A stretch of DNA of 64,000 nucleotides from Fomitopsis serialis. Its lineage: Eukaryota > Basidiomycota > Agaricomycetes > Polyporales > Fomitopsidaceae. Position numbers and translations under genes: made by a program. The notes under the pieces were generated by a model that was given only the letters and a program-made list of their open reading frames with translations, searched no databases and was not told where the DNA came from. The stretch covers positions 62,001-126,000 of the forward strand of contig NW_025954966.1 in NCBI RefSeq assembly GCF_022376445.1, given 5' to 3'. Below, in pieces: positions 1 through 64,000 of the stretch (within the stretch, counting starts at the first letter, position 1; each line of letters starts with the position of its first letter).

Positions 1-934
1 CGAGACATCAAGCCCGAGAACGTACTGCTCGATGCGCACACGAACATCGTACGTATCACCGACTTCAACGCTGCGTTCCTGCACCCGGGGGACGCGCCGC
101 TGGAGACGGGCGCGGTCTACACCCGAGAATACGCTGGCAGCAAACCCTACCTGGCGCCCGAGATCGTCCGCCGGCAGTGGTACGGCAAGATGGTGGACTG
201 GTGGTCGCTTGGCTGCATGATGTTCGACTTGGTTTCGGGCGAGGTGAGACAGCTACGCGCCAGCGCCAACTTCCATGTAGCGTGCTGAATTTGCTCTACG
301 AATAGCTTCTCTTCGGCGACGAGGCGCAGCGGGCGAAGTACGCAAAGTGGGACGCCAAGAAGGAGGGCACGTCTTACTTGCGATGGGCTGCGGACCTCAC
401 GCGCGATGAGGAGGGCGTCCTCTTGGGGGTGAGTTCCGTCCGCACTCTGAGCGAATTTGACGAGTGTCAGTAGTTTGACTGACGTGCGCGTTCTCTCAGC
501 TGTTACACCTTGCGCCGAACTCTCGGTTCCAGCTGGCGCAGCTGCAGCGCCATCGGTACTTTGTCGATGAGAGAGGGTTCGTCCTCCCTACCACCGCGCT
601 TCCGTATGTACTAAAGGGCTATTTTCGTAGATCCAATGTGTTCCATGTGCTCGGAGAGCAAATGCATGCTTCGCCAGGAAGTAGGTCGCTTCTTATCGAT
701 GGTCATCGTAGCTTCGCTCAACGCCGATTTCTCAATTACAGCAGCCGCGCTAAGTCTGGAGAAGGCGCCCGAGATCGGTACCGCGTTGAAAGAGCCCGTT
801 TCCTGCGCAGCATCGCTGTATCCTTGTCGGACAGACGAAGGAGGACCGTACGAATTCCGGGACTTTGCTTGGGCCCATCCTCGGGGGCCCTGGGGCTCTT
901 CATGACGCGCAGGCCCGCGTGGTTTGCGCGCTAA
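1..934 (+). CDS. Ser/Thr protein kinase, 5'-truncated by the window edge
   Basis: Three exons, 1-243, 306-428 and 500-934, join in phase 0 with gtgaga and gtgagt donors. The fragment starts inside the catalytic loop (R-D-I-K-P-E-N) and continues through the activation segment with D-F-N in place of D-F-G (ITDFNAAF), then Y-L-A-P-E and the DWWSLG helix. A short C-lobe and an LLHLAPNSRFQL segment end the domain. DFN with this layout is typical of AGC-like kinases of the STK32/YANK type, common in basidiomycetes. The N-lobe and ATP site lie upstream of the window. The last roughly 110 codons after the kinase fold (about 600-934) match nothing I recognise, so an additional intron or an earlier stop is possible. 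The kinase call is firm; the 3' end is uncertain. Confidence 0.75.
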
Positions 935-2883
935 CTTATCCATTAAGCGGACGTTCCGCACCACGCTCCTTCATTCTTCTTTCCGTCTCCCTGCATGTCG
1001 AGCGCTATTTTTATTGTTCTTATTCGCTACGAAGTCTTATGAAGGCACTATAATAGTGCGATTTGATGACGATAAGCTTCGATAATTCATTTCCCTGGGG
1101 TACTGTTCCTTGTTAGTCGCCCATTTCGGGACACCGTCATTCGAGGATGGGCTCGCAGGATGACACCTTATGCGGGGATGCCTGATCCGCAACTTCCAAA
1201 TTTCGGCCTAGATGTCCCGACTCATGTCTCTCTCCTCCGCCCCTCTGGAGGGAGAGTGTTTATTGCACTGATAAGTTGTAGACGTAAGTAGACCTATGGA
1301 ACACTGATCATTTAGGTGATGGGTGACAAGTACTGTATGGTGTTAGTACCGATTCTGTCCACATTCGTAAAACTGTACGTGCTTGATTGTAAAAGCACAG
1401 GCAGGATAGACATCGTTCAATCCCAAGTGCAGTAAGTGTATTCTCTCTGTCACAGATGACCACAAACTAGCTCAACGTTGATGATTATGTAGGTACCGGC
1501 GGGATAGGGCTCAGCACGTGGTCCGATGTGGCCTTGTTCGGCGACAATGGCTGGCATGTCCGGACAAAACTCACCTCGAAAACCAATCAAAAACGCCCGA
1601 TTTCGTCCGGATTCGATTTCACCCAAACGATCACTGATCAGGGGCCCTGGACTTCTGTGATCTTGAGATGGCTTCCCTGGCAGGACGTTCCGGTACGATG
1701 GGATCTCTTTGTGGTGTACCGGATTTGGAGCAAACTTCGAGGGCGCCGACGACGACGGATCTGCACTGAAGAATGAAGAGTCTCCGCCGGTTGAGACTCA
1801 GCACAGGGTCTTCATGAGACAGGTATTCGATCACCGCCTATCATTTCCTCGGTGCGGTATTTCGGAGCAGGAAATAGGTAGAAGTGTGCGTCGGGGATTT
1901 GTCGGAGGCCTGTATGTAATGAGATTTACTGTGAATGTGGGATGCTCTGTTGACAACGCCAGGCACATATATCTAGCTCATGCGACAGCTACGGTTGCTC
2001 TGCGGTTGCTAGCCGTAGTCAACATACAGAGATAAGTGGCGGCGCACGGCGACCGCCGGGCGTCTTCATATTGAATAGCCGACATTACGTCGGGCGTGTG
2101 CGATTGGCCAGAGGTTTGTCTTCTGACAGAGAGATGTTGTGAAAATCGACAGATCTAGCAAGTCTTCTGTGCATGTGGCGCGTGTGGCGCGTGAATGAGG
2201 CTACTGAACGCGACGCGGAGGCACATCCTGCTGCCTGGTCTCCAGCGCGTCTGGGCAGGTTATCTCCGTGAAGCGCAGTGTGGCGATCGGAATTGGGTCG
2301 GGAAGCCCGAGGAGGGAGGTTTGTTGCGTGGTAACAGCTGAACTGAGCCTGTGGTTGGCCGCGGCCTATTAGGCGGTTATGTACCTCGTGCCCCGCAACG
2401 GGCCACGACCACGCAACGCGCGACGACCATCACAGACACGTGCGGGCAGAGGGAAGTGCGACGACGCTGGGACGCGGTTGGAGACGCTGCGAGGACCGTG
2501 CGGGCTCGCTCCGACTGGCAGCAGAGGCTCGCGGTGCCGCGAGGGGCGAGGGACGAGGAAGAAGCCGCGATCGCTGAGAAGCTGGGCAGGGTCGGTGGAG
2601 GAGGTAAATGGAGGCTTAGATCCGTGCACGGCCCTAAGCGGGATGAGATTGCCGATGTGGCGGGCGTCGCGCGCGGAACCACTTGCGTCGCGTCTTCCTC
2701 TCCCCTTCCCCAATCGATATCCCCGGGCCAGACTGTTCATCTAGTCATGCAATCTTAAAACTGTAAACATATTCGCAGTAACGCCCCCTTTTCGCCCGCC
2801 CGACGCGCTCCCCCCGACGGCTGTCATTTTCTTCTTTCCTTTTCTTTTCACGGTCCTTCACGTTCCCCCACGCCCGCTTCGCG
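935..2883. other. Gene-poor interval upstream of the 2884 gene
   Basis: About 1.9 kb without a convincing gene. The open frames here are short, overlap on both strands and show no recognisable motif. A GC-rich patch at 2345-2745 is open in several frames at once, as expected from base composition. The last 70 bp before the ATG at 2884 are pyrimidine-rich (runs of ttttctt and ttttcac), which fits a fungal core promoter or 5' leader. Confidence 0.5.
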
Positions 2884-5800
2884 ATGGCCGCGCCTGGCAG
2901 GTCGTCGACGAACCGCCTGCGCTCCAAAACCTCCGACATCTCTGACTATCTCCGCGGCACGCGCAATGAACCCCGGCAGCCAGAATCCAAGCCCACACCG
3001 CACGACGAGACACCGTCCAGGGGGATGCACATGATCTCGTTTTTCGGGCGCAGACGCAAGTCCAGCGCTGTGTCAACGGACAGTAGAACGCAGCGGGAAG
3101 GCGACGTTCCACCAGTGCCCCAGATCAGTGCAGTCGTCCAGTCAACCAGGTTAGTCGTGTTGTTATTTCAGAGCCATGTGGGTGCGCTTTGGGAGAGTGT
3201 CTATGGTGATAGTCTCTAGGTGGGGGATCCATACGGACCAGGAGTAGCTAGCCTGGTTCGCGCATTGGGTCCAGGCGTAGACATTGGCCACCAACGACCG
3301 GCGAGCTCTATTCCTGTGGAACGCCGTGGCTTTGTTCGCCTTCGTTGGGCCTCACCGATCACTATATGCGAGACCCATCTGCGTCTGCGTCTGTGTCTGG
3401 GTGTGTTCGAGAACGCTCGTGGTGGGGACTGAGCGGGTCGTGCTGGGTGCGTGCTGTCATGCGCACTTGTACTGCCTGCGGTGCGCGAGAGCCAGGTGCT
3501 TGGCGGGGGAGTCGGCATCCCAAGTGCGCTGTAGCCAGTCACCCCCGAGCACAGCAGTGTCGCACCCTCGCCAGATGCAGTGCCCTCGACACAACCAGGC
3601 TACGCGGCTCGTTTCGCCGCCTGGTCGCGATGCTATGCAACGTGGCAAAGCCGTTCAAGTCTCTAACGTCCTTCCAGCTATCTGCATGACGATTGACATA
3701 CCCTGGGTGTTATACATGCAGACGGACTCACAGAAGGACGCTTCGCTTGTGAGCAAGCGCCAGCCTCTGTCGCGGTCCTGTCATTGGCCGCGCAACATCG
3801 CGAACTGGGGGCGATTGGAGTTGGACTGGAGCCCCGGCCATATGCATAACAGTCGAGGGGTGTCTAACGTCATGCGAATAGCTGTCATGCAGCATCCTAC
3901 TCTGACAGAAGCGATCCGGAAGGAGTCTGTATCGTGATGGATATATGGACATGTTCGGTTTCCAGCGTGCAGCAGTAGTCGATGTATGCGCGTTTTTTGC
4001 ATTCGCCCTGTGTGCATATAGTCACATCTGAGGAAGAAGAGTGCTCTTTTCGACGACATCGAGATGCGACACGATAGCACGGTCTGTCTACGCGTCGCGG
4101 AGCGTACCCATGACGATTGTGCGACTCTGTTTCATCTCCTGCTCTTGCCTCGTGCATAGCGCATGTGCGAAATATTTGCAAAGGGCTCGACCGTCGTGAC
4201 CTGATCGCTAACGTCATTTCCTAGTAGCAGACCTTCATCCTCAAAATCGTCTGCCTCGTCTCCGACAACGCGCTCCCGCGTTCCGTCGCCGCTTTCTCCT
4301 GGCAACGTCTCACCACATTCGTTCGGCCCTCTGTCCCAACTCATTCACTCCAGGTCCATCAAACGTCTCAGCGGAACCAATGCAGAGCAGAAGCCCAAGG
4401 CGGGCACGTCGCTCCCAGTGCCTGCCGTGCAACGCCTTCAGTCGCAGAAGTCGACCTCCTTCGAGTTTACGCGGCGGGAGAGCAACGAGAGCCAGAGCAC
4501 GCCCCCTAGTCGTCCCGCAAACGTCGCGGCTCGCAAAGCGTCGTCCAACCCACGCAGCAGCCACCTGACCATCACCGTGTCTGCACCACCCGAGGCCGAC
4601 GACAGGCAGGATGATATCACGCCCCGCGCGTCCCGTTCCCCGCAGTCCGGCCCTTCGCCGCCGCCACCGCCGCCAAAAAACCCTGTAAGATCGCAGAGAC
4701 GCAGAGCCCAGGAAGCACATAACTCAGACAGCTCCGCACCGCCTTCCCCGCTCACGCCTGTGCAGTTCCCCGCACCGTCAGTACCCCGAACGAGCACTAG
4801 CACGAGCAGCGTCTCTTCAGGCACGGGCGGAAACCGGACGTTCTCGAGACTCAGATCGAAGTTGTCGCGCGAGCGGCTCACCCAGAAGCGCGCGAGCGGC
4901 GTGCCAGTCGCAGCCAGTCGCGCCGCCGCGGCGGACGCTGTGTCCGACAACGACGGAGTCGAAAGCGCACCGGAGCCGAGTACGCGCGCGGCCCTGCCCT
5001 ACCGTCCCGCTTCCGCCGCTTCCCTCGCTCGCGCCGTGTCCACCGCAGGCAAGCCATCAGCAGCAGCAGCCCGCGGGGGTTCGACTTCCCCTCTTCGGCG
5101 CACCCGTCTTCCGTCAGCCACCTCTTCCATCGCATCGAGCGGCAAGACCCCGCCGCCCGCTCTCACGGGCCTCCGCAAGGTGCGCGGCGGCCCACCCACG
5201 GACCCGCTGCCCGCGCCCCCGTCCTCTGAGTCCGCGTCCGCGTCGTCGAACTCGACCAAACGGAACACAGACGAGTCCCACAGCGACTCGGGTGGGTCTA
5301 TGAGCACGATGCCCAGCATCCCGAGCGTGGCGTCCACACGCATGAGCGTCGGGCAGGTGCACCAGCTCCTGTTCCGCCATCGCACGGGGACCGCCACGTC
5401 CCTCGCGTCTACGAGCACCGGAAGCGGGACGCTCGCGAGCTCGGGGAGCAGCCCGCGCGCCGGCGGGGAACGCGAGAGCAGCAGCCCGCCGTCGCTGCTC
5501 CGCGAGCAGATCCTCGCCGAGAGCGGGCCCGTGCAGGCGGCGCGAGCGCGTCTGTCGGCCGGGACGGATGAGTCCTATGTCGGCGCGCACCTCACCACCG
5601 TCGAGCAGCTGCGCGAGGCGCTGCAGGCGCAGAGCGCGAAGTACCAGCGGCTCACCGCGTACCTGCTCACACTCTCGGAGCGGCACGCTGTCGAGAAGAG
5701 CGAGCTGATGCGACGGATCGAGACGCTCGAGAAGGAGGCGCGGAAGCGCGAGCAGGAGATCACCGGTCTGCGGTGGCTCGTCATGAACGCGGGCTCGAGC

Positions 5801-6733
5801 GCGTCGGCTGCTGCCGCTAAGAACGCGAATGGGGACGCGAATGGAAACGGGAACGGAAACGCGAATGGCGCGGCGGCGAAGGAGGGCCAAAACCCTGTGA
5901 AGCCGAGCCCTGCGGCGCGACTGCGTGATCGGATGCGCACTAGCTCAGGGTCGAGCTCAGGCAGCCATAAGGGCACACGGAAGGTCGCCTCGCCGGAGCG
6001 CGCCCTGTCCGCGGACTCGCATGGGGACCAAGAGAGCATAGAGGAGGGCCTCTACGAGATGCAGCAGTCGGTGTCGGACCTGATCGCACCCATGCAGCCG
6101 AGCCCAGCGATGTCGGACGCGGTCACGAATCCGGCGCCAGCGAGTGTTGGCGGCAGGATGAGCGTGAGGCGGTCAAATTCGCGAAGTCTATCTGAGGCGG
6201 CGAATACTGCCAAGGCCGCGTCGTCCGCATCGGCCGCATCGTCCGCGTCGCAGCGAAGAGTGAGGCAGACGAGCTCGCCCACACTGCCTGGTGATGCGAT
6301 GGGGCTGGGAATCAGTGCTACCGACTTACCTAGCATCCCGTCCCTCCCAAGTTCTGAGCATGGCCACGGCGTCTCCCCGGCATCCTCCTCGGAGTCCGCC
6401 GCCTCAATCCCGTCCTTGACAGCCACGAATACGGCGTCTTCAGGCCTGTCTGGCATCCCTGAGACACCGACGACGCCGGGTAGAGCATCGATGGACATCA
6501 CTGATGCGCTGAAGGATAAGGATCCGAGGCGTCGCTCGAAGAGAGAAAGCGTCGTCGTTGGCCCACCGCGCCCGGCTCGCCGTCACGCCCCTGCATCATC
6601 GGTGTCTTCGCTTTCGTCGGGATCACCCCCCACCGCGTATGCTGGGAACCTCAAGATGAGTACATCGCCTTCTATAGGCCAAGTGTTGGACCGGGCCAAA
6701 CCGAGCGACACGGAGAAGCAGCGGTCCAGATAG
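2884..6733 (+). CDS. Large Ser/Pro-rich disordered protein with a coiled coil
   Basis: Two exons, 2884-3149 and 4225-6733, join in frame (donor gttagt, acceptor ctag) to give 924 residues. The 1075-nt intron is very long for this genome. The protein is mostly low-complexity Ser/Pro/Ala/Arg with poly-proline near 4660. One ordered island near nt 5580-5800 is a coiled coil with heptad-like Leu spacing, beginning TTVEQLREALQAQSA and ending before an Asn/Gly-rich repeat (about 5820-5880). The N-terminus carries a basic FFGRRRK patch. I do not recognise a named family; cytoskeletal or polarity scaffolds of fungi often look like this, but that is only an analogy. Exon 1 was chosen because the phases match and the composition continues smoothly across the splice. 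Stop TAG at 6731. Confidence 0.65.
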
Positions 6734-7249
6734 TCAGGCTCGCCCTCCGGGTCGCACCCACCGTACGTGTATCAAAGATTCATTACAACTTGAAGCCGTG
6801 ACAAGAGTTCATGGTATACGCCACTCGCCCCCACGTTCGTTCTACGTCGTATACATACTTCCGTATAATGTCGCCTATAGTCCCTTGCTTTGTGGTATAT
6901 GTATCCTCGCTCTGGTTGGCACATCAGACGCTCCTAGTACCATACCCAACCTCGCGTACACTACAATTCGTTCATATCGTGCATATGTCGCTGTCACCGC
7001 ATTCTAGCATATACTCTCGCCGTCATGGATTGCACATCATTAGCATTATCAGCATTAGCCTCTGTCATTTTTGGACCATTGTTATTACATTTAGAGCACG
7101 GAGCTTGTACCATGTCTCATCATCTTCCGACTCCCGTGCACTGTGAATACAAACGTATTTCTACTCTCACCTCACTTTCCGTGTCGACCGCGTGGTGGCT
7201 TTGGATTGGAAGCGATACATCCCTGCGAGGTACGTATGCAACCGCAATT
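6734..7249. other. Intergenic, AT-richer 3' region
   Basis: About 500 bp between the end of the 2884 gene and the start of the duplicated block. Only short unsupported frames are present; probably 3' UTR and spacer. Confidence 0.4.
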
Positions 7250-7419
7250 GCCCTCGCGCCGAGCACATGCTTCCCGCGGGCTTTCATTATACTCTGCGGT
7301 GGTCATGTCAAATCCAATACTTGATCCATACGTTGTCGGGTGCGATTTCTACATGGAACGCGGTAGGAGGTACTGTGGCTACAATTTGTGCATACAAATG
7401 CGTTACTTCGTTGGCTTCA

Positions 7420-8348
7420 TCACGGCGCAGTCATACCGCTCATGACCTCGTACAGTCCTTCCATCGGTCGTTTGCCGAGCCGTTCACTCCAAAATCGCAT
7501 AATCGGCTCCCATTCCTCCTTGGACGCGGGCATACCGTCCCGCGAGCCCTTCTTCACCTCAAGAAAGTGACTGAACCCCTTCTTGAACGCCGAGACGTCC
7601 CCCGCCTTCAGCGCGCTCTCCGCGGGCGGCGGGCGGTGGAACAATAGCACGGGCGTCGGGCAGAGCGTCGACAATGTCGGGTACGACAGCAGCGGCCCAC
7701 TCACGCTCACGACCGTCCCAAGTGGGCGCACCGCGTATTCTGCGTCTCCGCGCTGCTTCTCTAGCTCTGCCCGCCACCACCGGAGCACAAACTCGGCAGC
7801 GACGCTCCCGCCCTGGGCGAACCCGAAGAAGTGGATCCGCGCGGGCGGCCAGGCGCAATCTCGGGTGAGGTGCGCGAAGACGCGGTCGATGAGTGCGAGT
7901 GCGGGCGTGGGGTTCGGCCGCTCGAGGAGCTCGCCGAGCGGGTCGAAGGACGCGTACCATTGGAAGGCCTGCTCGTACAGGAAGGGAACCCTAGACGGGG
8001 CTAGCCGTTACGAGAGACTACAACAGCGTGTACGAGAGAGGGAGGACTCACTGTTCGGGCGCGCGCAGCGCGAGCGTGGCTGTCTGCGGGAGCTTCAGCT
8101 GGCGGCCCAGCTTGCCAAACGGCGCATGCGTGTCGCCTGCAGGTCCTGTCAATTCCAACATGCTTACGACGCTTCGCAGACTCGGGTTGCGACTCACCTA
8201 ACCCGTGTAGTATGATGAGAAGGTTCTCGTCCGTGCCATCATCGCTGGGATTGTACGTGAACGGGACGGGTATAGAGGATGCCTTGGGCGATGGCTTCGT
8301 CTTCGGACTGTGGCTGCCGGGAGCCTCTTGCACCTTAAGGTCAGACAT
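7420..8348 (-). CDS. Alpha/beta-hydrolase of the phospholipase/carboxylesterase type, nucleophile Ser replaced by Ala (copy 1)
   Basis: Three exons on the minus strand, 8348-8198, 8136-8052 and 7990-7420, give 268 residues with consistent phases. The N-terminal half has the oxyanion-side motif L-H-G-L-G-D, and an LRAPEQ strand follows. Then comes the nucleophile elbow, where the family reads G-F-S-Q-G-G; here it is G-F-A-Q-G-G (near nt 7805-7825). A fold of LYPLA/carboxylesterase type is clear, but the catalytic Ser is missing, so a pseudoenzyme or binding role is likely. The C-terminus (KKGFSHFLEVKKGSRDGMP...) lacks an obvious D...H pair with usual spacing. The gene is divergent from the FunK1 kinase at 8721. 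The second copy at 12187 shares the same Ala, so this is not a point error. Confidence 0.8.
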
Positions 8349-8720
8349 GGTGTCCTTGGCGTTCTGGCTACTGCAGGGTACTGCTCGTTATTGCCCGCCG
8401 TTCTGGGCTGTCGCGGGGATGGTGCATGATGGTTCGGGACGATCGTGAACCTTACAATTATGTGATGCGGAGCGCTCTACTCTCGTCACGGGTACCGGTG
8501 ACTTACTGAGATGATTGAGCTTCCTGCCAGATGCAGCATACATGTGCTACTCACTGTAAGTAATCAGTAGAGGCGTCAGTGACCCAGTAACAGTCCAAGG
8601 TGGCCGAGATCATGTCCCGATATAGTAGTATTTGTCCGTGCTTGTCGCTGACTGTGGCTACGCGTTACAACATGGTGTGTGGCTGGACTTTGTACTTTGT
8701 ACTTTGAGTCTTTGACAATC
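8349..8720. promoter_or_regulatory. Shared divergent promoter region of hydrolase and FunK1 kinase, copy 1
   Basis: 372 bp separate the two start codons of divergently transcribed genes, so both promoters must lie here or overlap the genes. No specific factor site was recognised. In copy 2 the equivalent interval is expanded to about 2.5 kb by repeat DNA. Confidence 0.5.
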
Positions 8721-11700
8721 ATGTCCACCTCCACGAATGCGACAGAAACGTTTACGCGCTCAAGGGTGCCAATGCTGCCGCCAGCAACTCCCAGGAATAC
8801 TCTACCGAAACCCTTCTTCTCGACGCCATCCAACAACAAGGCGTCTGCGAGCTTCGCTTCGTCTCAAGGCGCAAGCACTACGGGGTTGAGGTAGGCGCAA
8901 GTCGCGCAGCACATATGCCCGGACTGACTTGGTGAATGCCGCACTCCAGGTTGCAAGACGTGGCCCCCGGCATCGAACGTGACCTCGAAAAGCACCAGCA
9001 GTGCACCCTGAAGAGCATGCAGACGTTCTTACTCAAATCAATCTTGCCTGGCGAGCAGGACCTCGACGGAAAGCTTGCAAGATGTATGGAGGAGGCCAAG
9101 GAGATTTGTACGAGTCCCGAAATGCTCGAACGGTTGGAAGACCTGTGAGTAACGAGTAGAAGTCGTATGTATACACGTGATCTAATACATATCACAGCAA
9201 AAATAAGCTGAGCTTTGGCGATTGTGAAAGCGCAATGTACATACCGTACATCGCGCTGACGAACGAGATCCTTGCGCAATGCCGCACAGGGCTGCGGGAG
9301 TTAGGCCAACCGTCGGACCTGGACATCATATGTCTCTGCAACGATCCGAACGTAATAATCGGCAACCATGATGAACAGAACACGTATCGCAAGCCAGACC
9401 TAGTGTACATCAACTGGCGAGGCATTTTGCGGCATGGCAACCGAGCTTCAAGCTGGGAAGCCGCGCGGCAATGGGTCGAGGCCTCGTTCAGCGACTCCAC
9501 CAACCGCGTCTCACTTCAGTTGGACTGGAGCCAAGTACTCATGATGGACGAGCTGAAGAAGACCAGTTTCGACGAGAAACAGATGAAGGACATTCGACTG
9601 TATAGTCCGTCGGAGGGCAAGGTCGTCCCCTACGCGAATCCGGCCAAATTCGTCGCTGGCATGATGCTCGAGGTTCCAGCGCTGGTCTCATTGCACACCG
9701 TCTCGTCTGCTCATGGTATCGTGTGTTTTGAACTTATGGTTTTTACGAATCTGACCGTCCTTGCTCTGCAGACGCGAAGGTATCGACCGGTTCGAAGCGC
9801 AAACAAACTTCGCAGACAGCTAGTGCGAGTAGTTCGAAACGGCGGAAGACGAGTGCCACGGACAACCGAGGAGGGGGGCTGACAGAAGTCGACAACGCTG
9901 GCAAGAAGAAAGCGAAAGCGAAAGGCAAAGGGAAAGCGAAGACGAAACCGACAGCGAAAGATCCGAACCGCCCGCCCCCGATGGTGCAGATGGCCATCTA
10001 TGCCTCCGAAATGCTTTCTGTAGAGGGGCTGATCAGGGATCATGGACTGGGCATGCTGACCCAAGGTTTGTGTTCGTATGCTGCTGTCTTGTTCGGGCTG
10101 ACCACAACGCATACAGACGGTTGGACGTGGTTATGGTATTTCGACAGCGCGGGGGCGATCCAAGCGCAGGGCTTCAACATACTCGCACACACCGCAGACT
10201 TCGTGTTCATCTTGATGTTGCTCCAGCGCTTCAATCTCCCGCAGTGGGGGTTCCCGCAGGGGACGAATTCTGAGGCGAAACTCGACGTGGTTCGGGGTCT
10301 GCCCGAATCGCGAGATGAGACCCCGGGACCGGCTGGTCACACAAGATTGATGCCCGCTGCACCGGGAGCCAAGACTTTCGAAGTCGTTGGAACGGACAGG
10401 AAGGGCGTGCCCAAGACCATGGTGGTGAATCCAACGCGCGTCCTCTACAAGCCCTCGCCTGTCCTGAAAGGGCGTCGAACAATGGTGCTTGAAGCGCAGG
10501 ACCCGGACATGCCTACAACGTCTTATGTTGCGAAATGGTCCTACCCCCAGACGACACGTCACAATGAGGCCGAGACGATATGGATAGCTCGCGAAATCGT
10601 CGAGGAGGTAGACAAATCTGCGCTGGGAGCGATGACAGACGTGATTGCATTCAAGGACTTCTCGCATCTATCTACAAACACCATCCGAGGCCATCTCCGT
10701 CTAGTCAGTGACCCCACACAGTCGCTCATCGACGCTGAGCACTACGGGGAGCGCATCCTGCGGTGCATCTTCGAGGTGGAGTTCAAGCCATTGACGTATC
10801 TGTCCGACCTTGAGTTCGTGCGGGGCATAATCAATTGCATTCACTGTAAGTGTCTCTGCGTGATCTCTTCACGCGATGTGCTCAACGTCTTGATAGGCCA
10901 TATGATTCTTTGGATCGGTAACGGCAAGTACAGAGTCGAACACACCGACGTCAGCTTTTGGAACTTGGGCGTTTGCCCGTTTTCGCTATGCATCAGGCTG
11001 CGCGACTTCGACCTTGCTCGTGTGGTGGTAGCCGGCCAGCCAAGCAAACCTCAAGGTTCGGAGAGGACGGGCACCGTTCCCTTCATGGCGCTTGACCTCT
11101 TGACGGAGGCCTATTGGAATGGTCAACGCGAGCGACTCTATCGCCACGATCTAGAGGCATTCGTGTGGGTCGCGATGTACTTCGCTTGGGCTTTCGACGA
11201 CGAGGGACTTGAAGACCTGACCTCCCCGGTCCAAGTCTGGCTGACGGGCGACTACGACCAATGCAGACTAGCGAAAGGCGACTTCCTCAGGACCCGGGCG
11301 GGAGAGCTCCCAGATTGGATGACGAGCGAAGACACCCCGCTGGGATACGCCCTGTCCTTTGCCAGGATGATTTCTCAGTGGCTAGTGGGAGAGGAGGCAC
11401 AGCGCCGGAAGGCTGCAAACCCAAAGGTCGACGTTCTAGATCGATTCGCCAAGAAGAACCACCTTTCCCGAAGTCGTGGCGATGAACTTGAGGAAGCAAA
11501 GCATGACTTCGAACTCTTCTGGGCTGAAATCGAGGCCATTCACAGCGCAGTCAAGGATGTGGAGCCAACGCCCGAGCGGGTTAACTATTACATGGAGCGA
11601 GAGAAGAAGATCACGGCGATGAATACACAGCGCGAGGCGGAGGAGGCCAAATTGGACAGAGAAGCGAACGCGGAGGAAAGGGAACGGAAGAAGGCTAAGA

Positions 11701-11777
11701 GGGAGGCGGAGCAGGAGGCACGCAAGGAGCGCGACCGGAATATGCAGCTGAGGCGCAAGGTAATTTCTGCATTGTAA
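8721..11777 (+). CDS. FunK1-type fungal protein kinase, intact copy
   Basis: Six exons, 8721-8890, 8950-9144, 9198-9715, 9772-10065, 10117-10845 and 10897-11777, join without a frame break to give 928 residues. The N-terminal third has no domain I can name. It is followed by a Lys-rich linker (near nt 9890-9960). The kinase part has Y-V-A-K-W (putative ATP-site Lys, about residue 530), the catalytic loop H-T-D-V-S-F-W-N-L (about 651) and R-D-F-D-L-A (about 671). H-T-D-x-S-x-x-N and DFD are the FunK1 signatures of basidiomycetes. The last 70 residues are a highly charged helix (ERERKKAKREAEQEARK). Biological roles of FunK1 kinases are largely unknown. The ATG at 8721 was chosen because the paralogue at 15610 aligns from the same point. 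Confidence 0.88.
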
Positions 11778-12186
11778 CCATTGATCTGTACTCTCCATTA
11801 CTATCATACGACCGGACTTGGATACATACCTATGGACAGTTTCCTGCATTGAAGGTGCTACGTATACTATCTGTCGCTCGTCTCGTTCTCCACGGGCAGG
11901 CCCCCAACCACTAGTACTTGCGACAAGCACAGGCGGTTATATACATATGTACGAAATTACTCGGTTCTGATGGGTATCCAGACTCGGACAGACTCACATG
12001 CGATGTGTCCACCGAGGTGAGTGAGATCCCAGCCCACGCAAGGCTTCCCGGGTGCTTTCACTGTACTTGGCGTTGGTCATGTCAAATTCCATCCTCGATC
12101 AATACGTTGTCGGGTGAAATTACATGGTAGGAGGTACTGTGTCTACTATTCGTACATACAAATGCGTTACTTCGTTCAAGACTTCA
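11778..12186. other. Spacer between duplication copies
   Basis: Contains the 3' flank of the copy-1 kinase (similar to 24735-24945) up to about 11970, then the start of copy 2 at about 12030. The gaps between the two homologies are short, consistent with a head-to-tail tandem duplication. Confidence 0.5.
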
Positions 12187-13097
12187 TTACGGCGCAGTCA
12201 TGCCGCTCATTACCTTGTACAATCCTTCCATCGGGCGTTTGCCGAGCCGTTCACTCCAAGATCGCATAATCGGCTCCCATTCCTCCTTGGACGCGGGCAT
12301 ACCGTCCCGCGAGCCCTTCTTCACCTCTAGAAAGTGACTGAACCCCTTCTTGAACGCCGAGACGTCCCCCGCCTTCAGCGCGCGGTGGAACAACAACACG
12401 GGCGTCGAGCAGAGCGTCGACAATGTCGGGAACGACAGGAGTGGTCCACTTACACTCACGACCGTCCCGAGTGGGCGCACCGCGTACCCTGTGTCCCCGC
12501 GCTGCTTCTCCAGCTCTGCGCGCCACCACCGGAGCACAAACTCGGCAGCGACGCCCCCGCCCTGGGCGAACCCGAAGAAGTGGATCCGCCCGCCCGGCCA
12601 GGCGCAGTCTTGGGTGAGGTGCGCGAGGACGCGATCGAGGAGCTCGAGTGCGGGCGTGGGGTTCGGCCGCTCGAGGAGCTCGCCGAGCGGGTCGAAGGAC
12701 GCGTACCATTGGAAGGCCTGCTCGTACAGGAAGGGGACCCTAGACGGGGCTAGCCGTTACGAGAAACTACAACAGCGTGTACGAGGGAGAGAGGACTCAC
12801 TGTTCGGGCGCGCGCAATGCGAGCGTGGCTGTCTGCGGGAGCTTCAGCTGGCGGCCCAGCTTGCTAAACGGCACATGCGTGTCGCCTGTCCGTCCCATCA
12901 GCTCTAGCGTGCGTACGATGCCTCGCAGACTCGAGGTTCGGCATACCTAATCCGTGTAGTAGGATGAGGAGGTTCTCGTCCGTGCCATCATCGCTGGGAT
13001 TGTACGTGAACGGGACGGGTATAGAGGATGCCTTGGGCGATGGCTTCGTCTTCGGACTGTGGCTGCCGGTAGCCTCTTGCACCTGAAGATTAGACAT
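12187..13097 (-). CDS. Alpha/beta-hydrolase of the phospholipase/carboxylesterase type, nucleophile Ser replaced by Ala (copy 2)
   Basis: Three minus-strand exons, 13097-12947, 12885-12801 and 12739-12187, give 262 residues with the same phases as copy 1. It lacks six residues relative to copy 1, in the loop after LLFHR. The elbow again reads G-F-A-Q-G-G, followed by Gly where copy 1 has Ser. The reading frame is intact despite divergence, and many differences look synonymous or conservative, which suggests maintained selection on a protein without the usual nucleophile. Donor 1 is gtatgc rather than gtgagt. The start at 13097 aligns with copy 1; an in-frame extension upstream exists but is not shared. 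Confidence 0.8.
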
Positions 13098-14232
13098 AGT
13101 GTCCTTGAACACTGAAGCTTTGATCACTGCAGAGTACCGCTCGTTATTGCCCGCCGTTCTGGGCTGTGGCGGGGACGGTGCATGGTGGTTCGGGACGACC
13201 GTGCGCGTGAACCTTGCAGTCAGTGATGCGGAGCGCTCTGATCTCCCTCGCCTCCTGCCATCTGACGCTCGTCAAATAGGTACGCTCGTCGCTCGCCATG
13301 GTCCGCTTTGTTGGCAATGTATCAGTCGCGTCGTGCACGGGCCAGTTGCTCTTGATCCAGGTTCTGGCATGGATGGCCACCTCAACTCGCTGTCCACCGC
13401 ACTGGCACTGGAGCGCGGTAGACACACCTTGACATGGGTTTGTTCTGCATCCGCGCGTTGGCATCCGATTTCAATTGTGAGTCTCGAATTGATATTCTAG
13501 TGCTCCAGTTGCAAACGGAGGGCTGCGCGAGCCCCCCATGCCAGCAATCAGCGTCGCATCCCTGGCTTCCAGCGAGCGCATGCCTTACGGTTGTTTCGTC
13601 TCCAGCCGGCCCAGGAGGTCGCAGGTGTGCGTCTGACACCACTGAAGCGTTCAACGCTCTGCGCCGTTACGAGGCTGCATATGTATGTAACTCTCCGCTT
13701 GGTCATCGATCCACTTCTTGCCTTCGCTCCTTCAACTGGTACGAGACTCGTACCGCCTCCGAGTCAGGCTCTTCGCTGGCGCCACTAGCCAGAGTTCTGG
13801 TCCGGCGTCGAGATCAAGACACATTCAATCCGGGAGGTCTCTGGGCACTTTAATACACTTAGGCCTTCTCGGAAAGGCTCATATGCATTGTGTTCACCGG
13901 GGCGAGGGAGATTTCAATCAGCAGGCATGCAGGAAGAATATCGAGCGCCTACTATAAGTCCCTAGTCGCGGTCAAGGTTCTGAGTGAGTCGCTTTCACTG
14001 TTGTCGATCGGTTCTTGAGATTGACCTATGTACGTAGGTCTCTACAGAAGCGGTGCAGACTCCTGAGCGACACGCTGGTCTGGTAATCTGACGAATGTCG
14101 AACGGCAGGCGCCACCGGGGTCTGGCAGGCGAACTTGCGCGCGCTTGAACTGTCGAGACGGCGAGAAGAACGGTCGTCTGAACGCAGCAGCGAGAACGTA
14201 CATATCAGACCTAGTACTACCGGCAAGCATTG

Positions 14233-14846
14233 CAGCTAATTTCAGAACGATAGTCACTCTCGAACGCGCGCGACATATGATGACTAAGCGCTCCGTGCTT
14301 CGGGAGCGGCGCACACCGTTCTTCTGCACCACTGCAACCTGTGCGAGATCTTCCACACACAGCGACCTGTCCAGGACCAGCCCCTCGCAACGACATACAC
14401 GACACGATCCCGTGAGCAATCAGGTTGATGCGAACCAATAATTATGCAGAATGTGTCTGGTCAGCCTTGCTCTACAACACCACTGACATTCCAGTGAATC
14501 CCATGCCTTGCCAGTCGCGAGCCATGTAGAAAGTGTTCACAGCTAATTTCAGAACGATAGTCACTCTCGAACGCGCGCGACATATGATGACTAAGCGCTC
14601 CGTGCTTCGGGAGCGGCGCACACCGTTCTTCTGCACCACTGCAACCTGTGCGAGATCTTCCACACACAGCGACCTGTCCAGGACCAGCCCCTCGCAACGA
14701 CATACACGACACGATCCCGTGAGCAATCAGGTTGATGCGAACCAATAATTATGCAGAATGTGTCTGGTCAGCCTTGCTCTACAACACCACTGACATTCCA
14801 GTGAATCCCATGCCTTGCCAGTCGCGAGCCATGTAGAAAGAGTTCA
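14233..14846. repeat. 307-bp tandem direct repeat, two nearly identical copies
   Basis: Unit 1 is 14233-14539 and unit 2 is 14540-14846, each starting cagctaatttcag. I see one difference, near the end (gtgttca versus gagttca). The near identity implies a very recent tandem duplication. Confidence 0.9.
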
Positions 14847-14987
14847 ACTATTCGGACTCTGCGAGAGTCATGGTAGCTCTACACTACTACTGTAAATGGT
14901 AGAGAGACAGGTCCATAATTCAGATTTCAGATCATATATCATCTGTTGTGTCTGCTCGCGCAAAATTGACAGGAGACGATGAACGAC

Positions 14988-15092
14988 AGTGGTGCAGAAG
15001 AGCGGTGCGCGCCGCCTTCTTGAAGGTTGGAGCGCTTAGTCATCGTCTGTCGCGCGCGTTTGCAAGTGACTATCGTTCTGAAATTAGCTGTG
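14988..15092 (-). repeat. Inverted, diverged copy of the first ~105 bp of the 307-bp unit
   Basis: The minus strand from 15092 reads cacagctaatttcagaacg and follows the start of the 307-bp unit for about 105 bp with scattered mismatches. It is therefore an older inverted copy, facing the tandem pair. Confidence 0.8.
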
Positions 15093-15154
15093 ATCTTTAC
15101 CGCATGGTGAGTTGAGGAGAACTTATCCGTGGATGCGGTGGTCCACCGTCCGTC

Positions 15155-15480
15155 ATCATCATGGTCTATATGAGAGAGTTTTGGCAGCAACTGTGGAAGT
15201 TCACGCCACCACCAGGCCACAGCTCCGACACCGCCGATCTCTGTGAGATCTGCGGCGGGCGTGACACGGGTGTTACCGGCCCGCCTGGAGAGTGGTCACC
15301 CTCCCAAGCGTCAACCGTGCGCGAATCGCCATGAATAGTAAGAGTGTCACGGTCAGTCACTCGGCGTCACACTCTCGACCAGCCCCACGGAGCCCCACCA
15401 CCACCAGACCTCAGCTCCATCTCCACCGCTCAATTCAACTTCAACAGTTGTTTCCAAAACTCTCTATGATGATAGTCCAA
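15155..15480. repeat. Imperfect inverted repeat flanking ~230 bp
   Basis: The plus strand near 15155-15200 (gagagttttggcagcaactg) matches the minus strand near 15480-15435 (gagagttttggaaacaactg) with several mismatches. It could be a small non-autonomous element or a decayed palindrome. Edges are approximate. Confidence 0.5.
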
Positions 15481-16521
15481 GTTGGCCGAGATCGTGTCCC
15501 GATATAGCCATGATTGTCGCTACTGTGGCTTGACTGTGGCTACTCCGCCACGGTGGCTTACAGCTCGGTGCGTGGCTGGATTTTGTACATACCTTGTACC
15601 CAGATAACCATGTCCAACTTCACGAATGCGAAAGCGGGCTCATCAATGTCGCCGACCGCAACTCCCAGGAATGCTCATCCAATAACTTTCCATGGGCCGG
15701 CGCCGTTCAACAACAGGGCGTCTGCGAGCTTCGCTTCGTCTCAAGGCGCAAGCACTACGGGGTTGAGGTAGGGTACAAGTCGCGCAGCACATATGCCCGG
15801 ACTGACTTGGTGAATGCCGCTTTCCAGGTTGAAAGACGTGGCCCCCGGCATCGAACATGACCTCAAATCGCACCAACAGTGCACCCTGAAGAGCATGCAG
15901 ACGTTCTTACTCAAATCGATCTTGCCTGGCGAGCAGGACCTCGACGGAAAGCTTGCAAGATGTATGAAGGAGGCCGAGGAGATTAGTACGACTCGTGAAA
16001 TACTCGAACGGTTGGACGACCTGTGAGTAACGAGTAGAAGTCGTATGTATACATGTGATCTAATACATATCGCAGCAAAAATAAGCTGAGCTTTGGCGAT
16101 TGTGAAAGCGCGATGTACATACCGTACATCGCGCTGACGAACGAGATCCTTGCGCAATGCCGCACAGGGCTGCGGGAGTTAGGCCAACCGTCGGACCTGG
16201 ACATCATATGTGTCTGCAACGATCCGAACGTAATCCTCGGCAACCATGACGAACAGATCACGCATCGCAAGCCAGACCTAGTGTACATCAGCTGGCGTGG
16301 CATATCTCGGGGTGGCAAACGAGCGACAAGCTGGGACATCGCGCGACAATGGGCCGTGGGCGCGTTCAGCAAGAAGCTTCCACTTAGACTAGATTGGAGT
16401 CAAGTGCTGATGGTGGACGAGCTGAAGAAGACCACGCTCGACACGGAACAGATGAGGGACATTCGAGTTTATAACCCGTCTCAGGGTCAAGCCATCCCAT
16501 ACGCGGATCCGGCCAAATCCG

Positions 16522-16531
16522 TCAATGGCAT
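16522..16531. repeat. Target-site duplication, left copy
   Basis: Sequence tcaatggcat, repeated exactly at 22658-22667 on the other side of the element. If the terminal base t belongs to the element (TAGTCT terminus), the duplication is 9 bp. Confidence 0.85.
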
Positions 16532-16560
16532 AGTCTGTGACTCAATAGCGTGGTGGAACC

Positions 16561-16571
16561 GGACTAGAGCC
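16561..16571 (+). repeat. Subterminal inverted repeat, left
   Basis: GGACTAGAGCC, found in inverse orientation at 22576-22586. A palindrome-like CTAG core is included. Candidate transposase binding site. Confidence 0.7.
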
Positions 16572-16633
16572 GCTTCGGTATCTTCCGAGCACGTGAAGTT
16601 TACCGCCCGTGTAAACACGTCAATAACAGTAAA

Positions 16634-16668
16634 CAACGCGTCCCTGAGTTGCGCGCAACGCGTCCCTG
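16634..16668 (+). repeat. 13-bp direct repeat pair near the element's left end
   Basis: caacgcgtccctg occurs at 16634-16646 and 16656-16668, just upstream of the helicase start at 16699. It may be a subterminal protein-binding site or a promoter element. Confidence 0.6.
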
Positions 16669-16698
16669 CCAGCGGGTTGAGCGACAACCACTGGCACT

Positions 16699-19068
16699 AT
16701 GGCAGCTGGGCCCTCCAGGTACATGTTCAGTACTGCGGAGGGGCACGTGTTGACGCGCAGCATCCTTCGCAAGCACATTCCCTATGATCCGCATGATTAC
16801 CAACTCGAAGGGGTTTGTCAAGTCCTCGACGGAGTTGACCTCTTGGCTGCACTCGCTACTGGTTCTGGCAAGACGGGCTTCTACTCCATGTATATGCTAA
16901 TGCTTACAGAATTGTCAAATAATCAGTCTCTTTGCAACCCTCCTTATCACAGTGTTCCGAAGGACCCTGCTATGGTCGGCATATATCCAACTATTGGGTT
17001 GGAGGAGCAGATGGTAAGCGTAGATTTGCGTGTTCCACTGTCACATACTAACTATTATGTGTACTCAAGGCCGAAGAATTTACTAAGATTGGTTTATCAT
17101 CTCTGGTCATCAACTCCCGAACACTCGAGGCGGCGCGGGCATCGAGTACCAACCTCTGGGTACGTGCTCGCGCAGGAGTGACCATGCTACTCCTATCCCC
17201 AGAGCAGCTCGCCTCAAAAGGGTTCGAGTCCCTGTTACAGAATCCCACATTTCGGAACAGGGTTTGTGCAGTAGGACTCGACGAAGCCCATGCCCTGGAC
17301 ACCTGGGGAGCCAGCTTCCGGAAGAGCTACCGCCAGATCGGCTTCATCCGCGCGCGCATGCCGGACCGAGTTCGTATCATTGCGGCGTCGGCGACCATTC
17401 GCGTTGATGGGCCGAAGGAGAATATCTGCAAGCTCCTTGGATTTCGTGCTGGCGAATACTACGAACTTCGTCGATCAAATGTGCGGCGGAACGTTCGCCC
17501 AATCTTCCGTGTCCTACAGTCCGGCCTTGGCGGATGGGCATTCCCCGACTTGGATTGGATCATTCCTGACGGACGCAAGACCGTCATATTCTGTCGCACG
17601 ATTGCACTCGGGTATCGTGTCTTGGTCTACCTGTGGAGCAAGATACCAAATGGTGCAGATTGCACGCGTTTCTTACGCCTGTACAACGCACTCAATTGGA
17701 CGACGTACAACACAGAGACCCGTGAACTTATGCGTTGCGACGAGTCGTGCAAAATTATCATCGCAACTGCAACCTTCATGATGGGCGTCGATGTGCCCAA
17801 CATATTCCGAGTACTTCTGCTTGGCGATCCCGAAAGCACGGAGGAGTGGCTGCAGTGGCTGGGTAGGGCACAGAGAGACGTGAAATTGACGGATGATGGC
17901 GAATGTATTACGTACATCACAAAGGGTGCTATCTCCAATGCGCGTGGGATCATCGACGGAACTCTGTCACACGGCGCGAGTCGAAAGAAGACGAAATCAT
18001 CATCTGACAAGAACGCGGTGATGGACAAGGCAATGGCGAGGGTCCTCCTTGCTCCCTGCAAGATCGCTGAGCAGGACATGCTCTACGCCAATCCGCCATC
18101 TGACCCTCCATGTCTCTGCGAGACGTGCACAGCGCGCTCTGCTCGCCAACCTCTCCGGTCAGAGACCCCTTGGCCATGCAACTGCAGTGGCCCCGGAGAG
18201 CTTGGTTGTCAACCCGAGGCCATTGTCGCCCCCGTCGCTCGCAAAAGCAAGACAGACAATCCAGTCCCAAAGGCTAAACGACTCACCAAGGCGATGCGAG
18301 CAGTCGGCATGGACCGGTTCATCCACTTCCGTAACAAGATCTATCTCGCCGACACCTCTGCAGCAGCGGACCTCTTCCCTCCGGAGGTCTTCTTTCCAGA
18401 GCCTACGATGAAGGCTATCCTTGACCGCTTCGCACTCATTGCAACACCGGGCGAGCTGCAGGACCTGATTGCCAAACGAACGTATCTTCTTCCACATTCC
18501 GAAGGCCTGTGGTCTGTCATTGTCGAGCTCCAGATAGCATTCGTGACGATGCGTGGCAAACCAAGTGCTTCGAAGTCGAAGGAGACTGAAAGCGACATAC
18601 CTGGCTCGGATGTCGGTGGAAACGGTGCCACAGTGGCGAATGAGGCGACCGCAGAGGAAGATCACGGCGATGGGTTTGAGAATGCGAGTATGATGCTAGA
18701 GTGGGATTTGGGTGTTCGGCAGTGAGTCACACACATTCGGCGTGTCTGCACACTGATATAACTGTCGATACCTTAGGGACGCAATGCTATGCCCTGAAGC
18801 GAGTTCAACACTTGAGTGGAAACTCGGGACGGACGCAGACTGCGACGCAGTCCAGCAGAGTCCCTCGGCCCCTGATTCCACAAGTCATCTACAGGCACCA
18901 CCGGTCTCCGATCGACCAGTGCAGCCATCTGGACCACTCTCATCGCGTAAGCGTGCAGGGACAGCATCTGCGAGTGTGCCGCAGAACCGGCCGCAAACAA
19001 GATCGCGCACGGCCATAGTACGTCTAATCATGTTTGTAGGACCATTCAGAATTACTAAGGGACTTTAG
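16699..19068 (+). CDS. RecQ-like DEAH helicase carried by the mobile element
   Basis: Three exons, 16699-17013, 17070-18721 and 18777-19068, give 752 residues with consistent phases. Superfamily-2 motifs are A-T-G-S-G-K-T (residues 53-59), D-E-A-H (176-179), S-A-T (about 212) and L-G-R-A-Q-R-D, the last corresponding to Q-x-x-G-R-x-G/Q-R-D of RecQ. After the helicase core there is a Cys-rich stretch with C-L-C-E-T-C and C-N-C near nt 18110-18210, probably metal binding. The C-terminal exon is low complexity. Ending at the TGA after exon 2 (18723) is possible, but gtgagt is a strong donor there and exon 3 continues in frame. RecQ-like genes are abundant in mushrooms; here the gene sits wholly inside an element with matching ends, so a role in element replication or repair is inferred. 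Confidence 0.85.
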
Positions 19069-19115
19069 GAGATCGGGAAGGAGAACAGCTCTACGCATAC
19101 ATAGAGACACACCTG

Positions 19116-22100
19116 TCATACATTGTCAATCTCGTCCAAATAGCCGTCATTGGCCGTCTCCGATTCTTCAACTTCGCTGACCGCGAGACCGTCTTCATCC
19201 AGCTCGCCTTCCCCGTGGTCTATGATATGTCGCACATCGGTATCCTCCAACTCTATCACGAGCTCGCCGTCGACTAATTGCATGTTCCCACGTCTATTTT
19301 GTGCGTGTGGGAGTTCGGTACCATCCGAGTCTGCATCATCCTCGTCAACTGTGTCTTGTACATCTTCGTCGATCTGTGTCTGTAGCTCTGCGATGGCCGC
19401 AGGCGTAGCGTTCCGTAGGTTGCGGCCACGAGTGGACTCGACTATCCACTTTTCGAGCTTGCCTGTTTGTAGACTGACAACACCAGTTTTGTAGGTGTCA
19501 ATGGTTTGTGATGAAGTCGTGTATGACCGGCCAGCCATGAATTGGTGGAGATGGGTCTCCTTGTACACTCGCAGTAGAGTCGACACTTCCGGTTTGCTGT
19601 GCGGCTCTGGATGGTAACCCTTGCGTTTTGCCAAGCCTATCGACTGACCCCAACCATTTTTGAGGTCCACGAAATAGTGAACGTTCCGCGCGATTACATC
19701 ACGGATAAGCTTGCCATCCCACTCGCTCCCACTTCGTTGGACGGCGTCTTCCAGGGCGAGATTCAAGTGCTCTTGCATTAGATCACCCTCCTGATGTCGT
19801 CCGCTTTCCCCGGAGGGGTTGACAAGCCAGTTCCGAAGGAATAAGGTTCGTAGTTCTTCATCCGACTCAAAGTCTAAAGACACTACCATCTCGAGGATAT
19901 AGCTGGTGTATTTCGTATGTCCCGACCCAGCGAAGTTGAATAGCATCATCTAATATCTGCAGTAAGTACCATTAACTTTCCGGTGCGAGCATGGCATCTA
20001 TCCTCACCTTTATACCTTCATAGACACTCCCGACATCACCCATTGCGACCGCCTGGGCAACAGAACGCGAGAGGGCCGTATCAATCATGAAGAGCATGGA
20101 TTGCGCAAGTGATCGATCACCTGCGAATGAGGTACCTTCGGTACTAGTACCGCCAGGAGTTTGCCAGGGCTCGGGTGCTGATGGGATGCCTAGCGTCTCG
20201 GTGACTTGATCACCAGCAAGCGCTATATGGTACGCCTTCCGTGACATGTACCGCGCATACAGAGTCTCCGCAACTTTGTGTAACTCCTCCAGAGTTGGTA
20301 ATGCATCTCGGGCTGCCAGCGCCTTGAAGTACGCGAAGATATCCTCGGTCTGGAAGTGGATTCTACTTGTTGGTGAGCAACAAGTATATCATGAGTCACC
20401 GGCACATAACCAACATACCGGAAGCAATCTAGCATGCGTACGTCGAGGACCAAGTATGCGAGATAGACTGCTGAATAGTAGTCAACCTTCTTGAGGTTCG
20501 TCGGCTCCTTCTGATCAATTTTGTTGGCGCTGTGGCCGAGCTTTGACGGGTCGTTGGTAAGGCTATCACCCCAATGTGTCTCGAACATGAGGCTGACATA
20601 CGTCCACTCCGTATGCCAGGTTTCAAGAAACGGAACCACGTTCTCGAAGCGCTTGAAAGCGCTATCCTGGAACTGCATGTACTGCTTCAGCTTGAGCAGC
20701 CGCTCGAAAGTGAGCCCATCTCCGCCCACGAAGATGAGCCGATTGGGATCGTAGTCGTCCTCGCTTTGTCCGATCTGGCCCAAGAAGTCAATCATGGCGT
20801 CGCGAAGCTCGGTAATGACATTCTCGTTCTTCGAAGATGTGCCGAGTGGATGAATGACAGTCTTCTGATCAGGGACACGAAACTTCGAAGCTTGCGTGCG
20901 GTAGATCTCGGCCACCTTGGACTTGTACGTCGCCAGTTCGGGGACGTAGTTGACCAACGTCTGGAGCCACTGCAAGACGAAGACCTGTCGCAGATGATGT
21001 TGATCTACCACCTCGAGTAGCGACTCCACAGTGAGTGTAGCACGCATATTACTCTCGAGTGACAGCTTCTTCTTTCTGGCGTCAGCGACAGCGAGATCGA
21101 AGTCAAACATCTCCGCCACGGTCCCCGCGACACCAATCTTCATGACGTTCTCATGTCCGATTCGGTGCTCGCGCACCTTTACATGCTGTTGCACGTTGTC
21201 AAAACGCATTGCGAGGCCAGTACGTTTGTCTTTTCCAGCCTTTATGAGGTGTTCCGCGCGCTGTGCTGACATGCGTGCCAATGTTGCATAGGTCGCATTG
21301 TAACTCTGCGAGAAAGCAATGCGACTCCCGTAGTTGAATATCCCTCGTGATGCCCCATTGGCAAAGAACATGATGGACCGGGCGGACGGGTGTAAGCGCG
21401 CGAATTTCGTGTGCGAGAAATTCACCATACTGATGATTTCGAGCGCGACCTGATTGAATGACAGAGGTCAGTTTGCCGATGAGAATTCGAGATCGATCTG
21501 GCTTACAAGCTGCGGTGGTCTTGTCTTCCTCACGACAATTACACCATCACGTTTGTGAGGCTCCGGTGAGGCAAGCATCGTCAGGAGTCGGAGTGTAAGT
21601 GGTTGGTGCATCTGCGCGACAGATTTGACAGATTTGATGGTTTCTAGACCGATGTCATCCCATGCCAGCTCCTTATGGCCGCGCTTCCCAGCCTGACTAC
21701 CATGCAGACCACTAGAGCCCTTCACCGCACTCCGCATCTCCTTCAAGAGCTTCTGATGGCATAATTGTACCACCATAGATGTTATCGCTGCCCGAGCTGA
21801 CGGGATCTCGGTGAACGGCTTGTCAAGTGAATACATGAGGTCGTCCGGCGAGTTCGGGTCTGGTCGACCTGCATGGTCATGAAGCCAGCTGTCGATGATA
21901 CTGATTGGCTTGTATTTCGACTGTCCGCTGAGGAAGCGGCGAACCATGAGTCCATGTGACTGGGTTCGATGGATAGGCTGCTGATTTTCGTCCCTCACCC
22001 GGAACAGGTGATGCAGAAACTGGGAGAGTGTCCAGTCGATCTCCTTGAGGACAGCGAGCATATGCTCAAGCTTGTCCTCGTCGGAACGCCTTGTTTGCAT

Positions 22101-22364
22101 TTTGTCAGATGCCCGCCGAGATTCGTACTGACTTGGATGGCCTGAACTCGAGCCCATGGACTCTGGTGGTACCGAGCTGATTGGGGTGCTCTGCGGCATC
22201 AAGATGGCACCCGGATGACTGAGCATATGATGTGTGGGGTAGATGATGGTGCCCGGTGGTGGCCCGTGCATAGGGACCAAGCCGTAGGTCGAGTATGGCC
22301 AATATGGAGGGCCAGGACCTGGATATTGCTGACTGCCATCTGTGGGTTGTCCAGAGGGGTTCAT
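19116..22364 (-). CDS. DUF6589-type protein, candidate transposase of the element
   Basis: Four minus-strand exons, 22364-21507, 21449-20419, 20362-20008 and 19949-19116, give 1025 residues with no frame break. The first 80 residues are Pro/Gly/Tyr-rich. The central part carries R-F-D-N-V-Q (about 368-373), G-G-D-G-L-T-F (about 528-534) and W-H-T-E-W with F-E-T-H-W-G soon after. Exon 4 opens with N-F-A-G-S-G-H-T-K-Y and has Q-E-H-L-N (Glu about 808). This pattern is what I know as DUF6589 of Agaricomycetes. The D...D...E arrangement resembles an RNase H-fold transposase, but that assignment is inference. The C-terminal 70 residues are very acidic. The gene is convergent with the helicase, with 47 bp between stops. 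Confidence 0.8.
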
Positions 22365-22575
22365 GGCACGTCGTTGCGACAGTGTCAGCAGTATAGCATG
22401 GGGTCAACCTCTATACATTGGTTTTGTTATCTATGACCCATCGTAGCTGTACAATGTGTTCGTGAATGTCTCTCGTACTACCATCTGAAGCACACATCTC
22501 TCTCAGCCACTCAGCCACACGGCAGGTGATGCTCCGCACACTCCGATTGGCCCGGACATTCGGAGTTTGGTGAAA

Positions 22576-22586
22576 GGCTCTAGTCC
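22576..22586 (-). repeat. Subterminal inverted repeat, right
   Basis: Reverse complement of GGACTAGAGCC at 16561-16571; 71 bp from the right end of the element. Confidence 0.7.
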
Positions 22587-22612
22587 TACTAGAGGGGCGC
22601 GTACGGGAGCAG

Positions 22613-22642
22613 ACCATAAAAGCGCTTGCGTTCTTTTATGGT
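22613..22642. repeat. 10-bp hairpin near the element's right end
   Basis: Perfect stem ACCATAAAAG / CTTTTATGGT with a 10-nt loop, 15 bp inside the right end. I found no equivalent stem at the left end, so the ends are asymmetric. Confidence 0.7.
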
Positions 22643-22657
22643 ATGCAACGGAGACTA

Positions 22658-22667
22658 TCAATGGCAT
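22658..22667. repeat. Target-site duplication, right copy
   Basis: tcaatggcat, identical to 16522-16531, after which the kinase exon continues. Confidence 0.85.
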
Positions 22668-24945
22668 GACGCTCGAGGTTCCGGCGCTGGTCACACCGAA
22701 CGCCGTTCCGTCTGCGAATGGTATGGTGTTTTTGAACTCGACGTTTATGCGACTCTGACCGTCTGTGTTCTGCAGACGCGAAGGTATCGACCGGTTCGAA
22801 GCGCAAGTCTTCGCAGCCAGCTGATGCAAGTAGTTCGAAACGGCGGAAGACGGACACCAAACTCACGGGGCTGACCAAAGACGTCACGGTTGGCAGGGAC
22901 AACAAGCACGCGAAAGAGAACGATCCAAGCCGCCCGGCCCCGATGGTGCAGATGGCCATCTACGCCTCCGAAATGCTTGCTGTAGAGGGGCTAATCAGGA
23001 ATCACGCACTGGGCATGCTTACCCAAGGTTTGTGTTTGTTCGGCGCTGTCTTGTCCGGGCTGACCACAACACATACAGATGATTGGACGTGGTTATGGTA
23101 TTTCGACAGCGCGGGGGCGGTCCAAGCGCAGGGCTTCAATATACTCGCACACACCGCAGACTTCGTGCTCATCTTGATGTTGCTCCAGCGCTTCAAGCTC
23201 CCGCAGTGGGGGTTTCCGGAGGGGACGAACTCTGAGGCGAGACTCGACGTGATCCGGTGTCTATCTCCACCGCGAGCTGAGATCCCGGGACCGGCTGGTG
23301 GCACAAGAGACCCGGCACGTCAGCCGGTCGAGACCTTCGAAGTCGTTGGAACGGGCAAGGATGATTTGCCCAAGACCATGGTGGTGGATCCAGAGCGTAT
23401 TCTGCACAAGCCCTCGCCTATTCTGAGAGGGCGTCGAACGATGGTGCTTGAGGCGCAGGACCCGGGCATGCCTACAATGTCTTACGTCGCGAAATGGTCA
23501 TATCCCGAGACGATACGCTGCAATGAGGCCAAGGCGATCTGGATAGCTCGCGAGATTGTCGAGGACATGGACAAAGAGGCGCTGGGATCGCTGACAGACG
23601 TGGTCGCATTCAAGGACTTCGCGCACCTGTCTACAGACAACATCCGACGCCATCTCCGTCTATTCAGCGACCCCACACAGTCGCTCGTCGACGCTGAGTA
23701 CCACGGGGAGCGCATTCTGCGGTGCATCTTCGAGGTGAAGCTCAAGCCATTGACGTATCTGACCGGCTTCGAGTTCGTGCGGGGCATAATCGATTGCATT
23801 AACTGTAAGTGTCTCCGCGTGATCGATTTGTGCGATGTCCTCAACGTCTTGACAGGTCACAAACTCCTGTGGATCGGTAATGGCAAGCACAGAATCGAAC
23901 ACACCGACCTGAGCTTTTGGAACCTTGGCGTTTGCCCATTTTCGCTGCGCGTCAGGGTGCGCGACCTCGACCTTGCTCGTGTGGTGATAGTCGGCCAGCC
24001 AAGCCAACCTCAAGGGTCAGAGAGGACGGGCACCATCCCGTTCATGGCGCTTGACCTATTGGACGACGCCTACTGGAAAGGTGATCTCGAGCGCCTCTAT
24101 CGCCACGATCTGGAGGCCTTCGTGTGGGTCACGGTGTACTACGCTTGGGCCTTCAACGACGAAGGAGTTGAAGACGAGGCTTCCCCAGTTCAAGCCTGGC
24201 TGACGAACGACTACGACCTATGCAGACTCAAGAAGGTTACCTTCCTTGCGCGTCAGGCGATCCATGAACTCCCGGACTACAAAACGAGCCAGGGCAAAGA
24301 CTCCACGTTCGGAATAGTCCTGTCCTTTGCCAGGCGGCTTTCTCGCTGGCTAAACATAGAGCGCTCGCTCCAGTCAGCTACAAACCCACACTGGCCTGAT
24401 CCTTTCGATGAGTCCGCCGACGACGAAGGTGTCGAGAATGAGCCACTCTTCTCAGATGGGAAACATGGCGATAAGCTCCAAGACGCAGTTCGTGTTTTCG
24501 AACACCTCTGGGATCACCTCAAGGGTTTTCGCTCGGTAGTCAAGGGCGTGGAGGTGACGCCTGAGCGGGTTGAATATTACATGGAACGAGAGAAGAAGAT
24601 CGAGAAGTTGAAGGCGCAGCGTAGGGCGGAGGACGACAGATTGGACAGAGAAGCAGACGACGAGGAAAGGGAACGGAAGAAGGCTAAGAAGGCGGAGGAG
24701 GAGGAGGCACGAGAGGAGTGCGACCGGCTTGTGGATCTGTACTCTCCGTTGCTATCATACGACCGGACTTGGTTACATACCTACATTTTGGACGATTTCC
24801 TGCATTGAAGATGCTACGTATACTATATGTCGCTCGTCTCGTTCTCCACGGGTGGTGCAGGGCACCGAACCACTCGCGACAACCATTATGTATAGGCGGC
24901 TACGTATATAATATACACGAACTTACTCGGTTCTGAAGGGTTTCT

Positions 24946-25548
24946 TCGTGGCGCACGCCCGGACGTGACCGGTATGAATATCTGACAGACATTCCTCACG
25001 CGACAAGAGCTAAAACACAGCTTGTCAATGTCATTGTTAGTTGGAAAGATGTAACATGTATTACTGAGACGAAAACACGCAGTGCGCCGAACGCTACCCA
25101 ATACAGGACTACAACCGCACTGAGTACAGCGACGAAGACACGTCTGAACCTGCCCTGCTCGTCCTTCCCATCCCCCCGCGCTCGCCGACAGCAAACCGGA
25201 AGCTGGACGCGGTCGCCTGTCACCATAAGCAAGATCTGAAAGAAACTGAAGTCAGCACAAACTCGACGCTTTGCAACGAAAAACAAAGGGGTTCAGAGAT
25301 AGCGGGCGCGCCTGCCAAAGCAGACGGCCCGAAGGTAGCTGAGATAATGTTCTGCAACGCAAGGTAACCCTTGCTAAAGCCAAATGCCTCAAACATCATA
25401 ACGAGGACGGCAGCCATCCGAGAGGTGGAAGAAGTACTCACCGAGTGCAAGAAGACGGACGTGCCCCTGGTTGCGAGGACGATCACCTCGGGGTTATGTA
25501 CACAACGAATGTACACGGAGAATGCTATTGACATGGCCCACGTGGGCG
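24946..25548. other. Intergenic between FunK1 copy 2 and the 25549 gene
   Basis: About 600 bp. Two minus-strand frames (25534-25220 and 25286-24996) contain hydrophobic stretches such as FVAVLSAVVVLYWVAFGAL and could be remnants of a small membrane-protein gene. I could not join them convincingly and the first lies only 15 bp past the neighbour's stop, so it is not called a gene. Confidence 0.35.
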
Positions 25549-26674
25549 TTAGGTGCCAGTGACTTGTTCAGCTACGCGAGACTGGGTGTCCTCAGGCTCC
25601 ACCGAAGACTCGATAGTCTCTGCAGACTTGATCTTCCTCTTCTTATACGGACCTCGTTTGCCTAGCGGTGTCAACCCGTCAGCCGCTGAGTGGTACATGC
25701 AGAGGATGAACGACGCTTACGTTTCGGCGGGGGAGGGGGCTTGTATGCTAGACCCAGAAAGCTCAAATCATAGGTCTCCACAGCGTCTCGCATATGCAGC
25801 TTCGCCGAGGCACGATACTGGACACGGTGAACGGCTGCGACAATTGTCAGCTTGGGCAACAAAAACAGGCACAATACCGACGTACCAAGTGATTTCGAGG
25901 AGCCATATATGGGTTCCATACGACGCTGGACGTTCTGCATGACACTAACAAGCACATGTTTACACGAGCTTACCGCAGCACAGCAGAGGAGACGAACTTG
26001 GCGTCGACAAGACCACTAGAAGACATGACGGCCATGACCATCTCCCAGCCGAACGGGGCGAAACGGTTCTGCATGCTCTCCGCGGCGGGCGGCTTGTGAG
26101 CGGCGACAAAAGCAAGAATGCGCGCGAGGTGGGTGGCGGCTTCGTCCACAAGGGCATCGAGGCTCGCCTGCGGGAGTAGTGTGCTGGCAAAGTCGTCATC
26201 CAGATCTTTCAGCAGTTCAGCATCGTGGGGAGTGGTGTCGGGCCCAGTGAGAGATCTCTTGAGGTGCTGCACAGTAAGGGCCTTGACCTCGTCTTCAAGC
26301 GTCCATTCGGGGACGTGCACGTCACCAGCCATGAGGGGCCATCGTGTCCAAGTGTCCCGCGGTTTCTTCGACTGGCGCTTACTTGAGGGACGCTTGCGCT
26401 TCAGCTGAGACTGGGGTTGCTCCACGACAGAGGACTCCGCAACGACAGAGACTTGCGACGTGTACTCCGTCAAGGATGACTTGGGTTCTTCGTCGTCCAG
26501 ACTGATGTCGTCGTCCTCGAATAGATCATCGTCGGTAGCAGGCGCAGACGAGTGGGCTCGGATGAGCTGGCTGGAGAGGTCGAGCGTGTCGCGGTTCCTG
26601 AGAGCGCGTAGAAGTGCAGAATATTCAGAGATCTCGGCGTGCAGGGCTGCAGGGACGCGTGGACGCTTGCTCAT
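25549..26674 (-). CDS. Basic nuclear-type protein of unknown function
   Basis: Four minus-strand exons, 26674-25998, 25944-25886, 25834-25721 and 25661-25549, give 320 residues. Phases match at every junction, and the third intron has a good branch-point-like ctgac. Features are an N-terminal helical segment (ALHAEISEYSALLRALRNR), an acidic run (EDDDISLDDEE, about residues 50-60), a Lys/Arg-rich patch (KRKRPSSKRQSKKPR, about 90) and a second basic cluster at the end (K-R-K-R-G-P-Y-K-K-R-K). The two basic clusters look like nuclear localisation signals. Family not recognised; I considered rDNA transcription factors of the UAF type but see no SANT signature. The start at 26674 was chosen over an in-frame upstream start at 26803 because the extra 43 residues are compositionally unlike the rest. 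Confidence 0.65.
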
Positions 26675-27834
26675 CGTCGCCAGCGAGGAATGCGACACGA
26701 AGGGACGAGGGACAACTGGCGCGCAGAAGCGAGCGCTTTGTCTGTTTGAGCGTGGGAGGGTGAGGTAAGCAAAACTGTACAGTAGCACCCGCCACAGAAT
26801 CATAACCCCGCACTCGGCGGTCTGGGCTCGTTAGCACTTCCCACAATTCGAACGAGTGAGTACGCTGCTGCCGTGTTGCCTCCGCGCGTTGTTCTTGCTG
26901 ACAGTGTGTGGCCTACAGAATGAGAGATAAGTGGAAGAAGAAGAGGTCTCGCCGCCTTAGGCGCAAGCGCAGAAAAATGCGGGCTCGCTCCAGTACGTTC
27001 TCCTGTTTCTCTGTCCGTGACAGGTCTTTAATGCCATATCTCGTATGACAGAGTAATCTGCTCGGTTGCTTGCGTTGCACCGTAGGGATGCCATGACAAA
27101 AACTCCAAGCGACGGCCACCATGCACGCACCTACCATGCACACGACGTCGGAGATGGAGAAATGCTGTATGCCAGAAGATGTAGCCTCGTGCGAGTGCTG
27201 CCCTCAGGTCCCGAGAGCGGCGGTGTCTCGACTATGTATCGTTATAGCCATTGGGCTGTGCTACGAAAGCCACCATGCAATGTCAATCATCCTGTAACAA
27301 TTGTTCTTCGTGTGTGCTGCCACATTAGCACGATTGGATCGGATGTGACAACGTCCTCGCCTCACAAACCGTATTTCTCGACGACAACAGGGCGTGCCCG
27401 ACGGTCGTTCTCGCAACACTGGATCGCGGACAGGAGGCATACGTCTCCAGTGCTGCGCGGCCATACGCGCTCGAACCGGCTGCGTAGAACAACGATGTCT
27501 TACACTGGGCGAGTGCAAGGTCTTGCGTCGTTTACGCACGGTCCTGCAATAACAGTCAGGCAGTTTGCCCATGGGCGATTGGTTACGGAGCTGGCCAACT
27601 CTGAACGCCCACACCGACCTGGAGGCGAAAGGTAATATGTTGGCATCCTGCTTAGCTGGCCCGCAGTCGTACGCACGTCGAACCAACAACTCAAGAAATC
27701 AGATTAGACACGTAAGAACGACCATGATAGAACTCCCTCTCTCCGCATATACACTAACTCATAGATCGACTGGAACATCACGAAACAGCAACTCAGACTC
27801 GGACATGACGCGATGAGCAGTCCACTCGTAAACC
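26675..27834. other. Intergenic, no gene recognised
   Basis: About 1.16 kb. A plus-strand frame at 27066-27635 (189 codons) has Arg/His-rich composition and no motif, and its antisense is also open. I regard it as non-coding. Confidence 0.4.
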
Positions 27835-29785
27835 TCACGACGACGGGACCACCAGCAGCGACGCGCCCCCATCTTTGGTGATGCGCAGTCTGGTCTTGAT
27901 CAAGACGCACTTGCGTCCGAATGAGGACAGGACCCTCCGTCCGTCGTCTGCCGCTTTATCCGCCAAGTCCCGAGTAGTCCCTAGTCCCGTCGGAGCAAGC
28001 AGCACTGCTTGGCCGGTCTACGAACCGGAAGCAATAGGTGATCAGTGGTACAGTACGCGCTTGCGAGAGGGGTCGCATTACCTGCAGATTCACGATGGTG
28101 TCGAAGGCCGCCTTCGAGTCGATATCGGCGGAGACGTGCTTGGCGACGTGCTCCCACCAAGCGGGAGAGGAGAAACGATGCAAAATCGTCACGCCGCACA
28201 GCTCGAGCAACACGGGAGGGACGACGGTAGGTTCTAATTACGACAAAATATCCCCGTCAGTGATGACACGCTTCGGCGACACTTGACTTACCTTGGGTGC
28301 TAATGATAACTCGCATTGCTTGATGACGTTGCTGGCGAATGAGAGACAGCAGTTCCTTCGTAAGTCCGGACGAGGTCTTGGTCGCTACCAGGTACTGCAT
28401 ACCATAGTCAAGTCAGCTCGGCTCTGCCATCAGTGCCCGACTTACCTTGTGGGCCTCATCCACCACAAGCACCTTCCCCGTGTCGACCTGCGCGCGAACG
28501 AACAGCCTCACGAGGATCTCGAAGAAACCACACGCCGACGCTGGGTCGATGAAAGGGTCGGACAAGTCGATGATAGTGAGTTGTCCGGGCGCAAACCGCG
28601 CAGGCGCTACATGGAACTTTCCTGGACCTTTCTTGTCCAAGAACGCTTCAAGCAGCGCGGTGCGCTGTTCGAGGCCCGCAAGCTGGGCGGGGTTGAACTT
28701 GCTCTTCTTCTGCTCGAGCGCCATCTTGAAGTTGTGGTACGTGTACTTCTCGCCGAGTTCGCGGAGGATCGACTGGGTATTGCAGTACGAGTTAGGGCGG
28801 GTACGAGGCAGACAACGAGGAGGAGCACTCACCAGCACTGTCTGCATGTACAGCGGGACATGGTCAGATGCACCAATCGCCATCATGGATAAGAATGCCT
28901 GGGCGTCGAGCTCCTCCTCGCTGAACTTGAGCGCCCTCACGACCACAGATGGCCCCAGGCGGGCATACACCTTCTTCATCGTGTTCAAGGACGATTTGGA
29001 TACATACACGACCACCGGGGGCGGCTCGATCGCTGTGTTATCAGTAATACCAACCCATGCGGCTTCGCACGGTTGAGAGTAGGCACCTCCTTCACCGAAG
29101 TGAAGGACAAGGCCTGCTAGCGGTTTCTTCAATTGGCCAATCGCAGAATAGCTCGGGACGAGCATATTCTCGAGCATGACAGAAGTGGTGTGCGACTTCC
29201 CCGATCCCTGGACACCGCATACCAGGGCCGAGAAGGGAGCATTCTTGTGAGATATGTCAGAGAAACAAAACTTTCACTCATACGCGACGCACCGTATTGA
29301 GGTAGATTCTTTTGTCACCGGCAATGTCCTTTGTACAAGGACCTGATCCATCACTTCGTGTGTTTACAAATTAGAGACGTAGCAGCGAGAGATGCAATGA
29401 AAGGCTTACTACACTCGAACAACAGAACCAAGAAGTCCCCGCTGTGGGAAGCGGTCTGGGCCGCCGCTTCGAGCATAAGCCTCTCGTGTGAATACGGGGG
29501 CGGTCTGCAGTTCGTGATCTTTCGTATCGCGGTCATCGAGTGCTTGATGCACCAGTAGTTGGTTCTCCTCCTAAAGTGGAATTAGCGAGGCTAATTTACC
29601 TGCGAAATGCGTTGAGGGTTCGCACCAAGTCACCATCGACAGAGGACGCAGCGGTGGATGACGGACTGCTAGCATCCGAACTCGACTGTCAAAGGAGATG
29701 AGTCGCACGGTTGCGCAGTGATGAAAGAAACACAACGTACGTCGGAGAGCGCGTCGACCAGTCTGCGGGTATCGAACCTTGACAT
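27835..29785 (-). CDS. Orphan P-loop NTPase
   Basis: Nine minus-strand exons give 483 residues: 29785-29741, 29685-29600, 29504-29410, 29342-29293, 29243-28833, 28772-28446, 28394-28292, 28233-28082 and 28017-27835. All phases close. Walker A is G-V-Q-G-S-G-K-S-H-T. It is preceded by K-R-I-Y-L-N-T-N-A-P-F-S-A-L, which supports the splice of exons 4 and 5. Walker B is V-L-V-V-D-E-A-H-K, ahead of a conserved RQQRH-type sensor region and a C-terminal S/T-Q motif. The fold is that of an additional-strand (ASCE) NTPase; which clade (HerA/FtsK-like or AAA) I cannot say from sight. Cytoplasmic or nuclear, with no signal peptide or membrane segment. The start at 29785 is the first Met that continues in frame; a short upstream exon is possible. 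Confidence 0.75.
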
Positions 29786-30742
29786 ACTGGGTGGCGGCAG
29801 GTAATGCGCAAGAGCGATTCGGAGCTGCGACAGCGACTGAAAGTCGGAGGGCGTGCTTACCGCGCCGGACCTGCCCCTGTACTTAAGGCATTGAGTCGAT
29901 ATTTTCTCGCATGCGAATCGATCCTGGAACGAGTGTGGACACGTTGTGCACGATGACTGTAAGGTTCAGGAAGTGTTTTTGCGCAGTATCACCTGTCTTG
30001 TCTCGTTGTATCCACAAGGCACAGCTAAGTCATGGCGGACCATGCACAGAAGATAGAAATCATGGTCCCTGAAGGGCCGCTCGCAAAGCGTTCCGATACT
30101 TAGTGGCGTTCCGAGGTGTATTCTTGGAAAGCGAAGCACCGTGGGATGGGCAGGATACTGCTCCCCGGGATTCGCAAGCCCTGGAACATTCGCGGCCCAT
30201 CAAGGAGTTCACCACCATATCAGGAAGTGCCCGGCAGCGTAATGCTTGCGTTGGCTCATGAGCCTGAGTGTGTGAGGTGTCTGTGTCAGCCATAGCATGC
30301 AGACGTTCGAGCAAATTCACGTACCAGGATGTCCGCGGCAATTCCGAGCGTGCGACAAAGCCTGCGTGAAGATGAGGAAGTCGTACACATATGGCCGGAA
30401 CATCCTAGAGCTCATCCAGGAGACTCACCCAAAGAAGCGTCCAGGTGAGGCGACCGAACGTTACCTTGACTGAAAAGTAGCGATCCGCGGGCTGCGTCGC
30501 GTTCAGTTGACAGAGCCGTTCGTAACACCATCGCCTCATGGCTAAGACGCGTTCCTCCAGCCTCATGTACGGATCGACTTACACTATTCGCTTACCGCCC
30601 AGACCTCTCTTCTACGCTCTGCAAAGTGATCAGGGTGCGTGCCATAACAAGGAATACGCAGCACAGAGACAATGACCTGATTGTATCACGGCCCAACGGA
30701 AAGCCAGTCCTACCAATACGACAACATGGAGTCGCGTGACGA
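29786..30742. other. Intergenic, no convincing gene
   Basis: About 950 bp. Short frames exist on both strands (minus 30341-30060, 93 codons), without motifs. One plus-strand stretch near 30350-30445 looks protein-like but has no partner exons. Confidence 0.35.
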
Positions 30743-32511
30743 CTATGGAGGTTGCTCGGCATACTGCAAGAAAGGTCCACGCAATACTGCATTCTCTTCG
30801 TCGATCTCCTCTGGCCGTGGCGTCTCCATGATGGTATCGACCCACGCCAGGCCCCACGCCTGGCTCCCTGCCTTCGTCCCTCCCAAAACGCGCTGCCCGT
30901 CGTCGACCGGCTCCCAGCGTGCTCGCGTCGGCTGCGTGTCCGAACGGTCTATCCAACACAGATCAGGAAGAGCCGACCTTCTACAGAAACCGACTCACAG
31001 TATACGGTTCCGGAGTGTGGCTCATACACGCCCAGAGGCGTCTGCTCCTTTTCGTCCCACACCTTCCGTCTCTTCCCCGTCTCCCTCTCCCTGTCTCTCG
31101 CCTCCTGTTCGCGACTGGAGCTGCCGTCCAGTGTGCCCCCGTATACCTTCATCGCCTCCGCGCGCATGTTCGCCCACTCTCTGCTCGCATCTGCGGTCCT
31201 TTGCGCCGCGGCATACATCCAGTTTTCTTCGTTCAAGCCATCCCGCGTGAGCAGGCTCTTCCGCACCGCGTTCAACGGGCCGTCGCTGTAAGGCCCCCAG
31301 CCAGAGCCACCGAAGATAGTAGTCGGTCCACCAGCACGGTACAATCCGATCCCGCTACCTGTGCGGTCTTTGCTTGCAGTGAGCTCTGGTGCAGCTGCTG
31401 CGGTGTCCTGGGGCTCGTCGACGGGGTCACCAGGCTTGAGACCTTTGGCGGTGCACTCCTCCAGCGCTTTATCCTCGTAGTAGTCGTCAAATACCCACTT
31501 CCCGTCTGCGCATTGTCAGTATGTTTGCTCAAAAGCCTCAATGCATACGCACCTTTTACCGTCTTGGCACCATGCAGTTTGTATGCACTGCGTGCGGTGA
31601 TCATCGTCACACTACGTGTGCGCAAGTGCGAGCCTAATTTGCCCACTTCGATGAGATACTCTTTCTCGGCCTGCGTCGCGTTCAGCTTCATGGCAAGCGG
31701 GTTGCGCCGGAAATAGTACAACGAGTCGCGGAAGCCAGAAGTGCGTGCTGCGTCGATTGCAAGCATGTACATTCGGTCGGGATGTCGGTTGGGCAATTGG
31801 AACGTCTGCGCTTTGAACTTGCGGTCTGGAGCAACGTCAGTTTGTTGGAGAGAGTAAACAATAGACATGCGCACCACCAATAAGGTTACCATACTGGTCG
31901 ATCTTTGCGTCGCCCTTCGGGTCGTCCTCGGTGACATACTCGTCGTTGTCGATGATGTAGACTTGTCCGTTTATGCGCCGGAAAGGCTTCCCACCGCCCG
32001 CAGGACCCTCTTCTGCATCCGCAGTGGGCACATCCTCCACAGGAGCAGGCATTTCCGCCTCCGCCGCGGCGCTCTCCTCACCCTGTTCGACCTCCTCGCC
32101 CGTCCGTTTCGGTAGCCTGATGGTGATTCCACGGCCTTTTCCCCTGCCTCGTCCGCGTCCCCTCGTTCTTGTTCTTGGTGTGCTCGTCCCCGATGCCTTG
32201 TTCCGGCTCCCTTTCGGTCTGCCCCTCCCTCTTTTCGCCGGGGTCTCCGCATCCTCAGCATCCTCGTCTTCGTCAGGGTCGACGACGCTGCCATCCTCGT
32301 CCGCTGTCTGGGCATCCACGTCTACATCTATGTCATCTTCTGGCTGTGGAGTTGCTGTTTCGTCTGCTTGCTCGTCATCTGCGTTAGGCTCTTCCGCGTC
32401 GGTGATTGTAACTTCCTCTTCTTCAACAGGTGTTTCGCGTGAACTCGACGCTGCAGGTGGCCTTCGTCCGGGTGGCCTGATTCTTATTTTCGGGCCGACT
32501 CGAGGAGCCAT
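30743..32511 (-). CDS. RSC7: RSC7/NPL6 subunit of the RSC/SWI-SNF chromatin remodeller
   Basis: Four minus-strand exons, 32511-31875, 31825-31553, 31505-30999 and 30948-30743, give 540 residues. The first 160 residues are acidic and low complexity with AT-hook-like K-R-G-R-G-R-P-K-G-S and RGRGRGRGK. The conserved core starts R-R-I-N-G-Q-V-Y-I-I-D-N-D-E-Y-V and continues D-Q-Y-G-N-L-I-G-G, R-K-F-K-A-Q-T-F and R-D-S-L-Y-Y-F-R-R-N. The C-terminal block has G-V-Y-E-P-H-S-G-T and, after the last intron, R-S-D-T-Q-P-T-R-A-R-W-E-P. This is the family pattern of Rsc7/Npl6 and Swp82. Function is known from yeast as a nuclear nucleosome-remodelling complex subunit. The last splice was chosen so that the Q-P-T-R-x-R-W motif is in frame. 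No lesions seen. Confidence 0.93.
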
Positions 32512-34274
32512 GTTGAGAGCCGTCAGAAATATGTGTAGTTTTGTCCGGAAATCCGAAGAGAATAACGCGCTATGCGTGGTCGGTGGGAGTGAACGAGTGC
32601 AATGGACGCGACTGTGGCGATTGCCACACGGTGCAAGAGATTCAATCGGGAATCTCAGCCATAGGAGGTAGCGGGCGCTAATTCCATTTCAGTCAAGTTC
32701 GACCTTCCTCCGAGTCAGTACAAAACTTCACTTGTGTACACCATACGGTCGTCGCTTATCCTCTTTTTTGTGCGCTCGCATACTGAACTGTCCAAAAAAT
32801 ATGGTACGTGTCCTTGGGGCTGACGAGAAGACAGTAAACAGCTGTGACATACATGTACAGACCCATTTTCAGGGCATCTCAACGCGCAGGTACGAGGACT
32901 CTGCTAATGAATTTGTCCATAATATCTTACCTCCACCATCGGAGCAACACTCAAACTCCAGCCGACTGTATCGACCTGGGGCGTAGCCATACCTGTAGGA
33001 AAGGCCGACTCCTGAACGAGGTTATGTGCATCCAGCATTTGCTGGTAATCGCAGTACATCACCCTCAAATCCTCGGAGGACACTGGTGGAACGATGACCC
33101 GGTCTGACTATGCAGCTATATTGCATGCAGCTTCATGAACGGGTGCCTGCGCGGAATGCCTGGATCGCTGCCTTCATTCGATCGTCCCGAACCCAGGTCA
33201 CATCATCCCTGTTTCGCGTCCAGCCGTCTGCCACCAGAGGGGTGCCGAGATCGGGTTTGTCGTTGGCCCCTTGCGGGGCCTGTTTATGGAGACGTCTGGA
33301 TCATCAGTGAGCCAGCCCGCTGTCGACACGGAGCACCACGTTTCCGCCCATCGCTGAATCGCTGGGACCTATTAGGTGTGTACGCTCAAATTGGTTCCTG
33401 ATTGACATCCGTAATACGTCGACCTTACGAACCTCGGTGCGGAGGATGGCCGTGTATGATGTGCATTCTGACCTGTGCTTTGACAGAAGCACTTACAGGA
33501 CCCATGTAGTCGTGCTCGATGGAGACTGTCGGCCTTCGTCACCGGAAATCACCGCCCTCTTCACTTACCGGGCTAAGATTTATACTGCTGTAGGCACGAA
33601 TGAGCAACTTCAAATTCTTCAATTAGTACGCAAGAGGTACCGGCATGTCAGTCGCTACATGTGTAGATGGCCGGGAAATGAGTATCGGTGATAAGCCCCT
33701 GCACACGCTAGACTTTGAAGATAAACTCGCGCAGGACACCCCATACTTTGACCGCTAACGGTGCAAATGCTTATCTCGTTTAGACCCTGCAGAGAGTCTA
33801 GACGACATCTTTCATGAACTGGCTGAGAAGCCCTCTCACGAGCAGCGCGCGCCTTCCGAATGGGTCAAACATACGCATATATGCTGGTAAGCACCAAGTA
33901 CCGAGTCGTCAAATGACACAGCAACTGAATCGACGTCGACTCTGCAGCTCGTCTCGGGAGGTTATTTTGATCACAGCGTTCGACGTGTATCTTCCGATAC
34001 ATCGCGCCGGCTTCCGCGGCAGACTAGCACTTATCAACAACCCGTTATCGTCAAAGACTCTACGGTCCGCTGAGGACCGCGAACTGGTGGAGTGGCTCGT
34101 ACCTGACCCATGTACGACGCACGGATGTCCGCACAATCGTTTGTTTAGGGTGCGGCGGGTATAAAGCCATGACTTCGCATCTGCTCCGGCCGGCTGCCCC
34201 GCGACCACCAGCGGCCTCGTTCGCCTACCGTCCTCGGCCTCCAGGACCAAGCGGAGCCCTGACACGACCTCAAG
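32512..34274. other. Intergenic, no gene recognised
   Basis: About 1.76 kb. Plus- and minus-strand frames of 60-115 codons overlap one another and show no motif; the minus-strand frame at 34631-33909 is antisense to the permease first exon. The promoters of RSC7 (minus) and the permease (plus) should lie at the two ends. Confidence 0.4.
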
Positions 34275-36288
34275 ATGCACGTTCCATCGGCAGACGACGT
34301 GAAGTACGGCGTGCATACGAAGCTCGTTGCGCCTGTGCACGGGTGGGCCTCCCGCCTTCGGCACGCGTTTGACTCCAAGGACGCCTTCCTGACGTACATC
34401 CACACGGAAGGCAACGCGCACCAGGGGCACTCGTGGGTCAATGAAGATCTCAAGCCGTCCCCGCCCGCACAGGTCAACTGGCGGTGGTACAACTTCTGCA
34501 TCTTCTGGTTCGGAATGGGCTTTGGCAACTGGTATGTCTTCACTGCCAGTGATCTTCGCGTTGCAACTGCTTATGCGCGGGCCGTGTTCATAGGACACTT
34601 GGCTCCAGTCTGGTTGACGGCGGTCTGTCATGGTGGCAGGCGACGATTTGTATCTGGATCGCCGCGACAGTGGCTGGGACGTGCATGGCGTTCAACTCGC
34701 GCGCTGCGGCGAACTACCATGTAGGCTACCCCGTCATTCTGCGTACCTGCTTCGGCATGTATGGGCACTACTGGCCGGTCCTAGCTCGCGGCGTCTGTGC
34801 CTGCCTCTGGGTCTCTGTCATCAGTGAGTGTAGCCCGACTTGCTCGACTGAGCACCGTTCTCATGCAGCACGTACGCAGCGTTCCAGGGCGGCGCGTTCG
34901 TCTCCACAATGATCAATTGCGTCGTCGGGAACGGCTGGAACGATCTATCTGTCTCCTTCCCCGAGTCTGTGGGCTGCACGGTCCAGCGCTTCGTCGGCTT
35001 CCTCATCTTCTGGGCGTTCCTCCTCCCGTTCTGCTCGCTCCGCCCGACGCGCCTCAAGTGGCTGTACAACTTCAAGGCGTGGATCCTTCCGCCGAGCGTC
35101 CTCGGCCTGCTCATCTACTGCCTTGTGCAGAGCAAGGGTAAGCTCGCCAGCACGGCGGCCCTCGCGGGCACGGACGCGAGCAAGCTCCCAAAGGGTGCAA
35201 CTCTGGCGTGGCTGATGGTCAGCTCGATCAATTCATGTATGGGTAACTGGGTAGGTGATTCAGACTGGGTGTTTTGGTATGGGTACTGACTGGGATGGCA
35301 GTCGACGTTCATCGCGAACATGCCCGACTTCTCGCGGTACTCGGACAGCCCCAATGCCGTGCTCTGGACGCACATCCTCTTTGTCCCCTTCCCCGCAGCT
35401 CTTGTAAGTATGCTGTGCGTTGTGCCAGGCGTAGCCTGTTTGCTGATCAATTCTCTATGCCATTAGGGTGGAATGATCGGCGTGTTTGGTACTGCTGCGC
35501 TCCAGCAAGCATGGGGCGTGACCATCTGGAACCAGTGGGACGTTTACGACGCGATGCTTGAGCACTCGTTCACAGGCCCGATGCGCTTCTTCGTCTTTCT
35601 GCTCGCGTTCTGCTCCCTGCTCTTCAACTTCGGCGCGCTCCTCGGCGCGAACCTGCTACCCTTCGGGTCGGACATCACCTCCCTCTTCCCGACGGTGTTC
35701 AACATCTCGCGGGGGATGTGGTTCTGCGGGACGATCGCGCTCGCGCTGCAGCCATGGAAGATCCTCGCGTCGAGCAACGGCTTCCTTGCGTTCCTCGGCG
35801 GGTACGGCATCTTCATGGGCCCCGCCGCGGCGATCATGATCACGGACTATTGGTTCGTGCGCCGCGGCAACATCGCGATCATGGACGCGTACTCGTCCGA
35901 GAAGGGCGCGACGTACATGTACTGGCGCGGCTTCAATCCCAACGCGTGCCTCGCGTACTTCTGCGGGATGATGCTCCCGTTCGTGGGCTTCGTGGGCACG
36001 TTTGGTGTGCCGGTGCCCAAGAACGCGACTAAGATCGACGACCTCGGGTGGTACGTCTCGGCGGTCACCGCGGGGGTGCTCTACGTTATCTTCTGCAAGA
36101 TCCGCCCGCTGAGCAATGTCGATCCAAGTATGCCCTTCGAGCAGATGGCGCATGAATTTGCGGATATGCGCGCGAGAGACGAGCGGGAGCGCCTGGCGGG
36201 CGAGGAGGCGAGTGTGGAGACGGACGAGAAGATCGCGGAGGAGGGTGGCAAGTCGGATGAGTATGACGTTGCTGTCTTGGAGGTGTGA
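34275..36288 (+). CDS. NCS1-family permease (uracil/allantoin/thiamine type)
   Basis: Five exons, 34275-34531, 34594-34823, 34880-35250, 35302-35403 and 35467-36288, give 593 residues. NCS1 marks are the N-terminal N-E-D-L-x-P then W-x-W-Y-N-F, the first splice giving W-T-L-G-S-S-L, the N-A-R-x-G-like region replaced here by F-N-S-R-A-A-A-N-Y-H-V-G-Y-P-V, then I-A-N-M-P-D-F-S-R-Y-S and A-A-I-M-I-T-D-Y-W-F-V-R-R-G. About 12 hydrophobic segments are visible. The family imports nucleobases, allantoin, thiamine or related compounds across the plasma membrane by cation symport; the substrate cannot be read from sequence. The tail is cytosolic and acidic (DEKIAEEGGKSDEYD). The exon 2/3 junction is the least certain; it was chosen to keep phase. 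Confidence 0.9.
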
Positions 36289-36901
36289 GCTTCGCGTCTA
36301 GGTATGATTTTGTACGAGACTGTACCAGTGCGGGAATGCTTGGGATGGTTGGATACGATATACGACGACAATTGTAGACATACACTCTGAAATATAGACA
36401 TACTGTAAACGACAATAGATGTTCACGATTGTTTCCTGGCTTCAAAACCTTGGGCTGGAAGTCGATACTCAACAAATACCCCTTATGCTTAGTACTTAGC
36501 AAAGGTTTGCGCGAGAGCAGCAGTTACGCGTTCATCGGACCCGCAGGAAACACACTGCTTTTGAATTGACCACATACTATGTGAAATGTCACATCCCACA
36601 ACTACCGCCTTTGAGCAGTGCCTTATCAGCCGGCACATTCGGGTAGAGACGCTAACATCAGTAGTAGTATATAGTAAAAATAGGTAGCGGTGGCAGTCGG
36701 TGGCGCCAGGTTGCTCTACGCTCGCAGAAGAGGTCGACCGGGATGCCACTGATAGGTCGGTTGTATCAAGACCTTTGGAGGCAGCTCTGGGTGAGCAAGG
36801 GCAGTGGCACGAATGGTAATTTCGTGCTTACCTAGAATTGGCCAAACATTGATGAAAGGACGCGCCGTCCAAAACTTAAAGTAGTAGCGGCGAACGGTGC
36901 A
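36289..36901. other. Intergenic between convergent genes
   Basis: About 610 bp separating the permease 3' end and the 3' end of the minus-strand gene at 36902. AT-richer; probably two 3' UTRs. No gene. Confidence 0.4.
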
Positions 36902-37908
36902 CTACAAACCTCTCGCCGCCCTATCCCCAAGCAGCTCTTTGAGGCGTGCCGCGATACCGTCCGTAAGTTGCGTGAGACCATCGGCAGTGCACAACCGGTA
37001 AGATGGCATGGCCTGGTACGTCTCTGCTAGAATCTACTGGCCGGATCAATACGCTCAGTCGCTCGACGGACGCGCTGGGCATGCGCACCTCGCCATCCTC
37101 AACGCGCACGGATGCGAGGATATCGTCAACGTCACCGATGCGGCCGAGTGCGGGAACGTTGCGCTGGTCTATGTCGCGAGCGCGATGGCGTCACGGGGCG
37201 CGCGATGTAATAGGACGGAGGCAGGTAGGGTGGTCAGTGGACGGGAAAGACGGGAGATAAGATGACACGCACCATGAATATGCATCCAGCCAACCTGGGT
37301 CTGAATGGCGCCGTTCTTCTGGATATCGTCCGCGCCGTCCTGGAGAGCTCCTTGGATTGCCTCGTGCAGTACGTCCCGGAATGGTGCTGGGACGCCAATG
37401 GAAGGTTGTCCGAGTGAGTAGTAAGCCTAGGATCACAGTCTGAGCGGAGAGACGTACCGTTTTCGACGAAATCGTTCAGCCCTGCGTCCTCTTCCTTCCC
37501 TCTAGGTGTGCTCGCGGGTAGCCACCCAATCACTGTGCAGGAGCGCACTGACGGCGGTGGCGTAGATAGGAAGGAGAGCGCAAAGACCGGTGCAGTGTGC
37601 GAGACGTCGCTGGGGGGCTCGAAGAGGTGGTAGAAGAGATCGGGTCGTTCGGGGTCGGGGAAGGACGTCGGCGGGGCTCTCGAGTCGGACGAGTGAGGCA
37701 TGGATGAGAACGGTCGAGTGCTCGAGCATATACAGGCTGGCGTGCGTATCCGACATGCTTGTCTTGAGGATACCGGGGACACTGGCAGTGGACGAGAGGC
37801 CTGAGCGTAACATCGCCGCGGCGCCCAGGTGAGCACGGGCACCCTCCGCGCGAGTCCGGCGGGACTGGTGTGGTGAATGAAACCAGACAGCACTCGCTGT
37901 GTTGCCAT
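36902..37908 (-). CDS. Conserved fungal protein with mitochondrial-type presequence
   Basis: Four minus-strand exons, 37908-37458, 37386-37273, 37168-37089 and 37021-36902, give 254 residues. The first 70 residues are rich in Arg, Ser and Ala with almost no acids (MATQRVLSG... RRVPVLTWAPRR), a mitochondrial targeting pattern. The body contains P-D-L-F-Y-H-L, S-C-T-V-I-G-W-L-P-A, A-G-L-N-D-F-V-E-N, then F-R-D-V-L-H-E-A, Q-x-G-W-M-H-I-H-D and R-I-G-D-V-D-D-I-L-A-S-V. I recognise this as a conserved but uncharacterised basidiomycete family. Splices were chosen to keep these blocks continuous; the exon 3/4 acceptor (gcagag) is unusual but restores V-E-D-G-E-T-Y-Q. Function unknown. Confidence 0.75.
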
Positions 37909-38559
37909 GCTGATGACAGAATAGATTGAGAGTTAGGATACTTACTTTTGTCGTCAGCGAGAGCAGACTTTTGCCGGCTAAGAACTTATATGGCTGCTCT
38001 TGACCGTGACGTCGTCCAGTTCGCCCAGCCACCGACTGGATTAGGCAGGTGTAGTGATTCGTGGCATCCGGGATCTGCCATGCTATTGGTCTTACCGAGC
38101 CTCATGCAACTTTACAGCTGCATGCAGACAGCAACATTGACCTAAGTAATATCGATAGGAGGTGGTGGTCTCGTTTCAAAGTACTTGCACAAAAGGGAGC
38201 CGTGCTGTGCACAAGTTTGCCGCATCATTTGTGCTTTGGCAACGCCAACTTCGGAACATCGCCCCCGTCAGTGGAGACAGTTGAGATCGAGAGGCAAAGG
38301 ACTCGACAGCTGTGCACCGTCGCTATGCAAAGAGTAAAAGGGACCCATTAATCATCAATCATTACCGAATGTCGAAAACCATCTCACTGAACTTACTTAC
38401 TTACTTAGTGTACTTAGTGACCCTAAGTTAACTTGCAGTCTACCAGATACTATCTTGATAATGTAAGTACTATACACAATCGAGCCTAATTGAGCCTGAA
38501 TAATGAGAGACAAGTAAACGAGTAAGTATGTGTGGGAACCTTTTGATCCGTTTTGAGTA
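37909..38559. promoter_or_regulatory. Divergent intergenic region upstream of chitin synthase
   Basis: About 650 bp between divergent start codons, so it should hold the promoters of both genes. It includes a short (ctta)n run at 38390-38410 and further cttagtg/acttag copies to 38440. No specific binding site recognised. Confidence 0.45.
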
Positions 38560-41500
38560 ATGCTCAGCGCGAGGCGTTCATGTCCGTCTCACGACGGCGA
38601 CGACCACGCCTCTTCCTCTCCCTTCCCTCTTCCCATCCTCGTCGACCACCTCGGCAGCTCGAAGACCGCTCAGGTGGCATATCGGGTCGCCATGAACAGA
38701 CGAGAGTCCACCGGTACTACTCGTCAGCGGCTGGAGGCCGTCGACGACCTCACGACGCTCGCTCCGGTGAACGAGGACATCATCGTATCATGCATCCGCG
38801 AACGGTTCATGACCGACAACATCTACACTAGCCTTGGGACTTCTGCTGTTGTCGCTGTTAATCCTCACAAGTATGTCTCCAGTAATTCCGACGCAGTGCT
38901 GCACAAGTATGCTGCCGAATACCGTGACACTTCTCCTGGCAAGACGCGTCTACCCCCGCACATCTTTCAGCTCGCCAACAATGCCTACTATCATATGCGG
39001 AGGACGACTCAGGACCAATCAATTCTCTTGACGTGCGTTGTTTATCACTCGTTACACTTCGCGCGGATTCCTGACCTCGAAGCAGCGGAGAGACTGGTAG
39101 TGGCAAGTCGGAGAACCGTCGTTTGGCGATCAAAACGCTGCTCGAGCTCAGTGTGAGCCAGCCAGGGAAGAAGGGCTCGAAGCTCGTCGGCCAAGTCCCC
39201 GCCGCCGAGTTCGTTCTCGAGACGTTCGGAAACGCACGCACACTTTTCAACCCCAATGCCTCGCGGTTTGGCAAGTACACCGAGCTGCAGTTCACCGAGC
39301 GTGGCCGCCTCTGCGGTATGAAGACCCTGGATTACTACCTGGAACGCAACCGCGTCGCCGGGGCGCCCTCGGGTGAGCGGAACTTCCACATCTTCTACTA
39401 CCTCGTCGCTGGGGCATCGCCGGAGGAGCGACAGCACCTCCACCTGCACGAGAAGACCACGTATCGCTACATCGGCTTGCGCAATGCGGGCGGCCGTGGG
39501 GCTGGGAGTGCTGGACGGAGCGAGGACGCCGTGAGGTTTGACCAGCTAAAAATGGCGCTCAAGAACGTTGGCTTCTCGAAACGGCATGTTGCGCAGACCT
39601 GCCAGCTAGTCGCCGCGATTCTTCACCTGGGCAACCTCGAGTTCACCATCGATCGCTTCCGTAATGAAGAGGCCGCCGTCGTCCGAAACACTGACGTCCT
39701 CGACATTGTCGCCGACTTCCTCGGCGTACAACCTTCCGCTCTCGAAGCGTCTTTATCATATCGGACAAAGCTCGTGAAAAAGGAGGTCTGCACGGTCTTC
39801 CTGGACCCCGATGGTGCCTCAGACAACCGAGACGAGCTCGCGAAGTCGCTGTACGCTTTGCTCTTCGCGTGGCTCAACGAGCATATCAACCAGCGCCTCT
39901 GCCGCGACGACTTCAACACGTTCATTGGCCTCTTCGACCTGCCCGGTCCTCAGAATCTCACCAGCCGACCGAATTCCCTCGACCAGTTTTGCGTTAACTT
40001 CGCGAACGAGCGGTTGCAGAACTTCATCCAAAGAAAGCTGTTCGAGAGCCACGTCGCCGAGTACAACAGTGAAGGGATCTCCCGCTATGTCCCACAGGTA
40101 CCCTACTTTGACAACTCGGAATGCCTCCGCTTGCTGCAGAACAGGCCGGGCGGCCTCATCCACATCATGGACGACCAGGCACGTCGCATGCCGAAGAAGA
40201 GCAGCCATACGATGGTCGAGGCGTTCACGAAGCGGTGGGGCAACCACTCTTCATTCAAGGCGGGATCCATTGACCGTACGGGCTTCCCGACGTTCACGGT
40301 CAACCACTTCACCGGCCCGGTCACCTATTCGTCGGAGAACTTCCTAGAGCGCAATCTCGAGGCACTCAACCCTGACTTCGTCTCCCTCCTGCGAGGCACG
40401 AGCGCGGGCGAGGGTCCTCCGGCGGACGGTTCCGGATCATCAAATCCCTTCGTTCGCAGCCTGTACTCAGGCAAGGCGATCGCGACGCAAGCGCACCCAC
40501 GCGACGAGGACACCATCGTGTCCGCGCAGCAGCCTGTGAAGCCCATGCGCGCGCCGTCCGTACGCAGGAAGGGCACCATCAAGCGCATGCCGACCGTCAG
40601 GGAAAGCGGCGAGGTCGACGAGAAGGACCGTGATGACGAGGAGCCGCTAGGTACGGCAGTACAGGCCAGCGGGCCACCGTGTGTGGCGGGCGAGTTCCGG
40701 TCTGCGTTGGACACGCTGTTCGAGACGCTGGAGGAAACACAGTCGTGGTACGTGTTCTGCGTCAACCCCAACGACTCCCAGCTCCCGAACCAGCTCGAGG
40801 GCCGCTCGGTCAAGGGCCAGGTCCGAGGCCTTGGCCTCGCGGAGGTGGCGAAGAGATGTATGTCTATGTTCGAGGCGAACATGACACCCGAGGAGCTCGT
40901 AGATCGTTACAGTGGGCACCTCGCGGTGCTCAATGTGCATGAAGGCGAACCGCGGGAACGCATAGAGCAAGCACGTACAGCACTGGGTCTTGATGAGAAA
41001 GATATCGTGCTCGGTATGAGCCAGGCAAGTCTCGGTTGACTTTGCACTGTACTCAGCTAACAGAGAATCTAGGTCTACCTCTCGCAACATGCGTTCCACG
41101 CGCTAGAGGACGATCTGCGTTCGAAGGACACCGAGGAGCAGAAACGTAACAGGATGCGGGATGCGGAAGCAGAGGCCGGGCTCGGCCCACGAGCTCTCGG
41201 CGATCCGTACGCACCGTACCTGACTCCCGACGCCGAGTCTCCTTACGAGGGCGGTTACAATGATCCGTTCGGGCAGTCTAACCAGCAGCTGCCGCTCGTG
41301 CAGAACGCCTCTCCATTCCAGCGCGGGGACATGTACGACGACTTCGACGAGAGGAAGTCATTGCGCAGCGACGACTATGATGGACGGAGCGCATACACGA
41401 GCCATCGCGACGTGGAGACTGCGTCAGCCTACACCGAGTCATACGCACCATCTCGTAACATGTTCCAAGACGCAGACAAGAAAGGCCTCCTCTCCGGTAA

Positions 41501-44500
41501 GGAGCCTCTCGCTGGAGAAATCCAGGAAGGCGAGACGACGGAGGTTCTCAAGGAGAGCACACTGCGCCGGCGGTGGGTGATGATATGCTGGATGCTCACG
41601 TTCTGGATACCTACTCCGCTGCTCGCATGGGTCGGTCGGATGAAGCGTCCTGACATCCAACAAGCGTGGCGAGAGAAACTGGCGCTCAACATGCTCATCT
41701 GGTTCGTCTGTGGTTGTGTCGTCTTCGTCATCGTCATCTTCGGTGGTCTCATTTGTCCAACGGCGCATGTGTTCTCGACGAGCGAGTTGCAGGCGCATTC
41801 GTACAAGAACAGCCCGAATAACGTATACACCTCGATTCACGGCGAAGTCTTCGATCTCACAGAAGTCGCCGTGACGCATCTGACTGTCGTACCCGTCGTA
41901 GCGGAGAAGTCGGTCCTCAATTATGGCGGTGTAGCCTCGGATGATCTCTTCCCAATTCAGGTGAGTTTAAGACAATTGTATTGTTGTATAACAGCCCTGC
42001 TCACGCGGTCGGTATAGGTTAGCGCGCTTTGCAATGGTGTCAGTGGTTCTGTGAGCCCCTACATCCAACTCAGTTCGGCCAACCAAACGGACGTCAACGC
42101 GCAATATCACGACTTCCGCGCATGGACTGATGACTCTCGACCTGACTGGTACTTCGAGCAGATGGTGCAGATGCGCTGGAACAACCGAGTTGGCTGGATG
42201 GGCTACACGATGTCTGATCTCAGCAACATGGCGAACAAGGGCAGCGCTGTTGGCGTTTACGACGGTATCATCTACGATCTCACCAACTACATCACGTCCC
42301 CGCCGTCAGTCGCTCCGCTTAACAACGAGGTGCTCCCGTCCGGTACGAATGTCGACACACAATTCATGAGCCCAGACGTCGTTAGCGTTTTCCAGTATAA
42401 CTCAGGGCAAGACGTGACGAAGAGGATCAACAGCCTCGGTTTGGACTCTCAGGTCCTTACGTGGCAAAAGACGTGCCTCCGCAACCTATTCGCCATCGGC
42501 AGGGTCGACACGCGCAATTCGCCGAAGTGCCAGTTCGCTACTTACATCCTGCTTGCGTTGTCTATCGTCATGGTCAGCGTCATTGGATTCAAGTTCATCG
42601 CCTCGATTAACTTCGGCTCGGAGCGCGCACCTGAAGACCATGACAAGTTCGTCATCTGCCAGGTTCCCTGTTACACGGAAGGCTTCCAGTCACTCCAGCG
42701 GACAATCACCTCTCTCGCGAAGCTGAAGTACGACGACAAGCGTAAGCTCCTCCTGATCGTTTGCGATGGTATGGTCGTCGGTTCCGGCAACGACCAGCCG
42801 ACCCCTCGCATCGTCTTGGATGTCCTGGGCGCGCCTCCAACATCGACGCCGAGCCGCTCAGCTTCTTGTCCCTTGGTGAGGGCGCGAAACAACACAATAT
42901 GGGTAAGGTGTACTCTGGACTCTACGAGACAGCCGGCCATGTCGTTCCCTACTTGGTCGTTGTCAAGTGCGGCAAGCCCGGCGAAAAGTCGAGACCTGGC
43001 AACCGTGGTAAGCGTGATACACAGATGTTGCTCATGCGCTTCTTGAACAAGGTATGCCTCTTGGGCTGCTGCATCATTGAACGAGGCTGATGCTTTCTCC
43101 TACAGGTCCATTTCAACGCTCCGATGAACCCGCTGGAGCTCGAGATGTATCACCAGATCAAGAATGTCATCGGTGTCAACCCGTCGTTCTACGAATACGT
43201 CTTCATGATCGATGCCGACACTACGGTTGAGCCGTTGTCGCTCAACAGGCTAATCTCGGCGTAAGTGCACTCTATCTGACCGCCATGAACTGTTCATTTA
43301 TTATCCCATAGTATGGTGCATGACAAGAAGGCGATCGGTGTTTGCGGAGAGACTGAGCTGTCGAACGCCAAACAGTCCATCGTGACTATGATGCAGGTGG
43401 GTGATAGCATTCGATGTTGTTTCGCGCGATCGCTCAGACTTTGCGCAGGTCTACGAATACTTTATCTCGCACCACATGGCGAAGGCATTCGAGTCCCTAT
43501 TCGGTTCCGTCTCTTGTTTGCCGGGTTGTTTCACGCTCTATCGTCTGCGTACGCCCGACACACACAAGCCGCTGTTCATCTCGAACCAGATCATCGACAA
43601 CTACTCCGAAAACCGCGTCGACACGCTGCACATGAAGAATCTGCTGCACCTCGGAGAAGATCGATACCTCACGACGCTGGTCATGAAACACTTCCCGATG
43701 TACAAGACGCTCTTCATTCGGGACGCGCACGCGTACACGGTCGCGCCAGACGACTGGAAGATTCTGCTGTCGCAGCGTCGGCGTTGGATCAACTCAACGG
43801 TACACAATCTCGGAGAGCTTGTCTTCTTGGAGCAGATGTGTGGATTCTGCTGTTTCTCGATGCGGTTCATCGTCATGATCGACTTGGTCTCGACGCTCAT
43901 CCAGCCCGTCACGGTTGCCTACGTGAGTGGTCATCTCACATTTATGTGCATTTAGATACTGATGGATCGTCGACACGTAGATTGTCTACTTGATTTACCG
44001 CGCGGTCGGCGAAAAACAAGGCATCCCAGTCATTTCAGCCATTATGATTGCTGCCGTCTACGGTCTGCAGGCACTAGTGTTCATTTTGCGCCGCAAGTGG
44101 GACATGATCGGGTGGATGGTGTTCTACATCCTTGCCATCCCGATCTTCTCGTTCTTCCTGCCGCTGTATTCGTTCTGGCGCATGGACGACTTCTCGTGGG
44201 GTGCCACGCGTGTCGTCTTGGGCGAGGCTGGTAAGAAGCTGGTTGTGCACGTACGTCGCCTTTGCCCTCTGCATCGAGGATGTCCAGCTGAATGTTATTT
44301 TTCTCGTCTAGGATGAAGGCAAGTTCGATCCGAGGGTGATTCCTTGAAGTCTGGAACGACTACGTATGTGCTTTCGCGACGCATTGATCTCCGCAATGCT
44401 GATGGTATATATGACAGGAAAATGAACTCTGGGACAAAGAGTCCAACCACAGTATCGGCTCGTGGGTGCCTCCGACCAAGATGATGCACGAAGGATACGC

Positions 44501-44966
44501 CGAGTCGCGCACCGGGTCCATCTACGGCCGCGAGACGTTCTACGAGCCCGCCATGTCCCGTGCGTACTCGCCATCGCCCTCGCAGGCCAACATGATGATG
44601 TACCCGCCGCCGGGCTACCACTCGGGGCGGAACACGCCGACGATGTCCGTTGTGGGCTATCCCGCACCTATGGGGGCTCCACCAAGCGGGCTCTACCAGC
44701 CGACGCCGTCGCGGCCAGCGAGTAACTACATCGGCGTGGACATTCCGCGGACGCAGACGCCGGAACAGGCGGGCTACTTCGACGGGCCGTCGGATGCGGA
44801 GATCGACCGCGCGGTGGAGGACATTCTGCGCAACGCGGACCTCGCGACGACGACGAAGCGCGAGATCCGGACGAGGCTGGAGCAGCGCTTCGGCATGGAC
44901 CTGTCCGCGCGCAAGCGTGCGGTGAACGAGGCGATCGACAGGGTGCTGCTCGCGCGCGCGGGCTGA
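38560..44966 (+). CDS. Chitin synthase with myosin motor domain, three 1-nt frame breaks
   Basis: Exons by eye: 38560-39032, 39086-41024, 41073-41960, 42018-43051, 43106-43260, 43312-43396, 43449-43922, 43981-44250, 44312-44363 and 44418-44966; about 1973 residues if the breaks are bridged. Order: myosin-like motor (G-E-T-G-S-G-K-S at about 39090, then N-P-N-A-S-R-F-G-K), a membrane segment near 41700, a cytochrome b5-like part, the GT2 catalytic region (E-D-R-Y-L-T, Q-R-R-R-W at about 43770), several membrane helices and a C-terminal DEK domain. This is the motor-type chitin synthase (class V/VII group) that polymerises GlcNAc at growing tips. Frame is lost by 1 nt at about 42831-42838 and by 1 nt twice within 44340-44357 (near P-L-K-S-W-N-D-Y). 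The intron at 41025-41072 begins GC, not GT. Confidence 0.9.
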
Positions 44967-45540
44967 GGGGTGGACTGGACTTGCACAAGTAGACGTCGTG
45001 GACTGGGTATGATCGCATGCTTTCGGGACTTCGGTTTGGTTCCCCCTCGTACTTTTTTCTTCGTTTCATGCCTGCGCATCGGATTGTTGGTTGCTCGCTC
45101 ATGCAGAACGGACTTTCGCTCGTATTATGACACGCCGGAGCGGCGACGCCTCTCGTTTCTGAATCCCAGTACTTTATGTTACCTAGCTACACCCACACGG
45201 ACTGGACAATCCCATGTACAATGCTCGCATAGTATCTCAGACGCATAGCCTCTAATCATGTTTCCTTCTTGGACATGGCACCCTGGGAGACGTTGTCGAT
45301 CGTGCGGAGCATGGGGTACGTGGCTGCAGATGCCGATGCGTGCAGGCGAGTGCCTGAGGCCTGATATGTATATCGTGCTAGTCCATGTGGTCCGGGCGTA
45401 GACTGCGTTCCTCAGACCGCACTCGGCGCTCCGGACGTCGTGAAACGACATCGAAGATGTCCAGCGGGTTCAGGTCAACTGCATGGTGACGCCTGTGTCG
45501 TAGAGCGTCGAGCTGGTGTCGAGTCGCCTGAGGACGTAAG
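44967..45540. other. Intergenic between convergent genes
   Basis: About 570 bp between the 3' ends of the chitin synthase and the minus-strand Cys-rich gene; probably 3' UTRs. No motif-bearing frame. Confidence 0.4.
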
Positions 45541-46234
45541 CTACTGTGCTGCCATGTAGGTCGAGGCAGAGCACTGAGCCTGCGTAGGAGACAATGAAGC
45601 AAGCGTCCGACCAAACGGTGTATTAGACTTACAATCCATGAAAGAACATGTCCTGTCGGCATATTCAGTACACACTTCAGCTCGACACTTCAGCTCGACG
45701 TAACCGGCGAACTCACCAAACGGATGAACCACCACGGCTGGCCTGGGTCCCGATATCCCGCACGCCTCATCCCACCTTCGCGCCCTCCGCACCACTACCA
45801 CCTCGGCCGCGCTCTCCTGCGGGACCGCCTCTGGCTGCCGCGCTTCCATCGACGCCCTCGGTGCCGGCTGCGCGCTCACCACGTCTGGATCCGCAGCCGC
45901 AGCCGGCTGCCCCTCCCGCTGTCGCCGTGCGCGCTCCTTCTCGACCCAGTCGTCCTCAGAGTCGAACGAGCCCTTACAGCAGGGCCCGCAGCAGCCTGCC
46001 TGTGTGCTGCTCCCCGGGCAGCATCGTGCTGTATGTGAGTGTGGTTAGCGGGTGGCAGCGGGAGAAGCGAGCACGACGCACTGAGCTGCAGCCATGAGGT
46101 GAAGCCTTCACCGCAGCATATGCCTATGGTCGGCCCAGATGTCAATCAAGCTAGAGGTTTGAGGTCGTTTGAGTTGACTTACAGCATAACCCGCAACACG
46201 CTCCTACAACGTCTTCCCCGGCAGAGTTCGACAT
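45541..46234 (-). CDS. Small Cys-rich protein with a 12-nt exon
   Basis: Five minus-strand exons, 46234-46183, 46123-46112, 46028-45717, 45652-45633 and 45579-45541, give 144 residues. The N-terminus is a dense Cys cluster (G-A-C-C-G-L-C-C-I-C-C, then C-C-P and G-C-C-G-P-C-C-K-G-S-F-D). It is followed by a charged DWVEKERARRQRE helix and a Pro/Ala-rich region ending VVVHPFG. The micro-exon 46123-46112 encodes the C-I-C-C turn and keeps phase with strong flanking signals, and the repeated CC spacing supports it. No signal peptide is seen. I recall similar short CC-motif proteins in other mushrooms but know no function; palmitoylation or metal binding are possible. An alternative reads through exons 4-5 unspliced from 45717 to 45541. 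Confidence 0.55.
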
Positions 46235-46770
46235 CGTCGATTAGCTACTGACGTCGAGTCGCGGCAGTGGGGGGGGGGGGCTGTCGTTCGGAACACACAG
46301 ATGAGGCTGACCAGGAGGGCTATTTGTATGCAGCAAGGCCGTCAGGGGCAGGTCGCTCGCAAAAGGCAGTAAGGCGGTCCCGGACCCATTGGTGCACCGC
46401 CGCGGCATGAGAAAGTCCAACGCAGGGCAGTACACCGTGACAGTGCTCCATGTTGTTCCTATATACTTATGTCGTGTATAGTGGAGTTCGACATGTGGAA
46501 GGTGCCATGATGAGTCCTGCGCTGCTCGGGCTGATGGTGATAGCAGAACGGGAGCGTTTCAACGCTGCGCGGAACGCAAGGAAGTGCCCGCTAGCACACC
46601 GAATCCACTGGTACTGTTCCGTGGTACAAGTACAGACTCACTTGTTGACCTCACATCCTGTCACTGCCTATTGGCGCAATGCACATACATCGCCGGGGGT
46701 ACAGATCCACACAACAATAGCATCGACACATTGCACGCGAACGTCTTGGATTCACATACATCACTCCATC
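46235..46770. other. Intergenic with a poly-G run
   Basis: About 540 bp with no gene. A run of about ten G at 46270 may be length-variable in reads. It contains the 3' end region of the downstream minus-strand glycosidase. Confidence 0.4.
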
Positions 46771-49562
46771 CTACGGGCCCGAGACCAACATTGTCGGTAT
46801 CTCCCCCACCCGCAACCTCGTCCCGCCAAATGGCCTCAACGTGACGTCAAACGGCTCGCCTGTACACTCATTCGGGCTCTGAGGCGGCCAATCCGGGTCC
46901 CCGTCCGCGAGCGGCCACTCGATCTCGCACGCCGCCGCGGTCAGCCACTGCGGCTGCGCGCCCGTCGCCCAGACGTAGTACGGGAGCGCGCTGTTCGCTG
47001 GCGGCTGCGAGTGGAAGGTGAGCGTGGACGGGTCGAGGGCGATGTTCCAGGGTACGGGGGAGCCAGTCGTGGTCGTGCGTGTGGTTGTCGTACTGCGGTG
47101 CGGGGTGAGTAGGTAAGGACGGGGAGGAAGGGGCTTACTAGTAGAAGATCGGACTCTGGGACGCCGGGGAGGGTGTTAGCAGTCTGAGGGGTCCTGAGGC
47201 CCTATGCATACATGCTGTTAGCGTCTCCATACTCGAAGGTCATCGCGCACACTCACCTCATTGCAGGCCTTAGCGTCTCGTTATATGCTAGGTCTACCGC
47301 GTAGAACAGCGGGCCCCGGTGCACGGCTATGCTCCCGTTCGACCGTGACTCGATCACCACCTCCATGTCGAGGTACAGCTCGACAACCGTTTCCCCTGCC
47401 TGGACAGCCACGGCCTGGAGGAGCTCTTGAGATCCTGGGACAACGCAGCCGCGGGCTGCCCGTCGACGCTGAGGGTGCTCCCCGACTTCGCCCAGCCGGG
47501 TATGCGCACGTAGAACGTGAACGGCGCCGAGGCCTCGATCCTATACTCCAGCGTCTGCCCAAACGGATACAGCGTGTCCACCGTGACTGTCCGCATCATC
47601 AACGAACTCACTCCTCGCCACCGAAGACGTACTCACCATTCACGCTCGCCCCGCCCGCCAAGCGTGTCGCGAGCGTCGCGGGCCCGAGGAGCGCGTGCAC
47701 GAGCGCGGCGCCGTCGTCCGCGAGCAGGAAGCTGTTGGCCCAGAACTTGGGCCACGCCTGCGGGTGGTTGACGGTGCAGCAGGGGAAGTCGGGCTCCATG
47801 CCCATGACGTTGCTGTATGGCCCGTCCGTCGCCCACGGCTTCCCGTCCGTGCGGTTCTGCACCCAGACTTGGTTCGTCTGTTGCAGGTACTGCTGGGCCC
47901 ACCAGTCGGGCGTGCTCTGTGGTGTTATCCCGTCAGTGGGTAGCAGACGGGGAGCGAGGAGGGCGCGCCTGTGCTGGGACCGCGTTGTAGGCGATCTTTT
48001 CGGTGAGGTCGGCCCAGGCTGGCTCGCCGAGGGTGGCGTACATGTACTCGAGAGAGAACATCGCTCGACGCTCGCGCAGTATCAGAGCTGCGATGCAACC
48101 CGTGTGAGGTTGGATCCGCAGCGAGGGAGAACACAGCGTACCCGCGTGAGGGGTGTAATCCGCCGAGATGCTCATCGGTGCTGAAATGCCTTGTGGCCTG
48201 CCGTGATACTTCCATAGCATCTCCATGCGCGCGTAGCTGATCAGGGTCAAGTCAGTACTGGCGCGCGCTGGAGACGTAATGACACGTACGTGCTCGCGAT
48301 GTCACTCGGGTCGCCCGTAATTCGCCAAACCAAGGCCTCTGACTTCAGAGCTGAACGAAAGTCATGGCCACTTTCAGTTCAAACCCACATCATATGTGTG
48401 AGACCTACATTCTGCGATATTGACACCATGTCTGTACTCCCATTCAGCAAGTCGCATATACAGCATCATAGGGTGCACCTCACCTCTCCTGAGTATCCTC
48501 GCCCGCAAGCACCCCCAACCTCGGGAACGTCCCATTGTCGACGTAGAAATCACGCTTCCATGCGAAGCCCTGCGCCTGGGCGGCTTGCATCAGGGAGATC
48601 AGCTCCGTTTCCTTCCCTCTGGCGTCGTTGTCGTAGAGCCACTGCAGCACAAGAACGAGCTAACACATCCGAGGAAAGCATGAGTACGACTCCGAGGGTT
48701 TTCTGGAACGCACCTCCTCCCAGCGGACGACCTGGAAGCCGTACTGCCCTCCGAGGTCTTCGTCGCCTATGTCGCCGTCTGCGAAGCGCTTCGCTGCGTA
48801 TGGGACGAAGGCGTGCATGAGGTCGCAGATCTCTTCCTTCCGACTGGGATCGGCTTCCGCGTATTGCTGGTGGATGATGGTCGTGAGCCCACCTTCGTGG
48901 GTGACGGGTGACGACTTACAATGAGTCCGAGCATAACGAGGTACCTCGGCCACAAAAGTGTCGGGAGAGACGCGTTGAACGGAGCGGGGCCGAAGTTGCC
49001 TGAGGGATGGCGCGACGCGAGGACGTGGTCGAGGAAGTTCTCCGTGTATCCGATGAGGGTGTCGTTCTGGAGCTGGTGGGCGAGCGCAATCCAGCTGTTA
49101 CTAAGTAAGACGGCGGGAGTATGATGCGTGCGCAATATGTCGAGTATCAGTCAGGCTTACAACCAGTATGGAGCGGCCTCCTGCATCTCGCTGTACTCCA
49201 GCATGCCTCCTTGCCAGATCGAGTCCTTCACACTGGAAGCGAAATTCTCTGCGTGAATGATAGTAGTGATGGCAAGATAATACAAGAGCTCACTAGCTGT
49301 ACCACAGAGGCTGTTGACTCGCAAGCCCGTTGGCTAATACCTGGGCCATGTTCATCCCCCATCCGTGCGGTTTGACTACACCCGTTGGGAGGCGAGTATA
49401 TACGGGTTCCAGCACTACAAAGACGTTATGCAGGCCACTCGAGAAAAGACAAACTATAAACTCACGCTTATCACTGGACGTGCCCAATATGTGTACATCC
49501 TCGATCCCGGGCGTAAACCATCCCAGAAATGGCACTTGCGCTAGGAGACGTCCGAAGCGCAT
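46771..49562 (-). CDS. GH127/DUF1680-like glycosidase (beta-L-arabinofuranosidase type), several frame breaks
   Basis: Multi-exon minus-strand gene. Recognisable blocks in order: LPTGVVKPHGWGMNMAQ (about 49390-49340), DSIWQGGMLEYSEMQEAAPYW (about 49230-49170), W-P-R-Y-L-V-M-L-G-L-I (about 48940), LQWLYDNDARGKETELI (about 48640), HGVN, KYHGRPQG (about 48210), FSLEYMYATLGEPAWADL (about 48030), GMEPDFPCCTVNHPQAWPKF (about 47790), F-Y-V-R-I-P-G-W-A-K (about 47500) and H-R-G-P-L-F-Y-A-V. The double-Cys C-C-T-V-N-H block and P-G-W are typical of fungal DUF1680/GH127 enzymes that remove terminal arabinofuranose. Frame is lost at about 48195 and regained near 48145, and lost again near 47430 (between SQD and LLQAVAV). 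A splice near 47985 lacks a GT donor. Start at 49562 is tentative and no clear signal peptide was found. Confidence 0.75.
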
Positions 49563-50043
49563 CGTTCTCCCCTACGACTGCCAGTGGTTAGATGCGGAAT
49601 CAAGAAGAGTTAGCAAGGTACGACGCCGTCTATAATATACCCGAATCTCTCGACTCACCGTATGGTCGCAGACATGATAAGTATGAGAGGAATAGCGGAT
49701 TGATATGAGCAGGCACTCACACGCGCGTCCGACGGGCCGCCGTCGCCGCCAAGTCGATCGCGTTTGTCACGTGCGCGCGTTGTGGCGCGAGCCTGAGGCG
49801 GGTCATTGGCACTCGATGCTGCGGCTCTTGAGCTTGGACAGCAACATCCATCTCCGCGCCAATCGCATCTTCGCTCCCTCACGTAGCCCTTCGATTTATC
49901 GACACATTGTTATACACTCGTATCCTGATGCTTACGCTACTAAGCTCGTTTGGTCATTCGCTTTTAGGTGAGCTCTCTATAGCACCGATAACCCAGGTCG
50001 ATCGTCCAGCCTCACACAAGGCAGCCCTAACATCAAGATTTCA
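49563..50043. other. Intergenic
   Basis: About 480 bp upstream of the glycosidase and downstream of the phosphatase (both minus). May include an extra 5' exon of the glycosidase; nothing firm. Confidence 0.35.
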
Positions 50044-51940
50044 TCACAAAACAAGCAGAGAACCAACGGCCAATCCAAGCAAGGTCAGCCCCGGCACCAC
50101 AACGCTAACCTTACCACTCGTCCAGCTCCCCGCGCTCGCGGACGGCGTGCTCGTGTACCCCTGCGTGCCGTTGGGGTAGTCATAACCCGGGTTCTGTGCC
50201 CACGGCGTGTCGAGGCCCTTCGCGGTCAAGTTCACCGGCGCAGGCAGTGACGCGGCGGACAGCGAGGTGTCGAGCCCAGGGCCCTTGAAGACAGGCCCGC
50301 CGCCCGCGCCGGTGGCGTTCAAGTTCGGCGCGCTGAAGGGCACGTAGTATTCGGGGTTGAGCGGGCCGGGGATCGTGCCCGTAAGGTTCAGCAGTGCTGC
50401 GCCGCGAGAGACCGTCAAGGAGAGTCAGGTCATGGTATGCGATGCACTCACGGATGTCAGAGGAGTTGGCCGAAATGCCGTTGTTCTTCCACCCGGTCAC
50501 GTTGCGACGAACTCGAAGACGTTGTTCAGCGTCGCGTTCGTGTCGCCGCGCCGAGGGAGCCGAGGCCCCAGTTCGCCTGCACCGTGGACAGGCACGAGTA
50601 GTGCGTATAGAACGTGTCGTCCGTCGTATTCTTCAGCTCGGCGGGCAGCCCGCCTCCGAGGGCAAGTGTCCAGACACGGTTGTTGATGCTGTAGGCTGTT
50701 ATGGACACGGCACATCAGTTGCGTTGGTTTTGCAGGAGTATAGGTGGGATGGAACCCACTCTCGGTCTCGTCGAAGGTGAGCAAGATAATCGTGCGGTTG
50801 TCGTTGAAGCGCGTGTCAGCGAGCAGCGGGTTAAGCCAGATTGGATCCACTGGCTCATGAAGTCGATGGTCGTGTCATGTCCCTAACACCATAGAGATCA
50901 GTAAGCACCCTATTTGATCAATTGCTTATGAACGTACGTCGTTGACGAGGTTGGGTGTAATGAAGCTCCACTGGGGCATCACACTTGCATTCAGGTCCCT
51001 GGCGAAGTCATTGACTATGTGCCGTCTTCTCAGTCAGGCTCGCGATGATCACGGGGAACATGGAACATACAGTTTCGGATCCGAAGCGCACGGTCTGTGA
51101 CGTTCGACACCGAGTCGAAGATGACGAGCGGGTTGTGCTTGCGCACATAGTAGGTGTAATCACCAGAGCCAGCTATCGCACACGAGTCAGCGCCGGCCCA
51201 AGCTCTTGCCCGCGAACCAACTCACAAATGTAGTCGAACGAGGTGTAATTATAGCCCTGATCCAGGAGGTGAGCATTGATCATACGTCTGCGATGGTCTG
51301 TGAACTTACGGTGTATCCGTCGTAAGGCATGGACTCTTGGTCTGTCCCAGGCATTCGTCAGCAACAGGTGGAGGAAGCGGTCTGCGGACACCTACAAGAA
51401 GCCCACGAGACATTCTTTTGTTCGAGGAGGTCAACAACCGTGGAGATGTTCATCGGGATGGCCCCTTCAGTGGTCTGGTCAGTGTTCGTTCAAATCCCTG
51501 CTTCGTCACTCACGGAAGTCGTCGGCACCGTTGCCGAAGAAGTCACCACCCGTTACCGCGATGTAGTTGGGCTCCGAAGGGTGCGTCATCGCGTAGTACG
51601 ACGTGAAGAGGACACCCTGCTCCGCCAGGGTTTGGAACGTCGAGGACGACGCCGCCGTCTCGACTGCGTCGCGCATCGCATTCAGCACGAGTGCGCATTC
51701 GACATGAAGCACCAACTCACAGTCAGTGTTCTCGAACCAGATCTGGATGAACCGGTCGAACGCCTTGCCGGACACGACCGGCCCATTCTGCAGGGTGTTG
51801 TTCGACTGGCCCGTGTAGTTCGTCGACTCGGAGTTGTACGAGTACGCAGGCGGCGAGAACGCCTGCGCCGTCGCGGCGAGGGCTGAGCCTGCGTACGCGA
51901 GGAGCGAGCCCGCAACGAGGAGAGCCTGGCTGACAGTCAT
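50044..51940 (-). CDS. Secreted acid phosphatase, phosphoesterase family, GPI-anchor type
   Basis: The minus-strand gene starts at 51940 with a signal peptide (MTVSQALLVAGSLLAYAGSALA). Exon 1 ends at 51721 and the splice gives I-W-F-E-N-T-D-F, followed by S-Y-Y-A-M-T-H-P-S-E-P-N-Y-I-A-V-T-G-G-D-F-F-G. This is the core of the fungal phosphoesterase-type acid phosphatases. Later blocks are H-N-P-L-V-I-F-D-S-V, W-S-F-I-T-P-N-L-V-N-D, T-F-D-E-T-E (about 50770) and H-Y-S-C-L-S-T-V-Q-A-N-W-G-L-G-S-L. The C-terminus has Ser/Thr/Pro-rich sequence and a hydrophobic tail ending GLTLLGLAVGSLLVL, as for GPI attachment. Frame is lost by 1 nt near 50546-50556 (GSLG then GDTNATLNNVF in another frame). The enzyme hydrolyses phosphomonoesters at the cell surface. 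Exons between were placed only approximately. Confidence 0.82.
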
Positions 51941-52708
51941 GTCGATAAATCCCCACTGTGCGCGACCGGCTGAGCAGCACACCAGCCTGGAGGACGGGGC
52001 ACCGAAACGCGTCCCTCCCTTCGCGTGCCTGGGTTATATGGCCCCCTCGTCTCACAACTGTCGCGGGAAAGGCTCGAGCTCTTGCGAACGTTCATTCCCT
52101 CTCCGCGTACGGCACGCGATACAGGAACCCGGATGCTCTCCGTCTCGGCGTTCCCACTTCGAAGGTCTGATGCCTTGATTGCGTTCTGTCGCTGCCGAGG
52201 AAGGTTGGCCTCGGGGCGTCAGCTCCCACTAAGCGACTGCGCGAACGTGCTCGCCGTGATAGGACTGTCCTCCCTCAGTCTACCTGCATTCGGACTCGAG
52301 GCCAGGGACACTGCTGTATCGAGGAGGCACCGTATGCCGGAAGATTGCTGCCATGGTAAGTGTCATACTTAGGCCACCTGTTCCATGTGGTCGGAGACAA
52401 ATCGCAGGCCTCAGTTTCCGCTCCGTCTGCGCTCTACATTACATTTTCTCACACGGCCACTTCTCGAGAGCGCAGTGCCCAGCGAGAAGCGATGGTGTGC
52501 AATTTGTTGCCCAGTATCAGAGTAGTATAGATCGTGTTGTGGGACCTAGTCGCTGTATGTCCACGTTCGTTCGGACGCACCGGGTACCTTCCTCCCTATG
52601 CAAGAAATACACCCATAAGTACAGCTACAAGCAGCGTGAGTCTATCGAGGTCGTCAGTATTCGAACCAGCCATCTCTGGTGCGTAGCAAGTCGTAAGCAC
52701 AGTCACGC
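51941..52708. other. Intergenic, promoter side of the phosphatase
   Basis: About 770 bp between the phosphatase start and the 3' end of the oxidase (both minus). Contains the phosphatase promoter. No gene seen. Confidence 0.4.
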
Positions 52709-55161
52709 CTATTTTCCGCACATGTCGAGCATGTACTGCGGGATCCGGAACTGCGCGCTCTTGGCCGGCAGGATGTTGAACTGGAAGAGCAGCCCGGCGG
52801 CCATGTGCCATTGGATGTCTACGGCGGCGATCAGCACTACTGTGGACGCCCTGCTAACGGGGCGAACAAGATGGACGGGACTCACGACAGTGGAAGGCCC
52901 AGTAGCCCGGGTTGTCCGCGACGAAGCGGAGGATCATCCAGGTGTACGCTGGGATGACGACCGTGTCGCGGCTGTCGGTCGAGTCGTCAGCTAGTATTCC
53001 GTTGTACGATACATTGTGCTCACAGCATCGGCGTGGTGTTGTTCGGCGTCTGGCCTTGCCACCGTCCGTCGCCACCGTCCATGATCCAGAACTGCAGGTT
53101 TCCCAATGACCACGCCACTCTTAAACCACATAGCCCGCGACTCACCTTGTACCCGTGCAGGTGGAACGGGTGGTCCCCGTCGTCGAGGTTGTCGATGATC
53201 ATCTCCACCACGGACACGTCGTTCACGGTCGTCATCAGCTGCGAGCCGTCGAAGTTGGACGACCCCGTCGGCGTCGCGTTGCCCAGGTGGCTGAAGAGAC
53301 TCGACGTGTTGTTCAGCGGCTCCCATGACTACCCGCCATGCGAGTCAGCACGAGCCGGAGGCACACGAGGGAGGAGAGGAGAGGGGCACGCACGGTTTCG
53401 TTGATGAATGCGAGGTACTTCGAGGTGGACTCGTCTTGACCCGCGGGATATTCCATCGCCATCGTGAAGTAGACGGTGCTATCGCACCAAGTCATCACCA
53501 CGAGCCAGAAATGCATGTTGAGGTACGTACAAGGTCGGATCTGGCACTGGTCTGCCATTAGCGGGCACGAGATCGGTTCGTCCAGCTCTCCAGGCGAGCC
53601 GCTCGGGGCGCAGGCGGGTTATCCAGGAGGGCCACGTCTGGCATCGCGTCGCCGTCCACCCCGTACCGGATGACGCCGCGGATCTCGGTCTGGCATCCCG
53701 GGTTGTCGTACTAATGGCACCGAACCCGTCAAGTCAGTAGCCCGCATATACATGAAGAAGAGAGAGAGACGCACCGTGAATTGGGTGGTGTCGAGCGCCG
53801 CGCGCATCCAGTACGCGCCCGCGGTCTGGTTCGTCCTGAGGAGCACGGAGTAGCGCTGTGCGACCGCAACGGACACGCTGGAGACCTCGACGGGCTCAAC
53901 GGGGGTGCCGTCGCCCTCGATGACGGTCAGGGTGTGCCCGTCGACGGAGAACGCGAGCGGAACGAAGGTACCGGGGTTGATGATGCGGAGTCGGTATGTC
54001 GTGTCCCTACATATTGCATCTTAATCGACGAACATAAAGAGACACAAAGTGGACGTACGGCTGGAGGGTGAAGTTGAAGAACGAGGTGTTGTGCGAGCCG
54101 TATTGGCCTACGCCGTTGATGGTACCGCCATCGGGCACAGGCTCATTACCGGGCGTGCCGTCGATACCCCCAGGCTACAAATCACTGAGTCTTTTGAGCG
54201 CTGGTTCAAGGCATACAACCTACGATGAAGTAGTACTCCAATAGTTCCGGGGAGAACCGTGGTACAGGTCGGAAATCTGGATGACCAGGTCCTCGTCGTA
54301 TGCAGGCACGGACTCGTTCCGGCCGTGTACCACCACTGCCAACGGAACCAGGCACGTCAGCACGTTCGTCCGTCGAATCGAGACTAAGATATCGGCGGAC
54401 TGATCGACGGTCCGCCGTGAACGAGGAAGAGGACTTACGCGCGCCGGTGATGCCGTCGGTGTACTGCGTGTCCGCGTCTGCGCCGGTGCCTCACCGTCAG
54501 TATGCGCGGACCTGAAGCAGACCAAGGGGAGACGCACGGGCGTGCCACCATGTGCTTCCCATCCAGTTGTCAACTGCCGGCGGTCGTGTGAGTGCGAGTA
54601 TAAGGCGGCGCGTGACTGCACAGGGCAGCTTACCGTGAAGTTGTAGACCATCCACTCGCCCGGGGGATCCCACTGCAGGGGAGGGCGTCGGTCAATGGAC
54701 CGAAAGAGCAGCAGACAGATGCGCCCTACCTGTGTGATGGCGTCGGTGCCGTCGTAGTAGTTTGTCCGTTCCTATCAGTGTTTGTCCGTCAGCATCGACA
54801 GCGATGTCCATCGAAAGCCCATGCGTAATCTACTGACTGGAACAGCCCGTGCCAGTGAATGCACTGACAGCAGAATCACCAATCAGTAAGAAGTCCGAGG
54901 ACAGGAGAGGCCTACGTAGCGTTGGGCAGTTTGTTCGTGACGTTCACGACGATCCTGTCGTCGACGTTGGCCTCGATCGTAGGTCCCGGATACATCCCTG
55001 CGAACAGATTCACCACAAACCCAGCGCGCGGGTCGCCGGATCGGCTCACCGTTCACGACGAGCATCAGCTTCTCCACCCCGTCTGGCGCACCCATCGCCT
55101 CCTCAACCGCAAAGTCGTAATACCGCGTCGTCGGTGGCTCGTTCACAAGGCTCATGTTCAT
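52709..55161 (-). CDS. Multicopper oxidase (laccase / Fet3-like), many exons
   Basis: Minus-strand gene. Cupredoxin blocks in order: G-x-Y-P-G-P-T-I-E-A (about 54980), I-H-W-H-G-L-F-Q (about 54855), T-N-Y-Y-D-G-T-D-A-I-T-Q (about 54750), V-H-G-R-N-E-S (about 54320), Y-R-L-R-I-I-N (about 53995), D-N-P-G-C-Q (about 53700), H-P-F-H-L-H-G-Y (about 53165), D-N-P-G-Y-W-A-F-H-C and H-I-Q-W-H-M (about 52905-52815). These supply the four His clusters and the type-1 Cys. The C-terminus ends Q-Y-M-L-D-M-C-G-K at 52709. Members oxidise phenols or Fe(II) with O2 at the cell surface; the split cannot be decided by eye. A 1-nt break is likely near the I-H-W-H block. The start at 55161 is tentative; an in-frame membrane-anchor segment lies upstream behind a TGA. 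Confidence 0.85.
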
Positions 55162-56162
55162 CCAAGACGCACTGAGTCGGGCGTCGACACCGTCGAGAGC
55201 ACCGTCGAGTCTCCAGAACCGACGCCAGAATGTGGTGCCTCAGCCCAGACCGAGCCCCAGCCCAAGCGCGAGTGCAACAGATATGACCGCCGTCGTCGCG
55301 AGTGTGGCCGCTACCCAGAAAAGCGGCGCCATCGCGACGTGGGTCGCGGCGGGGACAGCAGACCAGGGCCCGTGAGCCGCTCTTTTCGATGGGCGTACCA
55401 GCTTTTGAGTCGGGCATCCTGACGTATGGATGGGCAGCGCTGCTGGGTGGAATCGTAGCGCCATGCGGGGGCGGCGAGCGAGTGTTTAAGCGTCACCGGG
55501 AGTTACGGCAATAAAAGGCGAGGCGGTCAGTACGGTAACCGCATTATAGTCGGAAATGAGGCGTCACTCACAGTCGCGATCACACACCGACGGGAACCTG
55601 CTGTAAGCCGCGACGAGCCCAGTTACGCTCTGCACAAGCGCGAGAGCGTCCAGAGTGCACGAAGCGTTCGAGGTAATGAGGATTGACGCGGTGCGGGGCC
55701 TTTGTCTTCAAATCCCCCACCCTCGATTGGAGGACGAACGTGCGAGGACGTAAATATGGTCCTCGATAGAGATTTGATGGGATCTCGAAGGAGGCGCCTC
55801 GGCAGGAAGCGTCCGCGAGCGGCGTTCCACGAACCTGGCTGGACGATTTCATAGCATGTCACGAGCTTCCCACCGCACGCCAGTTCGAAGCGCAGATACT
55901 CGGACGCCGCACCACATGACAGGGCATGCTCGGTGCGAGACTGAGTAAGACCGCAACGCCGCCACGCACCAGCACCCTGCTGCAGACCCGTCAGCCAGTC
56001 GAGGGGGCATTACTCACTAGAAAGCCGGCGGGAGAAGCGCCGTGCTCTGGACACCGGCGTGCACAGCGGAACGCGGATAGTATTACACAAGTACGACCTA
56101 TACAGCACGCCGGTTGCGTCAGTAGCTTACATCCTTCGCCATACCACACCTCCGCGTCCTCC
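55162..56162. other. Upstream of oxidase; orphan membrane-anchor frame at 55332-55243
   Basis: The minus strand from 55332 encodes MAPLFWVAATLATTAVISV and a Gly/Leu-rich continuation, a good signal anchor, in the same frame as the oxidase but ending at TGA 55242-55240. The segment 55243-55162 is otherwise open into the oxidase. The remainder (to 56162) has only unsupported frames. Confidence 0.45.
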
Positions 56163-57788
56163 TCAGTCAAGGGAACAGCCCGGACCCCAGGACCGCCCAG
56201 CCCCGCGCCCGGAAGGCCTTTCCCCTTCTCTGCAGCGGCCGCCCCGAACACCGACGGCACCGGGATGCCACAGCAGTCGCCCCACCCGACCTCGCGCTGG
56301 CCCGCCCCGCCCATGTCGGCATGGGCGTGGTCGTGGCCGCAGTGCGCGTCGTCGTCCTGGCCGGCTCGCTGCGCGGAGGCGGCATCGGCCCGTCCCATGC
56401 GAGGATCGAGCCGAAGAGGAAGTGCTGCATGACGGGCAGCTTGCCTAGGACCTCCGCGAGGTACATCTTGATCATCCCCGAGTTGACCTTGTCCCAGGTC
56501 TTGACCTGGTGCGGACGTTAGCCTGCTATGTGCGGCGAGCGGAGGCGACCAATGGCGTACCGCGGATATGTCGTCGAGCATGGGCGAGTGCCATCGCAGC
56601 GAGGCTGACTTGACCTGCGTGTGGCGCACGCGGCGCGTAATCAATCAAAGGCTCATGGAGGCGAGAGAGGGGCGTGGATCGTGTGGCACGCGACGTACAG
56701 AGTTGATGAATTTGATACAGGCGAAGTACATGTAGTACTTGGAATACTCATCCACGATGTCGGCGTCATGAATGGACTTTGGCTTGATATACTTGTGTCC
56801 TATGACCGAACACGTCCAGTGAGATCTCGACGAAGATTACCGGAGGTGGAAACCACGACCTCGCAGTTGCGCAGAACCGAAGAGGAACGGCAAGAAATGG
56901 TAGTCGTCGAGACCCCAGACGCCATGCGAACCCGCGGGCTCCAGCCAGTACGTCGATTGCAGGACTCGCATGACCTGCACGTATCTGCGAAGCATGCCAA
57001 AGTGAGCACCGAATTCAAATCGAGTGACGAGACCGAAGAGCAGTCGGCTGTTTCTAGCCTCTTCCACCCATATAGCGTACACCCTTCTCGCAGATCGCTT
57101 GTCCAGAACAGTGGCGCTTTCCAAGGAGAATTCAAGGCTCAAGACCGGAAACGCACCTCCAAAACACCCTGATAACGAGAGCAACATGATCACTATCTGC
57201 ACGACTCCCAACCGTTCCAGGCAGATCAACCAGCAGAGGAAGTTGAGCTCCATGCCGCTGCCATAGTCGATACGCGTCCTATTGCCCCATGCTTCACCGA
57301 AGTAGACCGCAAGCTCGGGATCGCTGCTTCCGGCAGGTTTGGGAGTTTGGTGTGTAGGGACGGAGCAGCCTGGTAAAGCGATAGGTGAGCGTGAGCCCTT
57401 CCACAGTGCAAACCTCGCTCGCTCACCTCCTGGACCTTGTCATAGAACGTCCTAAAAGCCGGGTTCCCGAACCGCGACGCCTTGTTGTCCACAGGCGGGG
57501 TCGCCCGCGCGATCTCCTCCACCCCGTCCAGCACGCCCAACACCGCCTTCACCCCCTACACCCCGCACGGAGGAGGCTGAGTTAGCCTCCAGGTACGCAG
57601 AAAGACAAGTACTCACGCACGGGAGACTCGGAACACTCGTCCGCGAGCTTCACACCCACGACGGCGTCGTTGAGGGTCTGGATGTACGCGACGATGTCTT
57701 GGTGTGCCTGGGAGGCTTGGAAGTGTTCGAGCTGTTCCTTGAGTAGGATCACTTTGCGCGGAGGTGTGAATGAGCTTGAAGCAGCCAT
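56163..57788 (-). CDS. PP2A phosphatase activator PTPA (Rrd-type peptidyl-prolyl isomerase), frame breaks
   Basis: Minus-strand gene with start ATG at 57788. Blocks in order: [14 protein letters not shown] (about 57680), [13 protein letters not shown] (about 57460), [15 protein letters not shown] (about 57250), [21 protein letters not shown] (about 56920), [11 protein letters not shown] (about 56590), [23 protein letters not shown] (about 56440) and [14 protein letters not shown] (about 56270). This is diagnostic of PTPA, which activates PP2A in cytosol and nucleus. Single-base breaks are seen near 57320 (EAAIP to VYFGEAWG), near 56390 (before ADAASAQ) and at the C-terminus (56163-56172). The first donor/acceptor pair is also out of phase. 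Confidence 0.85.
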
Positions 57789-58709
57789 GGTCGACGTGAA
57801 TGAGAATGCTTGCCAGTGTGTGGCTCAGCCGCAGCGCTCAGGCATCCGGGCGCTTACATACTGTACCGATTGCTTAGGCGCTTGTTCGGATTCCCAACCC
57901 GATCCTAAACGTCCCCAGTTGCTTGGGAGTACAGCCAGTATTTATTGGCAAGCTTATGGGGACATACACAGCAATTTACGATGACGAAAACAACTTCATG
58001 GCATACGAGAGGGATAACAAGAGCACGAAGAGCCGAAGACATGGCGAGGCAATGGATACAATCATCAATGGAGGTGGGTATCCGTTGTAGCCTTTGCGAT
58101 CACATACTATGTACTCACTCAAATATCAAACAGAGCGTGCTTGTCGAGTGCCAGTACTTGTTGAATCGTCACTTGAAACGTTGCCGTTGACCGGTGACCA
58201 CCACGGCCTCCTTAAGACCTCCGAGCCAGGCCTGGTCGAAAGCACAGAACGACATCAGTGATTACCATACGGTGGTGCGACAGATACACAATGATGCGCC
58301 GTCGTCGAGGGCAGGACATGGCGTCTCATAAGACGCTTGTCGGCTTTTACATATGGTCTGCAACGGAGACTAGGCCTCTCATTTCCCATATGAGAAGTCA
58401 CGCTGATCCCAGTTTGTGCACTCACTGGCTCTTTGCAGACATTATTATAGCAACCGTGGACGTCGTCGATGATAATGAGGATCTACCTACTTTCCACGAG
58501 ACCCCAGTGCTCCGTCGAGGAAGTTGGTAGGCCTACAACTTAAGCTCACTGTGACTCCACAGACACGGCGTTCATGCACATGCTTCATGCTTCATAAAAG
58601 TCGCTTTTGACAGCAGCCTACAATCTCAACAGCTGCTGTTCGCTCGTACGACGTATATATTTCACGCTGTGCACCTCAAGCTCGCCAGCTCCCCCTATTT
58701 TGCACTCTG
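57789..58709. other. Intergenic with a relic end of the mobile element
   Basis: About 920 bp between divergent genes. It holds a 21-bp match to the right end of the 6.1-kb element (listed separately). Short frames show no motif. Confidence 0.45.
58352..58372 (+). repeat. Relic or relative of the mobile element's right terminus
   Basis: Matches 20 of 21 bases of 22637-22657, the last 21 bp of the 6.1-kb element, ending in the same AGACTA... terminus. The upstream hairpin is not preserved. No coding part is present here. Confidence 0.6.
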
Positions 58710-60834
58710 ATGGTTGATACTACAGGTTCCTCGGAGTCAGTACCGGCCTCGAAGCACATCATCTTTTTTGTCTACAATGCCTGGGGTGAGTGTTGGAATG
58801 TTGCGGCATCGTGCATCTTATAATTTTTACAGCACCCTTCTATAGGTCACCACCGACCGCTCTGTGCGTTCGCAGCGAGAGTGATTAAAGCCCAGCGGCT
58901 GTACATCACCTATCTAGTCCCTGAAAAATTCGTCGACCGCGTGTATCAAGAGCTCAGGCGTAACTTCGAGCCGGAAGAGACAGAACTCTTGAGTCTCGTG
59001 CGGTAAGCGTACGATCACAGCATTCGATTACAGTATACTGACAGCAGGTCGACCCCAGTGTTGTAGGCCTCCCGAACAAATCTAGTAACCCTCTGCACCG
59101 CGACGCTCTCGACGAAGGCTTCGCGAAGTCGTTCGGCACCCTAGTGAGAGGGGAGCGGATTACGTGCCCCTCTACAGGGATCACTCACGCCTCTCTGCCG
59201 CACATTGACTGTGTCATCCTCGACGTGAGCGACCTGTAACACTAGAGAGTAATTGCGACGTTGACACGATCATAGATCTATGCAAAACAGCCTCTGGACT
59301 TTGTCAGGGAAACCGGCCTCAAGTCCGTGAAGATCCTCGTCTGGTACTCAGCAGCCGCAGCAGCTCTTCTCTCCTTTTACGGCCCTGAAAGGACGGGCGG
59401 AAGAAATGCAGCGTTTTCTCGAGTCCACGAGGAAGTCAAGCGTAGTGGACGCCCGCTTCACCAGGTCGCTGCTGAGGTATCTACGCGTTGTCACATCCCT
59501 TCCTCGTGCGCGACCAATATGTCCCACAGGCCTGTCTTGCTTGCCCCGGCTCAGTGATAGAGATCCCAGGCTTGCCTCCGATGTACGACTATGAACTCTT
59601 CCCTCAGGAAGTAAGCATGCGTCGAAACAGCGAAGGGGCTCCGGTGCTCACAGTCGCGATAGGTACCCTTTAGAGATATGATCGCTGTCATGTTTTTTGA
59701 CACGTATCAGTACGTTGGGCGCGGATTTGTCTGGTGCGAATTTGACTCTAATGGAGAACAGGACGCTCGACGGATGCGACGGTGTCATCTTGTCAACTCC
59801 AGAGTGCTACGAACCGGAGACGATAGATGCTGTCAGAAAGTACTACAATGAAACGTCACGCAGCATCTTCGTCTGTGGGCCGCTTACCGCCTCTAGCTCG
59901 CGGGCCACGGTCTCTGAGGATCAAGGTCCTCAAGCCACAGCAGTAGAGCAAGTGTTGGATCGGGCTCTTCAAGAACGCGGGAAGGGGTCCCTGCTCTATG
60001 TGCGTGCTGCTTAGACAACATGCGTGAGTTAGGCGCATCTCACGTTCCTTGCGCGCAGATTTCTTTCGGATCGCTTTTCTGGCCTCCCGCGCCAGAGAGA
60101 CTTTGGGCCGTCTTAAACGTCGTGATGGAGTTGGGCATACCCTTCGTACGCTATCCTGTGTCCGCCAACGGACAACGAATGACCGATTTCCGGACACCGA
60201 CTATTCGTTATAGATCATGGCACATGCCTCAGGTTTGGCCGCCGTTCCGGACGCAGTCAAGCAGAAAGTGGATGCATATACGTACGGCATGATGTCCCGC
60301 TGGTGTCCGCAGCAGATGATCCTGGCTCATCCGGTACGGCGAATTTTCACCCTTTCCAGTGCGATGGCTGACCGACTCCGCGCAGGCTACAGGGTGGTTT
60401 CTAACTCACGGAGGACACAACAGTGTCGTCGAGTCGATCAGCCAGGGTGTGCCTATGTAAGTACAGTCCCCTGCCGTCCATTCCGGTCCTCTCATAGCAT
60501 CCTGCCTTGTAGGATTTGCTGGCCACATCACTACGACCAACCCACTAACGCGATCCATCTGAGCTGCAATCTCGACATCGCGTACGAGCTGTTCGAGGTC
60601 CGGACCGAGAACGGTTTGAGGCCCATCCACCGCACCGGAAGAGCACCCGAAGCTACTGTGGAGTCAGTAAAGCGGGAGGCGAAAGAGGTTCTGCAAGCGG
60701 CATTTGGTGAGGACGGGGAGCGCAAGCGGAGAAACACGCAAAAACTTCGAGCAGCCCTTGGAGAGGCGTGGACGGACAGTGGTCGGGCGACAAAGGAGCT
60801 GCGAGCTTTCCTGAGTTCACTGGATGATCAGTAA
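58710..60834 (+). CDS. GT1-like UDP-glycosyltransferase
   Basis: Multi-exon plus-strand gene. Exons 58710-58785, 58846-59002, 59059-59224 and 59276 onward are in phase. N-terminal H-H-R-P-L-C-A-F-A-A-R corresponds to the substrate-binding H-x-R-P start of this fungal group. Later are V-V-G-L-P-N, H-I-D-C-V-I-L-D, I-P-G-L-P-P-M-Y-D-Y-E (about 59570), L-D-G-C-D-G-V-I-L-S-T (about 59770), W-C-P-Q-Q-M-I-L-A-H-P (about 60305), then after splicing G-W-F-L-T-H-G-G-H-N-S-V-V-E-S, V-P-M-I-C-W-P-H-H-Y-D-Q-P (about 60400-60545). The last two form the plant/fungal-type donor-binding box, with H-x-G-x-N-S. It transfers a sugar from UDP-sugar to a small acceptor; the acceptor is unknown. The region 59620-59760 was not resolved. 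The C-terminal helix is charged, stop at 60832. Confidence 0.82.
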
Positions 60835-61290
60835 ACAGTACTGGAGTAACATTGAGGATGTGTATGTACACGGCGCACGCCAGACGGTATACATAATTCG
60901 ACTTGTTAGTGACCAGTACTTACAGTAGTGGTTCGATCTTGCATTGAGTGATGTTTATTACACCTATACTAATGTTGTTATCAACCCTTTATCGCAATAG
61001 TAGCGCCCATAACTTACCCCGCACTACCATCCTTCTCGATTCCGGCTGGCTCCTCCTTCCTACAGCACCGCGTAGTAAGTTTGAGGACGCGCCCACAGGT
61101 TAGTGGACTCTCGGTGACCGTCACTCGTGCAACAGGTCGGCGCCCAGGGGTGATCAGCATTGGATGCTCACACGCGTACGGACCAACGCTAACGCTGGCA
61201 TCGACTCCCGAACAGAGGTGAGCTATGCCAAACCAGGCTTGTGACTATCCTCAATGCGATCCAGGTTTGAAAGGACACGAACTGTATGAC
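60835..61290. other. Intergenic
   Basis: About 455 bp containing the glycosyltransferase 3' end and the transporter promoter. An in-frame upstream ATG at 61225 exists for the next gene. No other feature. Confidence 0.4.
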
Positions 61291-63739
61291 ATGTCTGGTT
61301 CGGAGGATGGGCGGGGACCAGCGGCTCGGATGCACAGACGGAAGACGAGTAGAGAGGAGGACACGAACGACTTCAAGTTCCCTAGATCGCAAACACCGCC
61401 TGGAGGTCTCGCAAACGGGATGGACGGGGTGAATGGGGTGAACGGGCATGCTAATCTTGAACTTCCACCATCGCCCTCCCGCACACGCGTCGTCTCGAGT
61501 CCGTCGACGAACGGGATGCCGTCGTATCTCGACCCACCACCTTCCGCGGGCCACCAGCGCACGACCTTCGGCGCGCCCCGTCCGTTGAGTATGGTCAATG
61601 GATCCTCTCTACCGCCTCGCAGACACCAACCTCCAGCCATGCGCCAGTCCTTATCCTTGCCGGGCAACTCTCACTCGCGCGCTCGTTCGATCTCCGGTCC
61701 CTTCTCCCCCGCAAGCCCATCCCCCTCTCATTCTCATTCCCGGCAGATGGACCTCCGACAGGCAAGCTGCCTGCGTCCGCCACAGCACCGGAGATGCGTA
61801 CGAAGGAGAACGGCATCGGCCCGTCACCATCCATGTCCTCGCAGGCCCATGCTCGGCGGCATTCGCGCATCCACTCGCGCAACCTCTCAGTCTTCTTCCC
61901 TCGTCCTGGGACATTACCCTCGACAGCCATCGCCGAGGATGGCGCGCAGGAGATTGCATATGGAGGACCCCCGGAAGGCGTACCAATGCCTTCAGCCTCG
62001 CCTGGTCCTGGCAACCGGGAGTTTCGACAAGGGTTCTCATTCGGCGGACGAGCTCCACTGTCTGCTCCTGTACACCCTATGCCTTCAATGGGACCCTCGT
62101 CCTCAAACGGAAACTCGCGCAGAGGCCACCACCACAAGCATTCGCTCTCCCATAGTTTCTTCTCTTTCCTGGAACCCGGTACCAATCAAGACGAGCTCCA
62201 CACCACTCCAGCGCCGGTACCTGTGAGCCCATGGATGCCGATCTCGCCGTTCCCCCATGAGACGTATGCCGACGAGAAGCATGCACCTCTGCTGAACGGT
62301 CATGCAACCCGCGACCAGAGCGCACCGGAGAAGGTTCGAGCTTTGCCGAAGATCGCGCCGGAGGCTGTAGGCGTAGCCGTGACCGAGTTCCTGCTCGGTG
62401 TATGGCTATGGATTACAGCGCAGCAAGTGGGCTCGCTCGCGTGCACAGGGCTGGGGTACTGGATCGTATTCGACGCGTTCGGCGTCGCCTTAGGACACAT
62501 CGTGCCAGGATACCTGGCGTCACCTTCGATGCAAGCCCAGTACCGGAGACCTTTCGGGTGAGATCTTTTAACTTCTGCGTTGAGAGATACTGACAGGTTG
62601 GATTGGGCAGCAATGCGCGCCTGGAGACGGTGGTCGCGTTTGCTCAGTCAGTCTACCTTATCTTTGCGTCTGTGTACGTCTGCAAGGAGACCGTCGAGCA
62701 TCTCCTGCTCTCGTCCGGAGAGGGACATCACCATCACAATGGGGATGAAGTACAAGAATTCTTCGGGTTCGTACATTCGCGTGGCATCGCGAGCTGTCAG
62801 AGCTGACGTCTCTCGCAGCGTCGACTTCCCTTTCTGGCTGCTCCTCATCACCCTCGCCTCGCTGCTCACGACAACATTTGGCTTCAACAATCATTCGAAG
62901 CTGGTTAGCAGTACGTGCATAGACGGGTACAACAACGGTGATATTCTGACTTGGTTCTGTGTTTTGCTAGCTGCGGGGAACCATATCCCTCCTTTGACCA
63001 CATATTTGCCCTCCCGCTATCGTTACTTCGCGTCGTCACTAACATACCCTCCTCGACTAATGAACCTCCTAACAAACCCATATACACTCGCACCCATAGT
63101 CTTTTGTATGGTCCTACTCGTAGGCCCAAGTTTCATCCCTCCGTCAGTACCTCAGATCCACGTTGTGATACCTGTCACTGATTGACGCAATGTGCAGCTG
63201 GCAGCACCGGTTCTTCGATCTTGTCTTAGCAGGATTCGAAACGGTTGCCACGTTCAGCATTGCGTACTCGGCTGCGGTCGCCCTCGGCGCCGTCCTCCTG
63301 CAAACGTCCCCCGCACGAGGGCTCGCCGGGGGGCGCATGGAGGCGTTCCTTCGAGCCATGCGCGAGGTCTGTCCTCTCATACCCGGGCTCGCATCCGTCG
63401 CTGACTACGCTCTCGCCACAGATTGAACGCCATCCGCAAGTCGTGCACCTCCCAGCACCTCACATCTGGCAGCTCACGCCGAATCTCACGCTCCCCCAAG
63501 AGCACTGGATGTATGCGCACCACCCCGTGTCCGCCATCGACACGAAGGCCCAGGGCCCGGCGCAGTCGCTCGTCGTCACGCTCGAGCTGCACGTCCGGCA
63601 AGACCTCGACGACGACCAGGTGCTCGGCCTGACGAAGTGGGCGTGGGAGCGCTGCTCACATGCGCTGCACTTCGGGTCGAGGGGTGGCGAGGGCGGCGAG
63701 GCGGAGGCGGAGGTCACCGTCGGCATAGTCAGGGAGTGA
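61291..63739 (+). CDS. CDF-family zinc transporter (Zrg17-like)
   Basis: The plus-strand gene starts at 61291 (a 22-codon in-frame extension to 61225 is possible). A long Ser/Pro-rich cytosolic N-terminus carries H-S-L-S-H-S-F-F-S-F-L-E-P-G (about 62140-62180), a block I associate with Zrg17 proteins. Membrane segments follow: A-V-T-E-F-L-L-G-V-W-L-W-I (about 62380), L-E-T-V-V-A-F-A-Q-S-V-Y-L-I-F (after splice at about 62613), a His-rich loop E-G-H-H-H-H-N-G-D-E, W-L-L-L-I-T-L-A-S-L-L, and F-E-T-V-A-T-F-S-I-A-Y. The C-terminal cytosolic domain (from I-E-R-H-P-Q-V, about 63420) is typical of CDF. Zrg17 works with Cis4/Msc2-type partners to load Zn into the secretory pathway. Frame shifts by 1 nt near 61742 (R then ADGPPTGKLP); two further junctions near 62760-62820 and 63160-63195 do not phase cleanly. 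Confidence 0.8.
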
Positions 63740-64000
63740 GCTTCGCGGACCTGTGCGTGCGTAATGGGTGATAATGAGTAGAAGGATACGCTGCGTGATT
63801 TGGGCTTGGGTGTTCGTTTTCTTGTATTTATAGCTTTCGGCACTTCGTGTATATAACTCACGTACGCTCCTTGAATACCGATAGGCAGACAACGCGGACT
63901 GGGCCAAGACCGGCAATAAAGTGTAGCATTCGACATGACACGGCGCATACGGTCATACAGAGGGAGGGACATGTGGGGAGGTCCTTACTTTTTGCCTTTC
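63740..64000. other. 3' flank, window end
   Basis: 260 bp after the transporter stop; nothing recognised. Confidence 0.4.

Follow-up and report, generated by a model that had tools for sequence, protein, structure and literature searches.

AcademH, of the Academ superfamily, was reportedly described by Kojima in 2020, and Academ elements presumably carry a Cys8 motif or zinc finger. The available excerpts of the literature describe AcademH as encoding a helicase, with a target site duplication of 9 or 10 bp (PMC10045372), and as a low-copy element of Basidiomycota and other fungi (PMC10799480, PMC10045372). The element reported here resembles it. Its host, Fomitopsis serialis, belongs to the Basidiomycota and is within the range that the excerpt gives for AcademH (PMC10799480). 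A helicase is encoded, here RecQ-like, and the duplications of 9 bp (families A, B, and D) or 10 bp (family C) agree with the excerpted 9 or 10 bp (PMC10045372). Because AcademH is described with a helicase, a 9- or 10-bp duplication, and hosts in Basidiomycota, we filed the element as AcademH. We hold this assignment with good confidence; it was judged by the published AcademH descriptions. An earlier note on this DNA was aware of no formal description of a helicase paired with DUF6589. This was probably wrong, since the pairing is probably already known, as AcademH, going by the features just listed from the excerpts.

Helitrons carry a helicase. The hAT transposons (Hermes) have 8-bp duplications, short footprints, and no helicase, and the present element differs from them in these features; the likeness, predicted by our models, is an RNase H core carrying a helical insertion. 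The P element of Drosophila also has an 8-bp duplication, against 9–10 bp here. Its transposase fold is one of several similar to the one predicted here; it has no helicase, and longer pieces are left behind by the present element.

KolobokH is a DDD/E transposon with a RecQ helicase that is confined to fungi, according to the excerpt of its description (PMC9587614). The same excerpt places the helicase downstream of the transposase domain in KolobokH, whereas it is an opposite-strand gene here, and on the complementary strand in a red-alga relative, Kolobok-1_CCri (PMC9587614). The Kolobok duplication is given there as TTAA-specific and 4 bp long (PMC9587614), in contrast to 9–10 bp without TTAA here, and KolobokH was rejected for this TTAA duplication. 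The CPA element of Tolypocladium inflatum is likewise a repeated fungal element with a product like a RecQ helicase, but the excerpt available mentions neither a DUF6589 partner nor a target duplication (PMC3688495). Helitrons share the subterminal hairpin; they have no target duplication in the excerpted account (PMC4289320), and the 9–10 bp found here led us to reject them.

The family-A element of the window

The window is the whole stretch of 64,000 nucleotides that was analysed. It lies on a contig of 915,012 bases in the 66.2-Mb Fomitopsis serialis assembly, which was the genome searched. Positions 16531–22657 hold a transposon in which two genes are open; it is most likely of the cut-and-paste DNA type. 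The features are as follows.

16531–22657, no strand: entire family-A transposon of 6,127 bp, TAGTCT...AGACTA (from its ends, duplication, second copy, and empty paralogue)
16522–16530, no strand: left target site duplication, 9 bp, TCAATGGCA; the element end shares the T that follows
22658–22666, no strand: right 9-bp target site duplication TCAATGGCA
16561–16571, plus strand: subterminal inverted repeat, left arm GGACTAGAGCC
22576–22586, minus strand: subterminal inverted repeat, right arm GGCTCTAGTCC
22613–22642, plus strand: right-end hairpin ACCATAAAAG...CTTTTATGGT; most family-A scars start in its inner arm or loop
16699–17013, plus strand: RecQ-like helicase gene, exon 1 (ATGSGKT)
17070–18725, plus strand: RecQ-like helicase gene, exon 2 (DEAH, SAT, QWLGRAQRD, followed by a Cys-rich region)
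21507–22364, minus strand: DUF6589 gene, exon 1
20419–21449, minus strand: DUF6589 gene, exon 2, with predicted catalytic D370 (RFDN) and D530 (VGGDG)
20008–20362, minus strand: DUF6589 gene, exon 3
19116–19949, minus strand: DUF6589 gene, exon 4, with predicted catalytic E808 (QEHLN)
8592–11978, plus strand: host-region paralogue without the insertion; 9653–9661 corresponds to the duplicated site
58329–58372, plus strand: 44-bp scar, probably left by the excision of a related family-A element, between GGCGTCTCA and GGCCTCTCA, a 9-bp duplication with one mismatch (58320–58381)

The boundaries proposed in the earlier note were largely borne out. The direct repeat TCAATGGCAT is exact at 16522–16531 and 22658–22667, identical on both sides as claimed. 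The note had read it as a 10-bp duplication around a 6,126-bp element. Since the ends, TAGTCT/AGACTA, are palindromic, we prefer to count 9 bp as duplication and 6,127 bp as element; the exact repeat stands, and the lengths change by one shared T. The inverted TAGTCT/AGACTA ends are found again in a second copy, and the two arms of the 11-bp subterminal inverted repeat match exactly. The uninterrupted host paralogue does mark the boundaries: it shows 79.5% identity over 3,456 columns spanning the join and has, at 9653–9661, a single 9-base copy TCGCTGGCA equivalent to the duplication. The note had also counted exactly two intact convergent genes, and both genes splice into open frames. Absent from it were the right-end hairpin and the probable scar at 58329–58372. 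A frame encoding a fungal protein kinase domain (PF17667) adjoins the interrupted host copy. Positions 14233–15465, upstream of the host gene, contain a 307-bp direct repeat (99.7%) and inverted stretches of approximately 107 bp (87%).

The helicase and DUF6589 genes are convergent within the element. As predicted from sequence, the helicase gene has one intron and encodes 656 aa, and the DUF6589 gene has three introns and encodes 1,025 aa; both are open after splicing, with splice sites chosen among 24 and 232 open solutions on genomic sequence. Pfam identified DEAD and Helicase_C on plus-strand frames and DUF6589 on two minus-strand frames (2.5e-64 and 2.2e-36). We take ATGSGKT, DEAH, SAT, and GRAQRD to be the helicase motifs so named. 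Among solved structures the helicase is nearest to BLM and RecQ chains (E 1e-14). Its score against TIGR00614 (7.1e-25) is under the curated cut-off for the RecQ family, and we therefore call it RecQ-like. The helicase protein has seven cysteines at residues 435–485, and the DUF6589 protein has two in all. The database copy of the latter (P0121) is annotated as a partial protein of 759 aa, and the annotations of DUF6589 proteins read hypothetical or uncharacterized.

Related families and linkage of the two genes

A second family-A copy, at C501:219357–229032, shares the ends of the window copy and is flanked by an exact duplication of 9 bp, TCTAGGGGA. It is 71–87% identical to the window copy in four aligned pieces and approximately 3.5 kb longer. 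Unmatched DNA, likely a nested insertion, splits its DUF6589 gene (C501:222914–226512). Further families with TAG...CTA ends were found. The two 5,545-bp copies of family B are 99.8% identical; each has inverted repeats of 136 bp and an exact 9-bp duplication. The two copies of family C are 99.95% identical over 5,843 columns; taking TAGTCT as the element start gives a duplication of 10 bp, and the tenth base differs between family-C scars, so the 10-bp duplication is real. Family D has two copies of 7,154–7,155 bp (TAGGTT...AACCTA) with exact 9-bp duplications. Both genes are present in each of families A, B, C, and D, and the target duplications are exact in all four families. Outside family A, copies that are 99.7–99.95% identical lie at different sites. 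The two family-D copies (L055 684–8801 and L056 741–8855) have different duplications. They share approximately 944 bp of one flank, beginning approximately 20 bp past the element end, and their other flanks do not align.

Inspection showed a hairpin close to each end in families B, C, and D. The folding z-scores are −2.4 and −4.9 for the right ends of the two family-A copies, and −1.05 and −1.54, not significant, for their left ends. Family C gave −6.1 (left end) and −3.1 (right end), and family B −3.4.

The PF20231 profile gave 91 matches in the assembly, which were merged into 45 DUF6589 loci. The RecQ-like loci (n=45) comprise TIGR00614 matches, matches to the family-B helicase, and the window helicase, added by hand. 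At 31 of the 45 DUF6589 loci of this genome, a RecQ-like match is found within 10 kb, compared with 0.6 expected by density; this expected count is somewhat too low and the helicase loci are a lower bound, since only 29 of the 131 candidates were scored with TIGR00614. The distance is 1–2.8 kb in 29 of the 31 pairs. The genes are convergent in 22 pairs, divergent in nine, and on the same strand in none. The divergent pairs (e.g., at C64, C632, and C34) may represent another architecture of these elements. Several of the 14 unpaired DUF6589 loci are close to contig ends, and the 14 helicase loci without a DUF6589 partner may include host RecQ genes. Single stop codons lie inside the matched DUF6589 stretch at several loci (C156, C34, C64, and others) and may represent introns or decay. 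When viral contigs were scanned with A1, none of the 18 pattern matches proved to be a relative; the same held for 27 pattern matches in bacterial and archaeal contigs.

DUF6589 as a predicted DDE transposase

Two confident models of DUF6589 proteins (P0001 and P0121) resemble the DDE transposases Hermes, P element, RAG1, and Transib. An RNase H-like core is predicted in both, with an aspartate on the first strand, an aspartate after a later strand, and a glutamate in a late helix. In the P0001 model these are D321 (strand 316–328), D484 (after strand 479–483), and E732 (helix 727–740). In P0121 they are D237 (strand 232–243), D397 (after strand 392–396), and E676 (helix 671–689). The predicted catalytic triad of the window protein, in its own numbering, is D370-D530-E808. 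With Foldseek, the P element took ranks 1 and 2 for P0001 and ranks 10 and 11 for P0121. The best VIA Z was to Hermes (11.9 and 10.9). The P element fold is similar to the models, but it shares its standing with Hermes, RAG, Transib, and others. Profile A2 run against the PDB sequences gave no transposase match, only ribosomal proteins at E 0.22 or worse.

The DDE-like predicted fold, together with a D-D-E that is nearly invariant in DUF6589 proteins, makes DUF6589 very likely the transposase of the element. The models thus support the DDE-type transposase that the earlier note had supposed, RNase H-like core included, and the second copy and the linkage that it had proposed to look for were found as described above. 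For DUF6589, a Pfam family (PF20231) so far without a function, this provides a likely one.

Short inserts and the proposed excision of the elements

Matches to the family-A right-end pattern number 176 in the genome, against none for the reversed control. The left end of this family, in contrast, matches without mismatch in the two full-length copies only, and with up to three mismatches at 16 places (12 in the control); the left ends of other subfamilies may be too divergent to match. We read the best 59 of the 176 right-end places, corresponding to 55 distinct sites, including the two full-length copies. A 9-bp duplication (≤1 mismatch; 20 exact) surrounds an insert of 32–47 bp at 32 of these 55 sites, compared with 0.65 expected from shuffling. 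All 32 inserts consist of the right end of the element only; the TAGTCT left end is absent and the left borders vary. Eleven are 44 bp long and start at the foot of the hairpin inner arm, eight are 37 bp long and start near the border of arm and loop, and one exceeds 44 bp.

Family C showed inserts with both ends. Its left-end pattern occurs at 79 places (control 0) and its right-end pattern at 196 (control 63). For 36 of the 79 left ends, a right end lies 46–63 bp away, and for two it lies at 5.84 kb; the remaining 41 have no right end among the 100 of 196 right-end places listed. We read 31 places (12 and 19), 26 of which show both ends by pattern; seven of these are second copies of a site, leaving 19 sites. 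The 10-bp duplication (≤1 mismatch) is present at 15 of the 19, and the junctions fall into 15 classes, four of them seen at two sites each. At the 16 clean sites 28–43 nt are kept on the left and 14–30 nt on the right, and most pieces end within hairpins. One such insert, 103 bp long and flanked by an exact duplication of 9 bp, came from family B.

Our initial view of the family-A inserts, as very small MITEs or one-ended insertions, changed with family C. Retrotransposon 3' truncations were rejected because family-C inserts keep both ends. As the family-C junctions differ between sites with the duplications intact, we read the inserts as residues of excision and end-joining, and they are likely excision scars. 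As far as we searched, duplication-flanked inserts of 32–63 bp that consist of outermost ends broken in subterminal hairpins are new.

We lean towards a cut-and-paste transposon of the AcademH lineage, with DUF6589 as DDE transposase, whose excision is likely staggered between the terminus and a point deep in the hairpin, with its own RecQ-like helicase as a would-be aid in opening the stagger. The transposase would cleave the transferred strand at the exact terminus (TAG/CTA), since cutting both strands inside the hairpins would cost the element its ends. The other strand would be cut roughly 14–47 nt inside, within the terminal hairpin. A stagger of up to approximately 44–47 nt would not easily fall apart; a RecQ-type helicase would separate it. 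The element would then depart with complete 3' ends, and trimming and joining of the overhanging donor tails would leave both duplications and one or both hairpin pieces. Integration at a target staggered by 9 or 10 bp would create the new duplication. In the P element the two strands are cut 17 nt apart and pieces of the ends are left behind; the inserts, read as scars, suggest a comparable staggered cut deep inside the end. Against the simple scheme, nothing of the left end is found in family-A scars.

Abortive gap repair is an unlikely source of the same scars. Excision would be flush, synthesis from the sister copy would stall at the hairpins, and the ends would be joined. Breaks located within hairpins and variable scar lengths agree with this, and P and Mutator elements leave partial ends by gap repair. 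However, gap-repair products usually vary widely in length, whereas the 36 family-C inserts span 46–63 bp and the 32 family-A inserts 32–47 bp. Family-A scars also lack left-end bases, although the left hairpin is not significant.

The lineage can be read differently as well, as a separate, undescribed superfamily of DUF6589 with a separate RecQ gene. The word DUF6589 was not found in the literature searched, helicase and transposase are separate genes, and the transposase has only two cysteines compared with the presumed Cys8 motif of Academ. The helicase, the duplication length, and Basidiomycota as hosts nevertheless all match AcademH as excerpted, and we regard a separate superfamily as quite unlikely.

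That the inserts are MITEs mobilized by the transposase is very unlikely. In its favour are the exact 9–10-bp duplications, the 44-bp border common to 11 family-A inserts, the two termini kept by the family-C inserts, and the recurrence of four junction classes at a second site. One 44-bp sequence is common to two family-A inserts with exact duplications and to a third with a weaker one. Against it stand the 15 junction classes among 19 family-C sites, and the variable left borders and missing TAGTCT left end of the family-A inserts. Ordinary host genes that are neighbours by chance, as the hypothetical or uncharacterized annotations might suggest, have a negligible probability and were rejected by the exact duplications, the empty paralogue, the near-identical copies elsewhere, and the predicted transposase-like fold.

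With staggered excision as the preferred reading, the scars would record past excisions; they are easily taken for MITEs or overlooked. They also make the carriage of helicases by transposons testable, the question being whether a long staggered cut is opened by the helicase. The RecQ-like/DUF6589 neighbourhood in this genome is explained by the majority of such loci being transposons, and gene counts and 'RecQ expansions' may thus need re-reading. More tentatively, and with rather less confidence than even odds would warrant, we suggest a group of mushroom-class transposons that excise inside the hairpins at their ends by a stagger longer than in any other DDE transposon, with a helicase of their own to open it. 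The RecQ-like/DUF6589 expansions in Agaricomycetes would be these elements, and the genomes would be littered with hairpin scars of 30–60 bp.

The end pattern of family D occurs at 60 places, compared with 27 in the control. Nine exact single family-D ends lie away from DUF6589 loci, on C54, C111, C112, C124, C216, C231, C305, C401, and C797.
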